From Alphaproteobacteria bacterium (lineage in GTDB: Bacteria > Pseudomonadota > Alphaproteobacteria > Reyranellales > Reyranellaceae): a stretch of DNA of 40,194 nucleotides. Location: positions 1-40,194 of the forward strand of contig JAFAZJ010000084.1 in the NCBI GenBank assembly GCA_019239835.1. Reading direction: 5' to 3'. Positions 1 to 40,194 of the stretch are shown in pieces. The notes beneath the pieces were generated by a model. That model did no database searches, was not told where the DNA came from, and saw only the letters and a list, made by a program, of their open reading frames with translations. Position 1 is the stretch's first letter, and each line of letters opens with the position of its first letter. The position numbers were made by a program, and so were the translations under genes.

Positions 1-1
1 G

Positions 2-1411
2 GGATTCTTCTTCGGCGAGATGGCGCGGCCGCCTTATCCCGAACTTGTCGGTGAACGCTGGCGCGCGATGTGGCTCGAGCGCATGCAGAACCTGCCGGTG
101 TTTCTCGAGCGCTGGCTCTCGCACCAGCATCGCGATGCCTACTGGCAGCACGGTTCGGTGTGCGAGGACTACGGCGCGATCACCTGCCCGACCTACGTCG
201 TGGGTGGCTGGACCGATGGCTACACCAACGCCGTGCCGCGCCTGCTCCAGCATCTCGATGCGCCGCGCAAGGGCCTGATCGGTCCTTGGGCGCATGCCTA
301 TCCGCACTTCGCGCTGCCCGGCCCGCAGATCGGCTTTCTGCAGGAGACGGTGCGCTGGTGGGATCGCTGGCTGAAGGGCATCGACAACGGCGTGATGAAC
401 GAGCCCATGCTGCGCACCTGGATGTGCGATAGCGTGAAGCCCGCCGCCTGGCACGAAAAGCTGCCAGGCCGATGGATCGTCGAGCCGTCATGGCCGCCAC
501 CCGACGTGACGACGCGGCAACTGTTCCTCACCGACGCTGGACTGTCGCAACGCGCCGCATCGTTGACGGCGCGATCGGTCTGTTCGCCGCTGACAATGGG
601 AAAGCACGGTGGCGAATGGTGTCCGTTCGGCCGCGGCCAGGATCAGGCCGACGACCAGCGCGAGGACGACGCGCTCTCGCTGATCTTCGACACGCCGGCG
701 CTCGACGAGAGCGTCGAGATCCTGGGCGCGCCGGTCATCACGCTCGACATCGTCTCCGACCGGCCGATCGCGCAACTCATCGCGCGCCTGTGCGACGTAC
801 ACCCCACCGGGGAGTCGTTGCGCGTGAGCTTCGGCGTGCTCAACCTCACGCATCGCGACAGCCATGCGTCGCCGACGCCGCTGATCCCGGGCGAGCGCTA
901 TCGCGTGCGCATCCAGCTTAACGATGCCGCCGCGCGCTTCCCCACCGGTCACCGCATGCGACTGGCGCTGTCGACCAGCTACTGGCCGATGGTCTGGCCG
1001 GCGCCCCAGATCGCGACCGTGACGGTGCTGGGTGGCACGCTCGCGCTGCCGGTGCGTCCTGTGCGCGAGCAGAACGTGCCGCCCTTGCCACCGCCGGAGA
1101 TGGCGGCGCCCGAACGCACCACCAAGGTCAGTCCGGGCGTCGTGCGCATCGATCGCCTGGGTCTCCAGCTCGGCTCGCACTACGACTTCAAATCGAAACT
1201 CGATGACGGCGATCCGCTGAGCGCGATGATCGAGATGCGGCGGCGCGACACCATCGCGCGCGACGGCTGGCGCGTGCGCATCGACACCTCAACCCGCATG
1301 ACCTGTACGCGCGATGCCTTCCTGCTGGCCGCGACGCTCGAGGCCTGGGAGGGTGACGAACAGGTCCTGCGCCGCCGCTGGGACCGCGTCGTGCCGCGCG
1401 ATCTGGTCTGA
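2..1411 (+). CDS. CocE/NonD family hydrolase, 5'-truncated by the window edge
   Basis: The reading frame is open from base 2, so the gene starts upstream of the window; the ATG at 20 is probably internal. About 470 residues are visible. The first part ends an alpha/beta-hydrolase fold: VGGWTDGY, then GPWAHAYPH, in which the histidine fits the catalytic His position, then the WWDRWLKG segment typical of CocE/NonD enzymes. The second part, from about residue 160, is the beta-rich X-Pro dipeptidyl-peptidase C-terminal domain. The nucleophile serine would lie in the missing part. The family hydrolyses esters or acyl-peptide bonds; the substrate cannot be told. No promoter for it is in the window. 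Confidence 0.85.
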   Translation, partial: GFFFGEMARPPYPELVGERWRAMWLERMQNLPVFLERWLSHQHRDAYWQHGSVCEDYGAITCPTYVVGGWTDGYTNAVPRLLQHLDAPRKGLIGPWAHAYPHFALPGPQIGFLQETVRWWDRWLKGIDNGVMNEPMLRTWMCDSVKPAAWHEKLPGRWIVEPSWPPPDVTTRQLFLTDAGLSQRAASLTARSVCSPLTMGKHGGEWCPFGRGQDQADDQREDDALSLIFDTPALDESVEILGAPVITLDIVSDRPIAQLIARLCDVHPTGESLRVSFGVLNLTHRDSHASPTPLIPGERYRVRIQLNDAAARFPTGHRMRLALSTSYWPMVWPAPQIATVTVLGGTLALPVRPVREQNVPPLPPPEMAAPERTTKVSPGVVRIDRLGLQLGSHYDFKSKLDDGDPLSAMIEMRRRDTIARDGWRVRIDTSTRMTCTRDAFLLAATLEAWEGDEQVLRRRWDRVVPRDLV

Positions 1412-1450
1412 GACCCTCCCAATCCGTCGAGCTTGCGCCTAGATTGGGGT

Positions 1451-2017
1451 ATGGCCTTCGCCCTGACCGAGCTGGAACGCTCGTGGCCCAACAAGGTCGC
1501 CCTGCCGATTCCCGAGGGCGGCTTCGGCTGGCGCTTCGCCTGGCTGCTGCATGCCGCGCGCGATTGCGGCAGCCGGCGGCATTGGCAGGACGAGAGTGCG
1601 CTGGTCTTCGCCTTCTACGATCCCGGCGATCGCGCGCGCTTCGAGGATTGGCTGGTCGGCAGCGCGGTTGACTGGCGCTGCCCACCGGAATGGCCGCAGG
1701 TCTTCCCGGTAACTCCTGTCGTTGCGCCCGCGTCGCAAGCCAGCACGGGACGCTTCGATCCGCTGGCGATGGAAGATTGGCTGCGCGGCGCGGTGCATCG
1801 CGGCCTGGCGCGGCGTGTGATCAAGGCCTATCTCGCGCGCTATCGCCGCGATGGCCAGGCGCTGGCGCTGCACGGCGCGATCGATGCGCTGGGCGCCGAG
1901 CGGCCCGACCTCGAGCCTAGCGAACTCGCCGACCGCGCAGATGCCATCGTCGACTGGACCAGCCGCCACCATCGCGCCTGGTTCCGCGACAAGCTCGCGG
2001 CGCTCAAGCCGCACTAG
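1451..2017 (+). CDS. Hypothetical protein (188 aa)
   Basis: Not recognised. The ATG at 1451 is preferred to an in-frame TTG at 1433. The protein is soluble, with no signal peptide or membrane span. Aromatic-rich stretches such as FAFYDPGDRARFEDWL occur in the N-terminal half, and the C-terminal half (about residues 100-188) is predicted helical. It follows the hydrolase by 39 bases on the same strand and may be co-transcribed with it. The high-GC third-codon pattern supports coding. Confidence 0.65.
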   Translation: MAFALTELERSWPNKVALPIPEGGFGWRFAWLLHAARDCGSRRHWQDESALVFAFYDPGDRARFEDWLVGSAVDWRCPPEWPQVFPVTPVVAPASQASTGRFDPLAMEDWLRGAVHRGLARRVIKAYLARYRRDGQALALHGAIDALGAERPDLEPSELADRADAIVDWTSRHHRAWFRDKLAALKPH

Positions 2018-2080
2018 GGCAACGCCCCCAGCGTCGGCACCAGCCTGTCCATGCACTTCCGGGCGACGGACCAGGTCCCG

Positions 2081-2392
2081 CTACAACAGCCCCGGCGGCA
2101 TGCGTTCGCGCCGCCGACGCCGGCGTGATGGTGCCGGGCGCGGGGCGCCGCGCGCCGCTGCCTGCTGGCCCGCGTCGGTCACGTTGAGCGAGGAGCCGAC
2201 GATCGACGCCCAGCCACGCCGCGACAGCGAGCCCAGCGCGCGGGCCACCTCGCGCGAATCGCAACCGCGCTGGTGCATCGACAGCTCGAAATCGGACAGG
2301 CGCAACCAAGGGCTGCCAGCCGCTGCGATCACTTCCAGCGCGATCACGGTACAGGGCGCGAGGGGGCGCCTCGGAGTGGTTATTAGGGACAT
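2081..2392 (-). CDS. Small winged-helix-like protein with basic tail (103 aa)
   Basis: The open frame extends up to 2461, but the ATG at 2392 is chosen because a GCAAC-N16-CGTT promoter (2444-2420) lies inside the longer version. Residues about 15-75 (ALEVIAAAGSPWLRLSDFEL, then SREVARALGSLSRRGW) look like a small helix-turn-helix or winged-helix fold in which a second helix is followed by a short wing. The C-terminus is a run of arginines, which fits nucleic-acid binding. No family is assigned. It is probably a stress-induced small regulator; this is inference from fold and promoter only. Confidence 0.6.
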   Translation of the reverse strand: MSLITTPRRPLAPCTVIALEVIAAAGSPWLRLSDFELSMHQRGCDSREVARALGSLSRRGWASIVGSSLNVTDAGQQAAARGAPRPAPSRRRRRRERMPPGLL

Positions 2393-2394
2393 TT

Positions 2395-2417
2395 GAGCGT
2401 TCCGTGATCGAACGCTC
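2395..2417. repeat. Perfect 8-bp inverted repeat at the predicted start of transcription
   Basis: GAGCGTTC, 7 bases, GAACGCTC. It lies directly between the -10 element (2423-2420) and the ATG (2392) of the minus-strand gene. It could be an operator, possibly for autoregulation by the small DNA-binding-like product, or a hairpin in the leader that limits translation. No T-run follows, so a terminator is less likely. Confidence 0.6.
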
Positions 2418-2419
2418 AG

Positions 2420-2444
2420 AACGCGTGTCAAGGCGCCGGGTTGC
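2420..2444 (-). promoter_or_regulatory. EcfG-like promoter, GCAAC-N16-CGTT
   Basis: On the minus strand the -35 GCAAC is at 2444-2440 and the -10 CGTT at 2423-2420, spacer 16. It precedes the ATG at 2392 by 27 bases and decides between that start and the longer frame. Confidence 0.65.
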
Positions 2445-2480
2445 AGGCGCGACACGCACACTCGAGGTGAGCGCGATGCG

Positions 2481-4034
2481 CTATCCGGCGACCTCCCCCG
2501 CGTGCAGTGCTTCGCGCAAGGCCTGGGCGAGCTCGACCTTGCGGAACGGCTTGATCAGAAGCCGCATCCCATCGCCCAGCCCGCCCGCCTGCAGCATCGC
2601 ATTCTCGGTGTAGCCCGACATCAGGATGACGCGCACATCGGGGCGGCGCTGCCCGATCGCTTCGGCGAGCTGGATGCCGTTGGCCTTGCCTGGCATCACC
2701 ACGTCGCTCAGCACGAGGTCGAAGGCGAATGCCCCGCTCTGCGCCAGCAGGCCGAGCGCGGCGTCGCCGTTGTCGACCTCGGTCACGCGATAGCCCAGGC
2801 TGTCGAGCTGCCGCCTGACGCTCGTGCGCACCTGCACGTCGTCCTCGACCAGCAGCACGCGCTCGTTGCCGCGTGGCATCGCCTGACCGACGACCGGCGT
2901 GGCCTCGGCGTGCTGGCCGACGGCTACGGGCAGGTAGATCTTCACCGACGTGCCCTGCCCGACCTCGCTGTAGATCTTGATGTGGCCCTGCGACTGCTTG
3001 ATGAAGCCGTAGACCATGCTCAGGCCGAGCCCGGTGCCCTTGCCGACCTCCTTGGTGGTGAAGAACGGCTCGAAGACGTGATCGAGCACCTGCTTGGACA
3101 TGCCGGAGCCGGTGTCGGTCACCGCCAGCATGGCGTAGCGGCCGGGCTTGGCTTCGGGGTTGTCCGTCGCGTAGTCCTCGTCGAGCTCGACGGTGCTGGT
3201 CTCGATCATCAGCCGGCCACCATTCGGCATGGCGTCGCGCGCATTGACACAGAGATTGAGCAACGCCGATTCGAACTGCGCGCGATCGACCACTGCGGGC
3301 GCGAGCGTCGCGCTCAGCCGCTCGTCGATGATGATCTGCTCGCCGAGCGTGCGGCGCAGCAGCTTGCCCAGCGAGGCGACCAGCGCATTGAGATTGGTGA
3401 TCTCCGGCTGCAGCGGCTGCTGGCGCGAGAAGGCCAGCAGCTGTCGCGTCAGGTCGGCAGCGCGCAGCCCGGCGCGGCCGATCTCCGACAGCATCGTCCG
3501 CACTTTCTCGCTGAGGCCGGTTTCCTCCTCGATGGCGTCGATGTTACCCAGGACGACCATCAGGATGTTGTTGAAGTCGTGCGCCAGCCCGCCGGTGAGC
3601 TGGCCCACCGCTTCCATCTTCTGCGCCTGGCGCAGCGCGGCGGCGATGCGGTTCATCTCGGTCATGTCGCGGCCGATGAAGAAATGGTGCTGGTCGGCCT
3701 CCGACCACACGCCGGTCCAGTTCAGCGCCACCGCGTAGCCGTCGCGGTGCATGTAGCGGCAATCGAAGTAGCGCGTGGCGTGGCCCTTGCGCGCCACCCG
3801 CATCTCGCCGCGCGTGGGATCGAGATCGTCGGGATGGATGAAGTCGCTGGCGACATGGCCCTCGATTTCGGCCCGATCGTAGCCGAGCAAGGTACGCACA
3901 CTGGGGCTGATACGCAGGATGCGGCCGCGCCGATCCGTGACCATGATCAGGTCGAGCGAGGTCTCGAACACACGCCGATTGATCGAATTCTCGGTGTCGA
4001 GCGATAAAAAATCTGCGGGCGTATCCCCGACCAT
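2481..4034 (-). CDS. PAS hybrid sensor histidine kinase with C-terminal receiver
   Basis: 517 residues from the ATG at 4034; an ATG at 4055 would add seven. One PAS domain (about residues 20-128) ends in the FFIGRDMTE segment. Next is a HisKA domain with the phospho-acceptor His152 in GGLAHDFNN, then an HATPase domain (NARDAM N-box, VTDTGSGM, FTTKEVGKGTGLGLS). A receiver domain (about 392-510) has Asp444 in LVLSDVVMP. There is no membrane span, so it is a cytoplasmic sensor. This architecture usually phosphorylates its own receiver, and the output partner is unknown. No EcfG-like motif was found upstream. Confidence 0.93.
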   Translation of the reverse strand: MVGDTPADFLSLDTENSINRRVFETSLDLIMVTDRRGRILRISPSVRTLLGYDRAEIEGHVASDFIHPDDLDPTRGEMRVARKGHATRYFDCRYMHRDGYAVALNWTGVWSEADQHHFFIGRDMTEMNRIAAALRQAQKMEAVGQLTGGLAHDFNNILMVVLGNIDAIEEETGLSEKVRTMLSEIGRAGLRAADLTRQLLAFSRQQPLQPEITNLNALVASLGKLLRRTLGEQIIIDERLSATLAPAVVDRAQFESALLNLCVNARDAMPNGGRLMIETSTVELDEDYATDNPEAKPGRYAMLAVTDTGSGMSKQVLDHVFEPFFTTKEVGKGTGLGLSMVYGFIKQSQGHIKIYSEVGQGTSVKIYLPVAVGQHAEATPVVGQAMPRGNERVLLVEDDVQVRTSVRRQLDSLGYRVTEVDNGDAALGLLAQSGAFAFDLVLSDVVMPGKANGIQLAEAIGQRRPDVRVILMSGYTENAMLQAGGLGDGMRLLIKPFRKVELAQALREALHAGEVAG

Positions 4035-4322
4035 TGCCGAACTCCCCAACACCAACCAGGGGTGGCCGCTTTTTTGTGGCAGCCTACACCAAGGTCTCGG
4101 CCCGGTCAGTATCCATCAGGCGCGGCATTATGCAAAGGCGTGACTACCACAGGGAGAACAACCTCTGCCGCCCGCCTCCAATGCGGCAGAATTCACTGAA
4201 AACGCTTATTAGAAATTTCACATGAAGGATCGAAAGATCAGGGCTATCAAGCGCCGCGTGTCCGCGTACCCCTCACCCCAGTTCCCAACAATCACGTCGT
4301 TCAACCCGTCGGAAATCCGGGC

Positions 4323-4703
4323 ATGCCCATCGTATGGACTGTATCGAACGAGAGCCGGACAGTAGACGCGACATGGTCGGGACAGGTGTCCGCCGACGAT
4401 TGGGCGAAATTCATTGAGGATATGCGCCGAGGCGGATGGGCGGGCTACGCCAAGCTCCACGATCTGTCGCACGCCTCGGTCGACATCAGCGCGGCGCAAA
4501 TCCGCGACCTCGCCCGGCAGACCAACGCCGTCGCCGACGACGAGGCGCTCGGTCCGGCCGCCTTCATCATCGACTCGGCACGCGCGTTGGAGCTGGTGAT
4601 GCAGTTCGACGACGGCACGGCATCCAGCGTCCGGCCGATCGCGATCTTTCCCAGCCGTCAGCTGGCGGCCGAGTGGCTCGAGGGTTTGAAGCCACGGCCG
4701 TGA
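4323..4703 (+). CDS. STAS/SpoIIAA-like small protein (126 aa)
   Basis: A single soluble domain with alternating strands and helices: an N-terminal strand pair (IVWTVSNESRTVDATWSG), a central segment KLHDLSHASVDI ending a strand, then AAFIIDS, RPIAIFPS and a final helix AAEWLEG. This matches the layout of SpoIIAA-like/STAS-related proteins, two more of which lie at 8951 and 24128. Such folds act as protein-interaction modules in stress and sigma-factor signalling; that role here is inferred. It converges on the membrane kinase gene at 4786, with the palindrome at 4711-4779 between them. No EcfG-like promoter was found in the 288 bases upstream. Confidence 0.7.
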   Translation: MPIVWTVSNESRTVDATWSGQVSADDWAKFIEDMRRGGWAGYAKLHDLSHASVDISAAQIRDLARQTNAVADDEALGPAAFIIDSARALELVMQFDDGTASSVRPIAIFPSRQLAAEWLEGLKPRP

Positions 4704-4710
4704 GAGCCAT

Positions 4711-4779
4711 CTGTCATTCCGAGCGCAGCGAGGAATCTTTACGCCGTTGAAAGATTCCTCGCTGCGCTCGGAATGACAG
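4711..4779. repeat. Palindromic repeat, copy 1: perfect 30-bp inverted repeat
   Basis: The arms at 4711-4740 and 4750-4779 are perfect reverse complements around a 9-base loop. The outer arm begins CTGTCATTCCGAGCG. It lies between convergent genes ending at 4703 and 4786, so in RNA from either side it would fold into a very stable hairpin and serve as a bidirectional terminator. Related copies occur at 14057, 18862 and 30833. Confidence 0.93.
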
Positions 4780-4785
4780 AGTGCC

Positions 4786-7353
4786 TCACGCGGCGACCGA
4801 CAGTTCGCGGTCGGCGCGCGGGAAGCTGAGGCGGAAGAGCGCGCCGCCCTGCGGCCGGTTCTCCGCCGCGATCGTGCCCTTCATCTCGTTCATGATCTCG
4901 CTGCTGATCGACAGGCCAAGCCCCGTGCCCTTGCCCTTGGGCTTGGTGGTGAAGAAGGATTCGAACAGGCGCGGCAGCACATGCGCGGGAATGCCCGGCC
5001 CGCTGTCGCCGATCTCGACCACCACGCGATCGGTATCGGTATCGTGGAAGGCGCGCAGCTCGATGCGGTCCTGACGCACCGGTCCGGGACTCTTGGCGCG
5101 GTCCTCGTGGATCGCATCGCGCGCGTTGATCATCATGTTGATCACCACCTGCTGCAGGCGGTTGACGAGGCCGTGCACCTGCGGCAGGCCCGCCGCCAGG
5201 TCGAGCGCGACGTTGATGCGCGCCAGCCGCATCTGCTCGGCGACCAAATCGGCGGCGCCGGTGATCGCCTCGGCGATGTCGAAGGCATGCGCGACGTCGT
5301 CGCCCTTGCGCGCGAAGCCCTGCAGCCGGCGCACGATGGCAGCGGCGCGCTGCGCCTGGTTGCGCACGCGCGTGATGTGGCGCAGCGCGGCCTCGGCGTA
5401 GCCCTCCGCGTCGTCGCGATGCAGATTGTCCTCGAGATCGGCGGCGATGGCGTCGGCGGCGAACTGCACGACGGTGAGCGGCTGGTTGATCTCGTGGGCG
5501 ATGCCGGTGGCCATCTCGCCCAGGGTCGCCAGGCGCGCGGCGTCATGCGCGCGCACTTCGGCCGAACGGCGCTCGGTCTCGTCGACGCCCAGCAACAGGC
5601 TGTAATTGACGTGGCCATCGTCGTCGTAGACGTGGCTGGCGGCCACGCGCACGACGCGGCGCGCACCGCCACCGGCGCTCAGCACCTGGTCGAAGGCGAA
5701 GGCCTCGCGCTGTTCGCCGGCGAGCCACGCGGCGAGCGCCTCGCCGTCGCCGCAATCGACGACCTCCTCGTAACGGCGACCCACCACCTCGACGAGCGAC
5801 TTGCCCGCGGCGTCGAGGAAGGTGCGGTTGGCCAGCACGACGCGTTGGCGGCGGTCGACCAGCGCGATCAGCGCGCCGCTGGATTCGACGATCGAACGCA
5901 ATTTCATCATATCGTCGCGCTGCGCCTGCTCCATCTGCACCTGGGCATCGATGTCGCGCATCACGCCGATCAACGGGTAGTAGCCGTTCGCGTCGGCCGG
6001 GCCCGAGGCGGTGAAGCGCAGCTCGAGCCAGCGGCCTCGCACGAGCTTGCCGCCGGTACGCATCTTCAAGGTCTGCACCGCGCCGGGCTCGCGCCTGAGC
6101 GCGCGCAGGCAGTCATGCAGGCGCGGCATGTCATCGGCGTCGAACATCTCGTCCGGCATCAGGCCGACGATCTGCTCGGCCGGCAGGCCGAGCACCGACA
6201 CCGCCGCGTTGCTGAGATAGGTCAGGCCGCGGGAGCCCGAGGTAAACACCGCGTCGATCATCGAGTCGACGACCTGGCGGTAGCGCGCCTCGCTGGCCTC
6301 GAGCTGCACCTCGCGCTGCTTCAGCGCCGTGACGTCGACGCGGCACGAGGCGACATAGCCGTTGGGCGTATGCACTTCGTAGGAATCGAAGTAGCGGCCG
6401 TCGGGCATCGCCTGCACCGTGCCCGGACACTGCTCGCGGAAGCGCGCCAGCAGACGCGCGTGCACCTGCTGGCGATCGCCCTCGGGGCGCCGGGCCATCA
6501 GCCGATCGAGAATCTGCTCGTAGTGCAGGCCGATGATGTCGGGCGTGTAGCTCGTCGGATTGAGCGCCGCCAGGTGACGGTTGAACATGATCATGCGGCC
6601 ATCGGGCCCATAGAGGCCGAAGCCCAACGGCAGCGCCTCGATCGCCTCGAGCAGCTGCTGGCGGGTGTCGATGGCCGCCTTCTCGGAGCGCTCGGCGGCC
6701 AGCCAGCGGCGGCGGTTGGCGGCGGCGGCTCCGGCCACGACGTAGAACAGCACGAAGCTCGAGGCCATGGCGCCGCCCGTGCCGGCGACCAGCGTGATCA
6801 GCATGGAGCGCTGTACTTCAGCCTCCTGCAGGACGCCCGCGGCCTGGTTGTTGAAGTCGTCTTCATATTTCCCCAGGAAGGCGACAAATTGCAGCAGATT
6901 GGTCGTGACGCGGTCGCGGTCGGCCGCTGCCAGCGGCGCGGCGGGCAGCAGATCGCGATCGATCAGGCGACGCCAATCCGTCAACCGGTCACAGAGCTGA
7001 TCCGGGGCGGTCAGAGCGCGCCGCGCACGCGCCACGCAGATGTCGGTGATGCGATCCGCCGCTTTCGTCCATAGGTCGCGCACCTCGATCATGCGTGCGG
7101 CACCATCGACCGTGCCGAATGCGCCCAGCAGGGCCATCGACACCCGCTCGCTTTCGCTCAGTAGGCTGACCAGCTCGGCGGTCGCGCCGTCGTCGGATTT
7201 GCGGTCACGGCTGAGCATCATGACGGCGGCGATGGCGGCGGTGAAGGCCAGCACCAGCAGCAGGGCGGCAACTGCGGCCAGCGCGGCACCCTTGCGACCA
7301 ATGGCGCCAAAAAACTCCTGGCGCGGCCGCGGGTGTGCGCCGGCCGGACTCAT
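4786..7353 (-). CDS. Membrane PAS sensor histidine kinase (855 aa)
   Basis: Two membrane helices (about residues 22-47 and 184-210) flank a helical periplasmic domain of about 135 residues, a likely ligand-sensing four-helix bundle. Three PAS-like domains follow (about 232-345, 352-470, 485-595). Next are HisKA with His620 in GIAHEINQP and HATPase with INARDAI, GDSGPGIP and KGKGTGLGLS. The HEINQP type is the NtrB/DctB-like class. The start overlaps the receiver gene at 7350 by four bases (ATGA), so the two form a sensor-receiver operon. It is collinear with the kinase at 25388 from the second membrane helix onward. Confidence 0.94.
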   Translation of the reverse strand: MSPAGAHPRPRQEFFGAIGRKGAALAAVAALLLVLAFTAAIAAVMMLSRDRKSDDGATAELVSLLSESERVSMALLGAFGTVDGAARMIEVRDLWTKAADRITDICVARARRALTAPDQLCDRLTDWRRLIDRDLLPAAPLAAADRDRVTTNLLQFVAFLGKYEDDFNNQAAGVLQEAEVQRSMLITLVAGTGGAMASSFVLFYVVAGAAAANRRRWLAAERSEKAAIDTRQQLLEAIEALPLGFGLYGPDGRMIMFNRHLAALNPTSYTPDIIGLHYEQILDRLMARRPEGDRQQVHARLLARFREQCPGTVQAMPDGRYFDSYEVHTPNGYVASCRVDVTALKQREVQLEASEARYRQVVDSMIDAVFTSGSRGLTYLSNAAVSVLGLPAEQIVGLMPDEMFDADDMPRLHDCLRALRREPGAVQTLKMRTGGKLVRGRWLELRFTASGPADANGYYPLIGVMRDIDAQVQMEQAQRDDMMKLRSIVESSGALIALVDRRQRVVLANRTFLDAAGKSLVEVVGRRYEEVVDCGDGEALAAWLAGEQREAFAFDQVLSAGGGARRVVRVAASHVYDDDGHVNYSLLLGVDETERRSAEVRAHDAARLATLGEMATGIAHEINQPLTVVQFAADAIAADLEDNLHRDDAEGYAEAALRHITRVRNQAQRAAAIVRRLQGFARKGDDVAHAFDIAEAITGAADLVAEQMRLARINVALDLAAGLPQVHGLVNRLQQVVINMMINARDAIHEDRAKSPGPVRQDRIELRAFHDTDTDRVVVEIGDSGPGIPAHVLPRLFESFFTTKPKGKGTGLGLSISSEIMNEMKGTIAAENRPQGGALFRLSFPRADRELSVAA

Positions 7354-7733
7354 GCGTGGCCTGCCCGCAGCTGCTCCAGCAGCGTGCCGAGGCTGAAGGG
7401 TTTCAGCAGCACGCGCTCGGCGCCGTCGCGCTGGGCCTGGCCGACCTTCTGCGCGTCGAGGTGGCCGGTCATCACGATCACGCGAGGCCGAGGCGGCGGC
7501 GGAGTCCGACGATTGACGTGGTCGAGCAGGTCCAGCCCATCGCCATCGGGCAGATGAACGTCGGTAACGAGGACGTCGGGGTAGCGGCCTTCGTCGGCGA
7601 GCGCCTGCCGGCCGCTGCCGAAATCGGGCGCCGTCACCACTTCAAATTGCCGCCGCCGCAAAAATCCAGCGATTTCGTCGAGAATATCAGTGTCGTCTTC
7701 GACCAGAAGAATCGTCAATTTGCCGGCTGGCAT
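7350..7733 (-). CDS. Stand-alone response regulator receiver (127 aa)
   Basis: One CheY-like domain with the acidic pair in LLVEDD (residues 9-14), the phospho-acceptor Asp58 in VLVTDVHLPDGDG, Thr89 in VIVMTG and Lys111 in LLKPFS. There is no output domain. It is translationally coupled (ATGA overlap) to the downstream membrane kinase, its likely partner. Such receivers act by protein contact or as phosphate shuttles. A hairpin at 7743-7775 lies just upstream of the ATG, and no strong ribosome-binding site is visible outside it. Confidence 0.92.
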   Translation of the reverse strand: MPAGKLTILLVEDDTDILDEIAGFLRRRQFEVVTAPDFGSGRQALADEGRYPDVLVTDVHLPDGDGLDLLDHVNRRTPPPPRPRVIVMTGHLDAQKVGQAQRDGAERVLLKPFSLGTLLEQLRAGHA

Positions 7734-7742
7734 CAGGCGGTC

Positions 7743-7775
7743 GCCCCGGTTGGAAAGCTTCCTGATAACCGGGGC
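7743..7775. repeat. 9-bp inverted repeat in the leader of the receiver gene
   Basis: GCCCCGGTT, 15 bases, AACCGGGGC. On the minus strand it lies 9 bases before the ATG at 7733 and after the stop of the upstream gene at 7840. The only GG-rich ribosome-binding-like bases are inside the stem. It could be a translation-limiting hairpin or a terminator for the upstream gene; there is no T-run on the minus strand. Confidence 0.5.
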
Positions 7776-7839
7776 TGGCCGCGCCAGCCATTGACGAATG
7801 ATCCAATTTGGCGGCTTCGCTGCGGATACCGCCGTTTGG

Positions 7840-8196
7840 CTAGTGCCGTCGCGACAACGCTGACGTGACGCAGGCGGCGACCAGGGCGCTGACCGCGGCG
7901 ACGCCGGCGACGGCCATCAGCGGGTGCTCGCGCACCGTCTCGCGCGCCAGCTCGACATCGTACTGCGCCTCGTCGTGGATCTTGCGATACGCCCGGCTGG
8001 CGCGGGTGCTCACCGTCTCGCGCGTGACGCCGGCGATGTCGCCGGCCAATTCCCGCGCCAGGGCAAGTATTTGGCGGCCCTTGTCAGCTATGGCCGTGGC
8101 CTTGTCGCCGCCTTCCTTGCTGGCATCCTCGATCGCCGTCTGCAGCTTCGCAAGCTGCTCCGACATGGGTGCGTGTTGCTGTCCGTTGCCTGCCAT
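7840..8196 (-). CDS. DUF883/ElaB-like membrane-anchored protein (118 aa)
   Basis: The start at 8196 is fixed by a strong ribosome-binding site (GGAGGAG, 6 bases before ATG); the frame is open further upstream. A hydrophilic helical region (about residues 10-92) carries the family-like stretch VELARETVREHPL and leads into a C-terminal membrane helix (about 93-115). ElaB/YqjD-type proteins of this shape are inner-membrane anchors that can bind ribosomes in stationary phase. A paralogue is at 38119. A near-match promoter, GCAAC-N16-TGTT (8249-8225), lies upstream with one mismatch in the -10. Confidence 0.8.
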   Translation of the reverse strand: MAGNGQQHAPMSEQLAKLQTAIEDASKEGGDKATAIADKGRQILALARELAGDIAGVTRETVSTRASRAYRKIHDEAQYDVELARETVREHPLMAVAGVAAVSALVAACVTSALSRRH

Positions 8197-8293
8197 CGAC
8201 ACTCCTCCACGGCTTCGAGGACAAAACACCCGAACCCGGCCGACGTTGCACAGCAACAAGGCACCGGCGCCCCTGGATCAGCGTTGAGGCCTT

Positions 8294-8614
8294 ATGCACG
8301 AGGCAGCCGCCCCGCTCTCGCCTACCCAGCAAGCCATCGCCCAGGAACTGCGCGGCCTGCTGCAGCACCATGGCTGCGACTACGACACCGCGGTGCAACT
8401 CTGTGACCTGCCCCCGGCGGAACTCACATCGCGCGCCTACGAAGTGCTGGAGATTCTGGGCGCGCGGCCGCACCTCCTGGCCGTGGTGGCGAGCTACGGC
8501 GAGACGCTGGACGATGAGTCGGTGCTCGAGCTGCTGCGCTTCGCCAAGCCCAATGGCCCGGTCGCGCGCCTGCGGCCCAATCGTGGCGGCGGCATGACGA
8601 CCGGCTGCGTCTGA
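8294..8614 (+). CDS. Hypothetical protein (106 aa)
   Basis: Not recognised. The ATG follows a GAGG ribosome-binding site. The soluble, mostly helical protein has LSPTQQAIAQELRGLLQHHGCDYDTAVQLCDLPP near its start in two helices, and a glycine/arginine-rich tail (RPNRGGGMTTG). It is divergent from the DUF883-like gene. No EcfG-like motif was seen in the shared 97-base spacer in this direction. Confidence 0.65.
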   Translation: MHEAAAPLSPTQQAIAQELRGLLQHHGCDYDTAVQLCDLPPAELTSRAYEVLEILGARPHLLAVVASYGETLDDESVLELLRFAKPNGPVARLRPNRGGGMTTGCV

Positions 8615-8737
8615 ATATTCTCCTGTCGACTGCAAACAAAACCGAGCAAGCGCTCGTGCACAGACTGTACGGCAGCGCGCCGGTGACAGCGCAGGCCAGC
8701 CGTGCGCTGATAGCACCACTCGCACAGGAGGCCGGCA

Positions 8738-8941
8738 ATGCCCGCGCCGTTGAGCCGAGAACATGAATGGGACGAGTTGGTGCGCGCCAACCAGACGCTG
8801 CAGCGCAAATACTCCCTCGCCCGCGACGAGAACGATCTCGTTACCGCTGCACTCTACAAGAAGCGCTGGACGCGCCAGCAGGACCGCATGCGCGCATTCC
8901 TCGCGCAGCAGCGCAAGCCGCAGAAGCAACCCGCCGCCTAG
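8738..8941 (+). CDS. Small charged hypothetical protein (67 aa)
   Basis: The ATG follows AGGAGG. The protein is highly charged and almost entirely helical (EWDELVRANQTLQRKYSLAR, then KKRWTRQQDRMRAF), ending in a lysine-rich tail. It may be a coiled coil or a small RNA- or protein-binding factor; no family is recognised. Its stop is ten bases from the stop of the convergent STAS-like gene. Confidence 0.65.
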   Translation: MPAPLSREHEWDELVRANQTLQRKYSLARDENDLVTAALYKKRWTRQQDRMRAFLAQQRKPQKQPAA

Positions 8942-8950
8942 GACGTCGTT

Positions 8951-9331
8951 CTACACTGATGGCGGTGGCGCGATGCCATCGAGCCATGCCATCGCCGTGC
9001 TTTCGTGCTGGAAGATGCGCACCGGGCGCTCCAGCGATGCGAGGCTCCTGAACCAGTCGGCCAGCAGGTTGGTCTCGCGGCTGGCCACGACGATGGCCAC
9101 CGGCCCGATCTTACTGGTGTTGCGGCCAGACTTCAGCACCAGCGCCGCAAAGGCCGGGATATCGCCCGACGCGACACTCGATGAGCCCACGATGCTGAAC
9201 AGCTTGCGATAGGGCGCTGCATTGGCGGCGGTGATCGCGCTCAGATAGGCCTCGAAATGCTCGGGCGTGGCGTTGCCGACAACGCGGGCTTTGACCAGAT
9301 GCTGCTGCTCGTCGATCGTCCACTCGATCAT
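8951..9331 (-). CDS. STAS/SpoIIAA-like small protein (126 aa)
   Basis: The ATG at 9331 begins MIEWTIDEQQHLVKARVVGN, a strand-turn-strand start like those of the proteins at 4323 and 24128. A helix (ATPEHFEAYLSAI), a core strand (KLFSIVGSS), the strand PVAIVVAS and a C-terminal helix (STAMAWLDG) follow. It starts 11 bases after the stop of the TPR gene at 9343 and so is probably its operon partner under the promoter at 10263-10239. A signalling or interaction role is inferred from the fold class. Confidence 0.68.
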   Translation of the reverse strand: MIEWTIDEQQHLVKARVVGNATPEHFEAYLSAITAANAAPYRKLFSIVGSSSVASGDIPAFAALVLKSGRNTSKIGPVAIVVASRETNLLADWFRSLASLERPVRIFQHESTAMAWLDGIAPPPSV

Positions 9332-9342
9332 GGCGCGGGTGC

Positions 9343-10167
9343 CTACTTCAGGCCGTAGCGCGCCATCTCGCGCGCGATGGCGGCGTTGATCTTGGTAGCG
9401 GCGGCGATGTCGGCGCCGCCGCCAGCGGCGTCGCCCTTGCGCTGCCTGGCGACACCGCGACCATAGAGCGAAGTGGCGAGCTTCGCATCGAGCTTCAGCG
9501 CCGCATCGTAGTCGGCGATCGCCGCATCGAGACGGCCCAGGCGCAGATTCACGAAGCCGCGGCTGTCGAGCGCGTCGGCGTGATCGGGCCGCAGCTTGAG
9601 TGCGGCGTCGCAATCGGCCAGTGCCGCCTGCAGGCGATCGAGCCGCACATTGCTCCAGCAGCGGCTGCCGAGCGCGTTGACATGCTGCGGGTCGACCTTG
9701 AGCGCCTCCGTATAGTCGGCCAACGCTTTGTCGAACTGGCCCTGTCGCTGGTACTGGTTGGCGCGACTGACCCAGGCATTGGCGTCGTCGGGCTTGAGGC
9801 GGATCGCCTCGCCGTAGTCGGCGATGGCGTGCGCATAGTCGCGCTTGGCGCTGTAGCTGTTGCCGCGATTGTAGAAGTGGCGTGCGTCGCTGGGATCGAG
9901 CCGGATCGCCTCGCTGTAATCGGCGATGGCCTGGTCGTGCATCTTCTTCTCGTCGCGTGCGATGGCGCGATTGTAGTAGGCCGAGGCAAGGTCGCTGTCC
10001 TTCTCCTGCTTCGACTCGATGATCGCCGTGCAGGCACGGATCGGCACATCAGGCGGCGCACGATCCTTGTTGGCGCAGACGCGCCAGTTCTCGTCGCGAT
10101 CCTGCGCCGCGGCGAGCGACGTTGTGCACAGCAATGCCAGGACCATGCTGACGATCAACCTGCACAT
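9343..10167 (-). CDS. Secreted TPR-repeat protein (274 aa)
   Basis: The ATG at 10167 begins a Sec signal peptide (MCRLIVSMVLALLCTTSLAA, cleavage near AAAQ). An Asn/Trp/Cys-containing segment follows (ENWRVCANKD, then IRACTAII), and about six tetratricopeptide repeats with the pattern AYYNRAIA, AIADYSEAIRLDPSDA. TPR arrays are protein-interaction scaffolds; this one should act in the periplasm. The cysteines in the first 50 mature residues may form a disulfide. A paralogue of the same plan is at 33661. It is transcribed from a GCAAC-N16-CGTT promoter together with the STAS-like gene. Confidence 0.85.
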   Translation of the reverse strand: MCRLIVSMVLALLCTTSLAAAQDRDENWRVCANKDRAPPDVPIRACTAIIESKQEKDSDLASAYYNRAIARDEKKMHDQAIADYSEAIRLDPSDARHFYNRGNSYSAKRDYAHAIADYGEAIRLKPDDANAWVSRANQYQRQGQFDKALADYTEALKVDPQHVNALGSRCWSNVRLDRLQAALADCDAALKLRPDHADALDSRGFVNLRLGRLDAAIADYDAALKLDAKLATSLYGRGVARQRKGDAAGGGADIAAATKINAAIAREMARYGLK

Positions 10168-10238
10168 TACCCGACTCCCGCGATCGTCATGCCGCAGAAA
10201 GCCCGATTCACGCCGCGCGCGCAACGCCGGCAGGTGGC

Positions 10239-10263
10239 AACGATTGACGCATACCGTCGTTGC
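10239..10263 (-). promoter_or_regulatory. EcfG-like promoter, GCAAC-N16-CGTT
   Basis: The -35 is at 10263-10259 and the -10 at 10242-10239 on the minus strand. It leads into the TPR gene at 10167 with a leader of roughly 65 bases. Confidence 0.65.
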
Positions 10264-10278
10264 CGAAGCCTTATTTTC

Positions 10279-12375
10279 TCACACCTTGAATAGCGCACTC
10301 ACCGCGCCGGCCAGCTCGCCGGAACGGAAAGGCTTGGCGAGGCGCGGCAGGCCCATGGCCTCGGCGTCGCTCAATGTCGCATAGCCGGTGATCAACAGGA
10401 CAGGCAGGCCGGGCCGTTCCTCCAGCAGACGGCGTGCGAGATCGCCGCCAGTCAGGCCGGGCATGGCGTAGTCGGTGACCACGGCGTCGACCCGCGCCTG
10501 GCCATCGAGCAGCGACAGCGCCTCGTTGACCGAGCCTGCCTCGTGCACCACGAAGCCCGCTTCGCGCAGCATCGCGGCGGTGCCGATGCGCACCAGCGCT
10601 TCATCGTCGACCAGCAGCACGCTGCGCTCGACGTCGAGCCGCACCGGCTCGACGAGCGCGGGCACGCCGACTTCCTCCGGCTTCTCGCTCGATTCGGGCA
10701 GCCACAGCATCACCGTCGTGCCATCGCCTGGCGCGCTCTCGAGCTCCAGCCGTCCACCCGACTGCTCGGCGAGGCCCTGCACCGAGGACAGCCCGAGCCC
10801 GGTGCCGACCGCGCCTTTGGTCGTGAAGAACGGCTCGACAGCGTGCTGCAGCGTGTCCCCGTCCATACCGCAGCCGTTGTCGGTGACGCTCAGCCGCACA
10901 TAGCGCCCCGGCGCGAGAGGCCGGCCATCGCCGGCCTCCTCCGCCATCACGGCGATGCGCAGCACGCCCTGACCGTTCATCGCATCGCGCGCGTTGACCG
11001 CGAGGTTGAGCAGCGCCAGCTCGAGCTGGTTGGGATCGACGTGCGCCGCGAACAATCCGTCGCCGACCTCGACTTCGATCTCGACGGTCGAGCCCAGCAG
11101 GCGGCCCATCAGGTCGCGCATGCCCTCGACCAGCGCCGCGATATCGACGGCGCGCGGCCGCAAATGCTGGCGACGCGAGAACGCCAGCAGGCGCTGCACC
11201 AGGATGCGCGCGCGATCGGCCGCCTGCAGCGCGCCGTCGATCAGCTTGCGCGAGCGCTCGTCCTCCTGCGGCAGGCGCCGGCGCGTCAGGTCGAGCGCGC
11301 CGACGATCGGCGTGAGCAGATTGTTGAAGTCGTGCGCCACGCCGCCGGTGAGCTGGCCGATCGTCTCCATCTTCTGCGCCTGGCGCATCGCCTCTTCCGC
11401 CTCGCGCAGGCGCGCCTGCTCGCGCAGCCGCTCGGTGACGTCGTAGACAAACTGGTAGGCGCCGATCTGCCGGCCCTCGCCGTCGCGCAGCACGTCGAAG
11501 CGCATCTCGTAGGTGCGCTGGCGCAGCGCCTCGTCGCCGAAAGTGCCGATCTCGGTGAAGCGTTCGCCGCCCTTCAACGCCCGCGCCCACACCGCCTCGA
11601 CCGCATCACGCTGCTGCGGACGGTGCGCCAGCATCTCCAGCATGCTGGCGCCGACATAGGGGCGCACGCCGAAGATGCGCTGGAACTCCTCGACCGCGGC
11701 GCGGTTGATCGCCAGCCAGCGGAACTCCATGTCGGCGACCTGCACGAGCGCGTCGGTGTTCTCGACGATGTCGGCCAGCAGCTTGCGTTCGGCCAGCGCT
11801 TCGCGGATGCGCTGCTCGAGCGTGGCGTTAAGCATGGCGGCGCGGCGCTGGGCGAGGATCTTGCCGGTGGTCTCGGTGCAGGCGCAGAACATGCCGACGA
11901 TCTCACCGGTCTCGTCGCGCACCGGCGAGTAGGAGAAGGTGAACCAGGTCTGCTCGTCGAAGCCTTTGCGGTTCATCACCAGCGGCAGGTCCTCGCGATA
12001 GGTCGCCTGGCCGGCCATGGCGCTTTCGATCAGCGGCCAGATGTCGGGCCAGATCTCGCCCCAGATGTCCTTGAAGCGGCTGCCCAGCGCCTTGGGATGC
12101 TTGGCGCCCAGAATCTCGGCATAGGCATCGTTATAGAGAAAGCCGAGCTGCGCGCCCCAGGCGACGAACATCGGGAACTTCGAGCTCAGCATCAGCGCCA
12201 CGATCGAGCGCAAGGACGGTGGCCAGTATTGCGGCGGCCCGAGCGGTGAATCGCTGAAGTCGTGGCTGCGCATGAGGCGGCCCATGTCGCCGCCCTCGGC
12301 AAGGAAACCCGGTGCGCGATCCGCGATGTTCACGTTTCCCAGCAAGCCCCATCGACCGGCGCCGCGCAATGGCAT
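10279..12375 (-). CDS. Cytoplasmic PAS hybrid sensor histidine kinase with receiver
   Basis: The frame is open to an ATG at 12462, but a GCAAC-N16-CGTT motif (12433-12409) lies inside that extension, so the ATG at 12375 (698 aa) is preferred; a GTG at 12333 is also possible. After FLAEGGDMG comes a PAS domain opening with [14 protein letters not shown], typical of a large alphaproteobacterial kinase group, then a second PAS. Next are HisKA (GGVAHDFNN), HATPase ([22 protein letters not shown]) and a C-terminal receiver ([21 protein letters not shown]). There is no membrane span. Confidence 0.9.
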
Positions 12376-12408
12376 GACGAGCCCCGGCGGCAGATAACCG
12401 TTCGCTGC

Positions 12409-12433
12409 AACGCCGGTCGGTTTTGACGGTTGC
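12409..12433 (-). promoter_or_regulatory. EcfG-like promoter, GCAAC-N16-CGTT
   Basis: The -35 is at 12433-12429 and the -10 at 12412-12409 on the minus strand, 33 bases before the ATG at 12375. It lies within the longest open frame of the kinase gene. Confidence 0.6.
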
Positions 12434-12722
12434 CATGTTCCCCGCGCAACAGCGCCTGTCATGAACCGCCACTAGTCTGGCTGTTGCGAATCGGGGGCAC
12501 ACGGCTCACTCAGGGAACCTGCCGGCCCAGCGCTCATTGAATCGCGCAGTTGTCGTCGGGCGCTGACCTGTTCGACGGTAGCGGGTGTCCCGCCGCTGGG
12601 TAGCCCCCTAGCACAAGGCGGCGGGCACTTGCCCCTTCCCTTCCGTATCCATGCAACCAACAGCCTGGTTGGCGCGTTGCTATCGTCGGGCGGTCTTTTC
12701 GGCTGACTGGACACCGCCCGGA

Positions 12723-12769
12723 CAAGATGGCCCCGCCGCCCCTCTCCCCCCGCGTGCGGGGCCATTTTG
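12723..12769 (+). terminator. Strong hairpin ending in a short T-run
   Basis: CAAGATGGCCCCGC and GCGGGGCCATTTTG pair over 14 bp with one G-U pair and a 19-base loop. It lies 15 bases before the -35 of the EF-hand gene promoter and may isolate that promoter from upstream transcription. The T-run is only four bases, so terminator activity is uncertain. Confidence 0.45.
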
Positions 12770-12783
12770 CGGCTGCGCGCGGC

Positions 12784-12809
12784 GCAACCCATCTTCAATT
12801 CCCGACGTT
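12784..12809 (+). promoter_or_regulatory. EcfG-like promoter, GCAAC-N17-CGTT
   Basis: The -35 is at 12784-12788 and the -10 at 12806-12809, 55 bases before the EF-hand gene ATG at 12865. The paralogous EF-hand gene at 30488 has the same element with spacer 16. Confidence 0.62.
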
Positions 12810-12864
12810 GACCGAACACGGCGCGCCCCACTGCGCCGATGTCGAATTGTCGAGGAGATTCAAC

Positions 12865-13434
12865 ATGCGGAGCCCTATCGCCGCCGTGCTCGCGCTGGCG
12901 TGCCTGTCGGCCGCGCCGGCGCTCGCCATGAGCGAGTCCGAGTGCACCGATCTGTGGAAGAAGGCCGACGCCAATGGCGACGGCGTGCTGAGCGATGCTG
13001 AAACCGGCCGTTACCTCGCCGGCATGCGCATGGCCCAGGTGCGCATCCCCGCCGACGGGCGCATCGACCAGACGGTATTCATGGACAACTGCAAGCGCGA
13101 CGTCTTCAAGACCGCGACCAACGATGCCGGCGCGCCGCTGAAGGGCGCCAACTCCTTCACCGAGGGCCAGGCCAAGGATCGTGCGCTGGCGCGCGGCTAC
13201 ACCGACGTCTCCGAGCTCAAGAAGGATGATGCCGGCATCTGGCGCGGCTCTGCCAACATGGACGGCAAGCAGGTCGGCATCGCCATCGACTACAAGGGCA
13301 ACGTGGTGAGCGACGCCGGTGGCGCGCCTGCCGCGGCACCGATGACGAGGACCGCGCCCGCGCCGTCGGCCGCGACGCCCTCCAACGAGCCGGCAAGCGC
13401 GACGCCGCCGGCGCCGACCGCCCCCACCCGCTGA
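12865..13434 (+). CDS. Secreted EF-hand protein (189 aa), first copy
   Basis: ATG after GAGGAGATT. A Sec signal peptide (about residues 1-21, ending ALA) is followed by a canonical calcium-binding EF-hand loop at residues 35-46 (DANGDGVLSDAE, all ligand positions kept). The middle holds NCKRDVFK, APLKGANSFTEGQA and YTDVSELKKDDAGIWRG; the last resembles a small PepSY- or YpeB-like strand motif. The tail (about 155-189) is rich in Ala, Pro and Thr. It is probably a periplasmic or envelope calcium-dependent protein. It is followed after 14 bases by the glycine-zipper gene, and the same two-gene unit occurs at 29299-30488. Confidence 0.8.
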   Translation: MRSPIAAVLALACLSAAPALAMSESECTDLWKKADANGDGVLSDAETGRYLAGMRMAQVRIPADGRIDQTVFMDNCKRDVFKTATNDAGAPLKGANSFTEGQAKDRALARGYTDVSELKKDDAGIWRGSANMDGKQVGIAIDYKGNVVSDAGGAPAAAPMTRTAPAPSAATPSNEPASATPPAPTAPTR

Positions 13435-13448
13435 CGCAGGAGAAGGTC

Positions 13449-14045
13449 ATGAAGACCATCAGCCACGTCTATGACTCATACAGCGCCGCCAACGACACGG
13501 TGCGAGACCTCGAGGCCGCGGGCATTCCCACGGTCGACATCAGCATCGTCGCCAACAAGGACATCGCGCGCGGCCACGCCGAGGTGAAGGAATTGCCCGG
13601 CTCGCCAACCGGCGCGGGCGCGGGCATCGGCGCCGCCGCCGGCGGTACCGCTGGTCTGCTCGCGGGGCTCGGCCTGCTGGCGATTCCGGGCCTCGGCCCA
13701 GTGGTCGCGGCCGGCTGGCTGGCAGCGACAGCCGTCGGCGCAGTGGCCGGCGGCGCGGCCGGCGCCGCGGCCGGCGGCCTGGTCGGTGCGCTCAGCGAAA
13801 CCGGCATCCCATCCGAGGATGCGCACGTCTACACCGAGGCGGTGCGCCGCGGTGGCACGCTGGTGACGGCGCGCGTGCCTGACTCGCAGTGGGACATGGC
13901 CTGCGCCATCATGGAGCGGCATGGACCGATTGATCCGTCGCTGCGCGGCGATGCCTACCGCGAGGAGGGCTGGGACCATCGCCACGACCCCGCCCGCATG
14001 AGCGAGACGCAGGTCGACCGCATCCGCAACTCGGGCTACCTGTAG
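13449..14045 (+). CDS. General stress (YflT/GSP17M-like) glycine-zipper protein (198 aa), first copy
   Basis: The N-terminal domain MKTISHVYDSYSAANDTVRD with LEAAGIP is the start typical of the general stress protein 17M/YflT family. A long glycine-zipper region (about residues 55-115, GAGAGIGAAAGG, then GAVAGGAAGAAAGG) could insert in or across a membrane. A second conserved domain (DAHVYTEAVRRGGTLVTARV) closes the protein, with the C-terminal stretch DRIRNSGYL. It is co-transcribed with the EF-hand gene (ribosome-binding site AGGAGAAGG). The function of this protein type is not established beyond stress association. Confidence 0.8.
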   Translation: MKTISHVYDSYSAANDTVRDLEAAGIPTVDISIVANKDIARGHAEVKELPGSPTGAGAGIGAAAGGTAGLLAGLGLLAIPGLGPVVAAGWLAATAVGAVAGGAAGAAAGGLVGALSETGIPSEDAHVYTEAVRRGGTLVTARVPDSQWDMACAIMERHGPIDPSLRGDAYREEGWDHRHDPARMSETQVDRIRNSGYL

Positions 14046-14056
14046 CAAACGACGCT

Positions 14057-14126
14057 CTGTCATCCCGAGCGGAACGAGGAATCTATGCAGCCAGCCTAAA
14101 TCCCTCGCTTACGCTCGCGATGACAG
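14057..14126. repeat. Palindromic repeat, copy 2 (imperfect)
   Basis: The left arm CTGTCATCCCGAGCGGAACG (14057 on) and a right arm ending CGCTCGCGATGACAG (14126) pair imperfectly around a central loop. It follows the glycine-zipper gene stop by 11 bases. Member of the family at 4711, 18862 and 30833. Confidence 0.8.
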
Positions 14127-14134
14127 GAGTGAAG

Positions 14135-14163
14135 AAAGCGCCGGCACACGCTGCCGGCGCTTT
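14135..14163. terminator. Perfect 12-bp hairpin with A/T flanks
   Basis: AAAGCGCCGGCA, 5-base loop, TGCCGGCGCTTT. The stem is GC-rich and its edge ends in T on both strands, so it can terminate transcription of the EF-hand/glycine-zipper operon, just downstream of repeat copy 2. Confidence 0.75.
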
Positions 14164-14233
14164 CGTGTATCTGTCAACAAGCGTCGCGTCTGTTCATCTT
14201 CTCGCGGCGCGCCGCACGTGGCATGACAGTTTC

Positions 14234-15391
14234 ATGTCCGATCGAACGCTGCCGACGGTCATCGTTCTCGGCACGACACAGACCCTGGCCTGGGCTTCGA
14301 GCTATTACCTGGCGGCCGTGCTGGGCGATGTCATCGCGCGCGACACCGGCGTGTCGACGCAATGGTTCTTTGCCGCCTTCTCGGCCTCGCTGCTGATCTC
14401 CGCTTTTCTCGGTCCGCAAGTCGGCAGGCGGATCGACGCGGTGGGCGGCCGTGGCGTGCTGGCGATCTCCAACGTCACCTTCGCGATCGGTTTGGTGCTG
14501 CTGGCGCTCGCCAAGGGACCAGTGCTTCTGGGCCTGGCCTGGCTGGCGCTGGGGCTGGGCATGTCGATGGGCCTCTACGATGCCGCCTTCGCCACGCTGG
14601 GCCGCATCTACGGCACCAACGCGCGCAAGCCGATCACCGGCATCACGCTAATCGCCGGCTTTGCCAGCACCGTGGGCTGGCCGCTCACCGCCTGGGGCAT
14701 GGCCACCTTGGGCTGGCGCGAGACGTGCCTCGCCTGGGCCGCGGTACACGTCGTGTTCGGCCTGCCGATGAACCTCTTCCTGCTGCCCAGGCCACGCATC
14801 ACCGCTACGGACGGCAAGACGCAGGACCAGCCGGTACCGATTGACCGCACCCTGGTGCTGCTCGCCACCGCTTTCGCGTTGAGCTGGGTGGTAACCGCGG
14901 GCATGGCGGCGCATTTCCCGCGGATTCTCGAGGCTGCCGGCGCCTCGCCTGCCGCCGCCATCGCCGCCTCCGCCCTGATCGGACCGGCGCAGGTGGCCGC
15001 GCGCATCTTCGAGGCCAGCGTGCTGGCGCGATTCCACCCGCTGGTTTCCGCACGGCTGGCGACCATCACCCATCCGCTCGGCGCGCTGGTGGTGGCCTTC
15101 GCCGGCGGCGGCTTCATTGCCGGCGCCTTCGCCATCCTGCACGGCCTGGGCAACGGCATCATCACCATTGCGCGCGGCACGGTGCCGCTCGCGCTGTTCG
15201 GGCCGCAGAGCTATGGCTATCGCCTAGGCATCATCGGTGCGCCGGCGCGCATCCTGCAAGCCGGCGCGCCCCTGCTCTTCGCGTTCCTCATCGAGCGCTA
15301 CGGGGCGGGCGTGCTGGTGTTCTCCACCGCGCTGATGCTGGGCGCACTCGTGGCGCTGCTGCTGGTGCGCATTCCGAAGCCGGCCGCTTAG
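14234..15391 (+). CDS. MFS transporter (385 aa)
   Basis: Twelve hydrophobic segments in two sets of six, with the MFS loop 2-3 motif as GPQVGRRIDAVGGRGVL (about residues 61-77). The start at 14234 is chosen because the longer frame runs back through the terminator and repeat. The substrate cannot be told. Its stop overlaps the convergent ATPase stop by four bases (15388-15391). It is not part of the arsenic module, which begins 700 bases further on. Confidence 0.87.
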   Translation: MSDRTLPTVIVLGTTQTLAWASSYYLAAVLGDVIARDTGVSTQWFFAAFSASLLISAFLGPQVGRRIDAVGGRGVLAISNVTFAIGLVLLALAKGPVLLGLAWLALGLGMSMGLYDAAFATLGRIYGTNARKPITGITLIAGFASTVGWPLTAWGMATLGWRETCLAWAAVHVVFGLPMNLFLLPRPRITATDGKTQDQPVPIDRTLVLLATAFALSWVVTAGMAAHFPRILEAAGASPAAAIAASALIGPAQVAARIFEASVLARFHPLVSARLATITHPLGALVVAFAGGGFIAGAFAILHGLGNGIITIARGTVPLALFGPQSYGYRLGIIGAPARILQAGAPLLFAFLIERYGAGVLVFSTALMLGALVALLLVRIPKPAA

Positions 15392-15867
15392 GCCGTGTGA
15401 ACCACGACGTTGAAGCCCTCGTCGGGCGACGGCAGCACGAAGTGCCGCGTGAACTGCGCGAACTCCACGTCGCTCACCTGGAAGGGATGCTCGCCGCTGG
15501 CGTTGCGCCGGCGCAGGCGTTGCAGGCAAATCGCGTCGGGCACGTCGAGCAGGTGCAGCTCGTGCGCTACCTGGGCTTCGTCGATCAACCCGCGCATCCA
15601 GCCGCGCTGCACGGGTGTGTTGGCGGGAAAGTCGAGCACCACCGAGAGTCCGGCGCGCAAGACCGCCACAATGTGCGGCGTCATCGCCGTGCGCAGCCGC
15701 GCCGACAGGCGGCGATAGTCGTCCATGGTCTTGAGCTGATCGCCGAAGAGATGCGAGGTCCAGTGATCCTCGCTGATCAGCAACGTCCCCGGCCGCGACG
15801 CGAGTTGCTTCGCCAGCGTCGACTTGCCGGCGCCGATCTTGCCGCAGACGAGATAGAGCGTGGTCAT
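15388..15867 (-). CDS. P-loop ATPase/kinase-like protein (159 aa)
   Basis: The Walker A motif GKIGAGKS is at residues 9-16, directly after an N-terminal strand (TTLYLVC). The second half has the strand SVVLDFPANTP (Walker B-like, with Asp) and the arginine-rich lid stretch ICLQRLRRRNASGEHPF. This is the plan of small zeta-toxin/shikimate-kinase-like predicted kinases that phosphorylate small molecules. The substrate is unknown. The ATG at 15867 is preferred over 15882 because an AGGG precedes it. No toxin partner is adjacent. Confidence 0.8.
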   Translation of the reverse strand: MTTLYLVCGKIGAGKSTLAKQLASRPGTLLISEDHWTSHLFGDQLKTMDDYRRLSARLRTAMTPHIVAVLRAGLSVVLDFPANTPVQRGWMRGLIDEAQVAHELHLLDVPDAICLQRLRRRNASGEHPFQVSDVEFAQFTRHFVLPSPDEGFNVVVHTA

Positions 15868-15882
15868 CGCGGCACCCTGCAT

Positions 15883-15937
15883 CGATTTCTGTGGTTTGCC
15901 GTGGTTTGGTCGCGGATGTCCCGATTTCTACGGTTTG
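15883..15937. repeat. Imperfect 16-base direct repeat upstream of the ATPase gene
   Basis: CGATTTCTGTGGTTTG (15883-15898) and CGATTTCTACGGTTTG (15922-15937) differ at two bases and are 39 bases apart. Between them GTGGTTTG is repeated once more (15901-15908). It may be a protein-binding array in the promoter of the minus-strand ATPase gene. The rest of 15868-16122 shows nothing recognisable. Confidence 0.4.
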
Positions 15938-16122
15938 TGATCGCCACAACGCACGCGGATTTGCAAGACGCGAGCCGAGACACCGTGCAACAGGGTGGGC
16001 AGAAAGGGGGCGTGGCCAGGCCATGGCCGATTCTACCGCACGTGTCGCTCATCACCGACTTCCGCCTCTACGGCGGTCGCAAGATTCCGGGAAATGCCTG
16101 CGTCCCAGCCAATGCGCTTGCC

Positions 16123-16788
16123 TCAAGCGTCGCGCAAACGCCGGGCGACCAGCAGGGCCACGCCGGTGCCGACGAGCTGTGCGATGATGAAGCCCGGGGC
16201 GTGTGCGGGTGCAATGCCGGCGAAAGTGTCGGATAGAGCGCGTGCGATGGTGACGGCAGGATTAGCGAAGGACGTCGAGGACGTGAACCAGTAGGCGCCG
16301 ACGATGTAGCAGGCCACTGCTGCCGGCAGTGCCGCCGACCCCCGCCGCGCGCCGATCAGGATCAGCAGCGCAAGGCCGAAGGTCGCGGTGATCTCGCCCG
16401 CCCACTGCCCTATCCCGCTGCGCAGCTTGGTCGAGGCCTGCAGGATCGGCAGGTCGAACATCAGATGTGCCAGCCAGACGCCGACGATGCCGCCCACGAT
16501 CTGGACCAGAGCGTACGGCAGGACACAGCGTCGCTCGGCGAGCCCGGCGACGGCCAGTGCCACCGTCACGGCGGGGTTGAAATGCGCCCCTGATACTGGT
16601 CCCAGCATGATGATCAGCGCATAAAGCGCGCCGCCGGTGGCGATGGCGTTGGCGAGCAGCGCCACGCCGACATTCCCGCCCGACAGGCGCTCGGCCATGA
16701 TGCCGGAACCGACCACCGCCGCCAGCAGGAGCGCCGTGCCGACGAACTCCGCCAGCAGCGGCGCGGCAAGCGAACGCGATGTCGTCAT
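16123..16788 (-). CDS. aqpS: AqpS-like aquaglyceroporin (221 aa)
   Basis: MIP-family channel with six membrane helices and both pore motifs: HFNPAVTVA in the first half and SFANPAVTIA in the second. The start at 16788 overlaps the arsC stop by four bases (ATGA), so it is coupled to arsC. In rhizobia AqpS replaces a pump, letting arsenite made by ArsC leave down its gradient. The same role is inferred here because no ArsB or Acr3 gene is in the window. Length is normal for the family. Confidence 0.88.
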   Translation of the reverse strand: MTTSRSLAAPLLAEFVGTALLLAAVVGSGIMAERLSGGNVGVALLANAIATGGALYALIIMLGPVSGAHFNPAVTVALAVAGLAERRCVLPYALVQIVGGIVGVWLAHLMFDLPILQASTKLRSGIGQWAGEITATFGLALLILIGARRGSAALPAAVACYIVGAYWFTSSTSFANPAVTIARALSDTFAGIAPAHAPGFIIAQLVGTGVALLVARRLRDA

Positions 16789-17135
16789 GGCAGCAGCGAG
16801 CGCACCGCGTCGGACGGCCGACACAGCTTCACGCCCAGCGGGCTCACCACGATCGGCCGATTGATCAGTATGGGATGGGCCATCATCGCGTCGATCAGCG
16901 CCGCATCGGCGAGAGTTTCGTCGCCCAGCCCCAGCCCATGATACGGCGTACCCTTCTCGCGCAGCAGCGCGCGTGGCGTGATCGCCATGCGCTCGAGCAG
17001 GCCAAGCAGCATGACGCGGCTCGGCGGCGTCTTGAGATATTCCACGACATGCGGCTCGATCCCCGCCTCGCGGATCAATGCCAGCGTGTTGCGCGACGTG
17101 CCGCAATCGGGGTTGTGATAGATCACGATATCCAT
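16785..17135 (-). CDS. arsC: Arsenate reductase, glutaredoxin-dependent type
   Basis: 116 residues of the E. coli R773 ArsC type. The catalytic Cys11 sits in HNPDCGTSRNT, and the oxyanion-binding arginines are Arg59 (LLRE), Arg93 (INRP) and Arg106 (LCRPSD). It reduces arsenate to arsenite using glutathione and glutaredoxin. The ATG at 17135 has GGGGAG five bases upstream; a longer frame exists but crosses the operator. First gene of the leftward arm of the arsenic module. Confidence 0.93.
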   Translation of the reverse strand: MDIVIYHNPDCGTSRNTLALIREAGIEPHVVEYLKTPPSRVMLLGLLERMAITPRALLREKGTPYHGLGLGDETLADAALIDAMMAHPILINRPIVVSPLGVKLCRPSDAVRSLLP

Positions 17136-17174
17136 GGCTTCTCCCCTGACGGGAGCCATCCAATCATATTTCGA

Positions 17175-17188
17175 TATTTCTGGAAATA
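17175..17188. promoter_or_regulatory. Probable ArsR operator between divergent arsC and arsR
   Basis: TATTTC-TG-GAAATA, a perfect 6-bp inverted repeat in an AT-rich patch (17165-17190) of an otherwise GC-rich region. It lies 39 bases from the arsC start and 26 from the arsR start. It is placed to repress both arms until arsenite releases ArsR. Confidence 0.65.
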
Positions 17189-17214
17189 CCGTTGACTCCG
17201 CGACGCGGTGTCCT

Positions 17215-17559
17215 ATGCTCGAAAGCATGAAGCTCGACGATGCCGCTGCCCGGCTGGAAGCGCTGGGCAACCCCACCCGCTTGAAGATCTTTCGTACCTT
17301 GGTGCGCGCCGGCGCCGAAGGCATGGCCGTCGGCAAGCTGCAGGACCGGCTCGACATCGCAGCCTCGACGCTCTCGCATCACCTCAAGGCGCTGCTCACC
17401 GTCGGGCTGCTGAGCCAGACGCGCGAAGGCACGACGCTGATCTGCCGTGCCGACTACGACGTGATGCGAGGCCTGGTCGATTATCTGGTCGAGCAATGCT
17501 GCGCGGAAGGTACGTCGGTGTCGGCTTGCGCGCTGGTATCCAGAACGAGGGCTGCATGA
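17215..17559 (+). CDS. arsR: ArsR-family arsenic-responsive repressor
   Basis: 114 residues from the ATG at 17215 (110 from 17227). A winged helix with the recognition helix ASTLSHHLKAL and the wing LLSQTREGTTLICR. The metal-site cysteines are near the C-terminus (EQCC, then SAC), as in ArsR proteins whose arsenite site is C-terminal rather than in the recognition helix. The stop TGA overlaps the next gene's ATG, so the flavoprotein is co-expressed. It is expected to autoregulate through 17175-17188. Confidence 0.9.
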   Translation: MLESMKLDDAAARLEALGNPTRLKIFRTLVRAGAEGMAVGKLQDRLDIAASTLSHHLKALLTVGLLSQTREGTTLICRADYDVMRGLVDYLVEQCCAEGTSVSACALVSRTRAA

Positions 17560-18854
17560 TGAAGACCATCGCCATCCTGGGTGCCGGTCCGGTTGGCCTC
17601 GCCGCTGCCGCGCATGCGCTGGAGCGCGGGCTTAAACCCGTGGTGTTGGAGCGCGGCCCGGCAGTGGGTCATGCAGTCCGGCAGTGGGGCCACGTGCGCA
17701 TGTTCTCGCCATGGGAATACAACGTCGACAAGGCAGCGGCCCGATTGCTGTCGGCCCGTGGCTGGAACGCGCCCGATGCCAGTGACTATCCCACCGGCGG
17801 AGAATTGGTGGCGCAGTATCTCGAGCCGCTCGCCACGCGTACGGCGCTCAAGGATTACATCCGCACCAACAGCACGGTCACCAGCGTCGGCCGTGCCGGA
17901 TTCGACAAGGTCAAGAGCGCCGGCCGCGACAAAGCTTCTTTCGAGATCCGCTACCAGAACGGCAAGGGACCGGAATCTCTGAAGGCGGACGCGGTGATCG
18001 ACGCGTCAGGCACATGGTTCGCGCCCAATCCGGCCGGCGCCGATGGTCGCGCGGCGATCGGCGAGGAACAGGTCCGTTCACGCCTCGCCTACGGCATGCC
18101 CGACGTGCTCGGCACCGATCGTGCGCGCTACGCCGGCAAGACGGTAGCGGTCGCCGGCGCGGGCCATTCCGCGATCGGCACGCTGATCGATCTCGCGCGA
18201 CTTGCCGAGCAGGCGCCGGGCACGAAGGCTATCTGGCTGCTGCGCGGCAACGACCCCTCGAAGGCCTTCGGCGGCGGCGCCAACGATCAACTTGCGGCGC
18301 GTGGCGCGCTGGGCACGGCGTTCGCCGCCCTCATCGACAGCGGCCGGATTGCTCTGGAGCGTGGCTTTCGGATCGCCGAGCTGAGCGAAATCGACAGCAG
18401 GCTGCGCATCGGTACCGGCGCATCGTGTTGCGCCCGCCAGGTCATCGTCGACACGCTGATCGTGTGTACCGGCTTCCGGCCCGAGCTCGACTTCCTGCGC
18501 GAGCTGCGCCTGTCGCTCGACCCGGCGCTGGAGTGCCCGCCTGAGCTGGCCCCTCTGATCGATCCCAACCTGCATAGCTGTGGCACGGTGCGCCCGCACG
18601 GCGCGCGCGAGCTGCGTCAGCCCGAGCCAGGTTTCTATTTCGCCGGCATGAAGTCCTATGGCCGCGCGCCCACCTTCCTGATGCTTACCGGCTACGAGCA
18701 GGTGCGCTCGATCGTCGCTGAGATCGCCGGCGATCACGACGCGGCGCGCAAGGTCGAGCTGGTGCTGCCGGAGACCGGCGTGTGCAGCGGTCCGGGCCCG
18801 TCGACGCAGGCGAGCGGATGCTGCGCACCCGCGCCGGTGAAGTGCTGCGGTTGA
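17556..18854 (+). CDS. FAD/NAD(P)-binding oxidoreductase of the arsenic operon, Cys-rich tail
   Basis: 432 residues. The FAD Rossmann motif is at residues 9-14 (GAGPVG), then SPWEYNVDKAA. A second Rossmann motif, AVAGAGHSAIG, for NAD(P)H is at about 198-208. CTGFRPELD near residue 305 is the flavin monooxygenase-like C-terminal signature. The last 23 residues hold five cysteines (410, 422, 423, 430, 431) in CC pairs, suggesting binding of trivalent arsenic. Start codons at 17556 and 17559 both fit; the gene overlaps arsR. Flavoproteins of this kind recur next to arsR, arsC and MFS genes, but the reaction of this one is not known to me. Confidence 0.82.
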   Translation: MMKTIAILGAGPVGLAAAAHALERGLKPVVLERGPAVGHAVRQWGHVRMFSPWEYNVDKAAARLLSARGWNAPDASDYPTGGELVAQYLEPLATRTALKDYIRTNSTVTSVGRAGFDKVKSAGRDKASFEIRYQNGKGPESLKADAVIDASGTWFAPNPAGADGRAAIGEEQVRSRLAYGMPDVLGTDRARYAGKTVAVAGAGHSAIGTLIDLARLAEQAPGTKAIWLLRGNDPSKAFGGGANDQLAARGALGTAFAALIDSGRIALERGFRIAELSEIDSRLRIGTGASCCARQVIVDTLIVCTGFRPELDFLRELRLSLDPALECPPELAPLIDPNLHSCGTVRPHGARELRQPEPGFYFAGMKSYGRAPTFLMLTGYEQVRSIVAEIAGDHDAARKVELVLPETGVCSGPGPSTQASGCCAPAPVKCCG

Positions 18855-18861
18855 ACCACCT

Positions 18862-18972
18862 CTGTCGTCCTGAGCGGAGCGCAGCGAAGTCGAAGGACCT
18901 TCCCTCCACAGCAAAGGCGTGCGCATTGACGCAAGGCTCTTCGACTTCGCTGCGTTACGCTCAGGGCGACGG
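18862..18972. repeat. Palindromic repeat, copy 3, inside the arsenic operon
   Basis: The arms CTGTCGTCCTGAGCGGAGCG (from 18862) and TGCGTTACGCTCAGGGCGACGG (ending 18972) pair over about 40 bases with several mismatches, separated by about 31 bases. It lies between two genes on the same strand, so in RNA it could weaken transcription or stabilise the upstream message. Family members at 4711, 14057 and 30833. Confidence 0.85.
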
Positions 18973-18980
18973 CTGATAAT

Positions 18981-20207
18981 ATGTCTCCCTCCCCCGCCCG
19001 CATGGTCGCGATCGTCTGCGCGGCGCAAGTGCTGGTGCAGATCGGCGCCTATTTCTGGCCGGCGCTCCTGCCGCAGATGATGACGCGCTGGTCGCTCAGC
19101 AACAGCGAGGCGGGCTGGATCACGTCGGCGTTCTATGCCGCCTACATGGTCTCGGTGCCCGTGCTGGTGACCTTGACCGACCGCATCGATGCCAAGCGCG
19201 TCTATCTCTTCGGCGTCGCCTGCACTATCGCAGGCCATCTGCTGTTCGGGCTGCTGGCCGAGGGCTTCTGGTCGGCGCTGGCGTTGCGGGCGCTGGCCGG
19301 CATGGGCTGGGCCGGCACCTACATGACCGGGCTGAAGCTGCTGGCCGACCAGGTCGACGCCAAGATGATGTCGCGCGCCGTCACCGGCCACGCCGCCAGC
19401 ATCGGCGTGTCGGGCGCGCTCTCCTTTCTGCTCGGCGACCTCATCGCGCTTCAGTTCGGCTGGCGCGCCGCGTTCATCGTCGCCGGCAGCACGGCGGCGA
19501 TCGCCTGGCTCGCGGTCGCGACGCTGGTGCCCGGCCGCGCACCGCCGCCGAGCCCGTTGGCGGCCAGGCCGGCGTTGTTCGACTTCCGCCCGGTGCTGCG
19601 CAATCGCTCGGCCATGGCCTATGCCCTGGCCTATTGCGTGCACACGCTGGAAATGAATGCGTTGCGCGGCTGGGGAGTGGCCTTCCTCGCCTGGGTCTCC
19701 GCCTTCACCGGCGCGGCGGCGCAGATGATCTCGCCCACCGTCGTGGTTACCGCGCTGGCCTTGCTGGGGACCACGTCGAGCGTGATCGGCAACGAGGCCT
19801 CGATCCGCTTCGGCCGTCGCCGTCTCGTCTCGGCTGCCATGCTGCTGTCGATCGTCTTCGCCGCCGGTCTCGGCTTCCTGGGATCGCTGGGCTACTGGAT
19901 CGCCGTGGCGCTGCTGCTGGTCTACGGCGTGGTGATCTGGCTCGACTCCTCATCGCTCACCGCCGGCGCGGCGGGCACGGCGGAACCATCGCGGCGCGGC
20001 GCCACGCTGGCGGTGCATTCGATGCTGGGTTATGGCGGCGGCTTCGTCGGCCCGCTGGCGATCGGCTGGACGCTCGACATTTGCGGCGGCATGTCGCCCA
20101 TGGCCTGGGGCCTCGCCTTCCTCGTCGTCGCCGTGCTGATGGCGGCCGCGCTGGCGATCTTCACCGCCATCCGCCCGCGCGAGCTGGCGGGCGATCGTGG
20201 CGGCTGA
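18981..20207 (+). CDS. MFS transporter, probable arsenic-module efflux (408 aa)
   Basis: Twelve membrane segments. The loop 2-3 region is TLTDRIDAKRVYLFG, and the large cytoplasmic loop is PGRAPPPSPLAARPALFDFRPVLRN. It follows the flavoprotein on the same strand, with the repeat between. In comparable arsenic loci an MFS gene of this position is taken to export arsenite or an arsenic product; that is inference here. The stop is directly adjacent to the stop of the convergent receiver gene. Confidence 0.85.
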   Translation: MSPSPARMVAIVCAAQVLVQIGAYFWPALLPQMMTRWSLSNSEAGWITSAFYAAYMVSVPVLVTLTDRIDAKRVYLFGVACTIAGHLLFGLLAEGFWSALALRALAGMGWAGTYMTGLKLLADQVDAKMMSRAVTGHAASIGVSGALSFLLGDLIALQFGWRAAFIVAGSTAAIAWLAVATLVPGRAPPPSPLAARPALFDFRPVLRNRSAMAYALAYCVHTLEMNALRGWGVAFLAWVSAFTGAAAQMISPTVVVTALALLGTTSSVIGNEASIRFGRRRLVSAAMLLSIVFAAGLGFLGSLGYWIAVALLLVYGVVIWLDSSSLTAGAAGTAEPSRRGATLAVHSMLGYGGGFVGPLAIGWTLDICGGMSPMAWGLAFLVVAVLMAAALAIFTAIRPRELAGDRGG

Positions 20208-20693
20208 TCAGCCGCCGCTGCGCTGGCCCAGCGCGCCGAGCACCGCCTTGATGTTGGCGGCGAGATCGTCGTAGCCGTAGGGTTTGTTGAGCAGCGGCGA
20301 GTCGCACAAATTGCGCATGGAGTCGGTCATGCGCATCACGCCCGACGTCAGGATGATGCGGATGTCGCGGAAGTGCTCGCGTACCCAGCGGGCGAGGTCG
20401 AGGCCGTTGATGCCCGCGCCGAGATCGACGTCGGAGAACAGGATCTCCACCAACTCGCCGGCGCGCAGGATGGCCTGCGCTTCCTCGCCCGTCTTGGCCT
20501 CGAGCACGCGGTAGCCGCAATGGCGCAGGTAGTCGGCCACGGCCATGCGCACGAGGACCTCGTCCTCGACCACCAGCACCGTCGATGGCGCGGGATGGCC
20601 GTTGCCTTTCTTCTCGGAATTGCCAGCTACGGGCCCGTCGGATCCGTTCCCACGTTCGGGCATCGCCCAAACGAGCGACAACGCGGTACGCAT
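20208..20693 (-). CDS. Stand-alone response regulator receiver (161 aa)
   Basis: The start at 20693 has a strong ribosome-binding site (GGGGAGGAG, 6 bases before ATG) and gives a 36-residue hydrophilic N-terminal extension. The receiver domain has VVEDE, Asp88 in ILFSDVDLGAGINGLDL, the TSG motif and Lys137 in LLNKPYG. The LGxGINGxxLA signature is shared with the receiver at 36019, so they are paralogues. It lacks a sigma-like domain, so it is not PhyR. It is preceded by one of the three exact GGAAC-type stress promoters. Confidence 0.92.
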   Translation of the reverse strand: MRTALSLVWAMPERGNGSDGPVAGNSEKKGNGHPAPSTVLVVEDEVLVRMAVADYLRHCGYRVLEAKTGEEAQAILRAGELVEILFSDVDLGAGINGLDLARWVREHFRDIRIILTSGVMRMTDSMRNLCDSPLLNKPYGYDDLAANIKAVLGALGQRSGG

Positions 20694-20724
20694 CGCGACT
20701 CCTCCCCGTTCTTCAGTGGGACGT

Positions 20725-20749
20725 AACGCTGACGTCCGTTGCCGGTTCC
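20725..20749 (-). promoter_or_regulatory. EcfG promoter, GGAAC-N16-CGTT
   Basis: The -35 GGAAC is at 20749-20745 and the -10 CGTT at 20728-20725 on the minus strand, exact consensus, 31 bases before the ATG at 20693. Confidence 0.78.
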
Positions 20750-20776
20750 CGTGATCGCTCCCTATATAGGCAAACC

Positions 20777-21244
20777 ATGATGAAGTCGCTCGCCTGTTCG
20801 CTTCTCGCCGTGCTCATGGCCGGCCCCGCCTTTGCCGATCCGGGACACAAGCACAGCGCCGAGACCGCCTGGGGCATGCCGGGTGATCCGGCCAAGCCGG
20901 CGCGTGTGGTGCAGGTCGTCATGCGCGAAATCGACGGTCGCATGCTGTTCGTGCCCGACCGCCTGGAGATCCGCAGGGGCGAGCAGGTTCGTTTCCAGCT
21001 GCGCAACAACGGCGAGATCGACCACGAATTCGTGCTCGCCACGCTGGAGGAGAATCTTCGCCACGGCGAAGCGATGAAGCAGCATCCCGATATGGCGCAC
21101 GAAGACCCCAACGCGCGACGCCTGAAGCCGAAAGCGACAGCCACGCTGGTCTGGCAGTTCACCCAGGCCGGCACGTTCGATTTCTCGTGCCTGATCCCCG
21201 GCCATCGCGAGGCCGGCATGACCGGCACCATCGTCGTGCGCTGA
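20777..21244 (+). CDS. Periplasmic cupredoxin (155 aa)
   Basis: A Sec signal peptide (about residues 1-20, AFA-D) precedes one cupredoxin domain with all four type 1 copper ligands: His83 (DHEF), Cys138, His143 and Met148 in SCLIPGHREAGM. The mature N-terminus DPGHKH may also bind metal. Proteins of this type carry electrons or buffer copper in the periplasm and often accompany metal-resistance genes. An ATG at 20780 is equally possible. It is divergent from the receiver gene and lies next to the arsenic module. Confidence 0.88.
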   Translation: MMKSLACSLLAVLMAGPAFADPGHKHSAETAWGMPGDPAKPARVVQVVMREIDGRMLFVPDRLEIRRGEQVRFQLRNNGEIDHEFVLATLEENLRHGEAMKQHPDMAHEDPNARRLKPKATATLVWQFTQAGTFDFSCLIPGHREAGMTGTIVVR

Positions 21245-21266
21245 TCGGCAGTCATCGCCAGCCTAT

Positions 21267-21291
21267 GCAACGCGTATGCGCCATAAGCGTT
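21267..21291 (+). promoter_or_regulatory. EcfG-like promoter, GCAAC-N16-CGTT
   Basis: The -35 is at 21267-21271 and the -10 at 21288-21291. Only 11 bases separate the -10 from the ATG at 21303, so the message would be almost leaderless. It excludes the ATG at 21276 as the start from this promoter. Confidence 0.6.
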
Positions 21292-21302
21292 GGCGACGGG
21301 CC

Positions 21303-22604
21303 ATGCCGGATGCAATCGAAGACAGCGAAGCTCAAAGCCAAACCGTAGGCTCCAGCAAGCCACGGCTGTTGCAGGTGCTGGGGCCCGGGCTGATCACCGG
21401 CGCATCGGACGACGATCCCAGCGGCATCGCCACCTACAGCCAGGCCGGCGCGCAGTTCGGCTACGGGCTCGGCTGGACGCTGCTGCTCACCTGGCCGCTG
21501 ATGGCGGCAATCCAGATCATCTGCGGCCGGCTGGGCCGCACCACCGGCCACGGCCTCGCCGGCGTGCTGCGCCAGCACTATCCGCGCGCGCTGTTACCGG
21601 CGATCATCGTGCCGCTGTTCATCGCCAATGCCATCAACATCGGCGCCGACCTCGGCGCCATGGCCGATGCCACCAAGCTGGTCGCCGGCGGCTCGGACAT
21701 CGTCTGGCTGATAGGCTTCGGCGCACTCAGCATCGTGCTGCAGGTCTTCATGCAATACGCGCGCTACGTGAAGGTGATGAAGTACCTGACCATCGTGCTG
21801 TTCGCCTATGTCGCGACCCTGTTCATGGTCGACGTCGACTGGCAAGCGGCACTCAAGAGCATCGCCTGGCCGCACGTCACGCTCGACCGCGACACGCTCA
21901 CCACCATCGTCGCCATCCTCGGCACGACGATCAGTCCCTACCTCTTCTTCTGGCAGGCCTCGGAGGAAGCCGAGGACATCCGCGTGCTGCCGCGCCGCGA
22001 GCCGCTCAAGCGCGCGCCCGCACAGGCGCCGGCGGCGCTCGAGCGCATTCGCCTCGATACCATCGTCGGCATGGGCTTCTCCAACGTCATCGCCCTTTGC
22101 ATTCTCATCACCGCGGCCGCCGCGCTGCACGGCCGCGTCGAGACCATCGAGACATCCGCGCAGGCGGCCGAGGCGCTCAAGCCGGTAGCCGGCCGATACG
22201 CCGAGCTGGTCTTCGCCTTGGGCATCATCGGCACCGGCCTGCTGGCGATTCCCGTGCTGGCAGGATCTGCGGCCTATGCGATTGGCGAGGCACAGCGCTG
22301 GCGCGTCGGCCTCGCGCGCCAGCCCAGCGAGGCGAGAGCGTTCTACGCCACGATCGCGATCGCTACGGCGCTGGGCGTGGCGCTGAACTTCACGCCGATC
22401 AACCCGATGAAGGCGCTGTACTGGAGCGCGGTGATCAACGGCGTGGTCGCCGTGCCGGTCATGGTGATCCTGATGCTGGCCAGCCGCCGCCGCGCGATCA
22501 TGGGCGACTTCACCGTGAAGGGCGCGCTGCTGTGGCTCGGCTGGCTCTCGTGCCTGGCGATGGCGGCCGCCGTGGTGGCGATGCTGGCGACGATGGTGAC
22601 GTGA
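21303..22604 (+). CDS. Nramp-family-like transporter with altered metal site (433 aa)
   Basis: About eleven membrane helices with the Nramp opening PRLLQVLGPGLITGASDDDPSGIATYSQAG. The canonical first-helix motif DPGN is DPSG here (residues 38-41). The helix-6 motif expected as MPH reads SPY (211-213, TTISPYLFFWQASEEAED). The metal-binding Asn and Met of Mn/Fe transporters are therefore missing, as in divergent Nramp-related proteins that move other ions. Substrate unknown. The start at 21303 is chosen because the promoter overlaps the alternative at 21276. The start of helix 1 is intact, so no truncation is seen. Confidence 0.85.
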   Translation: MPDAIEDSEAQSQTVGSSKPRLLQVLGPGLITGASDDDPSGIATYSQAGAQFGYGLGWTLLLTWPLMAAIQIICGRLGRTTGHGLAGVLRQHYPRALLPAIIVPLFIANAINIGADLGAMADATKLVAGGSDIVWLIGFGALSIVLQVFMQYARYVKVMKYLTIVLFAYVATLFMVDVDWQAALKSIAWPHVTLDRDTLTTIVAILGTTISPYLFFWQASEEAEDIRVLPRREPLKRAPAQAPAALERIRLDTIVGMGFSNVIALCILITAAAALHGRVETIETSAQAAEALKPVAGRYAELVFALGIIGTGLLAIPVLAGSAAYAIGEAQRWRVGLARQPSEARAFYATIAIATALGVALNFTPINPMKALYWSAVINGVVAVPVMVILMLASRRRAIMGDFTVKGALLWLGWLSCLAMAAAVVAMLATMVT

Positions 22605-22622
22605 GCGACGTCGCGCGAAGGC

Positions 22623-22889
22623 TCAGGCGCGCCGGCGCGCCTTGTGCTGGGCGGCGCGATGCGCCTGGGCCTCGCGGCGCTGCACGGTTGCGGCGATCAG
22701 CTCGCGATCGCGGATGAAGCGGCGCTGGATCAGCGCGCTGTTGGCCAGCAGGCGTTCGGCCTGCTCGGTGGGCTTGCCCAGCCGCTGCAGGGTCGCCAGC
22801 ACGCGGCGCTGCATGTCGATGGCGCGCTCGCCCTGCGCGATCTGTCGGTCGATCGCCTCGAGCTGCTCGGGTCCGAAGTCGCCTTTCAT
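22623..22889 (-). CDS. Small helical hypothetical protein (88 aa)
   Basis: Not recognised. Almost entirely helical and charged (QLEAIDRQIAQGERAIDMQ, then QAERLLANSALIQRRFIRDR), with a basic tail KARRRA; a coiled coil is likely. A GCAAC-N16-CGTT promoter ends 8 bases before the ATG at 22889, so either the message is nearly leaderless or translation starts at the downstream Met (22814). It converges on the Nramp-like gene. Confidence 0.62.
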   Translation of the reverse strand: MKGDFGPEQLEAIDRQIAQGERAIDMQRRVLATLQRLGKPTEQAERLLANSALIQRRFIRDRELIAATVQRREAQAHRAAQHKARRRA

Positions 22890-22897
22890 GCTCCTGC

Positions 22898-22922
22898 AAC
22901 GGCCCCAACGGGGGTTTGTTGC
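22898..22922 (-). promoter_or_regulatory. EcfG-like promoter, GCAAC-N16-CGTT
   Basis: The -35 is at 22922-22918 and the -10 at 22901-22898 on the minus strand, 8 bases before the ATG at 22889. Confidence 0.58.
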
Positions 22923-22930
22923 CTGAGCCC

Positions 22931-23206
22931 CTACTGCGCGCGGCGGATCCGCATCTGGCGCATTTCCGGCGGCAGCGCGCGGCGCAATTGCTCGATGGTC
23001 TTGTTGATGTCGCGCGCGATCATGTAGATCACTTCCAGCCGCGCGCGGGCAGCCGGATCGGTGGGCCGGCGGCGCAGGTCGATCTCGGCCTCGGCCGTGC
23101 CGTTGCCCATGTCGACCAACTCCTCCTCGAGGAAGGCGATGCGCGCCAGCACCTCGTCCATTCGAGCGGAAATCTCGATGGCGGCGCTGTAGAACTCCGC
23201 GGCCAC
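22931..23206 (-). CDS. Small helical FLEEEL-family protein (91 aa), GTG start
   Basis: The GTG at 23206 is chosen over a far ATG at 23305 because GGGGAG lies 8 bases upstream. Two helices: EVLARIAFLEEELVDMGNG, then a charged turn with RRPTDPAARARLEVIYMIARDI and KTIEQLRRAL. The pattern FLEEEL-x-x-MG, A, L-x-R-x-P-T, ARL-x-x-IY, DI-x-x-T, LR is shared with the protein at 35599, so the two are paralogues. The function is unknown; a protein-binding helical hairpin is likely. Confidence 0.7.
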   Translation of the reverse strand: MAAEFYSAAIEISARMDEVLARIAFLEEELVDMGNGTAEAEIDLRRRPTDPAARARLEVIYMIARDINKTIEQLRRALPPEMRQMRIRRAQ

Positions 23207-23288
23207 GATTCTTGCTCCCCGCAACCCCTGATTTCCGCGAACTGTAGCACGGATGGCGTCGCTGCTGCCGCGCGCGGTTGTCGCGGCC

Positions 23289-23313
23289 GCAACCGTCACT
23301 TTCACTGCGCGTT
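23289..23313 (+). promoter_or_regulatory. EcfG-like promoter, GCAAC-N16-CGTT
   Basis: The -35 is at 23289-23293 and the -10 at 23310-23313, 21 bases before the ATG at 23335, leaving room for the AGGAGG ribosome-binding site. Confidence 0.65.
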
Positions 23314-23334
23314 GGCCGGATCAGGAGGTTCGCG

Positions 23335-23505
23335 ATGAGTGCCGCCGGCGACCATGCCTATCTGGTCTTCGTGGCGATCGCGTTGGTCGCCTTCGCCCTG
23401 GCCGGCGGGATCGGTATCGCCACCTATCGGCCGTGGCGTAACCGGCGCGAGCGGGCGCACGACGACGCCGATCATTCGACGCCGCCGAACTATCCCGGGC
23501 GCTAG
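23335..23505 (+). CDS. Small single-span membrane protein (56 aa)
   Basis: ATG preceded by AGGAGG with 6-base spacing. One membrane helix (YLVFVAIALVAFALAGGIGI, residues 9-28) is followed by a basic, then acidic and polar tail (RPWRNRRERAHDDADHSTPP). Not recognised. The promoter places it in the stress set. Its stop overlaps the stop of the convergent zinc-ribbon gene by four bases. Confidence 0.7.
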   Translation: MSAAGDHAYLVFVAIALVAFALAGGIGIATYRPWRNRRERAHDDADHSTPPNYPGR

Positions 23506-23834
23506 GACGCCGCGCGCTCGCGGCCGCGCGCGTCGAGCTCGGCGCCGCATTTCGTGCAGGTGTAGCCACCCAGCATGGCCTGCCTGATATTCGCCGGCCG
23601 ACGTACGGCCGGCAACTCGGCGTCACAGCGTGCGCAGTGCACGGCCTTGCCGATCGGATAGCCGAGCTTCTGCAGCAGCCAGATCAGCGGCACCGGCACG
23701 ATCAGCGCCACGGCCACGCCGACGACCAGCGCCTCGATGTGCGGATTGCGCGTGCCGTAGAGCACGACCAGGACGCCGAAAAGCCCGATGGCGGCCAGCA
23801 GCATGTAGGCCTGCATGTAGCGCCTGGTGATCAT
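23502..23834 (-). CDS. Two-span membrane protein with zinc ribbon (110 aa)
   Basis: The start at 23834 is fixed by GGGGAGGG upstream. Two membrane helices (about residues 9-27 and 35-54) precede a cytoplasmic zinc ribbon with C67-x-x-C70 (HCARC) and C93-x-x-C96 (CTKC). The fold suggests metal-stabilised interaction with nucleic acid or protein at the membrane. No function is known to me. No EcfG-like motif was found upstream. Confidence 0.72.
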   Translation of the reverse strand: MITRRYMQAYMLLAAIGLFGVLVVLYGTRNPHIEALVVGVAVALIVPVPLIWLLQKLGYPIGKAVHCARCDAELPAVRRPANIRQAMLGGYTCTKCGAELDARGRERAAS

Positions 23835-24065
23835 CGCGACCCTCCCCTCGCCCGTGCCCGCCATCCTAGCGCAGGGTTCGACACGAGCCGTCGCGATCAT
23901 CGCGTGAGTCCATCGTCAATTGCGCCACTGGAGGAGAAACACGCGCAACGCGGGCAGCGGTGAGCCGTTCGGCCGATGTGACCTGAGCAAGGGTTACGCA
24001 AACCTCGCGCGCCCCGCGACAATCTCCCCATCCCCCAAGCGTCGCGGGGCCGCATTTTCCGCCCC

Positions 24066-24090
24066 GGAACGAGTCCGCCTTTCCCGCGTT
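24066..24090 (+). promoter_or_regulatory. EcfG promoter, GGAAC-N16-CGTT
   Basis: The -35 GGAAC is at 24066-24070 and the -10 CGTT at 24087-24090, exact consensus, 37 bases before the ATG of the STAS-like gene at 24128. Confidence 0.8.
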
Positions 24091-24127
24091 GTGGGCTGTG
24101 AAATAGCGGCCACAAAGGCTAGCCCGC

Positions 24128-24562
24128 ATGCTCACGGTGCTCTTCGATGCCCGTCATCAAGTCATCCTGGTTCGCTACGCCGGCATGTTTACAGGCGACG
24201 ATCTCAGCGAACTCGACCTGATGGCGCGGGCGTTCGTCGAGCAGCAGTCGCCGGCGGCCAGCATCGTCGATCTCAGTCAGATCTGCCGGGTCCACGTGCC
24301 AACCCAGTGCGTGGTCGCGCTGGCCTGTCGGCCACCGGTCATGCTGGACGCCATGCGCGTCTACGTGGTGGCCGCCGGCGAGCCGTTCGGCCTGGTCAGG
24401 CTCTATGCCACCCATCAGGAGCTGGCCGGCTTCACGCCGCCGAAGATCGTGCGCACGATGGCCGAGGCGCAGCATCTCCTGCACATCGAGGATCCGCATT
24501 TCGAGCCGCTGCGCCGGATTGGTCCCGGATCGCTCACAGCCCTCGACGGAACACTGCCCTGA
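24128..24562 (+). CDS. STAS/SpoIIAA-like protein (144 aa)
   Basis: Begins MLTVLFDARHQVILVRYAGMFTGDDL, the strand-turn-strand-helix opening of this class, then ASIVDLSQIC as the core strand, MRVYVVAAGEP and FGLVRLYA strands, and a helix (EAQHLLHI). It is the longest of the three STAS-like proteins in the window and the only one with its own exact EcfG promoter. A signalling role is inferred from the fold class, promoter and kinase neighbourhood. Confidence 0.72.
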   Translation: MLTVLFDARHQVILVRYAGMFTGDDLSELDLMARAFVEQQSPAASIVDLSQICRVHVPTQCVVALACRPPVMLDAMRVYVVAAGEPFGLVRLYATHQELAGFTPPKIVRTMAEAQHLLHIEDPHFEPLRRIGPGSLTALDGTLP

Positions 24563-24613
24563 GGTTGCCCGTTTTTTCCGGCAGAAGGGATTGATCCGCA
24601 GCAGGTGAGTGTG

Positions 24614-24730
24614 ATGCGCACGGCAATGACAAGACGAGAAGCAGCGGCCCGACATGATCGCATCGCGTTGGTGGCGGTGCTCGGCTTGATGGCGGCGTTT
24701 CTCGGCATGACGGTCTGGCTGGCGAGCTGA
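24614..24730 (+). CDS. Very small membrane protein (38 aa)
   Basis: ATG after AGGTGA. Sequence begins MRTAMTRREAAARHDR and ends in a hydrophobic helix (about residues 17-37, LVAVLGLMAAFLGMTVWL). A basic N-terminus followed by one membrane span gives an N-in topology. It lies between the STAS-like gene and the polytopic membrane gene on the same strand and may be part of that transcript. Too short for most gene callers; no family recognised. Confidence 0.55.
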   Translation: MRTAMTRREAAARHDRIALVAVLGLMAAFLGMTVWLAS

Positions 24731-24749
24731 GGAACCTTCGCCGCGCCGC

Positions 24750-24772
24750 CGCCTTGTCTCCCCGACAAGGCG
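24750..24772 (+). promoter_or_regulatory. Hairpin covering the ribosome-binding site of the next gene
   Basis: CGCCTTGTC, 5-base loop, GACAAGGCG, a perfect 9-bp stem ending 7 bases before the ATG at 24780. The only ribosome-binding-like bases (AAGG) lie in its 3' arm, so folding would restrict translation. It could instead terminate the small gene ending at 24730. A one-mismatch promoter (GGAAC-N16-CCTT, 24731-24755) overlaps it. Confidence 0.5.
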
Positions 24773-24779
24773 CGCCCTG

Positions 24780-25340
24780 ATGTCGACCGATTCTCTCCTC
24801 GTTTCCGCCCTGCTCTACATCGTCGTGCCGGCCTGGTTGGCCTTCGGGCTGGCCGACTGGCAATGTCACCGACGCGCGCAGATCGAGCGCAATGCCGGCG
24901 TGCGCGAGTCGTTCCTGCACATCGCGCAATTCACCGTCGTCGGCATCCCGCTGCTGGCGGTGCTGTTCCTGCAGGTCAATGCCGCGATCATGCTGCTGAT
25001 GCTGGTGGCGGTGGTGGCGCACCAGGCCATCGCCGTGATCGACGTGCGCTACGCCAACGCCACGCGCGTCGTCTCGCCGGCGGAGCAGCATGTGCACGGT
25101 GGGCTCGAGGCGCTGCCGGTGGCGGCGACATTCTTGGTCATCGTGCTGCACTGGAACGAGTTCCGCGCCCTGTGGGGCGGCGGCGCCTCGTTCGCGCTGG
25201 CTTTCAAGCAACCGCCGCTGCCCGCCTGGTACCTCGCCGCGGTGCTGGTCGCGGTCGGTCTTTTCGGCGTACTGCCCTATGCCGAGGAACTGCGGCGCAC
25301 CCTGCGCGCCAGACGGTCGTCGGTCGCCAGAATGGACTAA
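24780..25340 (+). CDS. Polytopic membrane protein with conserved His/Glu/Asp residues (186 aa)
   Basis: Four to five membrane helices. Polar residues cluster at membrane edges: Asp26 and His30 (ADWQCHRR), Glu36, Glu43 and His47 (ESFLH), His81 and Asp88 (AHQAIAVID), then SPAEQHVHGGLE (Glu102, His104, His106, Glu110) and His124. The spacing recalls membrane di-metal enzymes with histidine boxes, but no known box is exact. Function unknown. It precedes the PAS kinase at 25388 by 47 bases on the same strand, so the two may be co-expressed. Confidence 0.72.
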   Translation: MSTDSLLVSALLYIVVPAWLAFGLADWQCHRRAQIERNAGVRESFLHIAQFTVVGIPLLAVLFLQVNAAIMLLMLVAVVAHQAIAVIDVRYANATRVVSPAEQHVHGGLEALPVAATFLVIVLHWNEFRALWGGGASFALAFKQPPLPAWYLAAVLVAVGLFGVLPYAEELRRTLRARRSSVARMD

Positions 25341-25387
25341 TCCCCGGTTGGCCGGCGGCGCGAACAAAGTTACCTCCTTGTGTTGAA

Positions 25388-27535
25388 ATGAAAGCGACCC
25401 CGCTGCGCTCCACTGGCGACTATCTGGGCGCGATTGGCCGGCCCGGCGTATGCCTCGCGGCCGTCGCGATGCTGCTGCTCGTGCTGGCCGTGGGCGATGC
25501 CACGCAAACCCTGCCGCTGCCGACAACGCTGGCCACGCCGCTGGCCGCCTTGGCCGCCCTGATCCTGCTCTATGCGCTGGCGATCACCACGGCGGCGAGC
25601 CGGCGGCGCTGGGAGGCGGCGGAGCAGGCGCAACGCCAGGCGCAGGAGTCGCGCCAGCAGCTGATCGAGACGATCGAAGCGATCCCCATGGGCCTGGGTC
25701 TCTACGACCGCGACGGCCGCCTGGTGCTCTTCAACAGCCGCCTGGCCGAGGTCAATCCGGAGATTTACACACCGGACCTCATCGGCCTGCACTACGCGGA
25801 CATCATCGAGCGCCTGGTGCAGTGGCGGCCGATCGAGCGCGGCGATCGTGAGGAGATCCGCCAGCTGCTCACCGAGCGTTTCCGCGTCCAGGCGCCCGGC
25901 AACGTGCAGGCGACGCCCGATGGACGCTTCATCGAATCCAACGAGATCCATACGCCGAGCGGCTACGTCGCCACCTGCCGCGTCGACATCACCGCGCTGA
26001 AGCGCCGCGAGCAGCAGCTCGAGGCCAGCGAGGCGCGCCATCGCCACGTCGTCGAGTCGATGCTCGACGCGGTCTTCACCACCGATGCCAAGGGCGTCTC
26101 CTATGTCAGCCCGGCGGCCGAGCGCGTGCTGGGTCTGGCGCCCGAGAAGATCATCGGCGTCTCGCCGATCGAGCTGTTCCATCCCGACGACGTGCCGACG
26201 ATCATCCAGGCGCTGCGCACCGCGCGTCGCAACCCCGATGCGATCCAGGCGCTGCGCATCCGCGCCGGCGGCCGCGTGCCCACCGGGCACTGGCTCGACC
26301 TGCGCTTCAAGACCACCGGCAAGCCCGATGCCAACGGCCACTATCAGATGATCGGCGTGGTGCGCGACATCGACGCCCAGGTACAGATGGAACAGGCGCA
26401 GCGCGACGACATGCTGAAGCTGCGCTCGATCGTCGAGTCGAGCGGCGCGCTGATCGCGCTGGTGAACTCGCGTCAGCGCATCGTGCTGGCCAACCGCAGC
26501 TTCATGGAGGCGGTGGGCAAGCCGCTCGAGCACGTGATCGGCCAGCGCTACGTCGACGTCGTCGATTGCGGCGCCGACGCGATGGCGCTTGCCGCCTGGC
26601 TCGCCGGCGGGCAGCACGCGAGCTTTGCCTTCGACCAGGTGCTGCAGTCCGGCGGCCAGCGCCGCGTCGTGCGCGTCAGCGCCAGCCACGTGCACGACGA
26701 CGACCGCGACATCAACTACAGCCTGTTCCTGGGCGTCGACGAGACCGATCGCCGCTCGGCCGAGGTGCGCGCGCTCGATGCCGCGCGCCTGGCCACCTTG
26801 GGCGAGATGGCCACCGGCATCGCGCACGAGATCAACCAGCCGCTCACCGTGGTGCAGTTCGGCGTCGATGCGCTGGCTGCCGATCTCGAGGACGGCCTGC
26901 ACAAGGACGATCCCGAAGGCTTCGCCGAGGATGCGCTGCGCCATGTCGCGCGGGTGCGCAACCAGGCGCAGCGCGCCGCCGCCATCGTGCGCCGCCTGCA
27001 AGGCTTCGCGCGCAAGGGCGATGACGTGGCGCAGCCCTTCGACGTCACCGAGGCGATCGCCGGCGCCGCCGACCTGGTCAGCGAGCAGATGCGCCTGGCG
27101 CGCATCACCGTCGACCTCGACCTGCCCGCCGGCCTGCCGCAGGTGCACGGCCATGCCAACCGCCTGCAGCAGGTGGTGATCAACCTGCTGATCAACGCAC
27201 GCGATGCGATCAACGAGGCGCGGGCGAAGGATGGGGGCAAGATCGTCCAGGAGCGCGTCGATATCCGCGCCCGTCACGACGCCGCCGACACCACGCTGGT
27301 GATCGAGATCGGCGACAGCGGCCCGGGCATCCCCGAGCACGTGCTGCCCAGGCTCTTCGAATCGTTCTTCACCACCAAGCCCAAGGGCAAGGGCACCGGG
27401 CTCGGCCTGTCGATCAGCAGCGAGATCCTGCGGGAAATGCACGGCACGATCAGCGCCGCCAATCGACCCCAAGGCGGCGCCCTCTTCCGCCTCAGCCTGC
27501 CGGCCCGGGCAGCGGACCTCCACGCGGCGGCGTAG
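25388..27535 (+). CDS. Membrane PAS sensor histidine kinase (715 aa), paralogue of 4786-7353
   Basis: Two N-terminal membrane helices (about residues 19-37 and 48-68) are separated by only about ten residues, so the periplasmic sensor domain of the paralogue is absent. From the second helix on it is collinear with that kinase: three PAS-like domains, HisKA with GIAHEINQP, HATPase with INARDAI, GDSGPGIP and KGKGTGLGLS. It therefore probably senses a cytoplasmic or membrane signal. No receiver gene is adjacent; the single receivers at 7350, 20208 and 36019 are candidates. The ATG at 25388 opens a typical membrane start. Confidence 0.94.
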   Translation: MKATPLRSTGDYLGAIGRPGVCLAAVAMLLLVLAVGDATQTLPLPTTLATPLAALAALILLYALAITTAASRRRWEAAEQAQRQAQESRQQLIETIEAIPMGLGLYDRDGRLVLFNSRLAEVNPEIYTPDLIGLHYADIIERLVQWRPIERGDREEIRQLLTERFRVQAPGNVQATPDGRFIESNEIHTPSGYVATCRVDITALKRREQQLEASEARHRHVVESMLDAVFTTDAKGVSYVSPAAERVLGLAPEKIIGVSPIELFHPDDVPTIIQALRTARRNPDAIQALRIRAGGRVPTGHWLDLRFKTTGKPDANGHYQMIGVVRDIDAQVQMEQAQRDDMLKLRSIVESSGALIALVNSRQRIVLANRSFMEAVGKPLEHVIGQRYVDVVDCGADAMALAAWLAGGQHASFAFDQVLQSGGQRRVVRVSASHVHDDDRDINYSLFLGVDETDRRSAEVRALDAARLATLGEMATGIAHEINQPLTVVQFGVDALAADLEDGLHKDDPEGFAEDALRHVARVRNQAQRAAAIVRRLQGFARKGDDVAQPFDVTEAIAGAADLVSEQMRLARITVDLDLPAGLPQVHGHANRLQQVVINLLINARDAINEARAKDGGKIVQERVDIRARHDAADTTLVIEIGDSGPGIPEHVLPRLFESFFTTKPKGKGTGLGLSISSEILREMHGTISAANRPQGGALFRLSLPARAADLHAAA

Positions 27536-27563
27536 TGCCCGTTAAATAGGCTGATTCCAGGGG

Positions 27564-27648
27564 TGTGAAGGATTGTGAAGGATTTTTCCATATGGACCGT
27601 CCGCGCGCGTGACGGCGATACCCGGAAAATCCTTCACAATCCTTCACA
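27564..27648. repeat. 23-bp inverted repeat with tandem repeats inside each arm
   Basis: The arms at 27564-27586 and 27626-27648 are perfect reverse complements around a 39-base loop. Each arm holds two copies of GTGAAGGATT (27565-27584; complement at 27628-27647). It lies between convergent genes ending at 27535 and 27665, where it can end transcription from both sides. It differs in sequence from the CTGTCATCCC repeat family. Confidence 0.9.
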
Positions 27649-27664
27649 GCCGTCTGAACGGGTG

Positions 27665-28369
27665 TCAGCGGCCGATGCCGGCGGTGTCGGCGGGGAAACG
27701 GTCGCTGGCCGGCGAATAGGCACGACCCGACCGCAGCACGCGTTTCAGCCAGCCCTCATTGCGCGGCGCCGGCCGCGGGCTGGTATCGACGCGGGTGACG
27801 ACAGCCGGCGGCGGCGACACCTCCAGGCGCGGCTCCGGCAGCGGCGGCGGCGGCTCCATGCCCGGCGGCAGCGGCGGCAGCGGGACCGGCTGGGCATCGA
27901 GCGACAGCTGCACCACACCGCGCGCCAACCGATCCGGCACGGGCGCGGCAGCCACACGCGCCGCTGCGACATCGCCGTGCAGCGCAGGACCGTTCGAGCC
28001 GCCGACCAGCAGCGCGAACGCGAACCCTTGCACGCCCAGCATCGTGACGACGGCCACCGTGCGCATCACCTGCGCCGATGTCAGCGTCGTGCCGAAGCGC
28101 GCCAGCAAGGCGGGCGATGGTGCGCGCTCCTGCGGCAGCGACACACGCGATTGCAGCGGCGGCGTATCACGCATCGGCTCAGGCGGGCGCTTGTCGAGCT
28201 CCGCGCGCAGGCCGCATTCGGGACAGGCGAAGGTCGCGGCCGACCGACCGCAGGCACTGCAATGCGACCCGCTCTCGCGATCCCAGACGACGTCCGCGCC
28301 GCACGCCTCGCACGCCACTGAGGGCGTATCGAGTCCGCAGCCGGGACAATTGTGACCAACTACCAACAT
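27665..28369 (-). CDS. Double zinc-ribbon membrane protein with proline-rich tail (234 aa)
   Basis: The start at 28369 is preferred, as it lies just after the promoter. Eight cysteines form four CxxC pairs (8/11, 20/23, 37/40, 49/52), that is two zinc ribbons. One membrane helix is at about residues 101-123, then a Pro-rich region (about 160-210) and a basic end. With the ribbons inside, the tail would be periplasmic. The plan recalls membrane-anchored zinc-ribbon sensors, but no known family was recognised. Transcribed from a GCAAC-N17-CGTT promoter. Confidence 0.75.
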   Translation of the reverse strand: MLVVGHNCPGCGLDTPSVACEACGADVVWDRESGSHCSACGRSAATFACPECGLRAELDKRPPEPMRDTPPLQSRVSLPQERAPSPALLARFGTTLTSAQVMRTVAVVTMLGVQGFAFALLVGGSNGPALHGDVAAARVAAAPVPDRLARGVVQLSLDAQPVPLPPLPPGMEPPPPLPEPRLEVSPPPAVVTRVDTSPRPAPRNEGWLKRVLRSGRAYSPASDRFPADTAGIGR

Positions 28370-28394
28370 GGAACCACCCCTCAAGCGTCGGCAG

Positions 28395-28420
28395 AACGGC
28401 CACATCGGAACGCGTGTTGC
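28395..28420 (-). promoter_or_regulatory. EcfG-like promoter, GCAAC-N17-CGTT
   Basis: The -35 is at 28420-28416 and the -10 at 28398-28395 on the minus strand, 25 bases before the ATG at 28369. Confidence 0.62.
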
Positions 28421-28518
28421 GTGTCGCGTGTGCATGCGCGTCGAGTCCTGCGCTGGTGTTGCGCCGCTGCAACAATTTCTACAGCGGCGTGGTGGACTGC
28501 CCAGCCGGCCGTTTCACA

Positions 28519-28550
28519 CAAAAAGACGGCGGCACCGTGGCGCCGCCGTC
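28519..28550 (-). terminator. Rho-independent terminator for the ferritin-like operon
   Basis: GACGGCGGC and GCCGCCGTC form a 9-bp stem with an 8-base loop. On the minus strand the stem is followed by TTTTTGTG. It lies 113 bases beyond the stop of the ferritin-like gene and upstream of the zinc-ribbon gene promoter. Confidence 0.85.
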
Positions 28551-28623
28551 CTGCCATCTTGCGTGCTCGCCGCGTTCGCGTGATCACTGGCGAAGCGCTG
28601 CCATATTCACCGACCTGTCCCCG

Positions 28624-28658
28624 CGATCCCCCGGATCATCCCCAGGATCGGGGGATCG
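28624..28658 (-). repeat. Long hairpin directly after the ferritin-like gene
   Basis: CGATCCCCC and GGGGGATCG pair, and after a one-base bulge GATC pairs with GATC around an 8-base loop. It begins 4 bases after the stop at 28663 and may protect the 3' end of the message. Confidence 0.7.
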
Positions 28659-28662
28659 TCAG

Positions 28663-29256
28663 CTACATCATCTCCTTGCGAGCGGCCTTGGCGCGTGCCG
28701 CGCCGATCGCGGTCTTGACGTCCTTCTGCTCCTCCGGCGGCGGCAGCACGGCCTTCATGCCCAGCGCGGCAATGGCCAGTTCCCGGCCCCAGCCTTTGCT
28801 GTGATAGAGGTGCTCGTCCTCCTGGTCCTCGACCTCGTCGATCGCGGCCTCGATCGCTTTTTTCTCATCGCCCTTGGCCGCCTCGCCATACTTGGTGAGC
28901 AGCTCCCAGTTGCCGTGGTCCTTGGTCTCGGCCAGCGACACGCACTCGCAAGCGACGATCTCAGCCGCCTGCTTGGGCGCATCGCTCTGCCTGGCCATGG
29001 TCATCGCCTGCACCAGCGCCTCGCCGATGTGACGCACCACCTTGCGCGACGGCGTCTCCTTCGGCTCGACGCCCAGTTCCGACATCAGCTTCTGCACGAT
29101 GCTGACGTGGTTCTTGGTCTGATCGAGGTACTTCTCCCACTCCTCCTTGAGATCGGCATTCAGCACGCATTGCAGGGCGGTGGTGTAGATCTTCACGCCG
29201 CCCATCTCGGTCTCGAGCATCTGCTGCAGCAGGTCGTCGCGTTGCGCCTTGTTCAT
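28663..29256 (-). CDS. Ferritin-like diiron protein (197 aa)
   Basis: ATG after a perfect ribosome-binding site (AAGGAGGT). A four-helix bundle is suggested: LLQQMLETEMGGVKIYTTAL (Glu in helix 1), EEWEKYLDQTKNHVSI (E-x6-H), ECVSLAETKDHGNWELL and DEVEDQEDEHLYHSKGW (E-x-x-H type). These fit the Glu/His ligands of ferritin-like or rubrerythrin-like families. Likely roles are iron or peroxide handling. It is the last gene of the unit EF-hand, glycine-zipper, ferritin-like (minus strand), whose promoter is at 30559-30535. Confidence 0.82.
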   Translation of the reverse strand: MNKAQRDDLLQQMLETEMGGVKIYTTALQCVLNADLKEEWEKYLDQTKNHVSIVQKLMSELGVEPKETPSRKVVRHIGEALVQAMTMARQSDAPKQAAEIVACECVSLAETKDHGNWELLTKYGEAAKGDEKKAIEAAIDEVEDQEDEHLYHSKGWGRELAIAALGMKAVLPPPEEQKDVKTAIGAARAKAARKEMM

Positions 29257-29298
29257 GGATACCTCCTTACGCTGGTCATGGACTGAAGTGCGGTGTCG

Positions 29299-29907
29299 CT
29301 ACGCCGCGTCGAGATAACCGCGGCTGCGGATGCGATCGATCTCGGTCTGGTTCGGCCGGTACGGATCGGCCTTGGGATCGAAGCGCGTCCAGCCGCCCTT
29401 GCGGTACTCGGTGGCGCGCGCGCCGTAATCGATCGGCTCGTGGCGCGCGAAGATCGCGTTGGCGGCGGCGATTTGGCTGTCGGCGACGCGCGCGGTCACC
29501 ATGGTGCCGCCGCGCCGGATCGTCTCGGCATAGACGTGCGCGTGCTCTTCCGGCACGCCCGAGTCCTTGATCGCATCGACGATGCCGCCGACGCCCGCGC
29601 CTGCCGCGCCGCCGGCGACCGCGCCGACTGCGGTCGAGGCCAGCCAGCCGGCCGCGACCACCGGGCCCAGGCCGGGAATGGCCATGAGGCCAAGCCCCGC
29701 GAGCAGGCCCGCGGCGCCGCCGATGCCGGCACCGATGCCGGCACCGGCACTGGTGGCCGAGGCGTCGTTGACGTCGGCGTAGCGCTGGCTGACGTATTTG
29801 TTGGCGATCATGCTGATGTCGGTCGACGGAATGCCCGCCGATTCGAGGTCCTTCACCACGGCGCTGGCCTGGCCGTAGGAATCATAGACGTGGCTGATGG
29901 TCTGCAT
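29299..29907 (-). CDS. General stress (YflT/GSP17M-like) glycine-zipper protein (202 aa), second copy
   Basis: Clearly homologous to the protein at 13449: MQTISHVYDSYGQASAVVKD, LESAGIPSTDIS, the same zipper core (LLAGLGLMAIPGLGPVVAAG), then HAHVYAETIRRGGTMVTARV and the end DRIRSRGYL. The spacer before the zipper and the residues after it differ. It starts 17 bases after the EF-hand stop (29925) and precedes the ferritin-like gene by 42 bases, in one operon. Confidence 0.82.
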   Translation of the reverse strand: MQTISHVYDSYGQASAVVKDLESAGIPSTDISMIANKYVSQRYADVNDASATSAGAGIGAGIGGAAGLLAGLGLMAIPGLGPVVAAGWLASTAVGAVAGGAAGAGVGGIVDAIKDSGVPEEHAHVYAETIRRGGTMVTARVADSQIAAANAIFARHEPIDYGARATEYRKGGWTRFDPKADPYRPNQTEIDRIRSRGYLDAA

Positions 29908-29924
29908 GACTGGAACTCCTGGTG

Positions 29925-30488
29925 TCAGCGCTTGGGCGCCGGGGTGGTCGGTGACGTCGGCGTGTTGGTGGCCGGCGCCGGGTTGGCGGGCGTGGTCGGC
30001 ATCGGCGCGGTGGCGGGCGCCATGCCCGCGCCGCCGGCGTCGGAGACGACGTTGCCCTTGAAGTCGATGGCGACGCCGACGCTCTTGCCGTCCAGGCTCG
30101 CCGTGCCGCGCCAGATGCCGTCGTCGTCCTTCTTCAGGCCGGTGACGTCGGTGTAGCCGCGCGCCATCGCCCGGTCGCGCGCCTGACCTTCGGTGAAGGA
30201 ATTGGCGCCTTTCAGCGGCGCATTGGGATCGCTCGCCGCCGACTTGAAGACGTCCTTGCGGCAGTTCTCCATGAAGCTCGCCGTGGTGATGCGCTTGTCG
30301 GTCGGCTCGGTGACGTTGCCGACGCGCATCATAGCGAGGTAGCGGCTGGCCTCGGCGTCGCTCAGCACGCCGTCGCTGTTGGTGTCCGCCTTCTTGAACA
30401 TGTCGTTGCACTCGGCCTCGGTGGCGGCAAAGGCAGGCGAGGCAAGGCAGGCCAGCGCCACGGCGCCGGCGATGATCGATGTGCGCAT
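29925..30488 (-). CDS. Secreted EF-hand protein (187 aa), second copy
   Basis: A signal peptide (about residues 1-21, AFA) is followed by the EF-hand loop at residues 35-46 (DTNSDGVLSDAE) with all ligand positions. The middle keeps the marks of the first copy: NCRKDVFK, APLKGANSFTEGQARDRAMARGYTDV and DDDGIWRGTASLDGKSVGVAIDF. The tail is Ala/Pro/Thr-rich. The ATG at 30488 lies 46 bases after the -10 element. Confidence 0.82.
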   Translation of the reverse strand: MRTSIIAGAVALACLASPAFAATEAECNDMFKKADTNSDGVLSDAEASRYLAMMRVGNVTEPTDKRITTASFMENCRKDVFKSAASDPNAPLKGANSFTEGQARDRAMARGYTDVTGLKKDDDGIWRGTASLDGKSVGVAIDFKGNVVSDAGGAGMAPATAPMPTTPANPAPATNTPTSPTTPAPKR

Positions 30489-30534
30489 CGCTTGAGTTCT
30501 CCGTCGTTCACAGCGTCGTGCGCTGCGGCGGCCT

Positions 30535-30559
30535 AACGTCCACATCGCCATCACGTTGC
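30535..30559 (-). promoter_or_regulatory. EcfG-like promoter, GCAAC-N16-CGTT
   Basis: The -35 is at 30559-30555 and the -10 at 30538-30535 on the minus strand. It drives the EF-hand, glycine-zipper, ferritin-like unit and is back-to-back with the plus-strand promoter at 30591. Confidence 0.68.
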
Positions 30560-30590
30560 CGCAAACGAACACGAAGTCATCACGTGCGAC

Positions 30591-30615
30591 GCAACGCGCG
30601 AACCAGCGCGCCGTT
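30591..30615 (+). promoter_or_regulatory. EcfG-like promoter, GCAAC-N16-CGTT
   Basis: The -35 is at 30591-30595 and the -10 at 30612-30615, 32 bases before the ATG at 30648. It is divergent from the promoter at 30559-30535. Confidence 0.66.
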
Positions 30616-30647
30616 CTGGGCACAAGCACCGTGCAAGCGAGAAGGCC

Positions 30648-30815
30648 ATGCACACCGACGACCCCAAGCCGTTTCCCGAATCCACTGTCGACGACGAACC
30701 CGACACGTCGCCCCAGTCGCGCGCCAGCTTCGACATCCGCACGCTCGAGTCGATGCCGGAGGAAGAAGCCGACGCCGAATGGCTGCGTCAGCCGGAAGCC
30801 TGGCACCTGCATTGA
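30648..30815 (+). CDS. Small acidic protein (55 aa)
   Basis: ATG after GAGAAGG. Acidic and apparently disordered (MHTDDPKPFPESTVDDEPDT, then SFDIRTLESMPEEEADAEWL), ending AWHLH. No known family. The divergent stress promoter supports a real gene despite its length. An intrinsically disordered stress or hydration-type role is possible but not shown. Confidence 0.6.
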   Translation: MHTDDPKPFPESTVDDEPDTSPQSRASFDIRTLESMPEEEADAEWLRQPEAWHLH

Positions 30816-30832
30816 TTGAGGGACCGACAGAC

Positions 30833-30863
30833 CTGTCATCCCGAGCGAAGCGAGGGATGACAG
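30833..30863. repeat. Palindromic repeat, copy 4 (short form)
   Basis: CTGTCATCCC and GGGATGACAG form a 10-bp stem with an 11-base loop (GAGCGAAGCGA). The loop carries the family's GAGCG core, so this looks like a half-unit of the longer copies at 4711, 14057 and 18862. Confidence 0.85.
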
Positions 30864-30868
30864 AGAGC

Positions 30869-30894
30869 GCAACCTCATCCGCCAACGCCGCGTT
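30869..30894 (+). promoter_or_regulatory. EcfG-like promoter, GCAAC-N17-CGTT
   Basis: The -35 is at 30869-30873 and the -10 at 30891-30894, 8 bases before the ATG at 30903, implying an almost leaderless message. Confidence 0.55.
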
Positions 30895-30902
30895 GCGCGG
30901 CC

Positions 30903-31814
30903 ATGATTGCAGGTCTCGACAGGCTATGGTGTATCGCGCGCGTGGCGGGCGAGGCCTTCATCGATGACAACGCCTGGAGCCGTGGCGCCGCGATCGCCTA
31001 TTTCACGCTGTTCTCGATCGCCCCGGTGCTGCTGGTGGTGATCGCGGTGGCCGGCCTGGCGTTCGGCCGCGACGCGGCGCAGGGCGCGGTGGTGCAGCAA
31101 CTCGGTGGCTTGATGGGCATCAAGACGGCCGAGGCGCTGCAGGAGATGGTGCGCAGCGCCGACAACAAGCTGCACGGCCTGTGGGCCACGGCGATCGGGC
31201 TGGTCGGCATCGTGCTGGCGATCTCCGGCGTCTTCAGCGAGGTCCAGTCGAGCCTCAACGTGATCTGGGAGACCAAGGGGCCGCACAAGAGCGGGCTCTC
31301 GCGCCTGATGCGCGCGCGGCTGGCCAGCCTCGGCCTGGTGGTCGCGCTGGGCTTCGTGCTGATCGTGTCGCTGGCGACCAGCGCGGTGCTGGCGGCGATG
31401 TCGGATTACGTCCGCACGCTGTTTCCCGCCCTGGAGATCGTACTGGGCGCCACCGACTTCGTGTTGTCGATCGGCCTGACCACGGCGCTGTTCGCCGCCA
31501 TGTACAAGGTGCTGCCCGACGTGCACATCGCCTGGCGCGAGGTGCTGATGGGCGCGGTGATCACCACGGCGCTGTTCGAGGGCGGCAAGTACCTGATCGC
31601 GCTCTACATCGGGCAGAGCGACATCGCCTCGAGCTTCGGCGCCGCCGGCGCGCTGATCGTGCTGCTGCTGTGGATCTTCTATTCGGCTGAGATCTTCCTG
31701 CTCGGCGCCGAGTTCACCTGGGCATGGGCGCACGTGACGCGCCCGCAAATCGAGACGCCCCCGTCCACGCCACCTCAAAGCGCCGCGGCGAGCTCCGGAT
31801 TGCCGCGCAGGTAG
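30903..31814 (+). CDS. YihY/BrkB-family inner-membrane protein (303 aa)
   Basis: Five to six membrane helices with family marks: FIDDNAWSRGAAIAYFTLFSIAPVLLV near the start, SEVQSSLNVIWETK, YKVLPDVHIAWREVLMGAVITT, and SFGAAGALIVLLLWIFYSAEIFLLGAEFTW near the end. YihY/BrkB proteins were once called RNase BN; their transport or envelope role remains unclear. The last 40 bases overlap the convergent small gene at 31775. Confidence 0.93.
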   Translation: MIAGLDRLWCIARVAGEAFIDDNAWSRGAAIAYFTLFSIAPVLLVVIAVAGLAFGRDAAQGAVVQQLGGLMGIKTAEALQEMVRSADNKLHGLWATAIGLVGIVLAISGVFSEVQSSLNVIWETKGPHKSGLSRLMRARLASLGLVVALGFVLIVSLATSAVLAAMSDYVRTLFPALEIVLGATDFVLSIGLTTALFAAMYKVLPDVHIAWREVLMGAVITTALFEGGKYLIALYIGQSDIASSFGAAGALIVLLLWIFYSAEIFLLGAEFTWAWAHVTRPQIETPPSTPPQSAAASSGLPRR

Positions 31815-31981
31815 CGGCGCATCGTCTCCTGGTGCTCGCTCCAGCGCTGCTCGGCCGCCTGCACCGCAGGCTCGCGCTCGGCCATGCGGCCGCCGGCCTG
31901 CCGCAGCGCGCGGGCGTAGGCGAGCTGCAAGTCGTGCTCCGTCTCACAGAGGCAACGCCACTCCTCGGCATCCACCGGCAT
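31775..31981 (-). CDS. Small helical hypothetical protein (68 aa)
   Basis: The start at 31981 is fixed by GGAGG five bases upstream. A helical protein (EEWRCLCETEHDLQLAYARAL, then AEQRWSEHQETMRRYL) with two cysteines near the start. Not recognised. A GCAAC-N17-CGTT motif lies upstream with a leader of about 80 bases. It overlaps the 3' end of the YihY gene on the opposite strand by 40 bases. Confidence 0.6.
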   Translation of the reverse strand: MPVDAEEWRCLCETEHDLQLAYARALRQAGGRMAEREPAVQAAEQRWSEHQETMRRYLRGNPELAAAL

Positions 31982-32070
31982 GAGGACCTCCACGCGGGCC
32001 ACACTCTCTATCGCGGCACGATGACAAATCGACGAAGCTGGCAATCATTCCCCGATCACATCGAGCCCTG

Positions 32071-32096
32071 AACGTCCGCCCTGCCCGACCGGTTGC
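32071..32096 (-). promoter_or_regulatory. EcfG-like promoter, GCAAC-N17-CGTT
   Basis: The -35 is at 32096-32092 and the -10 at 32074-32071 on the minus strand, 89 bases before the ATG at 31981; the long distance lowers confidence. Confidence 0.5.
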
Positions 32097-32132
32097 GGCA
32101 CCGCCATCGGTGCGGCGCGTTGTTCCGTCATC

Positions 32133-32732
32133 ATGATCCGCGCCGATGCCTACCTTCCCACCTCCGACGTGCTCGACGAGCTGTTCGGCCGCGCGCCGAG
32201 GGAGGTCAGCGCCGGCTGGCTGATCGATAATCTGCACGAACGCTCCTTCGGCATCGTGCTGCTGGTGCTGGCGATGATCGGCATCCTGCCCGGCGCCTCG
32301 CCGGTGGTCGGCGTGCTGCTGCTGTTTCCCGCCTGGCAGCTGATGCGCGCCCGCGACACGCCGATGCTGCCCGGCTTCATCGCCCGCCGCCGCCTGTCGG
32401 GCGAGAAGGTCCGCCGCATCGGCCACCGCCTGCGCTGGCCGCTGCAAAAGCTCGAGTCGGTGATCCGGCCGCGCTGGCCCGAGCTGTTCGAGGTGATGCG
32501 GCGTGCCGTCGGCGCCATCATCCTGCTGCTGGCCATCACCATGCTGTGGCCCTTCCCGTTCAGCCAAATCCCGCCGGCCATCGCCATCATGCTGCTGGCG
32601 ATCGCCCATCTCGAGGAGGATGGCGGGCTGTTGATCGTGGCGCTGGCCGGCACGCTGGTGTCGCTGGCGCTGACCGCGGTCACCGTGTGGGCGGCGATCC
32701 GCACCACCGGCTGGCTCGACAGGCTGCTCTGA
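32133..32732 (+). CDS. ExoD-family membrane protein (199 aa)
   Basis: Exopolysaccharide-synthesis ExoD-like: VSAGWLIDNLHERSFGIVLLVLAMIGILPGASPV near the N-terminus, the helix pair VVGVLLLFPAWQLM, a basic loop (ARRRLSGEKVRRIG), and C-terminal helices with PFPFSQIPPAIAIMLLAIAHLEEDG. ExoD was first linked to polysaccharide production and alkaline tolerance in rhizobia. Start ATG at 32133. No EcfG-like motif was found upstream in this direction. Confidence 0.9.
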   Translation: MIRADAYLPTSDVLDELFGRAPREVSAGWLIDNLHERSFGIVLLVLAMIGILPGASPVVGVLLLFPAWQLMRARDTPMLPGFIARRRLSGEKVRRIGHRLRWPLQKLESVIRPRWPELFEVMRRAVGAIILLLAITMLWPFPFSQIPPAIAIMLLAIAHLEEDGGLLIVALAGTLVSLALTAVTVWAAIRTTGWLDRLL

Positions 32733-32758
32733 CGCGCGCCGTTTGCGTCAGGCTTCAG

Positions 32759-32784
32759 GCAACGTTGAGGCGGCGATCCGCGTT
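32759..32784 (+). promoter_or_regulatory. EcfG-like promoter, GCAAC-N17-CGTT
   Basis: The -35 is at 32759-32763 and the -10 at 32781-32784, 54 bases before the lipoprotein ATG at 32839. Confidence 0.65.
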
Positions 32785-32838
32785 TCACTGGCGCAACAGC
32801 CGAAATCCGTCGGCCACAACGTGCTCAGGAGACGCTCG

Positions 32839-33126
32839 ATGTTCCGTCCAGTCCTGCTCGCTTCCCTCGCCGCTGCCGCGCTGGCCGCCTGCACCGCCAC
32901 CAACGATCCGTACTACAGCTCCTCGGCCAGCAACCCGCCGGGCTGGGTCGACCGCAACCGCGACGGTGTCGACGATCGTACCCAGGGCAGCTACCGCAAT
33001 CCCAACAACCCGCCGGGCTGGGTCGACCGCGACCGCAACGGCCGCGACGACCGCGTCGAGCAGCGCCGCGCCACCAGCTATCGCGGCGGCTACTACGACT
33101 CGTACGGCAACTGGCGCTCCTACTAG
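32839..33126 (+). CDS. Small lipoprotein with tandem Asp/Asn-rich repeat (95 aa)
   Basis: ATG after AGGAGA. A lipoprotein signal ends in the lipobox LAAC (Cys18). Two copies of a 16-residue unit follow (residues 32-47 and 57-72), each NPPGWVDR then [ND]RDG or DRNG then DDR. The DxNxDGxxD-like spacing resembles calcium-binding loops. The C-terminus is Tyr-rich (YYDSYGNW). A small envelope lipoprotein of unknown function, probably stress-induced. Confidence 0.78.
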   Translation: MFRPVLLASLAAAALAACTATNDPYYSSSASNPPGWVDRNRDGVDDRTQGSYRNPNNPPGWVDRDRNGRDDRVEQRRATSYRGGYYDSYGNWRSY

Positions 33127-33137
33127 TCGCGTCCGAG

Positions 33138-33171
33138 CAAGCCGGGCGTGGGCATTGCCTCGCCCGGCTTG
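33138..33171 (+). terminator. 11-bp hairpin after the lipoprotein gene
   Basis: CAAGCCGGGCG, 12 bases, CGCCCGGCTTG, 12 bases after the stop at 33126. There is no T-run, so it may be a weak terminator or a message-protecting hairpin. Confidence 0.55.
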
Positions 33172-33190
33172 TCGCATTTCGGGTGAAGCC

Positions 33191-33619
33191 ATGACTCCTT
33201 CCGAAGATCGCATCCGTACGGAGATGGCGGAGCGACTGGCCTACTACGCCGATCACCTCGACGAGATCGACGCGCGGCTCTACGCGCTCGATCGCGAATG
33301 GGACATCGAGCGCACGCTGGAGGCCAAGGCCGCGGCACTAGCCTTCACCGGCGTGGCGCTGGCGACCACGGTCGACCGCCGCTGGTTGCTGCTGCCGGCA
33401 CTGGCAAGCGCCTTCCTGTTCCAGCACGCCACCCAGGGCTGGTGCCCGCCGATGGCGGTACTGCGCCGGCTGGGCGTGCGCACCGCCGAGGAAATCAACC
33501 ACGAGCGCTATGCGCTGAAGGCCCTGCGCGGCGATTTCGACGAGCAGCCGGCGCGCAGCAAGCTGGGCGCCGTGCTGCACGCCATCGGCATCCGGCCCAA
33601 CGGCGCCATGCGGGCATAA
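33191..33619 (+). CDS. DUF2892/YgaP-like membrane protein (142 aa)
   Basis: An N-terminal charged helix (EMAERLAYYADHLDEIDARL, then LDREWDIERTLEAKAA) leads into two short membrane segments (AALAFTGVALATTV and WLLLPALASAFLFQHAT) followed by GWCPPMAVLRRLGVRTAEEIN. The GWCP-x6-LG-x-RT stretch is typical of the YgaP-like (DUF2892) inner-membrane domain. There is no rhodanese domain. The start at 33191 is the first ATG after the hairpin. Confidence 0.75.
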   Translation: MTPSEDRIRTEMAERLAYYADHLDEIDARLYALDREWDIERTLEAKAAALAFTGVALATTVDRRWLLLPALASAFLFQHATQGWCPPMAVLRRLGVRTAEEINHERYALKALRGDFDEQPARSKLGAVLHAIGIRPNGAMRA

Positions 33620-33660
33620 CCTGCCCGCGCCACCACCCATCCGTGCTAGAATGCGGCCGG

Positions 33661-34500
33661 ATGCGGCAAAGTGCGTACGGCATGGTGGCGATGCGGACCG
33701 CGCGTGTGGCGCTGGCACTGCTGGTCCTGGCGGGACCGGCAGCGGCGCAGACGCGTGATGGCAACTGGCTGCGCTGCTCGGGTAACGACTCCGAACAAGC
33801 CATCGCCGGCTGCACCGCGATCATCGACGCCGGCGACGCGAGCAACCGCAGCCTGGCGAGCGCCTACTACAATCGCGGCATCGCGCTCATACGCCTGCAG
33901 CGCTACCCGCCGGCGCTCGCGGATCTCGACCAGGCGCTGCGCCTCGACCCATCGCATGCCAAGGCCTATGGCGCGCGCGGCATCATCCATCGGCGCATGC
34001 GCCAGAACGAGCGGGCGATCCAGGACTACGACGAGTCGATCCGCCTCGATCCGTGGGCGCCAGGAACCTTCTACAATCGCGGCGTCGTCTACACGGCGAT
34101 ACACCAGCACGCGCGGGCGATCGAGGACTTCGACCGGGCGCTCGTCCTGCAGCCGGACCATGCCGACGCGCTGGGTGGTCGCTGCTGGTCGGCCGCCGTC
34201 ATCGACCGCCTGGAGCAGGCGCTGGCCGATTGCACCGAAGCACTGCGGCTGCAGCCGGGCCGCTCCGGCACGCTCAGCTCGCGCGGTTTCATCCATCTCA
34301 AGGCCGGCCGCCTCGACTCGGCGATCGCCGACTACGACGCCGCGCTGCGCTTCGATCCACGCCTGCCGCTGGCTCTGTACGGCCGCGGCATCATCCGCCA
34401 GCGCAGGGGCGACACCGACGGCGGCGCGGCCGACATCGCCGCGGCGAAATCAATCCGGCCCACCGTCGCCGAGGACATGGCGCGCTTCGGCGTGCGCTGA
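33661..34500 (+). CDS. Secreted TPR-repeat protein (279 aa), paralogue of 9343-10167
   Basis: A signal peptide (MRTARVALALLVLAGPAAA from Met11; translation may begin at 33661 or 33691) precedes GNWLRCSGNDSEQAIAGCTAIIDAG, which matches the cysteine-containing start of the other TPR protein. About six TPR units follow (AYYNRGIALIRLQRYPPALA, AIQDYDESIRLDPWAPG, AIADYDAALRFDPRLPLALYGRG). The final GGAADIAAAKSIRPTVAEDMARFGVR corresponds to the end of the paralogue. No EcfG-like promoter was found for this copy. Confidence 0.85.
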   Translation: MRQSAYGMVAMRTARVALALLVLAGPAAAQTRDGNWLRCSGNDSEQAIAGCTAIIDAGDASNRSLASAYYNRGIALIRLQRYPPALADLDQALRLDPSHAKAYGARGIIHRRMRQNERAIQDYDESIRLDPWAPGTFYNRGVVYTAIHQHARAIEDFDRALVLQPDHADALGGRCWSAAVIDRLEQALADCTEALRLQPGRSGTLSSRGFIHLKAGRLDSAIADYDAALRFDPRLPLALYGRGIIRQRRGDTDGGAADIAAAKSIRPTVAEDMARFGVR

Positions 34501-34503
34501 AGG

Positions 34504-35499
34504 CTACACCGCCTCGGGGCGCGGCTCGGGGAAGTCGACGATGAAAAGCGCGCGCGGCGGTTGCGGCGCGCTCAAGCTGCCACCGAGCTGCTTGGCCAGC
34601 ACGCCGGCCAAGCGCAGGCCCAGGCCCGAGGCCTCGACCTTGAAGTCCTCGGGCAAGGTGCTGGCGTTGCTCGCTACGCTTAGCCGCATGTGCTCGCCGG
34701 CGCGCTCGAGCTTGACCTCGACATCGAGCGTCTTGCCCTCGGGCAAATGCTTGACCGCGTTGGTGAGCAGCTCGTTGGCGATCAGCGACAGCGGGATCAC
34801 GGTGTCGAGCGACCAGCGCACATCGGCGGCCTCGAGCGCGATGCGCGCCTCGGCGGCCAGGCCCTTCTCGACGAAGTCGCAGAGCTTGCGCAGGTGGTCG
34901 CGCATGTCGATGCGCGCGCCCGGCTCGTAGAGATTGTCGTAGGACGCGGCGATCACCTGCAGGCGCTGGCCCGCCTCTTCCAGCCGCGCCTTGATGCGAT
35001 CGTTGGCGGCGGCGCGGGCGTGGAAGGCGAGCATCGCGCCCATCAGCTGCAGGTGATTCTTGATGCGGTGCTGCAGCTCGGCCAGCAGGGTCTGGCGCTG
35101 GCGCGCCAAGCGCAGATTCTCCAGCGACAGCCGCGCGGCGAAGTCGCCGACGAAGATCAGAATCGCCGAGGTCACCAGGAAGGCGGTCAGGCCGGCGACA
35201 TCGATCGGCGGCAACCGGCCGATGGTGCCGCCGAACGGCATGAACAGCCACGCCGCGGCGATCGCGCATAGCGCCGCCACCACCGCGCCCAGGCGCCAGC
35301 CGCCGACATAGGCCGAGATCACGACAGCCGGAAACATGGTGACGTAGGGCAGGTCGATGCGGCTGCCCATCGCCAGCCGTGCCAGCACCGCGAGCGCGGC
35401 CAGCGCCACGCCGACCAGCGCGGCGCGCCACGGCCGGCGCCGGAGCTGCTCCAGCTCGTCGGCCGCCCGTGCGCGCATCCGGGTAAGCCACGCATCCAT
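34504..35499 (-). CDS. Membrane HWE/HisKA_2-type sensor histidine kinase (331 aa)
   Basis: Three to four N-terminal membrane helices (about residues 25-120, a DUF4118/KdpD-like bundle). A HisKA_2-type dimerisation domain follows with His144 in ELQHRIKNHLQLM, then an HATPase domain with SLIANELLTNAVKHL and GLGLRLAG. No PAS domain is present. Kinases of this family often feed the PhyR general-stress pathway in Alphaproteobacteria; that link here is inference. The start at 35499 is the first ATG before the helices; the open frame continues to 35559. It follows the convergent TPR gene by three bases. Confidence 0.9.
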   Translation of the reverse strand: MDAWLTRMRARAADELEQLRRRPWRAALVGVALAALAVLARLAMGSRIDLPYVTMFPAVVISAYVGGWRLGAVVAALCAIAAAWLFMPFGGTIGRLPPIDVAGLTAFLVTSAILIFVGDFAARLSLENLRLARQRQTLLAELQHRIKNHLQLMGAMLAFHARAAANDRIKARLEEAGQRLQVIAASYDNLYEPGARIDMRDHLRKLCDFVEKGLAAEARIALEAADVRWSLDTVIPLSLIANELLTNAVKHLPEGKTLDVEVKLERAGEHMRLSVASNASTLPEDFKVEASGLGLRLAGVLAKQLGGSLSAPQPPRALFIVDFPEPRPEAV

Positions 35500-35598
35500 G
35501 CGGCGAGGATAACGGGCACGACGCAGCGCGTCGCCCACGTCGTGCTCGGCTATCCCCAAACGATCACATCGCCGCGGTCATGCAGACCGCGGTCGCGC

Positions 35599-35841
35599 TC
35601 AGTGCAGCGTCGCGGCGGTGCCCGAGCGCGGCGCTTGCGCGCGCAGCGACTGCAGGGTCGAGGCGATGTCGCCGGTCAGGGCATAGATCTCCGCCAGGCG
35701 CAGCTTGTAGCGCTCGCAGGTCGGATGACGCATCAGCGCCTTCTCGGCCATGCGTGCGTCTTCACCCATTTCGAAGAGTTCTTCTTCCAGGAAGTCGATG
35801 CACGAAGCGATCGCTTCCGGACGTGTGTCCAGAGTGGCCAT
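35599..35841 (-). CDS. Small helical FLEEEL-family protein (80 aa)
   Basis: MATLDTRPEAIASCIDFLEEEL, then FEMGEDARMAEKALMRHPTCERYKLRLAEIYALTGDI and TLQSLRAQ. It matches the protein at 22931 in FLEEEL-x-x-MG, the P-T turn, the RL-x-x-IY helix and DI-x-x-T-x-x-x-LR. The ATG has GGAACGA just upstream as a ribosome-binding site. Function unknown; protein-binding helical hairpin likely. Confidence 0.7.
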   Translation of the reverse strand: MATLDTRPEAIASCIDFLEEELFEMGEDARMAEKALMRHPTCERYKLRLAEIYALTGDIASTLQSLRAQAPRSGTAATLH

Positions 35842-36018
35842 AGTCGTTCCCCAGTACCCCCGAGACCTGCCCGATATTGCGGGATTGCTTTACTGCTCGG
35901 CCTCGTGAATGTAGTAAGTCATCACTCAAAAATTTTTACCAGTGAATTCACGTGTGGGCACGATTCGTCGCACCCTTTATGCGGGAATTTGCACGTCGCA
36001 CGTAACGAGCAAAAAAAT

Positions 36019-36399
36019 TCAGCGCGCAGCGTCGAGCAAGGTGCGCAACGCGCTGTCGAGATCCTTGTAGGCGTATGGCTTGCGCAGCACCGGCGCGTCG
36101 GTGAGCGTCGAGACGTCCCACGCGCCCGTGGTGTAGGCGATGCGCGTGGCGGGATGATGCGCGCGGGTCCAGGCGGCGAGCTCGACGCCGTTGATGCCGC
36201 GGCCCAGCATGATGTCGGTGAAGAGTACGTCGACGCCAGGCCCTCGCCCGAGGATCGCCTGTGCCGCCTCGCCATCGGGCGCCTCGAGCACGGCGTAGCC
36301 CAGCCGCTCCAGCACCTCGGCCAGCACAAGGCGCAACAACGGCTCGTCCTCGACCACGAGAACGGTGGTTTGGGAGGATGAGGATATGGTGCTCGACAT
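36019..36399 (-). CDS. Stand-alone response regulator receiver (126 aa)
   Basis: The start at ATG 36399 is preferred over a TTG at 36441. The receiver fold has VVEDEPLLR, Asp62 in VLFTDIMLGRGINGVEL, TTG at the switch position and Lys107 in VLRKPYA. The LGxGINGxxLA signature matches the receiver at 20208. No output domain. It is separated from the HWE kinase by the small gene at 35599, so pairing is possible but not certain. Confidence 0.9.
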   Translation of the reverse strand: MSSTISSSSQTTVLVVEDEPLLRLVLAEVLERLGYAVLEAPDGEAAQAILGRGPGVDVLFTDIMLGRGINGVELAAWTRAHHPATRIAYTTGAWDVSTLTDAPVLRKPYAYKDLDSALRTLLDAAR

Positions 36400-36444
36400 C
36401 GGCCGGTGCGCAGCTTTCCACGAAGCGCGCTCGGCCGGCAACGC

Positions 36445-36723
36445 TCAGTGCAACGCGCTGAACATCTCCTGCTCGTCGCCGAACCGCTCATCACCCGCCG
36501 TGCGCGAGATGCGATCGATCGTCTCGGCGAGCGCCTCGATCAGCTCGGCGGGCACGGCGGCGAATTCGATGGCATCGGCGAAGTCGCTTTCGGACCAGCT
36601 CAGGAATTCACGGCCCAGCGGTTCCCAGCGCGCCTTGAAGCCGTGCCAACCCCACGCCGTGCTCGCGCTTTCAGAGGCGGCGACGACGAACCAGTAGCGA
36701 CCCTTACCGTACCAGGCACGCAT
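36445..36723 (-). CDS. Hypothetical protein (92 aa)
   Basis: Not recognised. Start at ATG 36723. Aromatic-rich first half (MRAWYGKGRYWFVVAASESA, then GWHGFKARWEPLGREFLSW) and an acidic helical second half (FADAIEFAAVPAELIEALAETIDRI). Soluble. It lies upstream of the receiver gene on the same strand, 45 bases away, and may be co-transcribed with it. Confidence 0.6.
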   Translation of the reverse strand: MRAWYGKGRYWFVVAASESASTAWGWHGFKARWEPLGREFLSWSESDFADAIEFAAVPAELIEALAETIDRISRTAGDERFGDEQEMFSALH

Positions 36724-37028
36724 GTTCGGACTCCGACCATGAGTGCCACCCCATGCACCGGATATTGGCCGCGCGCTGTGGAAGACAAGCAACAAGGGCG
36801 TGAGTGATCAGTGCTGTCAGCGACTCGAGTATTTCCGTCGCGTCGGCATGCCGGCCGCAGGGTATGCCGCGCCGGTCAGCAACAAAGTACCCAAATTAAT
36901 GTTCTACACTAATAAATGCAGAAAAATCTCGTTATGTCAGAAATATAGCAGATAACATTTGATCAAAATCACAAGATCGGTTAGTTTCAGGCGGTATGTT
37001 GGTTCTTGCACCAGCGTGAGATTGTCCA
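36724..37028. promoter_or_regulatory. 305-base AT-rich region upstream of the Flp pilin gene
   Basis: From about 36890 the sequence is much richer in A and T than the rest of the window. A weak housekeeping-type promoter is possible: TTGATC (36959-36964), 17 bases, TAGTTT (36982-36987). No EcfG-like motif and no gene were found here. Confidence 0.4.
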
Positions 37029-37190
37029 ATGAAATTGCTTTTCCGCATTCTCAGCGACGAGTCAGGCGCCACGGCCATCGAATACGGCCTGATCGCGGCC
37101 CTGATCTCGGTCGCGGCGATCTCCGCCTTCACGACGGTGGGCACCAAGCTCAGCGGCTCGATGGTCAACGTCTCCAACAAGCTCAAATAG
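37029..37190 (+). CDS. Flp/Fap-type pilin subunit (53 aa)
   Basis: Begins MKLLFRILSDESGATAIEYG, the processing region of Flp pilins: a short leader ending in a Gly/Ala site (SGATAIEYG, with the Glu5-Tyr6 pair), then the hydrophobic helix LIAALISVAAISAF and a short polar tail (TKLSGSMVNVSNKL). It is the major subunit type of tight-adherence (Tad) pili. No Tad machinery genes adjoin it. Too short for standard ORF lists. Confidence 0.93.
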   Translation: MKLLFRILSDESGATAIEYGLIAALISVAAISAFTTVGTKLSGSMVNVSNKLK

Positions 37191-37240
37191 GTCAGGAAAT
37201 CAGCGATTTGGTGCCGGTGGCCAGCGGCCGCCGGCCTCCG

Positions 37241-37396
37241 TCAGCGGTGCCGCTCATCGGCGGCTGTGGCGGCCAACAGGCTGCCGGGCGTCTCGCCCAT
37301 GTCGCAAGCAGACGCCAACTCCCACAGGGTCGCGGTTGCCCGTTCCACTGCTTCCACTTCAATTCGCATCTGGACCAGGAAACCGTCAAAATCCAT
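37241..37396 (-). CDS. Possible small helical protein (51 aa)
   Basis: ATG at 37396, stop at 37241. It reads MDFDGFLVQMRIEVEAVERA, then ATLWELASACDMGETPGSLLAAT. The composition is protein-like and helical, and it converges on the pilin gene. There is no clear ribosome-binding site, and an overlapping frame (37192-37389) competes, so it is only tentative. Confidence 0.35.
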   Translation of the reverse strand: MDFDGFLVQMRIEVEAVERATATLWELASACDMGETPGSLLAATAADERHR

Positions 37397-37497
37397 GGGT
37401 AATATCCGGGGCTCTGAATATACTTAAACCATTATATCAAAACTGTTCATTAGCAACAAGTTTTAGCTGAAGAAAATCGCCGCGGCCGGCGGCGACT

Positions 37498-37520
37498 GAG
37501 GGGCCTTTGCCAAGCCCCTC
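37498..37520. repeat. 7-bp hairpin upstream of the MORN promoter
   Basis: GAGGGGC, 9 bases, GCCCCTC. No T-run on either strand. It may insulate the stress promoter at 37561. Confidence 0.35.
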
Positions 37521-37560
37521 GCCTCATTCGGAAAATCGCCTGTGGCTTAATTGGATAGCT

Positions 37561-37586
37561 GGAACTTCCGCCTCGGTGCGTCCGTT
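37561..37586 (+). promoter_or_regulatory. EcfG promoter, GGAAC-N17-CGTT
   Basis: The -35 GGAAC is at 37561-37565 and the -10 CGTT at 37583-37586, exact consensus, 28 bases before the ATG at 37615. Confidence 0.76.
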
Positions 37587-37614
37587 GCCACGGCGCTTGC
37601 GGAGTTCTGAGACC

Positions 37615-37965
37615 ATGCGTCGCGCCGTCCATGCCGTTCCGTTGCTTGCCGCCCTCGGCGTTGGCGCGACGGTCGAGGCCGCGCAGGCGCAGGGTTTTGG
37701 CGTCATCGGCGAGGACAGCCGCACCCTGGTCTGGAGCAACGGCGACACCTTCACCGGTGCGTTCCGTGCCGGCCTGCCCAACGGACCAGGCGTCTTTCGC
37801 AGCGCCGATGGCGAGGAGCATCGCGGCGACTGGCACGACGGCTGCCTGGTGAGCGACCGCGGCTGGCGCATCGCCGTCCTCACCAAGCTCAGCGATTGCC
37901 CCGCGCCACCGCCTCCCCCGCCACGCCGCCGGCCGAAGCTGCCCCATGAAGATTTTTTCCGGTAG
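37615..37965 (+). CDS. Secreted MORN-repeat protein (116 aa)
   Basis: A signal peptide (about residues 1-26) is followed by one MORN-like unit (WSNGDTFTGAFRAGLPNGPG, then VFRSADGEEHRGDWHDG). A proline run and a basic end (PPPPPPRRRPKL) follow. MORN repeats bind lipids or proteins. First gene of a three-gene stress operon: the next gene overlaps it by 20 bases and the DUF883-like gene follows. Confidence 0.75.
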   Translation: MRRAVHAVPLLAALGVGATVEAAQAQGFGVIGEDSRTLVWSNGDTFTGAFRAGLPNGPGVFRSADGEEHRGDWHDGCLVSDRGWRIAVLTKLSDCPAPPPPPPRRRPKLPHEDFFR

Positions 37966-38104
37966 TCCCGCGCCGCCACCGCGGCGCGCGCCGCTGGGCC
38001 TGAGCTTCCCGCGCCGCACCAGCGATCGCCTCACGCTGGGCGTGGTGGTGTTCCTTCTGGTGTTCTTCGTCAGCGCCACAGCGTGGCTGCTGACTCCGCC
38101 CTGA
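37946..38104 (+). CDS. Small single-span membrane protein (52 aa)
   Basis: MKIFSGSPAPPPRRAPLGLS, a basic N-terminal half, then one membrane helix (LTLGVVVFLLVFFVSATAWLL). It overlaps the MORN gene end by 20 bases in another frame and precedes the DUF883-like gene by 14 bases. No family recognised; the overlap and spacing support a real operon gene. Confidence 0.6.
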   Translation: MKIFSGSPAPPPRRAPLGLSFPRRTSDRLTLGVVVFLLVFFVSATAWLLTPP

Positions 38105-38118
38105 ACCGGAGAGCCACG

Positions 38119-38511
38119 ATGGCGAGCGAGCCCACTTCCAACGGCAATGGCAACGGCAACGGATCGATTGCGCATCAGCTCGAGGCACTCGAACGCGCCA
38201 TCGAGGACACGCTGCGCGAGGGCGGCGCCAACGCCATCGCCGTGGCCGAGAAAGGCCGGCACATCCTCGGCTTGGCGCGGACGCTGGCCGAAGACATCGC
38301 GCGAACCTCCAGTGCCGAGCTCGCCAGCGGCGCCACGGCGGCCTGGCAGCGCGCCCGCGATCTCGCCCACGACAAGGCCGAGGTCGCGCGGGAGGCCGTG
38401 CGCGCCCATCCGCTGTCGGTGATGGGCGGCGTCGCGGCGCTGTCGGCGCTCACCGCCATGGTCGTGACCCTGCTGATGCAGGAGCGGCCTCGACGCCGAT
38501 ATTGGTGGTGA
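38119..38511 (+). CDS. DUF883/ElaB-like membrane-anchored protein (130 aa)
   Basis: After a Gly/Asn-rich start (NGNGNGNGS) the helical region HQLEALERAIEDTLREGGAN, KGRHILGLARTLAEDIAR and AEVAREAVRAHPLSVMGG matches the paralogue at 7840 position by position. A C-terminal membrane helix (about residues 98-120) and a basic tail (RPRRRYWW) follow. Third gene of the operon driven by the GGAAC promoter at 37561. Confidence 0.8.
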   Translation: MASEPTSNGNGNGNGSIAHQLEALERAIEDTLREGGANAIAVAEKGRHILGLARTLAEDIARTSSAELASGATAAWQRARDLAHDKAEVAREAVRAHPLSVMGGVAALSALTAMVVTLLMQERPRRRYWW

Positions 38512-38767
38512 ACCTGACCGCGGAGCATGACTCTCGCCTATCAATCGAGAAGTCGTCGCCAAATCCTTCATATCTCTGAATAAATCCTACCCATATGACC
38601 TGTTTGACGATTTAATCACGGTCGCCATAGTGCCGTAAAATCAATAGCTTATGGTTCAATTTGACACCTTCGGGCGATTTGGGCATTTAGACGTCCATTA
38701 ACGGTATTTTGACGAATTGATTTTCCAGAGCCGGCGCCAAAAGCCGGCCACGTATGGGGAAAAGGTG
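38512..38767. promoter_or_regulatory. 256-base AT-rich region upstream of the TadG-like gene
   Basis: AT-rich from about 38550 to 38730, in contrast to the surrounding coding DNA, and probably holding the promoter of the gene at 38768. No EcfG-like motif was found. GGGGAAAAGG serves as ribosome-binding site before the ATG. Confidence 0.4.
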
Positions 38768-40153
38768 ATGTTCGCAAGCCTGCGGCCGCGTTGGCGGTCT
38801 ATCCTCGCGCGTCCGGCGCGCGTCCTCCACGATCTGCTTCGCGACAATTACGGCGGCACCTCGATCATGATCGCGCTGTCGCTGCCCGTCGTGATCACCG
38901 GCGTGGGCATGGGTGTCGACACCGGCGCCTGGTACGTCGAGGCCAACCGCGTGCGCCAGATCGCCGATTCGGCCGCCCTCGGTGGCGCGCGCGCGACGGC
39001 GACTGGCCTCGACGTGGCGACGGCGAAGGCCGTCGCCCAGCGTGACGCGGCCCGCAACGGCTACACCGGCACCGGCGGCGACAGCATGGTGGTGAATTCG
39101 CCGCCGACCTCGGGCGCCTATGCCGGCAAGAAGGGCGCGGTCGAGGTTGTCGTCACCCGCAACCTGCCCTCGCTCTTCAGCCGCTACATCCTGGGCGCCT
39201 CCGCGCGCACGGTGAGCAGCCGCGCGGTGGCCTTCGCGCCGCCGGTGCAGAACAAGAATCTCGAGGTCGCGATGGTGCTCGACGTCTCCTCGTCGATGGC
39301 CAGCGGCACCGAAACGCGCGGCATCACCAAGATGGAGGCGCAGCAGACCGCGGCCAGCCAGCTGGTCGATACCATCGTCCAGGCCAACCAGTCGAAGTTC
39401 ACCTCGCGCGTGGCGCTGGCGCCGTTCTCCTCCTCGGTCAACATCGGCAGCGACTACTTCCGCGCGGCGACAAACAAGAGCGTGTCGGGCGGCTGGACCG
39501 GCGTCGTCGAGCGCCCCGGCAGCTACAAGTTCAAGGACGACCTGCCGAGCTCGACCGCCAAGTATTTCGGCGACTTCAAGACCAAGCACTCGAGCGCGCT
39601 GGGCGACTACGACACCTTCGTGCAGGCGATGACGTCGCAGACGCCGGGTTCTGCCAACACCATCCAGCCGCTGTCGAGCGCCACCAGCGCGCTGAAGGAC
39701 GAGATCAACGCGCTGACCTCGAACGGCACGACCGCGGCGCATCTCGGGCTGGCCTGGGCCTGGTACATGCTGTCGCCGAAGTGGAACACGGTCTTCACCG
39801 GCGGCAACGCGCCCACCGCCTACGACACCGACAAGACCTACAAGGCGATCGTCATCCTCTCGGATTTCGACTTCAACTCGTACTACGAGTCGGCCAACGG
39901 CACGGCCAACGCGCAGTTCGAGGCGCTGTGCACGGCGATCAAGGCGACCGGCGTGAAGATCTACACCGTGGGCTACAACGTCTCGGGCACCGACAACAAC
40001 AACCGCCGCATCAACTGCGCCAGCCCCGACCAGGGCGACCTGACCTACACCTACACGACCACCACGGTCGACGACCTGATCGCGGCGTTCAAGACCGCCG
40101 CGGCCCAGAGCCTGGCCGGTGCCAGCGAGCTGCAGCTGCGTATCGTCGAGTAG
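38768..40153 (+). CDS. TadG-like pilus/surface protein with vWA domain (461 aa)
   Basis: An N-terminal membrane helix (about residues 29-50, GGTSIMIALSLPVVITGVGM) starts a TadE/TadG-like region (VDTGAWYVEANRVRQIADSAALGGA). A von Willebrand A domain begins at about residue 165 with the metal-site motif D172-x-S-x-S (LDVSSSM) and a later Asp near VILSDFDF. TadG proteins assist Flp/Tad pilus assembly at the envelope. The vWA region is rich in Ser, Thr and Asn. The end is complete (stop at 40153), followed by 41 bases without a gene. Confidence 0.88.
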   Translation: MFASLRPRWRSILARPARVLHDLLRDNYGGTSIMIALSLPVVITGVGMGVDTGAWYVEANRVRQIADSAALGGARATATGLDVATAKAVAQRDAARNGYTGTGGDSMVVNSPPTSGAYAGKKGAVEVVVTRNLPSLFSRYILGASARTVSSRAVAFAPPVQNKNLEVAMVLDVSSSMASGTETRGITKMEAQQTAASQLVDTIVQANQSKFTSRVALAPFSSSVNIGSDYFRAATNKSVSGGWTGVVERPGSYKFKDDLPSSTAKYFGDFKTKHSSALGDYDTFVQAMTSQTPGSANTIQPLSSATSALKDEINALTSNGTTAAHLGLAWAWYMLSPKWNTVFTGGNAPTAYDTDKTYKAIVILSDFDFNSYYESANGTANAQFEALCTAIKATGVKIYTVGYNVSGTDNNNRRINCASPDQGDLTYTYTTTTVDDLIAAFKTAAAQSLAGASELQLRIVE

Positions 40154-40194
40154 TTCCCCCAGAGCTACGTCGGCTGTGGCAGCGGCTGCGGGGA

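Follow-up and report, generated by a model that had tools for sequence, protein, structure and literature searches.

The 40,194-nt stretch of DNA analysed here (the window) carries a gene for an Nramp-related transporter whose product belongs to a clade of its own beside the NRMT magnesium transporters, lacks the Asn and Met of the canonical metal site and is predicted to adopt the Nramp fold. The gene is preceded by an EcfG-type promoter motif that is enriched before its relatives in the window's family. From these features we infer an importer of the LeuT fold that would bind a hydrated divalent ion, most likely Mg2+ and possibly Mn2+, would move it without proton coupling and would be expressed from an EcfG-type stress promoter; the chances that this explanation holds as a whole are judged to be about even.

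The product of the open frame (Table 1) matches PF01566 (Nramp) over nearly the entire profile, with E 1.6e-85 and 287.7 bits against a cut-off of 29.8. Its scores fall far below the cut-offs of the NCBIfam models for MntH (113 bits, cut-off 430) and for the nramp subfamily (52 bits, cut-off 272.5), and the sole NCBIfam model that it passes, narrowly, is NF037982 (50.7 against 50). Comparison with the sequences of solved structures identified the magnesium transporter EleNRMT (PDB 7qia) as the closest relative, with E 1.1e-42, the best DraNramp entry giving E 7.9e-15. It is the one PF01566 gene found in the window's genome, which is 67% complete. Judged from the sequence, the ATG at 21303 is a better start than the 21276 of the longest frame, given that the last base of the promoter-like motif, 21291, lies 11 nt 5' of this ATG and that the DNA similarity to a relative of the same genus begins at 21300. 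Residues are numbered from ATG 21303 throughout; numbering from 21276 runs nine residues higher.

Table 1. Features of the transporter gene and of the EcfG-type motifs around it (window coordinates)
Feature	Position	Strand	Basis
Nramp-related transporter gene, 433 aa, start ATG 21303	21303..22604	+	PF01566, tree, AlphaFold2 model
TM1 site DDDPSG (canonical DPGN); two further Asp precede DPSG	21408..21425	+	sequence; TM1 broken here in model
TM3 Asp replacing Glu of canonical Nramps and NRMTs	21648..21650	+	alignment columns
TM6 site TTISPYLFFWQ (canonical ATVMPHNLYLH); both His replaced, by Tyr and Gln	21924..21956	+	SPY in relatives; TM6 broken here in model
TM10 Ala replacing Gln of canonical Nramps, NRMTs and VPY-type rows	22428..22430	+	alignment columns
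EcfG-type promoter motif GCAAC-N16-CGTT, 11 nt 5' of ATG	21267..21291	+	motif scan against published consensus
EcfG-type motif GGAAC-N16-CGTT before response-regulator ORF 20208-20693 (-)	20725..20749	-	motif scan
EcfG-type motif GCAAC-N16-CGTT before 88-aa ORF 22623-22889 (-)	22898..22922	-	motif scan
EcfG-type motif GGAAC-N16-CGTT before ORF 24128-24562 (+)	24066..24090	+	motif scan

The initial annotation held that DPGN is replaced by DPSG and MPH by SPY, with removal of the Asn and the Met that coordinate Mn or Fe, and the relatives of the gene bear this out. Among 70 relatives, which were fetched by protein similarity and not chosen by motif, DPSG (codons 21414-21425) is exact in 60 and SPY (21933-21941) in 67, the position of the Asn being Gly in 64 and that of the Met being Ser in 67. 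Given that both motifs are near-constant, chance or a sequencing slip is excluded; the altered site is a constant feature of a large group and not the oddity of a single gene. The residues concerned are D36-D37-D38-P39-S40-G41 in TM1 and T208-T209-I210-S211-P212-Y213, followed by W217-Q218, in TM6. Alignment with DraNramp, for which the clade set was partly picked by the motif itself, indicates that the metal Asp D56 of TM1 is kept and N59 becomes Gly, that A227, M230, H232 and H237 of TM6 become Thr, Ser, Tyr and Gln, and that E134 (TM3), Q378 (TM10) and R352/R353 become Asp, Ala and Ala/Phe. The positions of the proton path (the TM6 His pair, the TM9 Arg pair and the TM3 Asp/Glu) are occupied by Tyr, Gln, Ala, Phe and Ile, and the only acidic proton-path residues left are the TM1 Asp and the residue at the TM3 Glu position. 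The same 70 relatives keep the metal-binding TM1 Asp in 67 cases; at the TM3 position they have Asp (63), Asn (5) or a gap (2), where Glu is found in 49/49 canonical and 6/6 NRMT rows, and at the TM10 position Ala (55), Ser (10), Gly (1) or a gap (4), where Gln is found in 49/49 canonical, 6/6 NRMT and 4/4 VPY-type rows. In TM6 the Tyr, the Trp and the Gln each occur in 69 of them, with one gap, a figure to be read with the fact that WQASEEAE was among the peptide search words, so that conservation nearby may be overstated.

Further site types were seen at and beyond the edge of the clade. A clade-edge member (L161, genome G244) reads DDDPSAIGTYA for DPSG and SAY for SPY, has a divergent TM3 and may be a further variant of the site. 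Within the window's class, two PF01566 loci (L167, L170) have LEVGSMATAA and GASISPYLF, without the TM1 Asp-Pro motif, and four others (L165, L166, L168, L169) have DTDAGS and AVIMPW, in which the Met is kept and Trp stands for His.

Phylogenetic placement against the NRAMP-related transporters, the check that had been proposed, puts the product outside canonical MntH and next to the magnesium transporters. In a tree of 51 rows built by maximum likelihood (LG+C20+F+G4, ultrafast bootstrap/SH-aLRT), from which 14 prefixes of rows that were distant, partial or on long branches had been omitted, the window protein lies in a clade of 25 rows that is supported at 100/100 and set on a long stem (1.04 changes per column). 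Its sister group comprises 11 NRMT-type rows, among them EleNRMT, the sole named NRMT in the tree, with joint support of 100/99; the NRMT-type rows alone have 90/87, so that the exclusion of the window protein from the EleNRMT clade is of moderate strength. Canonical Slc11 (11 rows) forms a separate clade (100/100), as does the VPY-type group of four rows that served as outgroup (100/98), and an earlier tree of 65 rows agrees with this arrangement. A canonical MntH identity is excluded by both trees together with the DPSG and SPY motifs. By record titles, the clade spans Alpha-, Beta- and Gammaproteobacteria, Nitrososphaerota (ammonia-oxidising archaea), Patescibacteria, Armatimonadota, Acidobacteria and others. 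Of 385 genomes drawn evenly from the window's class, 27 carry a member, as do 56 of 76 from the window's order, and the orthologue from the same genus is 75% identical to the window protein.

The AlphaFold2 model, built with 42 clade sequences (pLDDT 90.4, pTM 0.89), shows the Nramp fold; TM1 and TM6 are interrupted at the two motifs, between residues 35 and 39 and between 209 and 212 respectively. The top Foldseek match is EleNRMT (E 1.5e-18, TM 0.82/0.88). With VIA-align, the DraNramp and EleNRMT entries score alike (Z 46.9 to 45.8, rmsd 2.5-3.0 over 379-395 residues) and, given that the two lie within about 1 Z, the fold alone is no basis for choosing between them.

Several groups of PF01566 without canonical features have been described: the NRMTs (PMC4072509, PMC8806188), the orphan outgroup (PMC9606685, PMC10606218) and the YcsG/MntG/PxpT type (PMC10448178, PMC13274462). 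The window protein resembles the NRMTs in its sister position, in its best sequence and structure matches, in the DxxG signature on TM1 (PMC8806188), here DPSG, in the Thr at the first TM6 site position and in the lack of the His pair and of the TM9 Arg pair. It differs from them in that it lies outside the EleNRMT clade, with the moderate exclusion noted above, in that its TM6 signature is TxxS (TTIS) and not the published TxxA/T (PMC8806188), in that TM1 reads DDDP for the ND-A of NRMTs, and in having Tyr for Trp after the Pro, Asp for Glu on TM3 and Ala for Gln on TM10. With canonical Slc11/MntH (clades A, B and C) it shares PF01566, the LeuT fold and the TM1 Asp, but DPGN and MPH are replaced, the His and TM9 Arg pairs are missing and the clades are separate (100/100). 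The VPY-type rows (L186, L188, L190, L199) share PF01566 and the Thr and Tyr at equivalent TM6 positions; they differ in that Gly replaces the TM1 Asp, Val stands where Met would be, the second His position is occupied by His and the rows form a clade of their own (100/98). By their motif letters, these rows appear to correspond to the published orphan outgroup and the MntG/PxpT type.

In a 2026 preprint, whose tree comprises 36,700 sequences, several Nramp-related groups are described as lacking DPGN/MPH, and many of them have Glu or Asp at the TM3 position; the preprint places characterised or hypothesised members only in the NRMT-like and MntG groups and calls all the others entirely uncharacterised (PMC12873925). 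The window's clade is probably one of the groups in this preprint, of which the accessible portion mentions no promoter or stress link (PMC12873925). The evolution of ion choice and of proton coupling in the Nramps is read from such non-canonical groups, and a site that is different, yet constant across bacteria and archaea, offers a direct test of the residues that set the choice between Mg2+ and Mn2+.

The following mechanism is suggested. D38, one of the Asp residues of TM1, would still contact the ion, the exchange of Asn for Gly and of Met for Ser would widen the site, and the two extra Asp of TM1 together with the Asp of TM3 would add charge to it. A largely hydrated divalent ion, most likely Mg2+ and possibly also Mn2+, would be held through its water shell and taken up down its electrochemical gradient. 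Given that both TM6 His and the TM9 Arg pair are missing, it is proposed that this uptake is uncoupled from protons. The model for such a protein is EleNRMT, which moves Mg2+ and Mn2+ without protons and whose site, made wider by Gly and Ala, accommodates an ion that keeps most of its water shell (PMC8806188); it is the similar widening by Gly and Ser, the more acidic TM1 and the loss of the proton-path residues that suggest a hydrated-ion, uncoupled importer here. The EcfG-type promoter, which would drive the gene in the window's bacterium and in many members of its family, would place it in service during general stress.

It had been argued from the lost Asn and Met, together with the stress-type promoter, that the protein carries a different ion or works by a different mechanism. 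The residues support a different mechanism, namely one without proton coupling, but the argument for a different ion is not sustained: an EcoDMT triple mutant with the NRMT site still moves Mn2+, as does EleNRMT itself (PMC8806188), and the NrmT-type protein of A. capsulatum rescued Mn2+ rather than Mg2+ transport (PMC4072509). By analogy with these proteins, the loss of Asn and Met alone does not exclude Mn2+. The suggested link to aluminium found no support, the plant NRAT chain being a distant match (E 1.2e-8); for transport of aluminium there is nothing beyond shared superfamily membership.

Mg2+ is favoured by the sister position to the EleNRMT group and by two observations on genomes. 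First, 9 of 12 small Patescibacteria-type genomes with a clade gene showed neither CorA nor MgtE (CorA was found in 3/12 and MgtE in 0/12), a count that covers these two families only, has no baseline and was made in genomes that may be incomplete. The nine, of 0.5-1.1 Mb, are those of loci L048, L052, L055, L057, L059, L060, L062, L064 and L071. Second, in Lysobacter (G066) corA adjoins the second clade gene (L127), tail to tail. CorA was also found in the window's own genome and in the four family genomes tested, so that in these the transporter cannot be the only way in for Mg2+. An M-box riboswitch and an MgtE_N partner gene are frequent, though not universal, marks of NRMTs (PMC4072509). 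Unlike those NRMTs, the window gene has no M-box and the window's genome, 67% complete, gave no MgtE_N match; searches against Rfam gave no match in the window and neither an M-box nor another metal riboswitch in 31 clade loci, all hits being tRNAs. Comparison of MgtE_N and clade-gene positions by contig number, in a subset of genomes, placed MgtE_N within about 1 kb of a clade gene in Chelatococcus (G065) only, inside a 518-aa open frame; the NRMT-type gene of an Acidobacteria genome (G067, L109), the positive control, has MgtE_N just upstream. The TxxS signature, the lack of an M-box and the presence of MgtE_N near one clade gene only are counted against the hydrated-Mg2+ importer, as is the rescue of Mn2+, and not Mg2+, by the A. 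capsulatum NrmT (PMC4072509). The wider proposition, that the clade, with its own tri-aspartate site, is a separate class of uncoupled importers of hydrated Mg2+ which provides the main Mg2+ route in some small-genome Patescibacteria and has been drawn into the EcfG general stress response in some Alphaproteobacteria, is rather unlikely; if true, it would link that response to Mg2+ supply.

Given that the NRMT-like proteins above carry Mn2+ (PMC8806188, PMC4072509), it is possible that the ion is unchanged and that the protein is an uncoupled importer of Mn2+, or of Mn2+ and Fe2+, which serves in stress by supplying the Mn2+ that shields enzymes from oxidative damage. The B. subtilis protein YcsG/MntG, another non-canonical member, imports Mn2+ (PMC10448178), and most clade-bearing genomes of the window's family show no canonical MntH. 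However, canonical MntH is also present in many clade-bearing genomes outside the family, the sister group is a Mg2+ transporter and the small Patescibacteria genomes without CorA or MgtE would have to be accounted for, so that a Mn2+ importer is a tentative alternative, on the unlikely side. A non-metal substrate such as a small organic solute, or a role as a sensor, is very improbable. Non-canonical Nramp relatives may indeed differ in substrate: the fold is common to amino-acid transporters and C. glutamicum requires PxpT, which shares 50% identity with YcsG, to use 5-oxoproline (PMC13274462). Nevertheless, the metal-binding Asp is kept throughout nearly all of the clade, whereas it is Gly in 4/4 VPY-type rows, the sister group binds Mg2+ and Mn2+, and no catabolic partner gene recurs beside the clade.

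The stress-type promoter of the initial annotation, given there without coordinates, is real as a sequence motif, and it recurs in relatives. For EcfG-dependent general-stress promoters the consensus reads GGAAC-N16-CGTT (PMC3892343), and in Sphingopyxis no -35 boxes are more frequent than GGAAC and GCAAC (PMC7083833); the motif of the window gene thus matches the consensus G(G/C)AAC-N16-CGTT of the EcfG (PhyR-NepR) regulons of Alphaproteobacteria (PMC3892343, PMC7083833). In 144 distinct upstream regions of clade genes, with CGTT required 4-30 nt before an in-frame start, the motif occurs in 26 of 44 loci from the family of the window, in 4 of 55 other loci of the class, in 0/16 archaeal and 0/10 other proteobacterial loci and in 1 of the 19 remaining. 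It precedes 0 of 17 canonical mntH genes and 0 of 24 other PF01566 loci, and control genes, called by a codon-score script and not from curated annotation, have it in 2/189 (family), 4/248 (other class) and 1/361 (remaining regions) cases. These figures supersede an earlier count made without the geometry (14/96 loci exact against 0.6% of random windows). Three far-upstream matches (L084, L090, L216) that look like the coding sequence of another gene failed the geometry filter and were rejected.

A coincidence of GC-rich or coding sequence, with the gene lying outside the general stress response, is nevertheless to be considered, given that 9 of the 26 family matches (L254, L267, L274, L098, L100, L278, L260, L265, L096) sit in the C-terminal codons of an upstream phosphodiesterase-like gene. 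Once these are dropped, 17 of 44 loci remain, with variable spacers and CGTT 4-12 nt 5' of the start, against 2/189 family control genes (Fisher p 3e-12, though the loci are related). The few matches outside the family would also fit coincidence, where 4/55 loci (5/56 with L129 of a Phyllobacterium genome) against 4/248 control genes give p 0.012, a modest support for enrichment. Across the window's genome the GGAAC form is not enriched (54 sites against 50 for a reversed control), GCAAC-N16-CGTT is weakly enriched (57 against 41), and in the same-genus genome the latter is clearly enriched (97 against 29). However, of the 57 GCAAC-N16-CGTT sites 11 fall in the window, which makes up 1.1% of the genome's length (p 5e-11), and the same-genus orthologue has GGAAC-N17-CGTT 12 nt 5' of its ATG although the upstream DNA cannot be aligned with that of the window. 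A NepR profile gave no match in the window's 67%-complete genome and one below cut-off in the same-genus genome (G005); it scored above cut-off in six other genomes of the family and, among 14 control genomes, matched in Caulobacter only; on this ground the window's class is taken to be Alphaproteobacteria. Coincidence, which the missing NepR match would also fit, is unlikely, but the failure to find NepR in an incomplete genome and the 4/55 loci outside the family are counted against an EcfG-driven Mg2+ importer. A literature search found no published link of Nramp with EcfG, RpoE2 or the alphaproteobacterial general stress response and no relevant report of DPSG with Nramp, and neither 'Nramp' nor 'manganese' occurs in the main texts of those EcfG regulon papers that were searched. 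The promoter predicts use of the transporter during general stress in one alphaproteobacterial family, which would tie divalent-metal supply to stress survival.

The setting of the gene is dense in such motifs. Positions 1-40194 contain 21 sites of the form G(G/C)AAC-N16/17-CGTT, several directly 5' of ORFs (Table 1), with 11 of GCAAC-N16-CGTT against 0.38 expected and 4 of GGAAC-N16/17-CGTT against 0.37 expected. Window genes include PAS histidine kinases, a HisKA_2 kinase and single response regulators, as well as ExoD, a BrkB-type membrane protein, an aquaporin-family protein and a cupredoxin; YflT-like matches were weak and below cut-off. The window thus looks like a general-stress island, and a 17-kb stretch around the same-genus orthologue is similarly dense, with 11 such sites. 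Across the clade, neither neighbour clustering of 99 clade-gene regions nor a Pfam scan of 112 ORFs adjoining clade genes (out of 140 listed, the rest, including the window's own two, having been omitted by hand) revealed a common partner gene. CBS domains (7/112) and universal stress proteins (2/112) recur among these ORFs, and there are lineage-specific neighbours such as the Cys-tRNA synthetase beside several Patescibacteria copies.

Two further loci in the window lie 5' of the transporter gene. A cupredoxin-type ORF (20780-21244, PF00127, E 5.7e-9) stands just 5' of it on the same strand and is absent upstream of the same-genus orthologue's gene within the part that aligns. Further away, an FAD/NAD-dependent oxidoreductase frame (17208-18854) with a Cys-rich tail (GCCAPAPVKCCG), taken here to be reminiscent of arsenic-related flavoproteins, is followed by an MFS transporter at 18981-20207.
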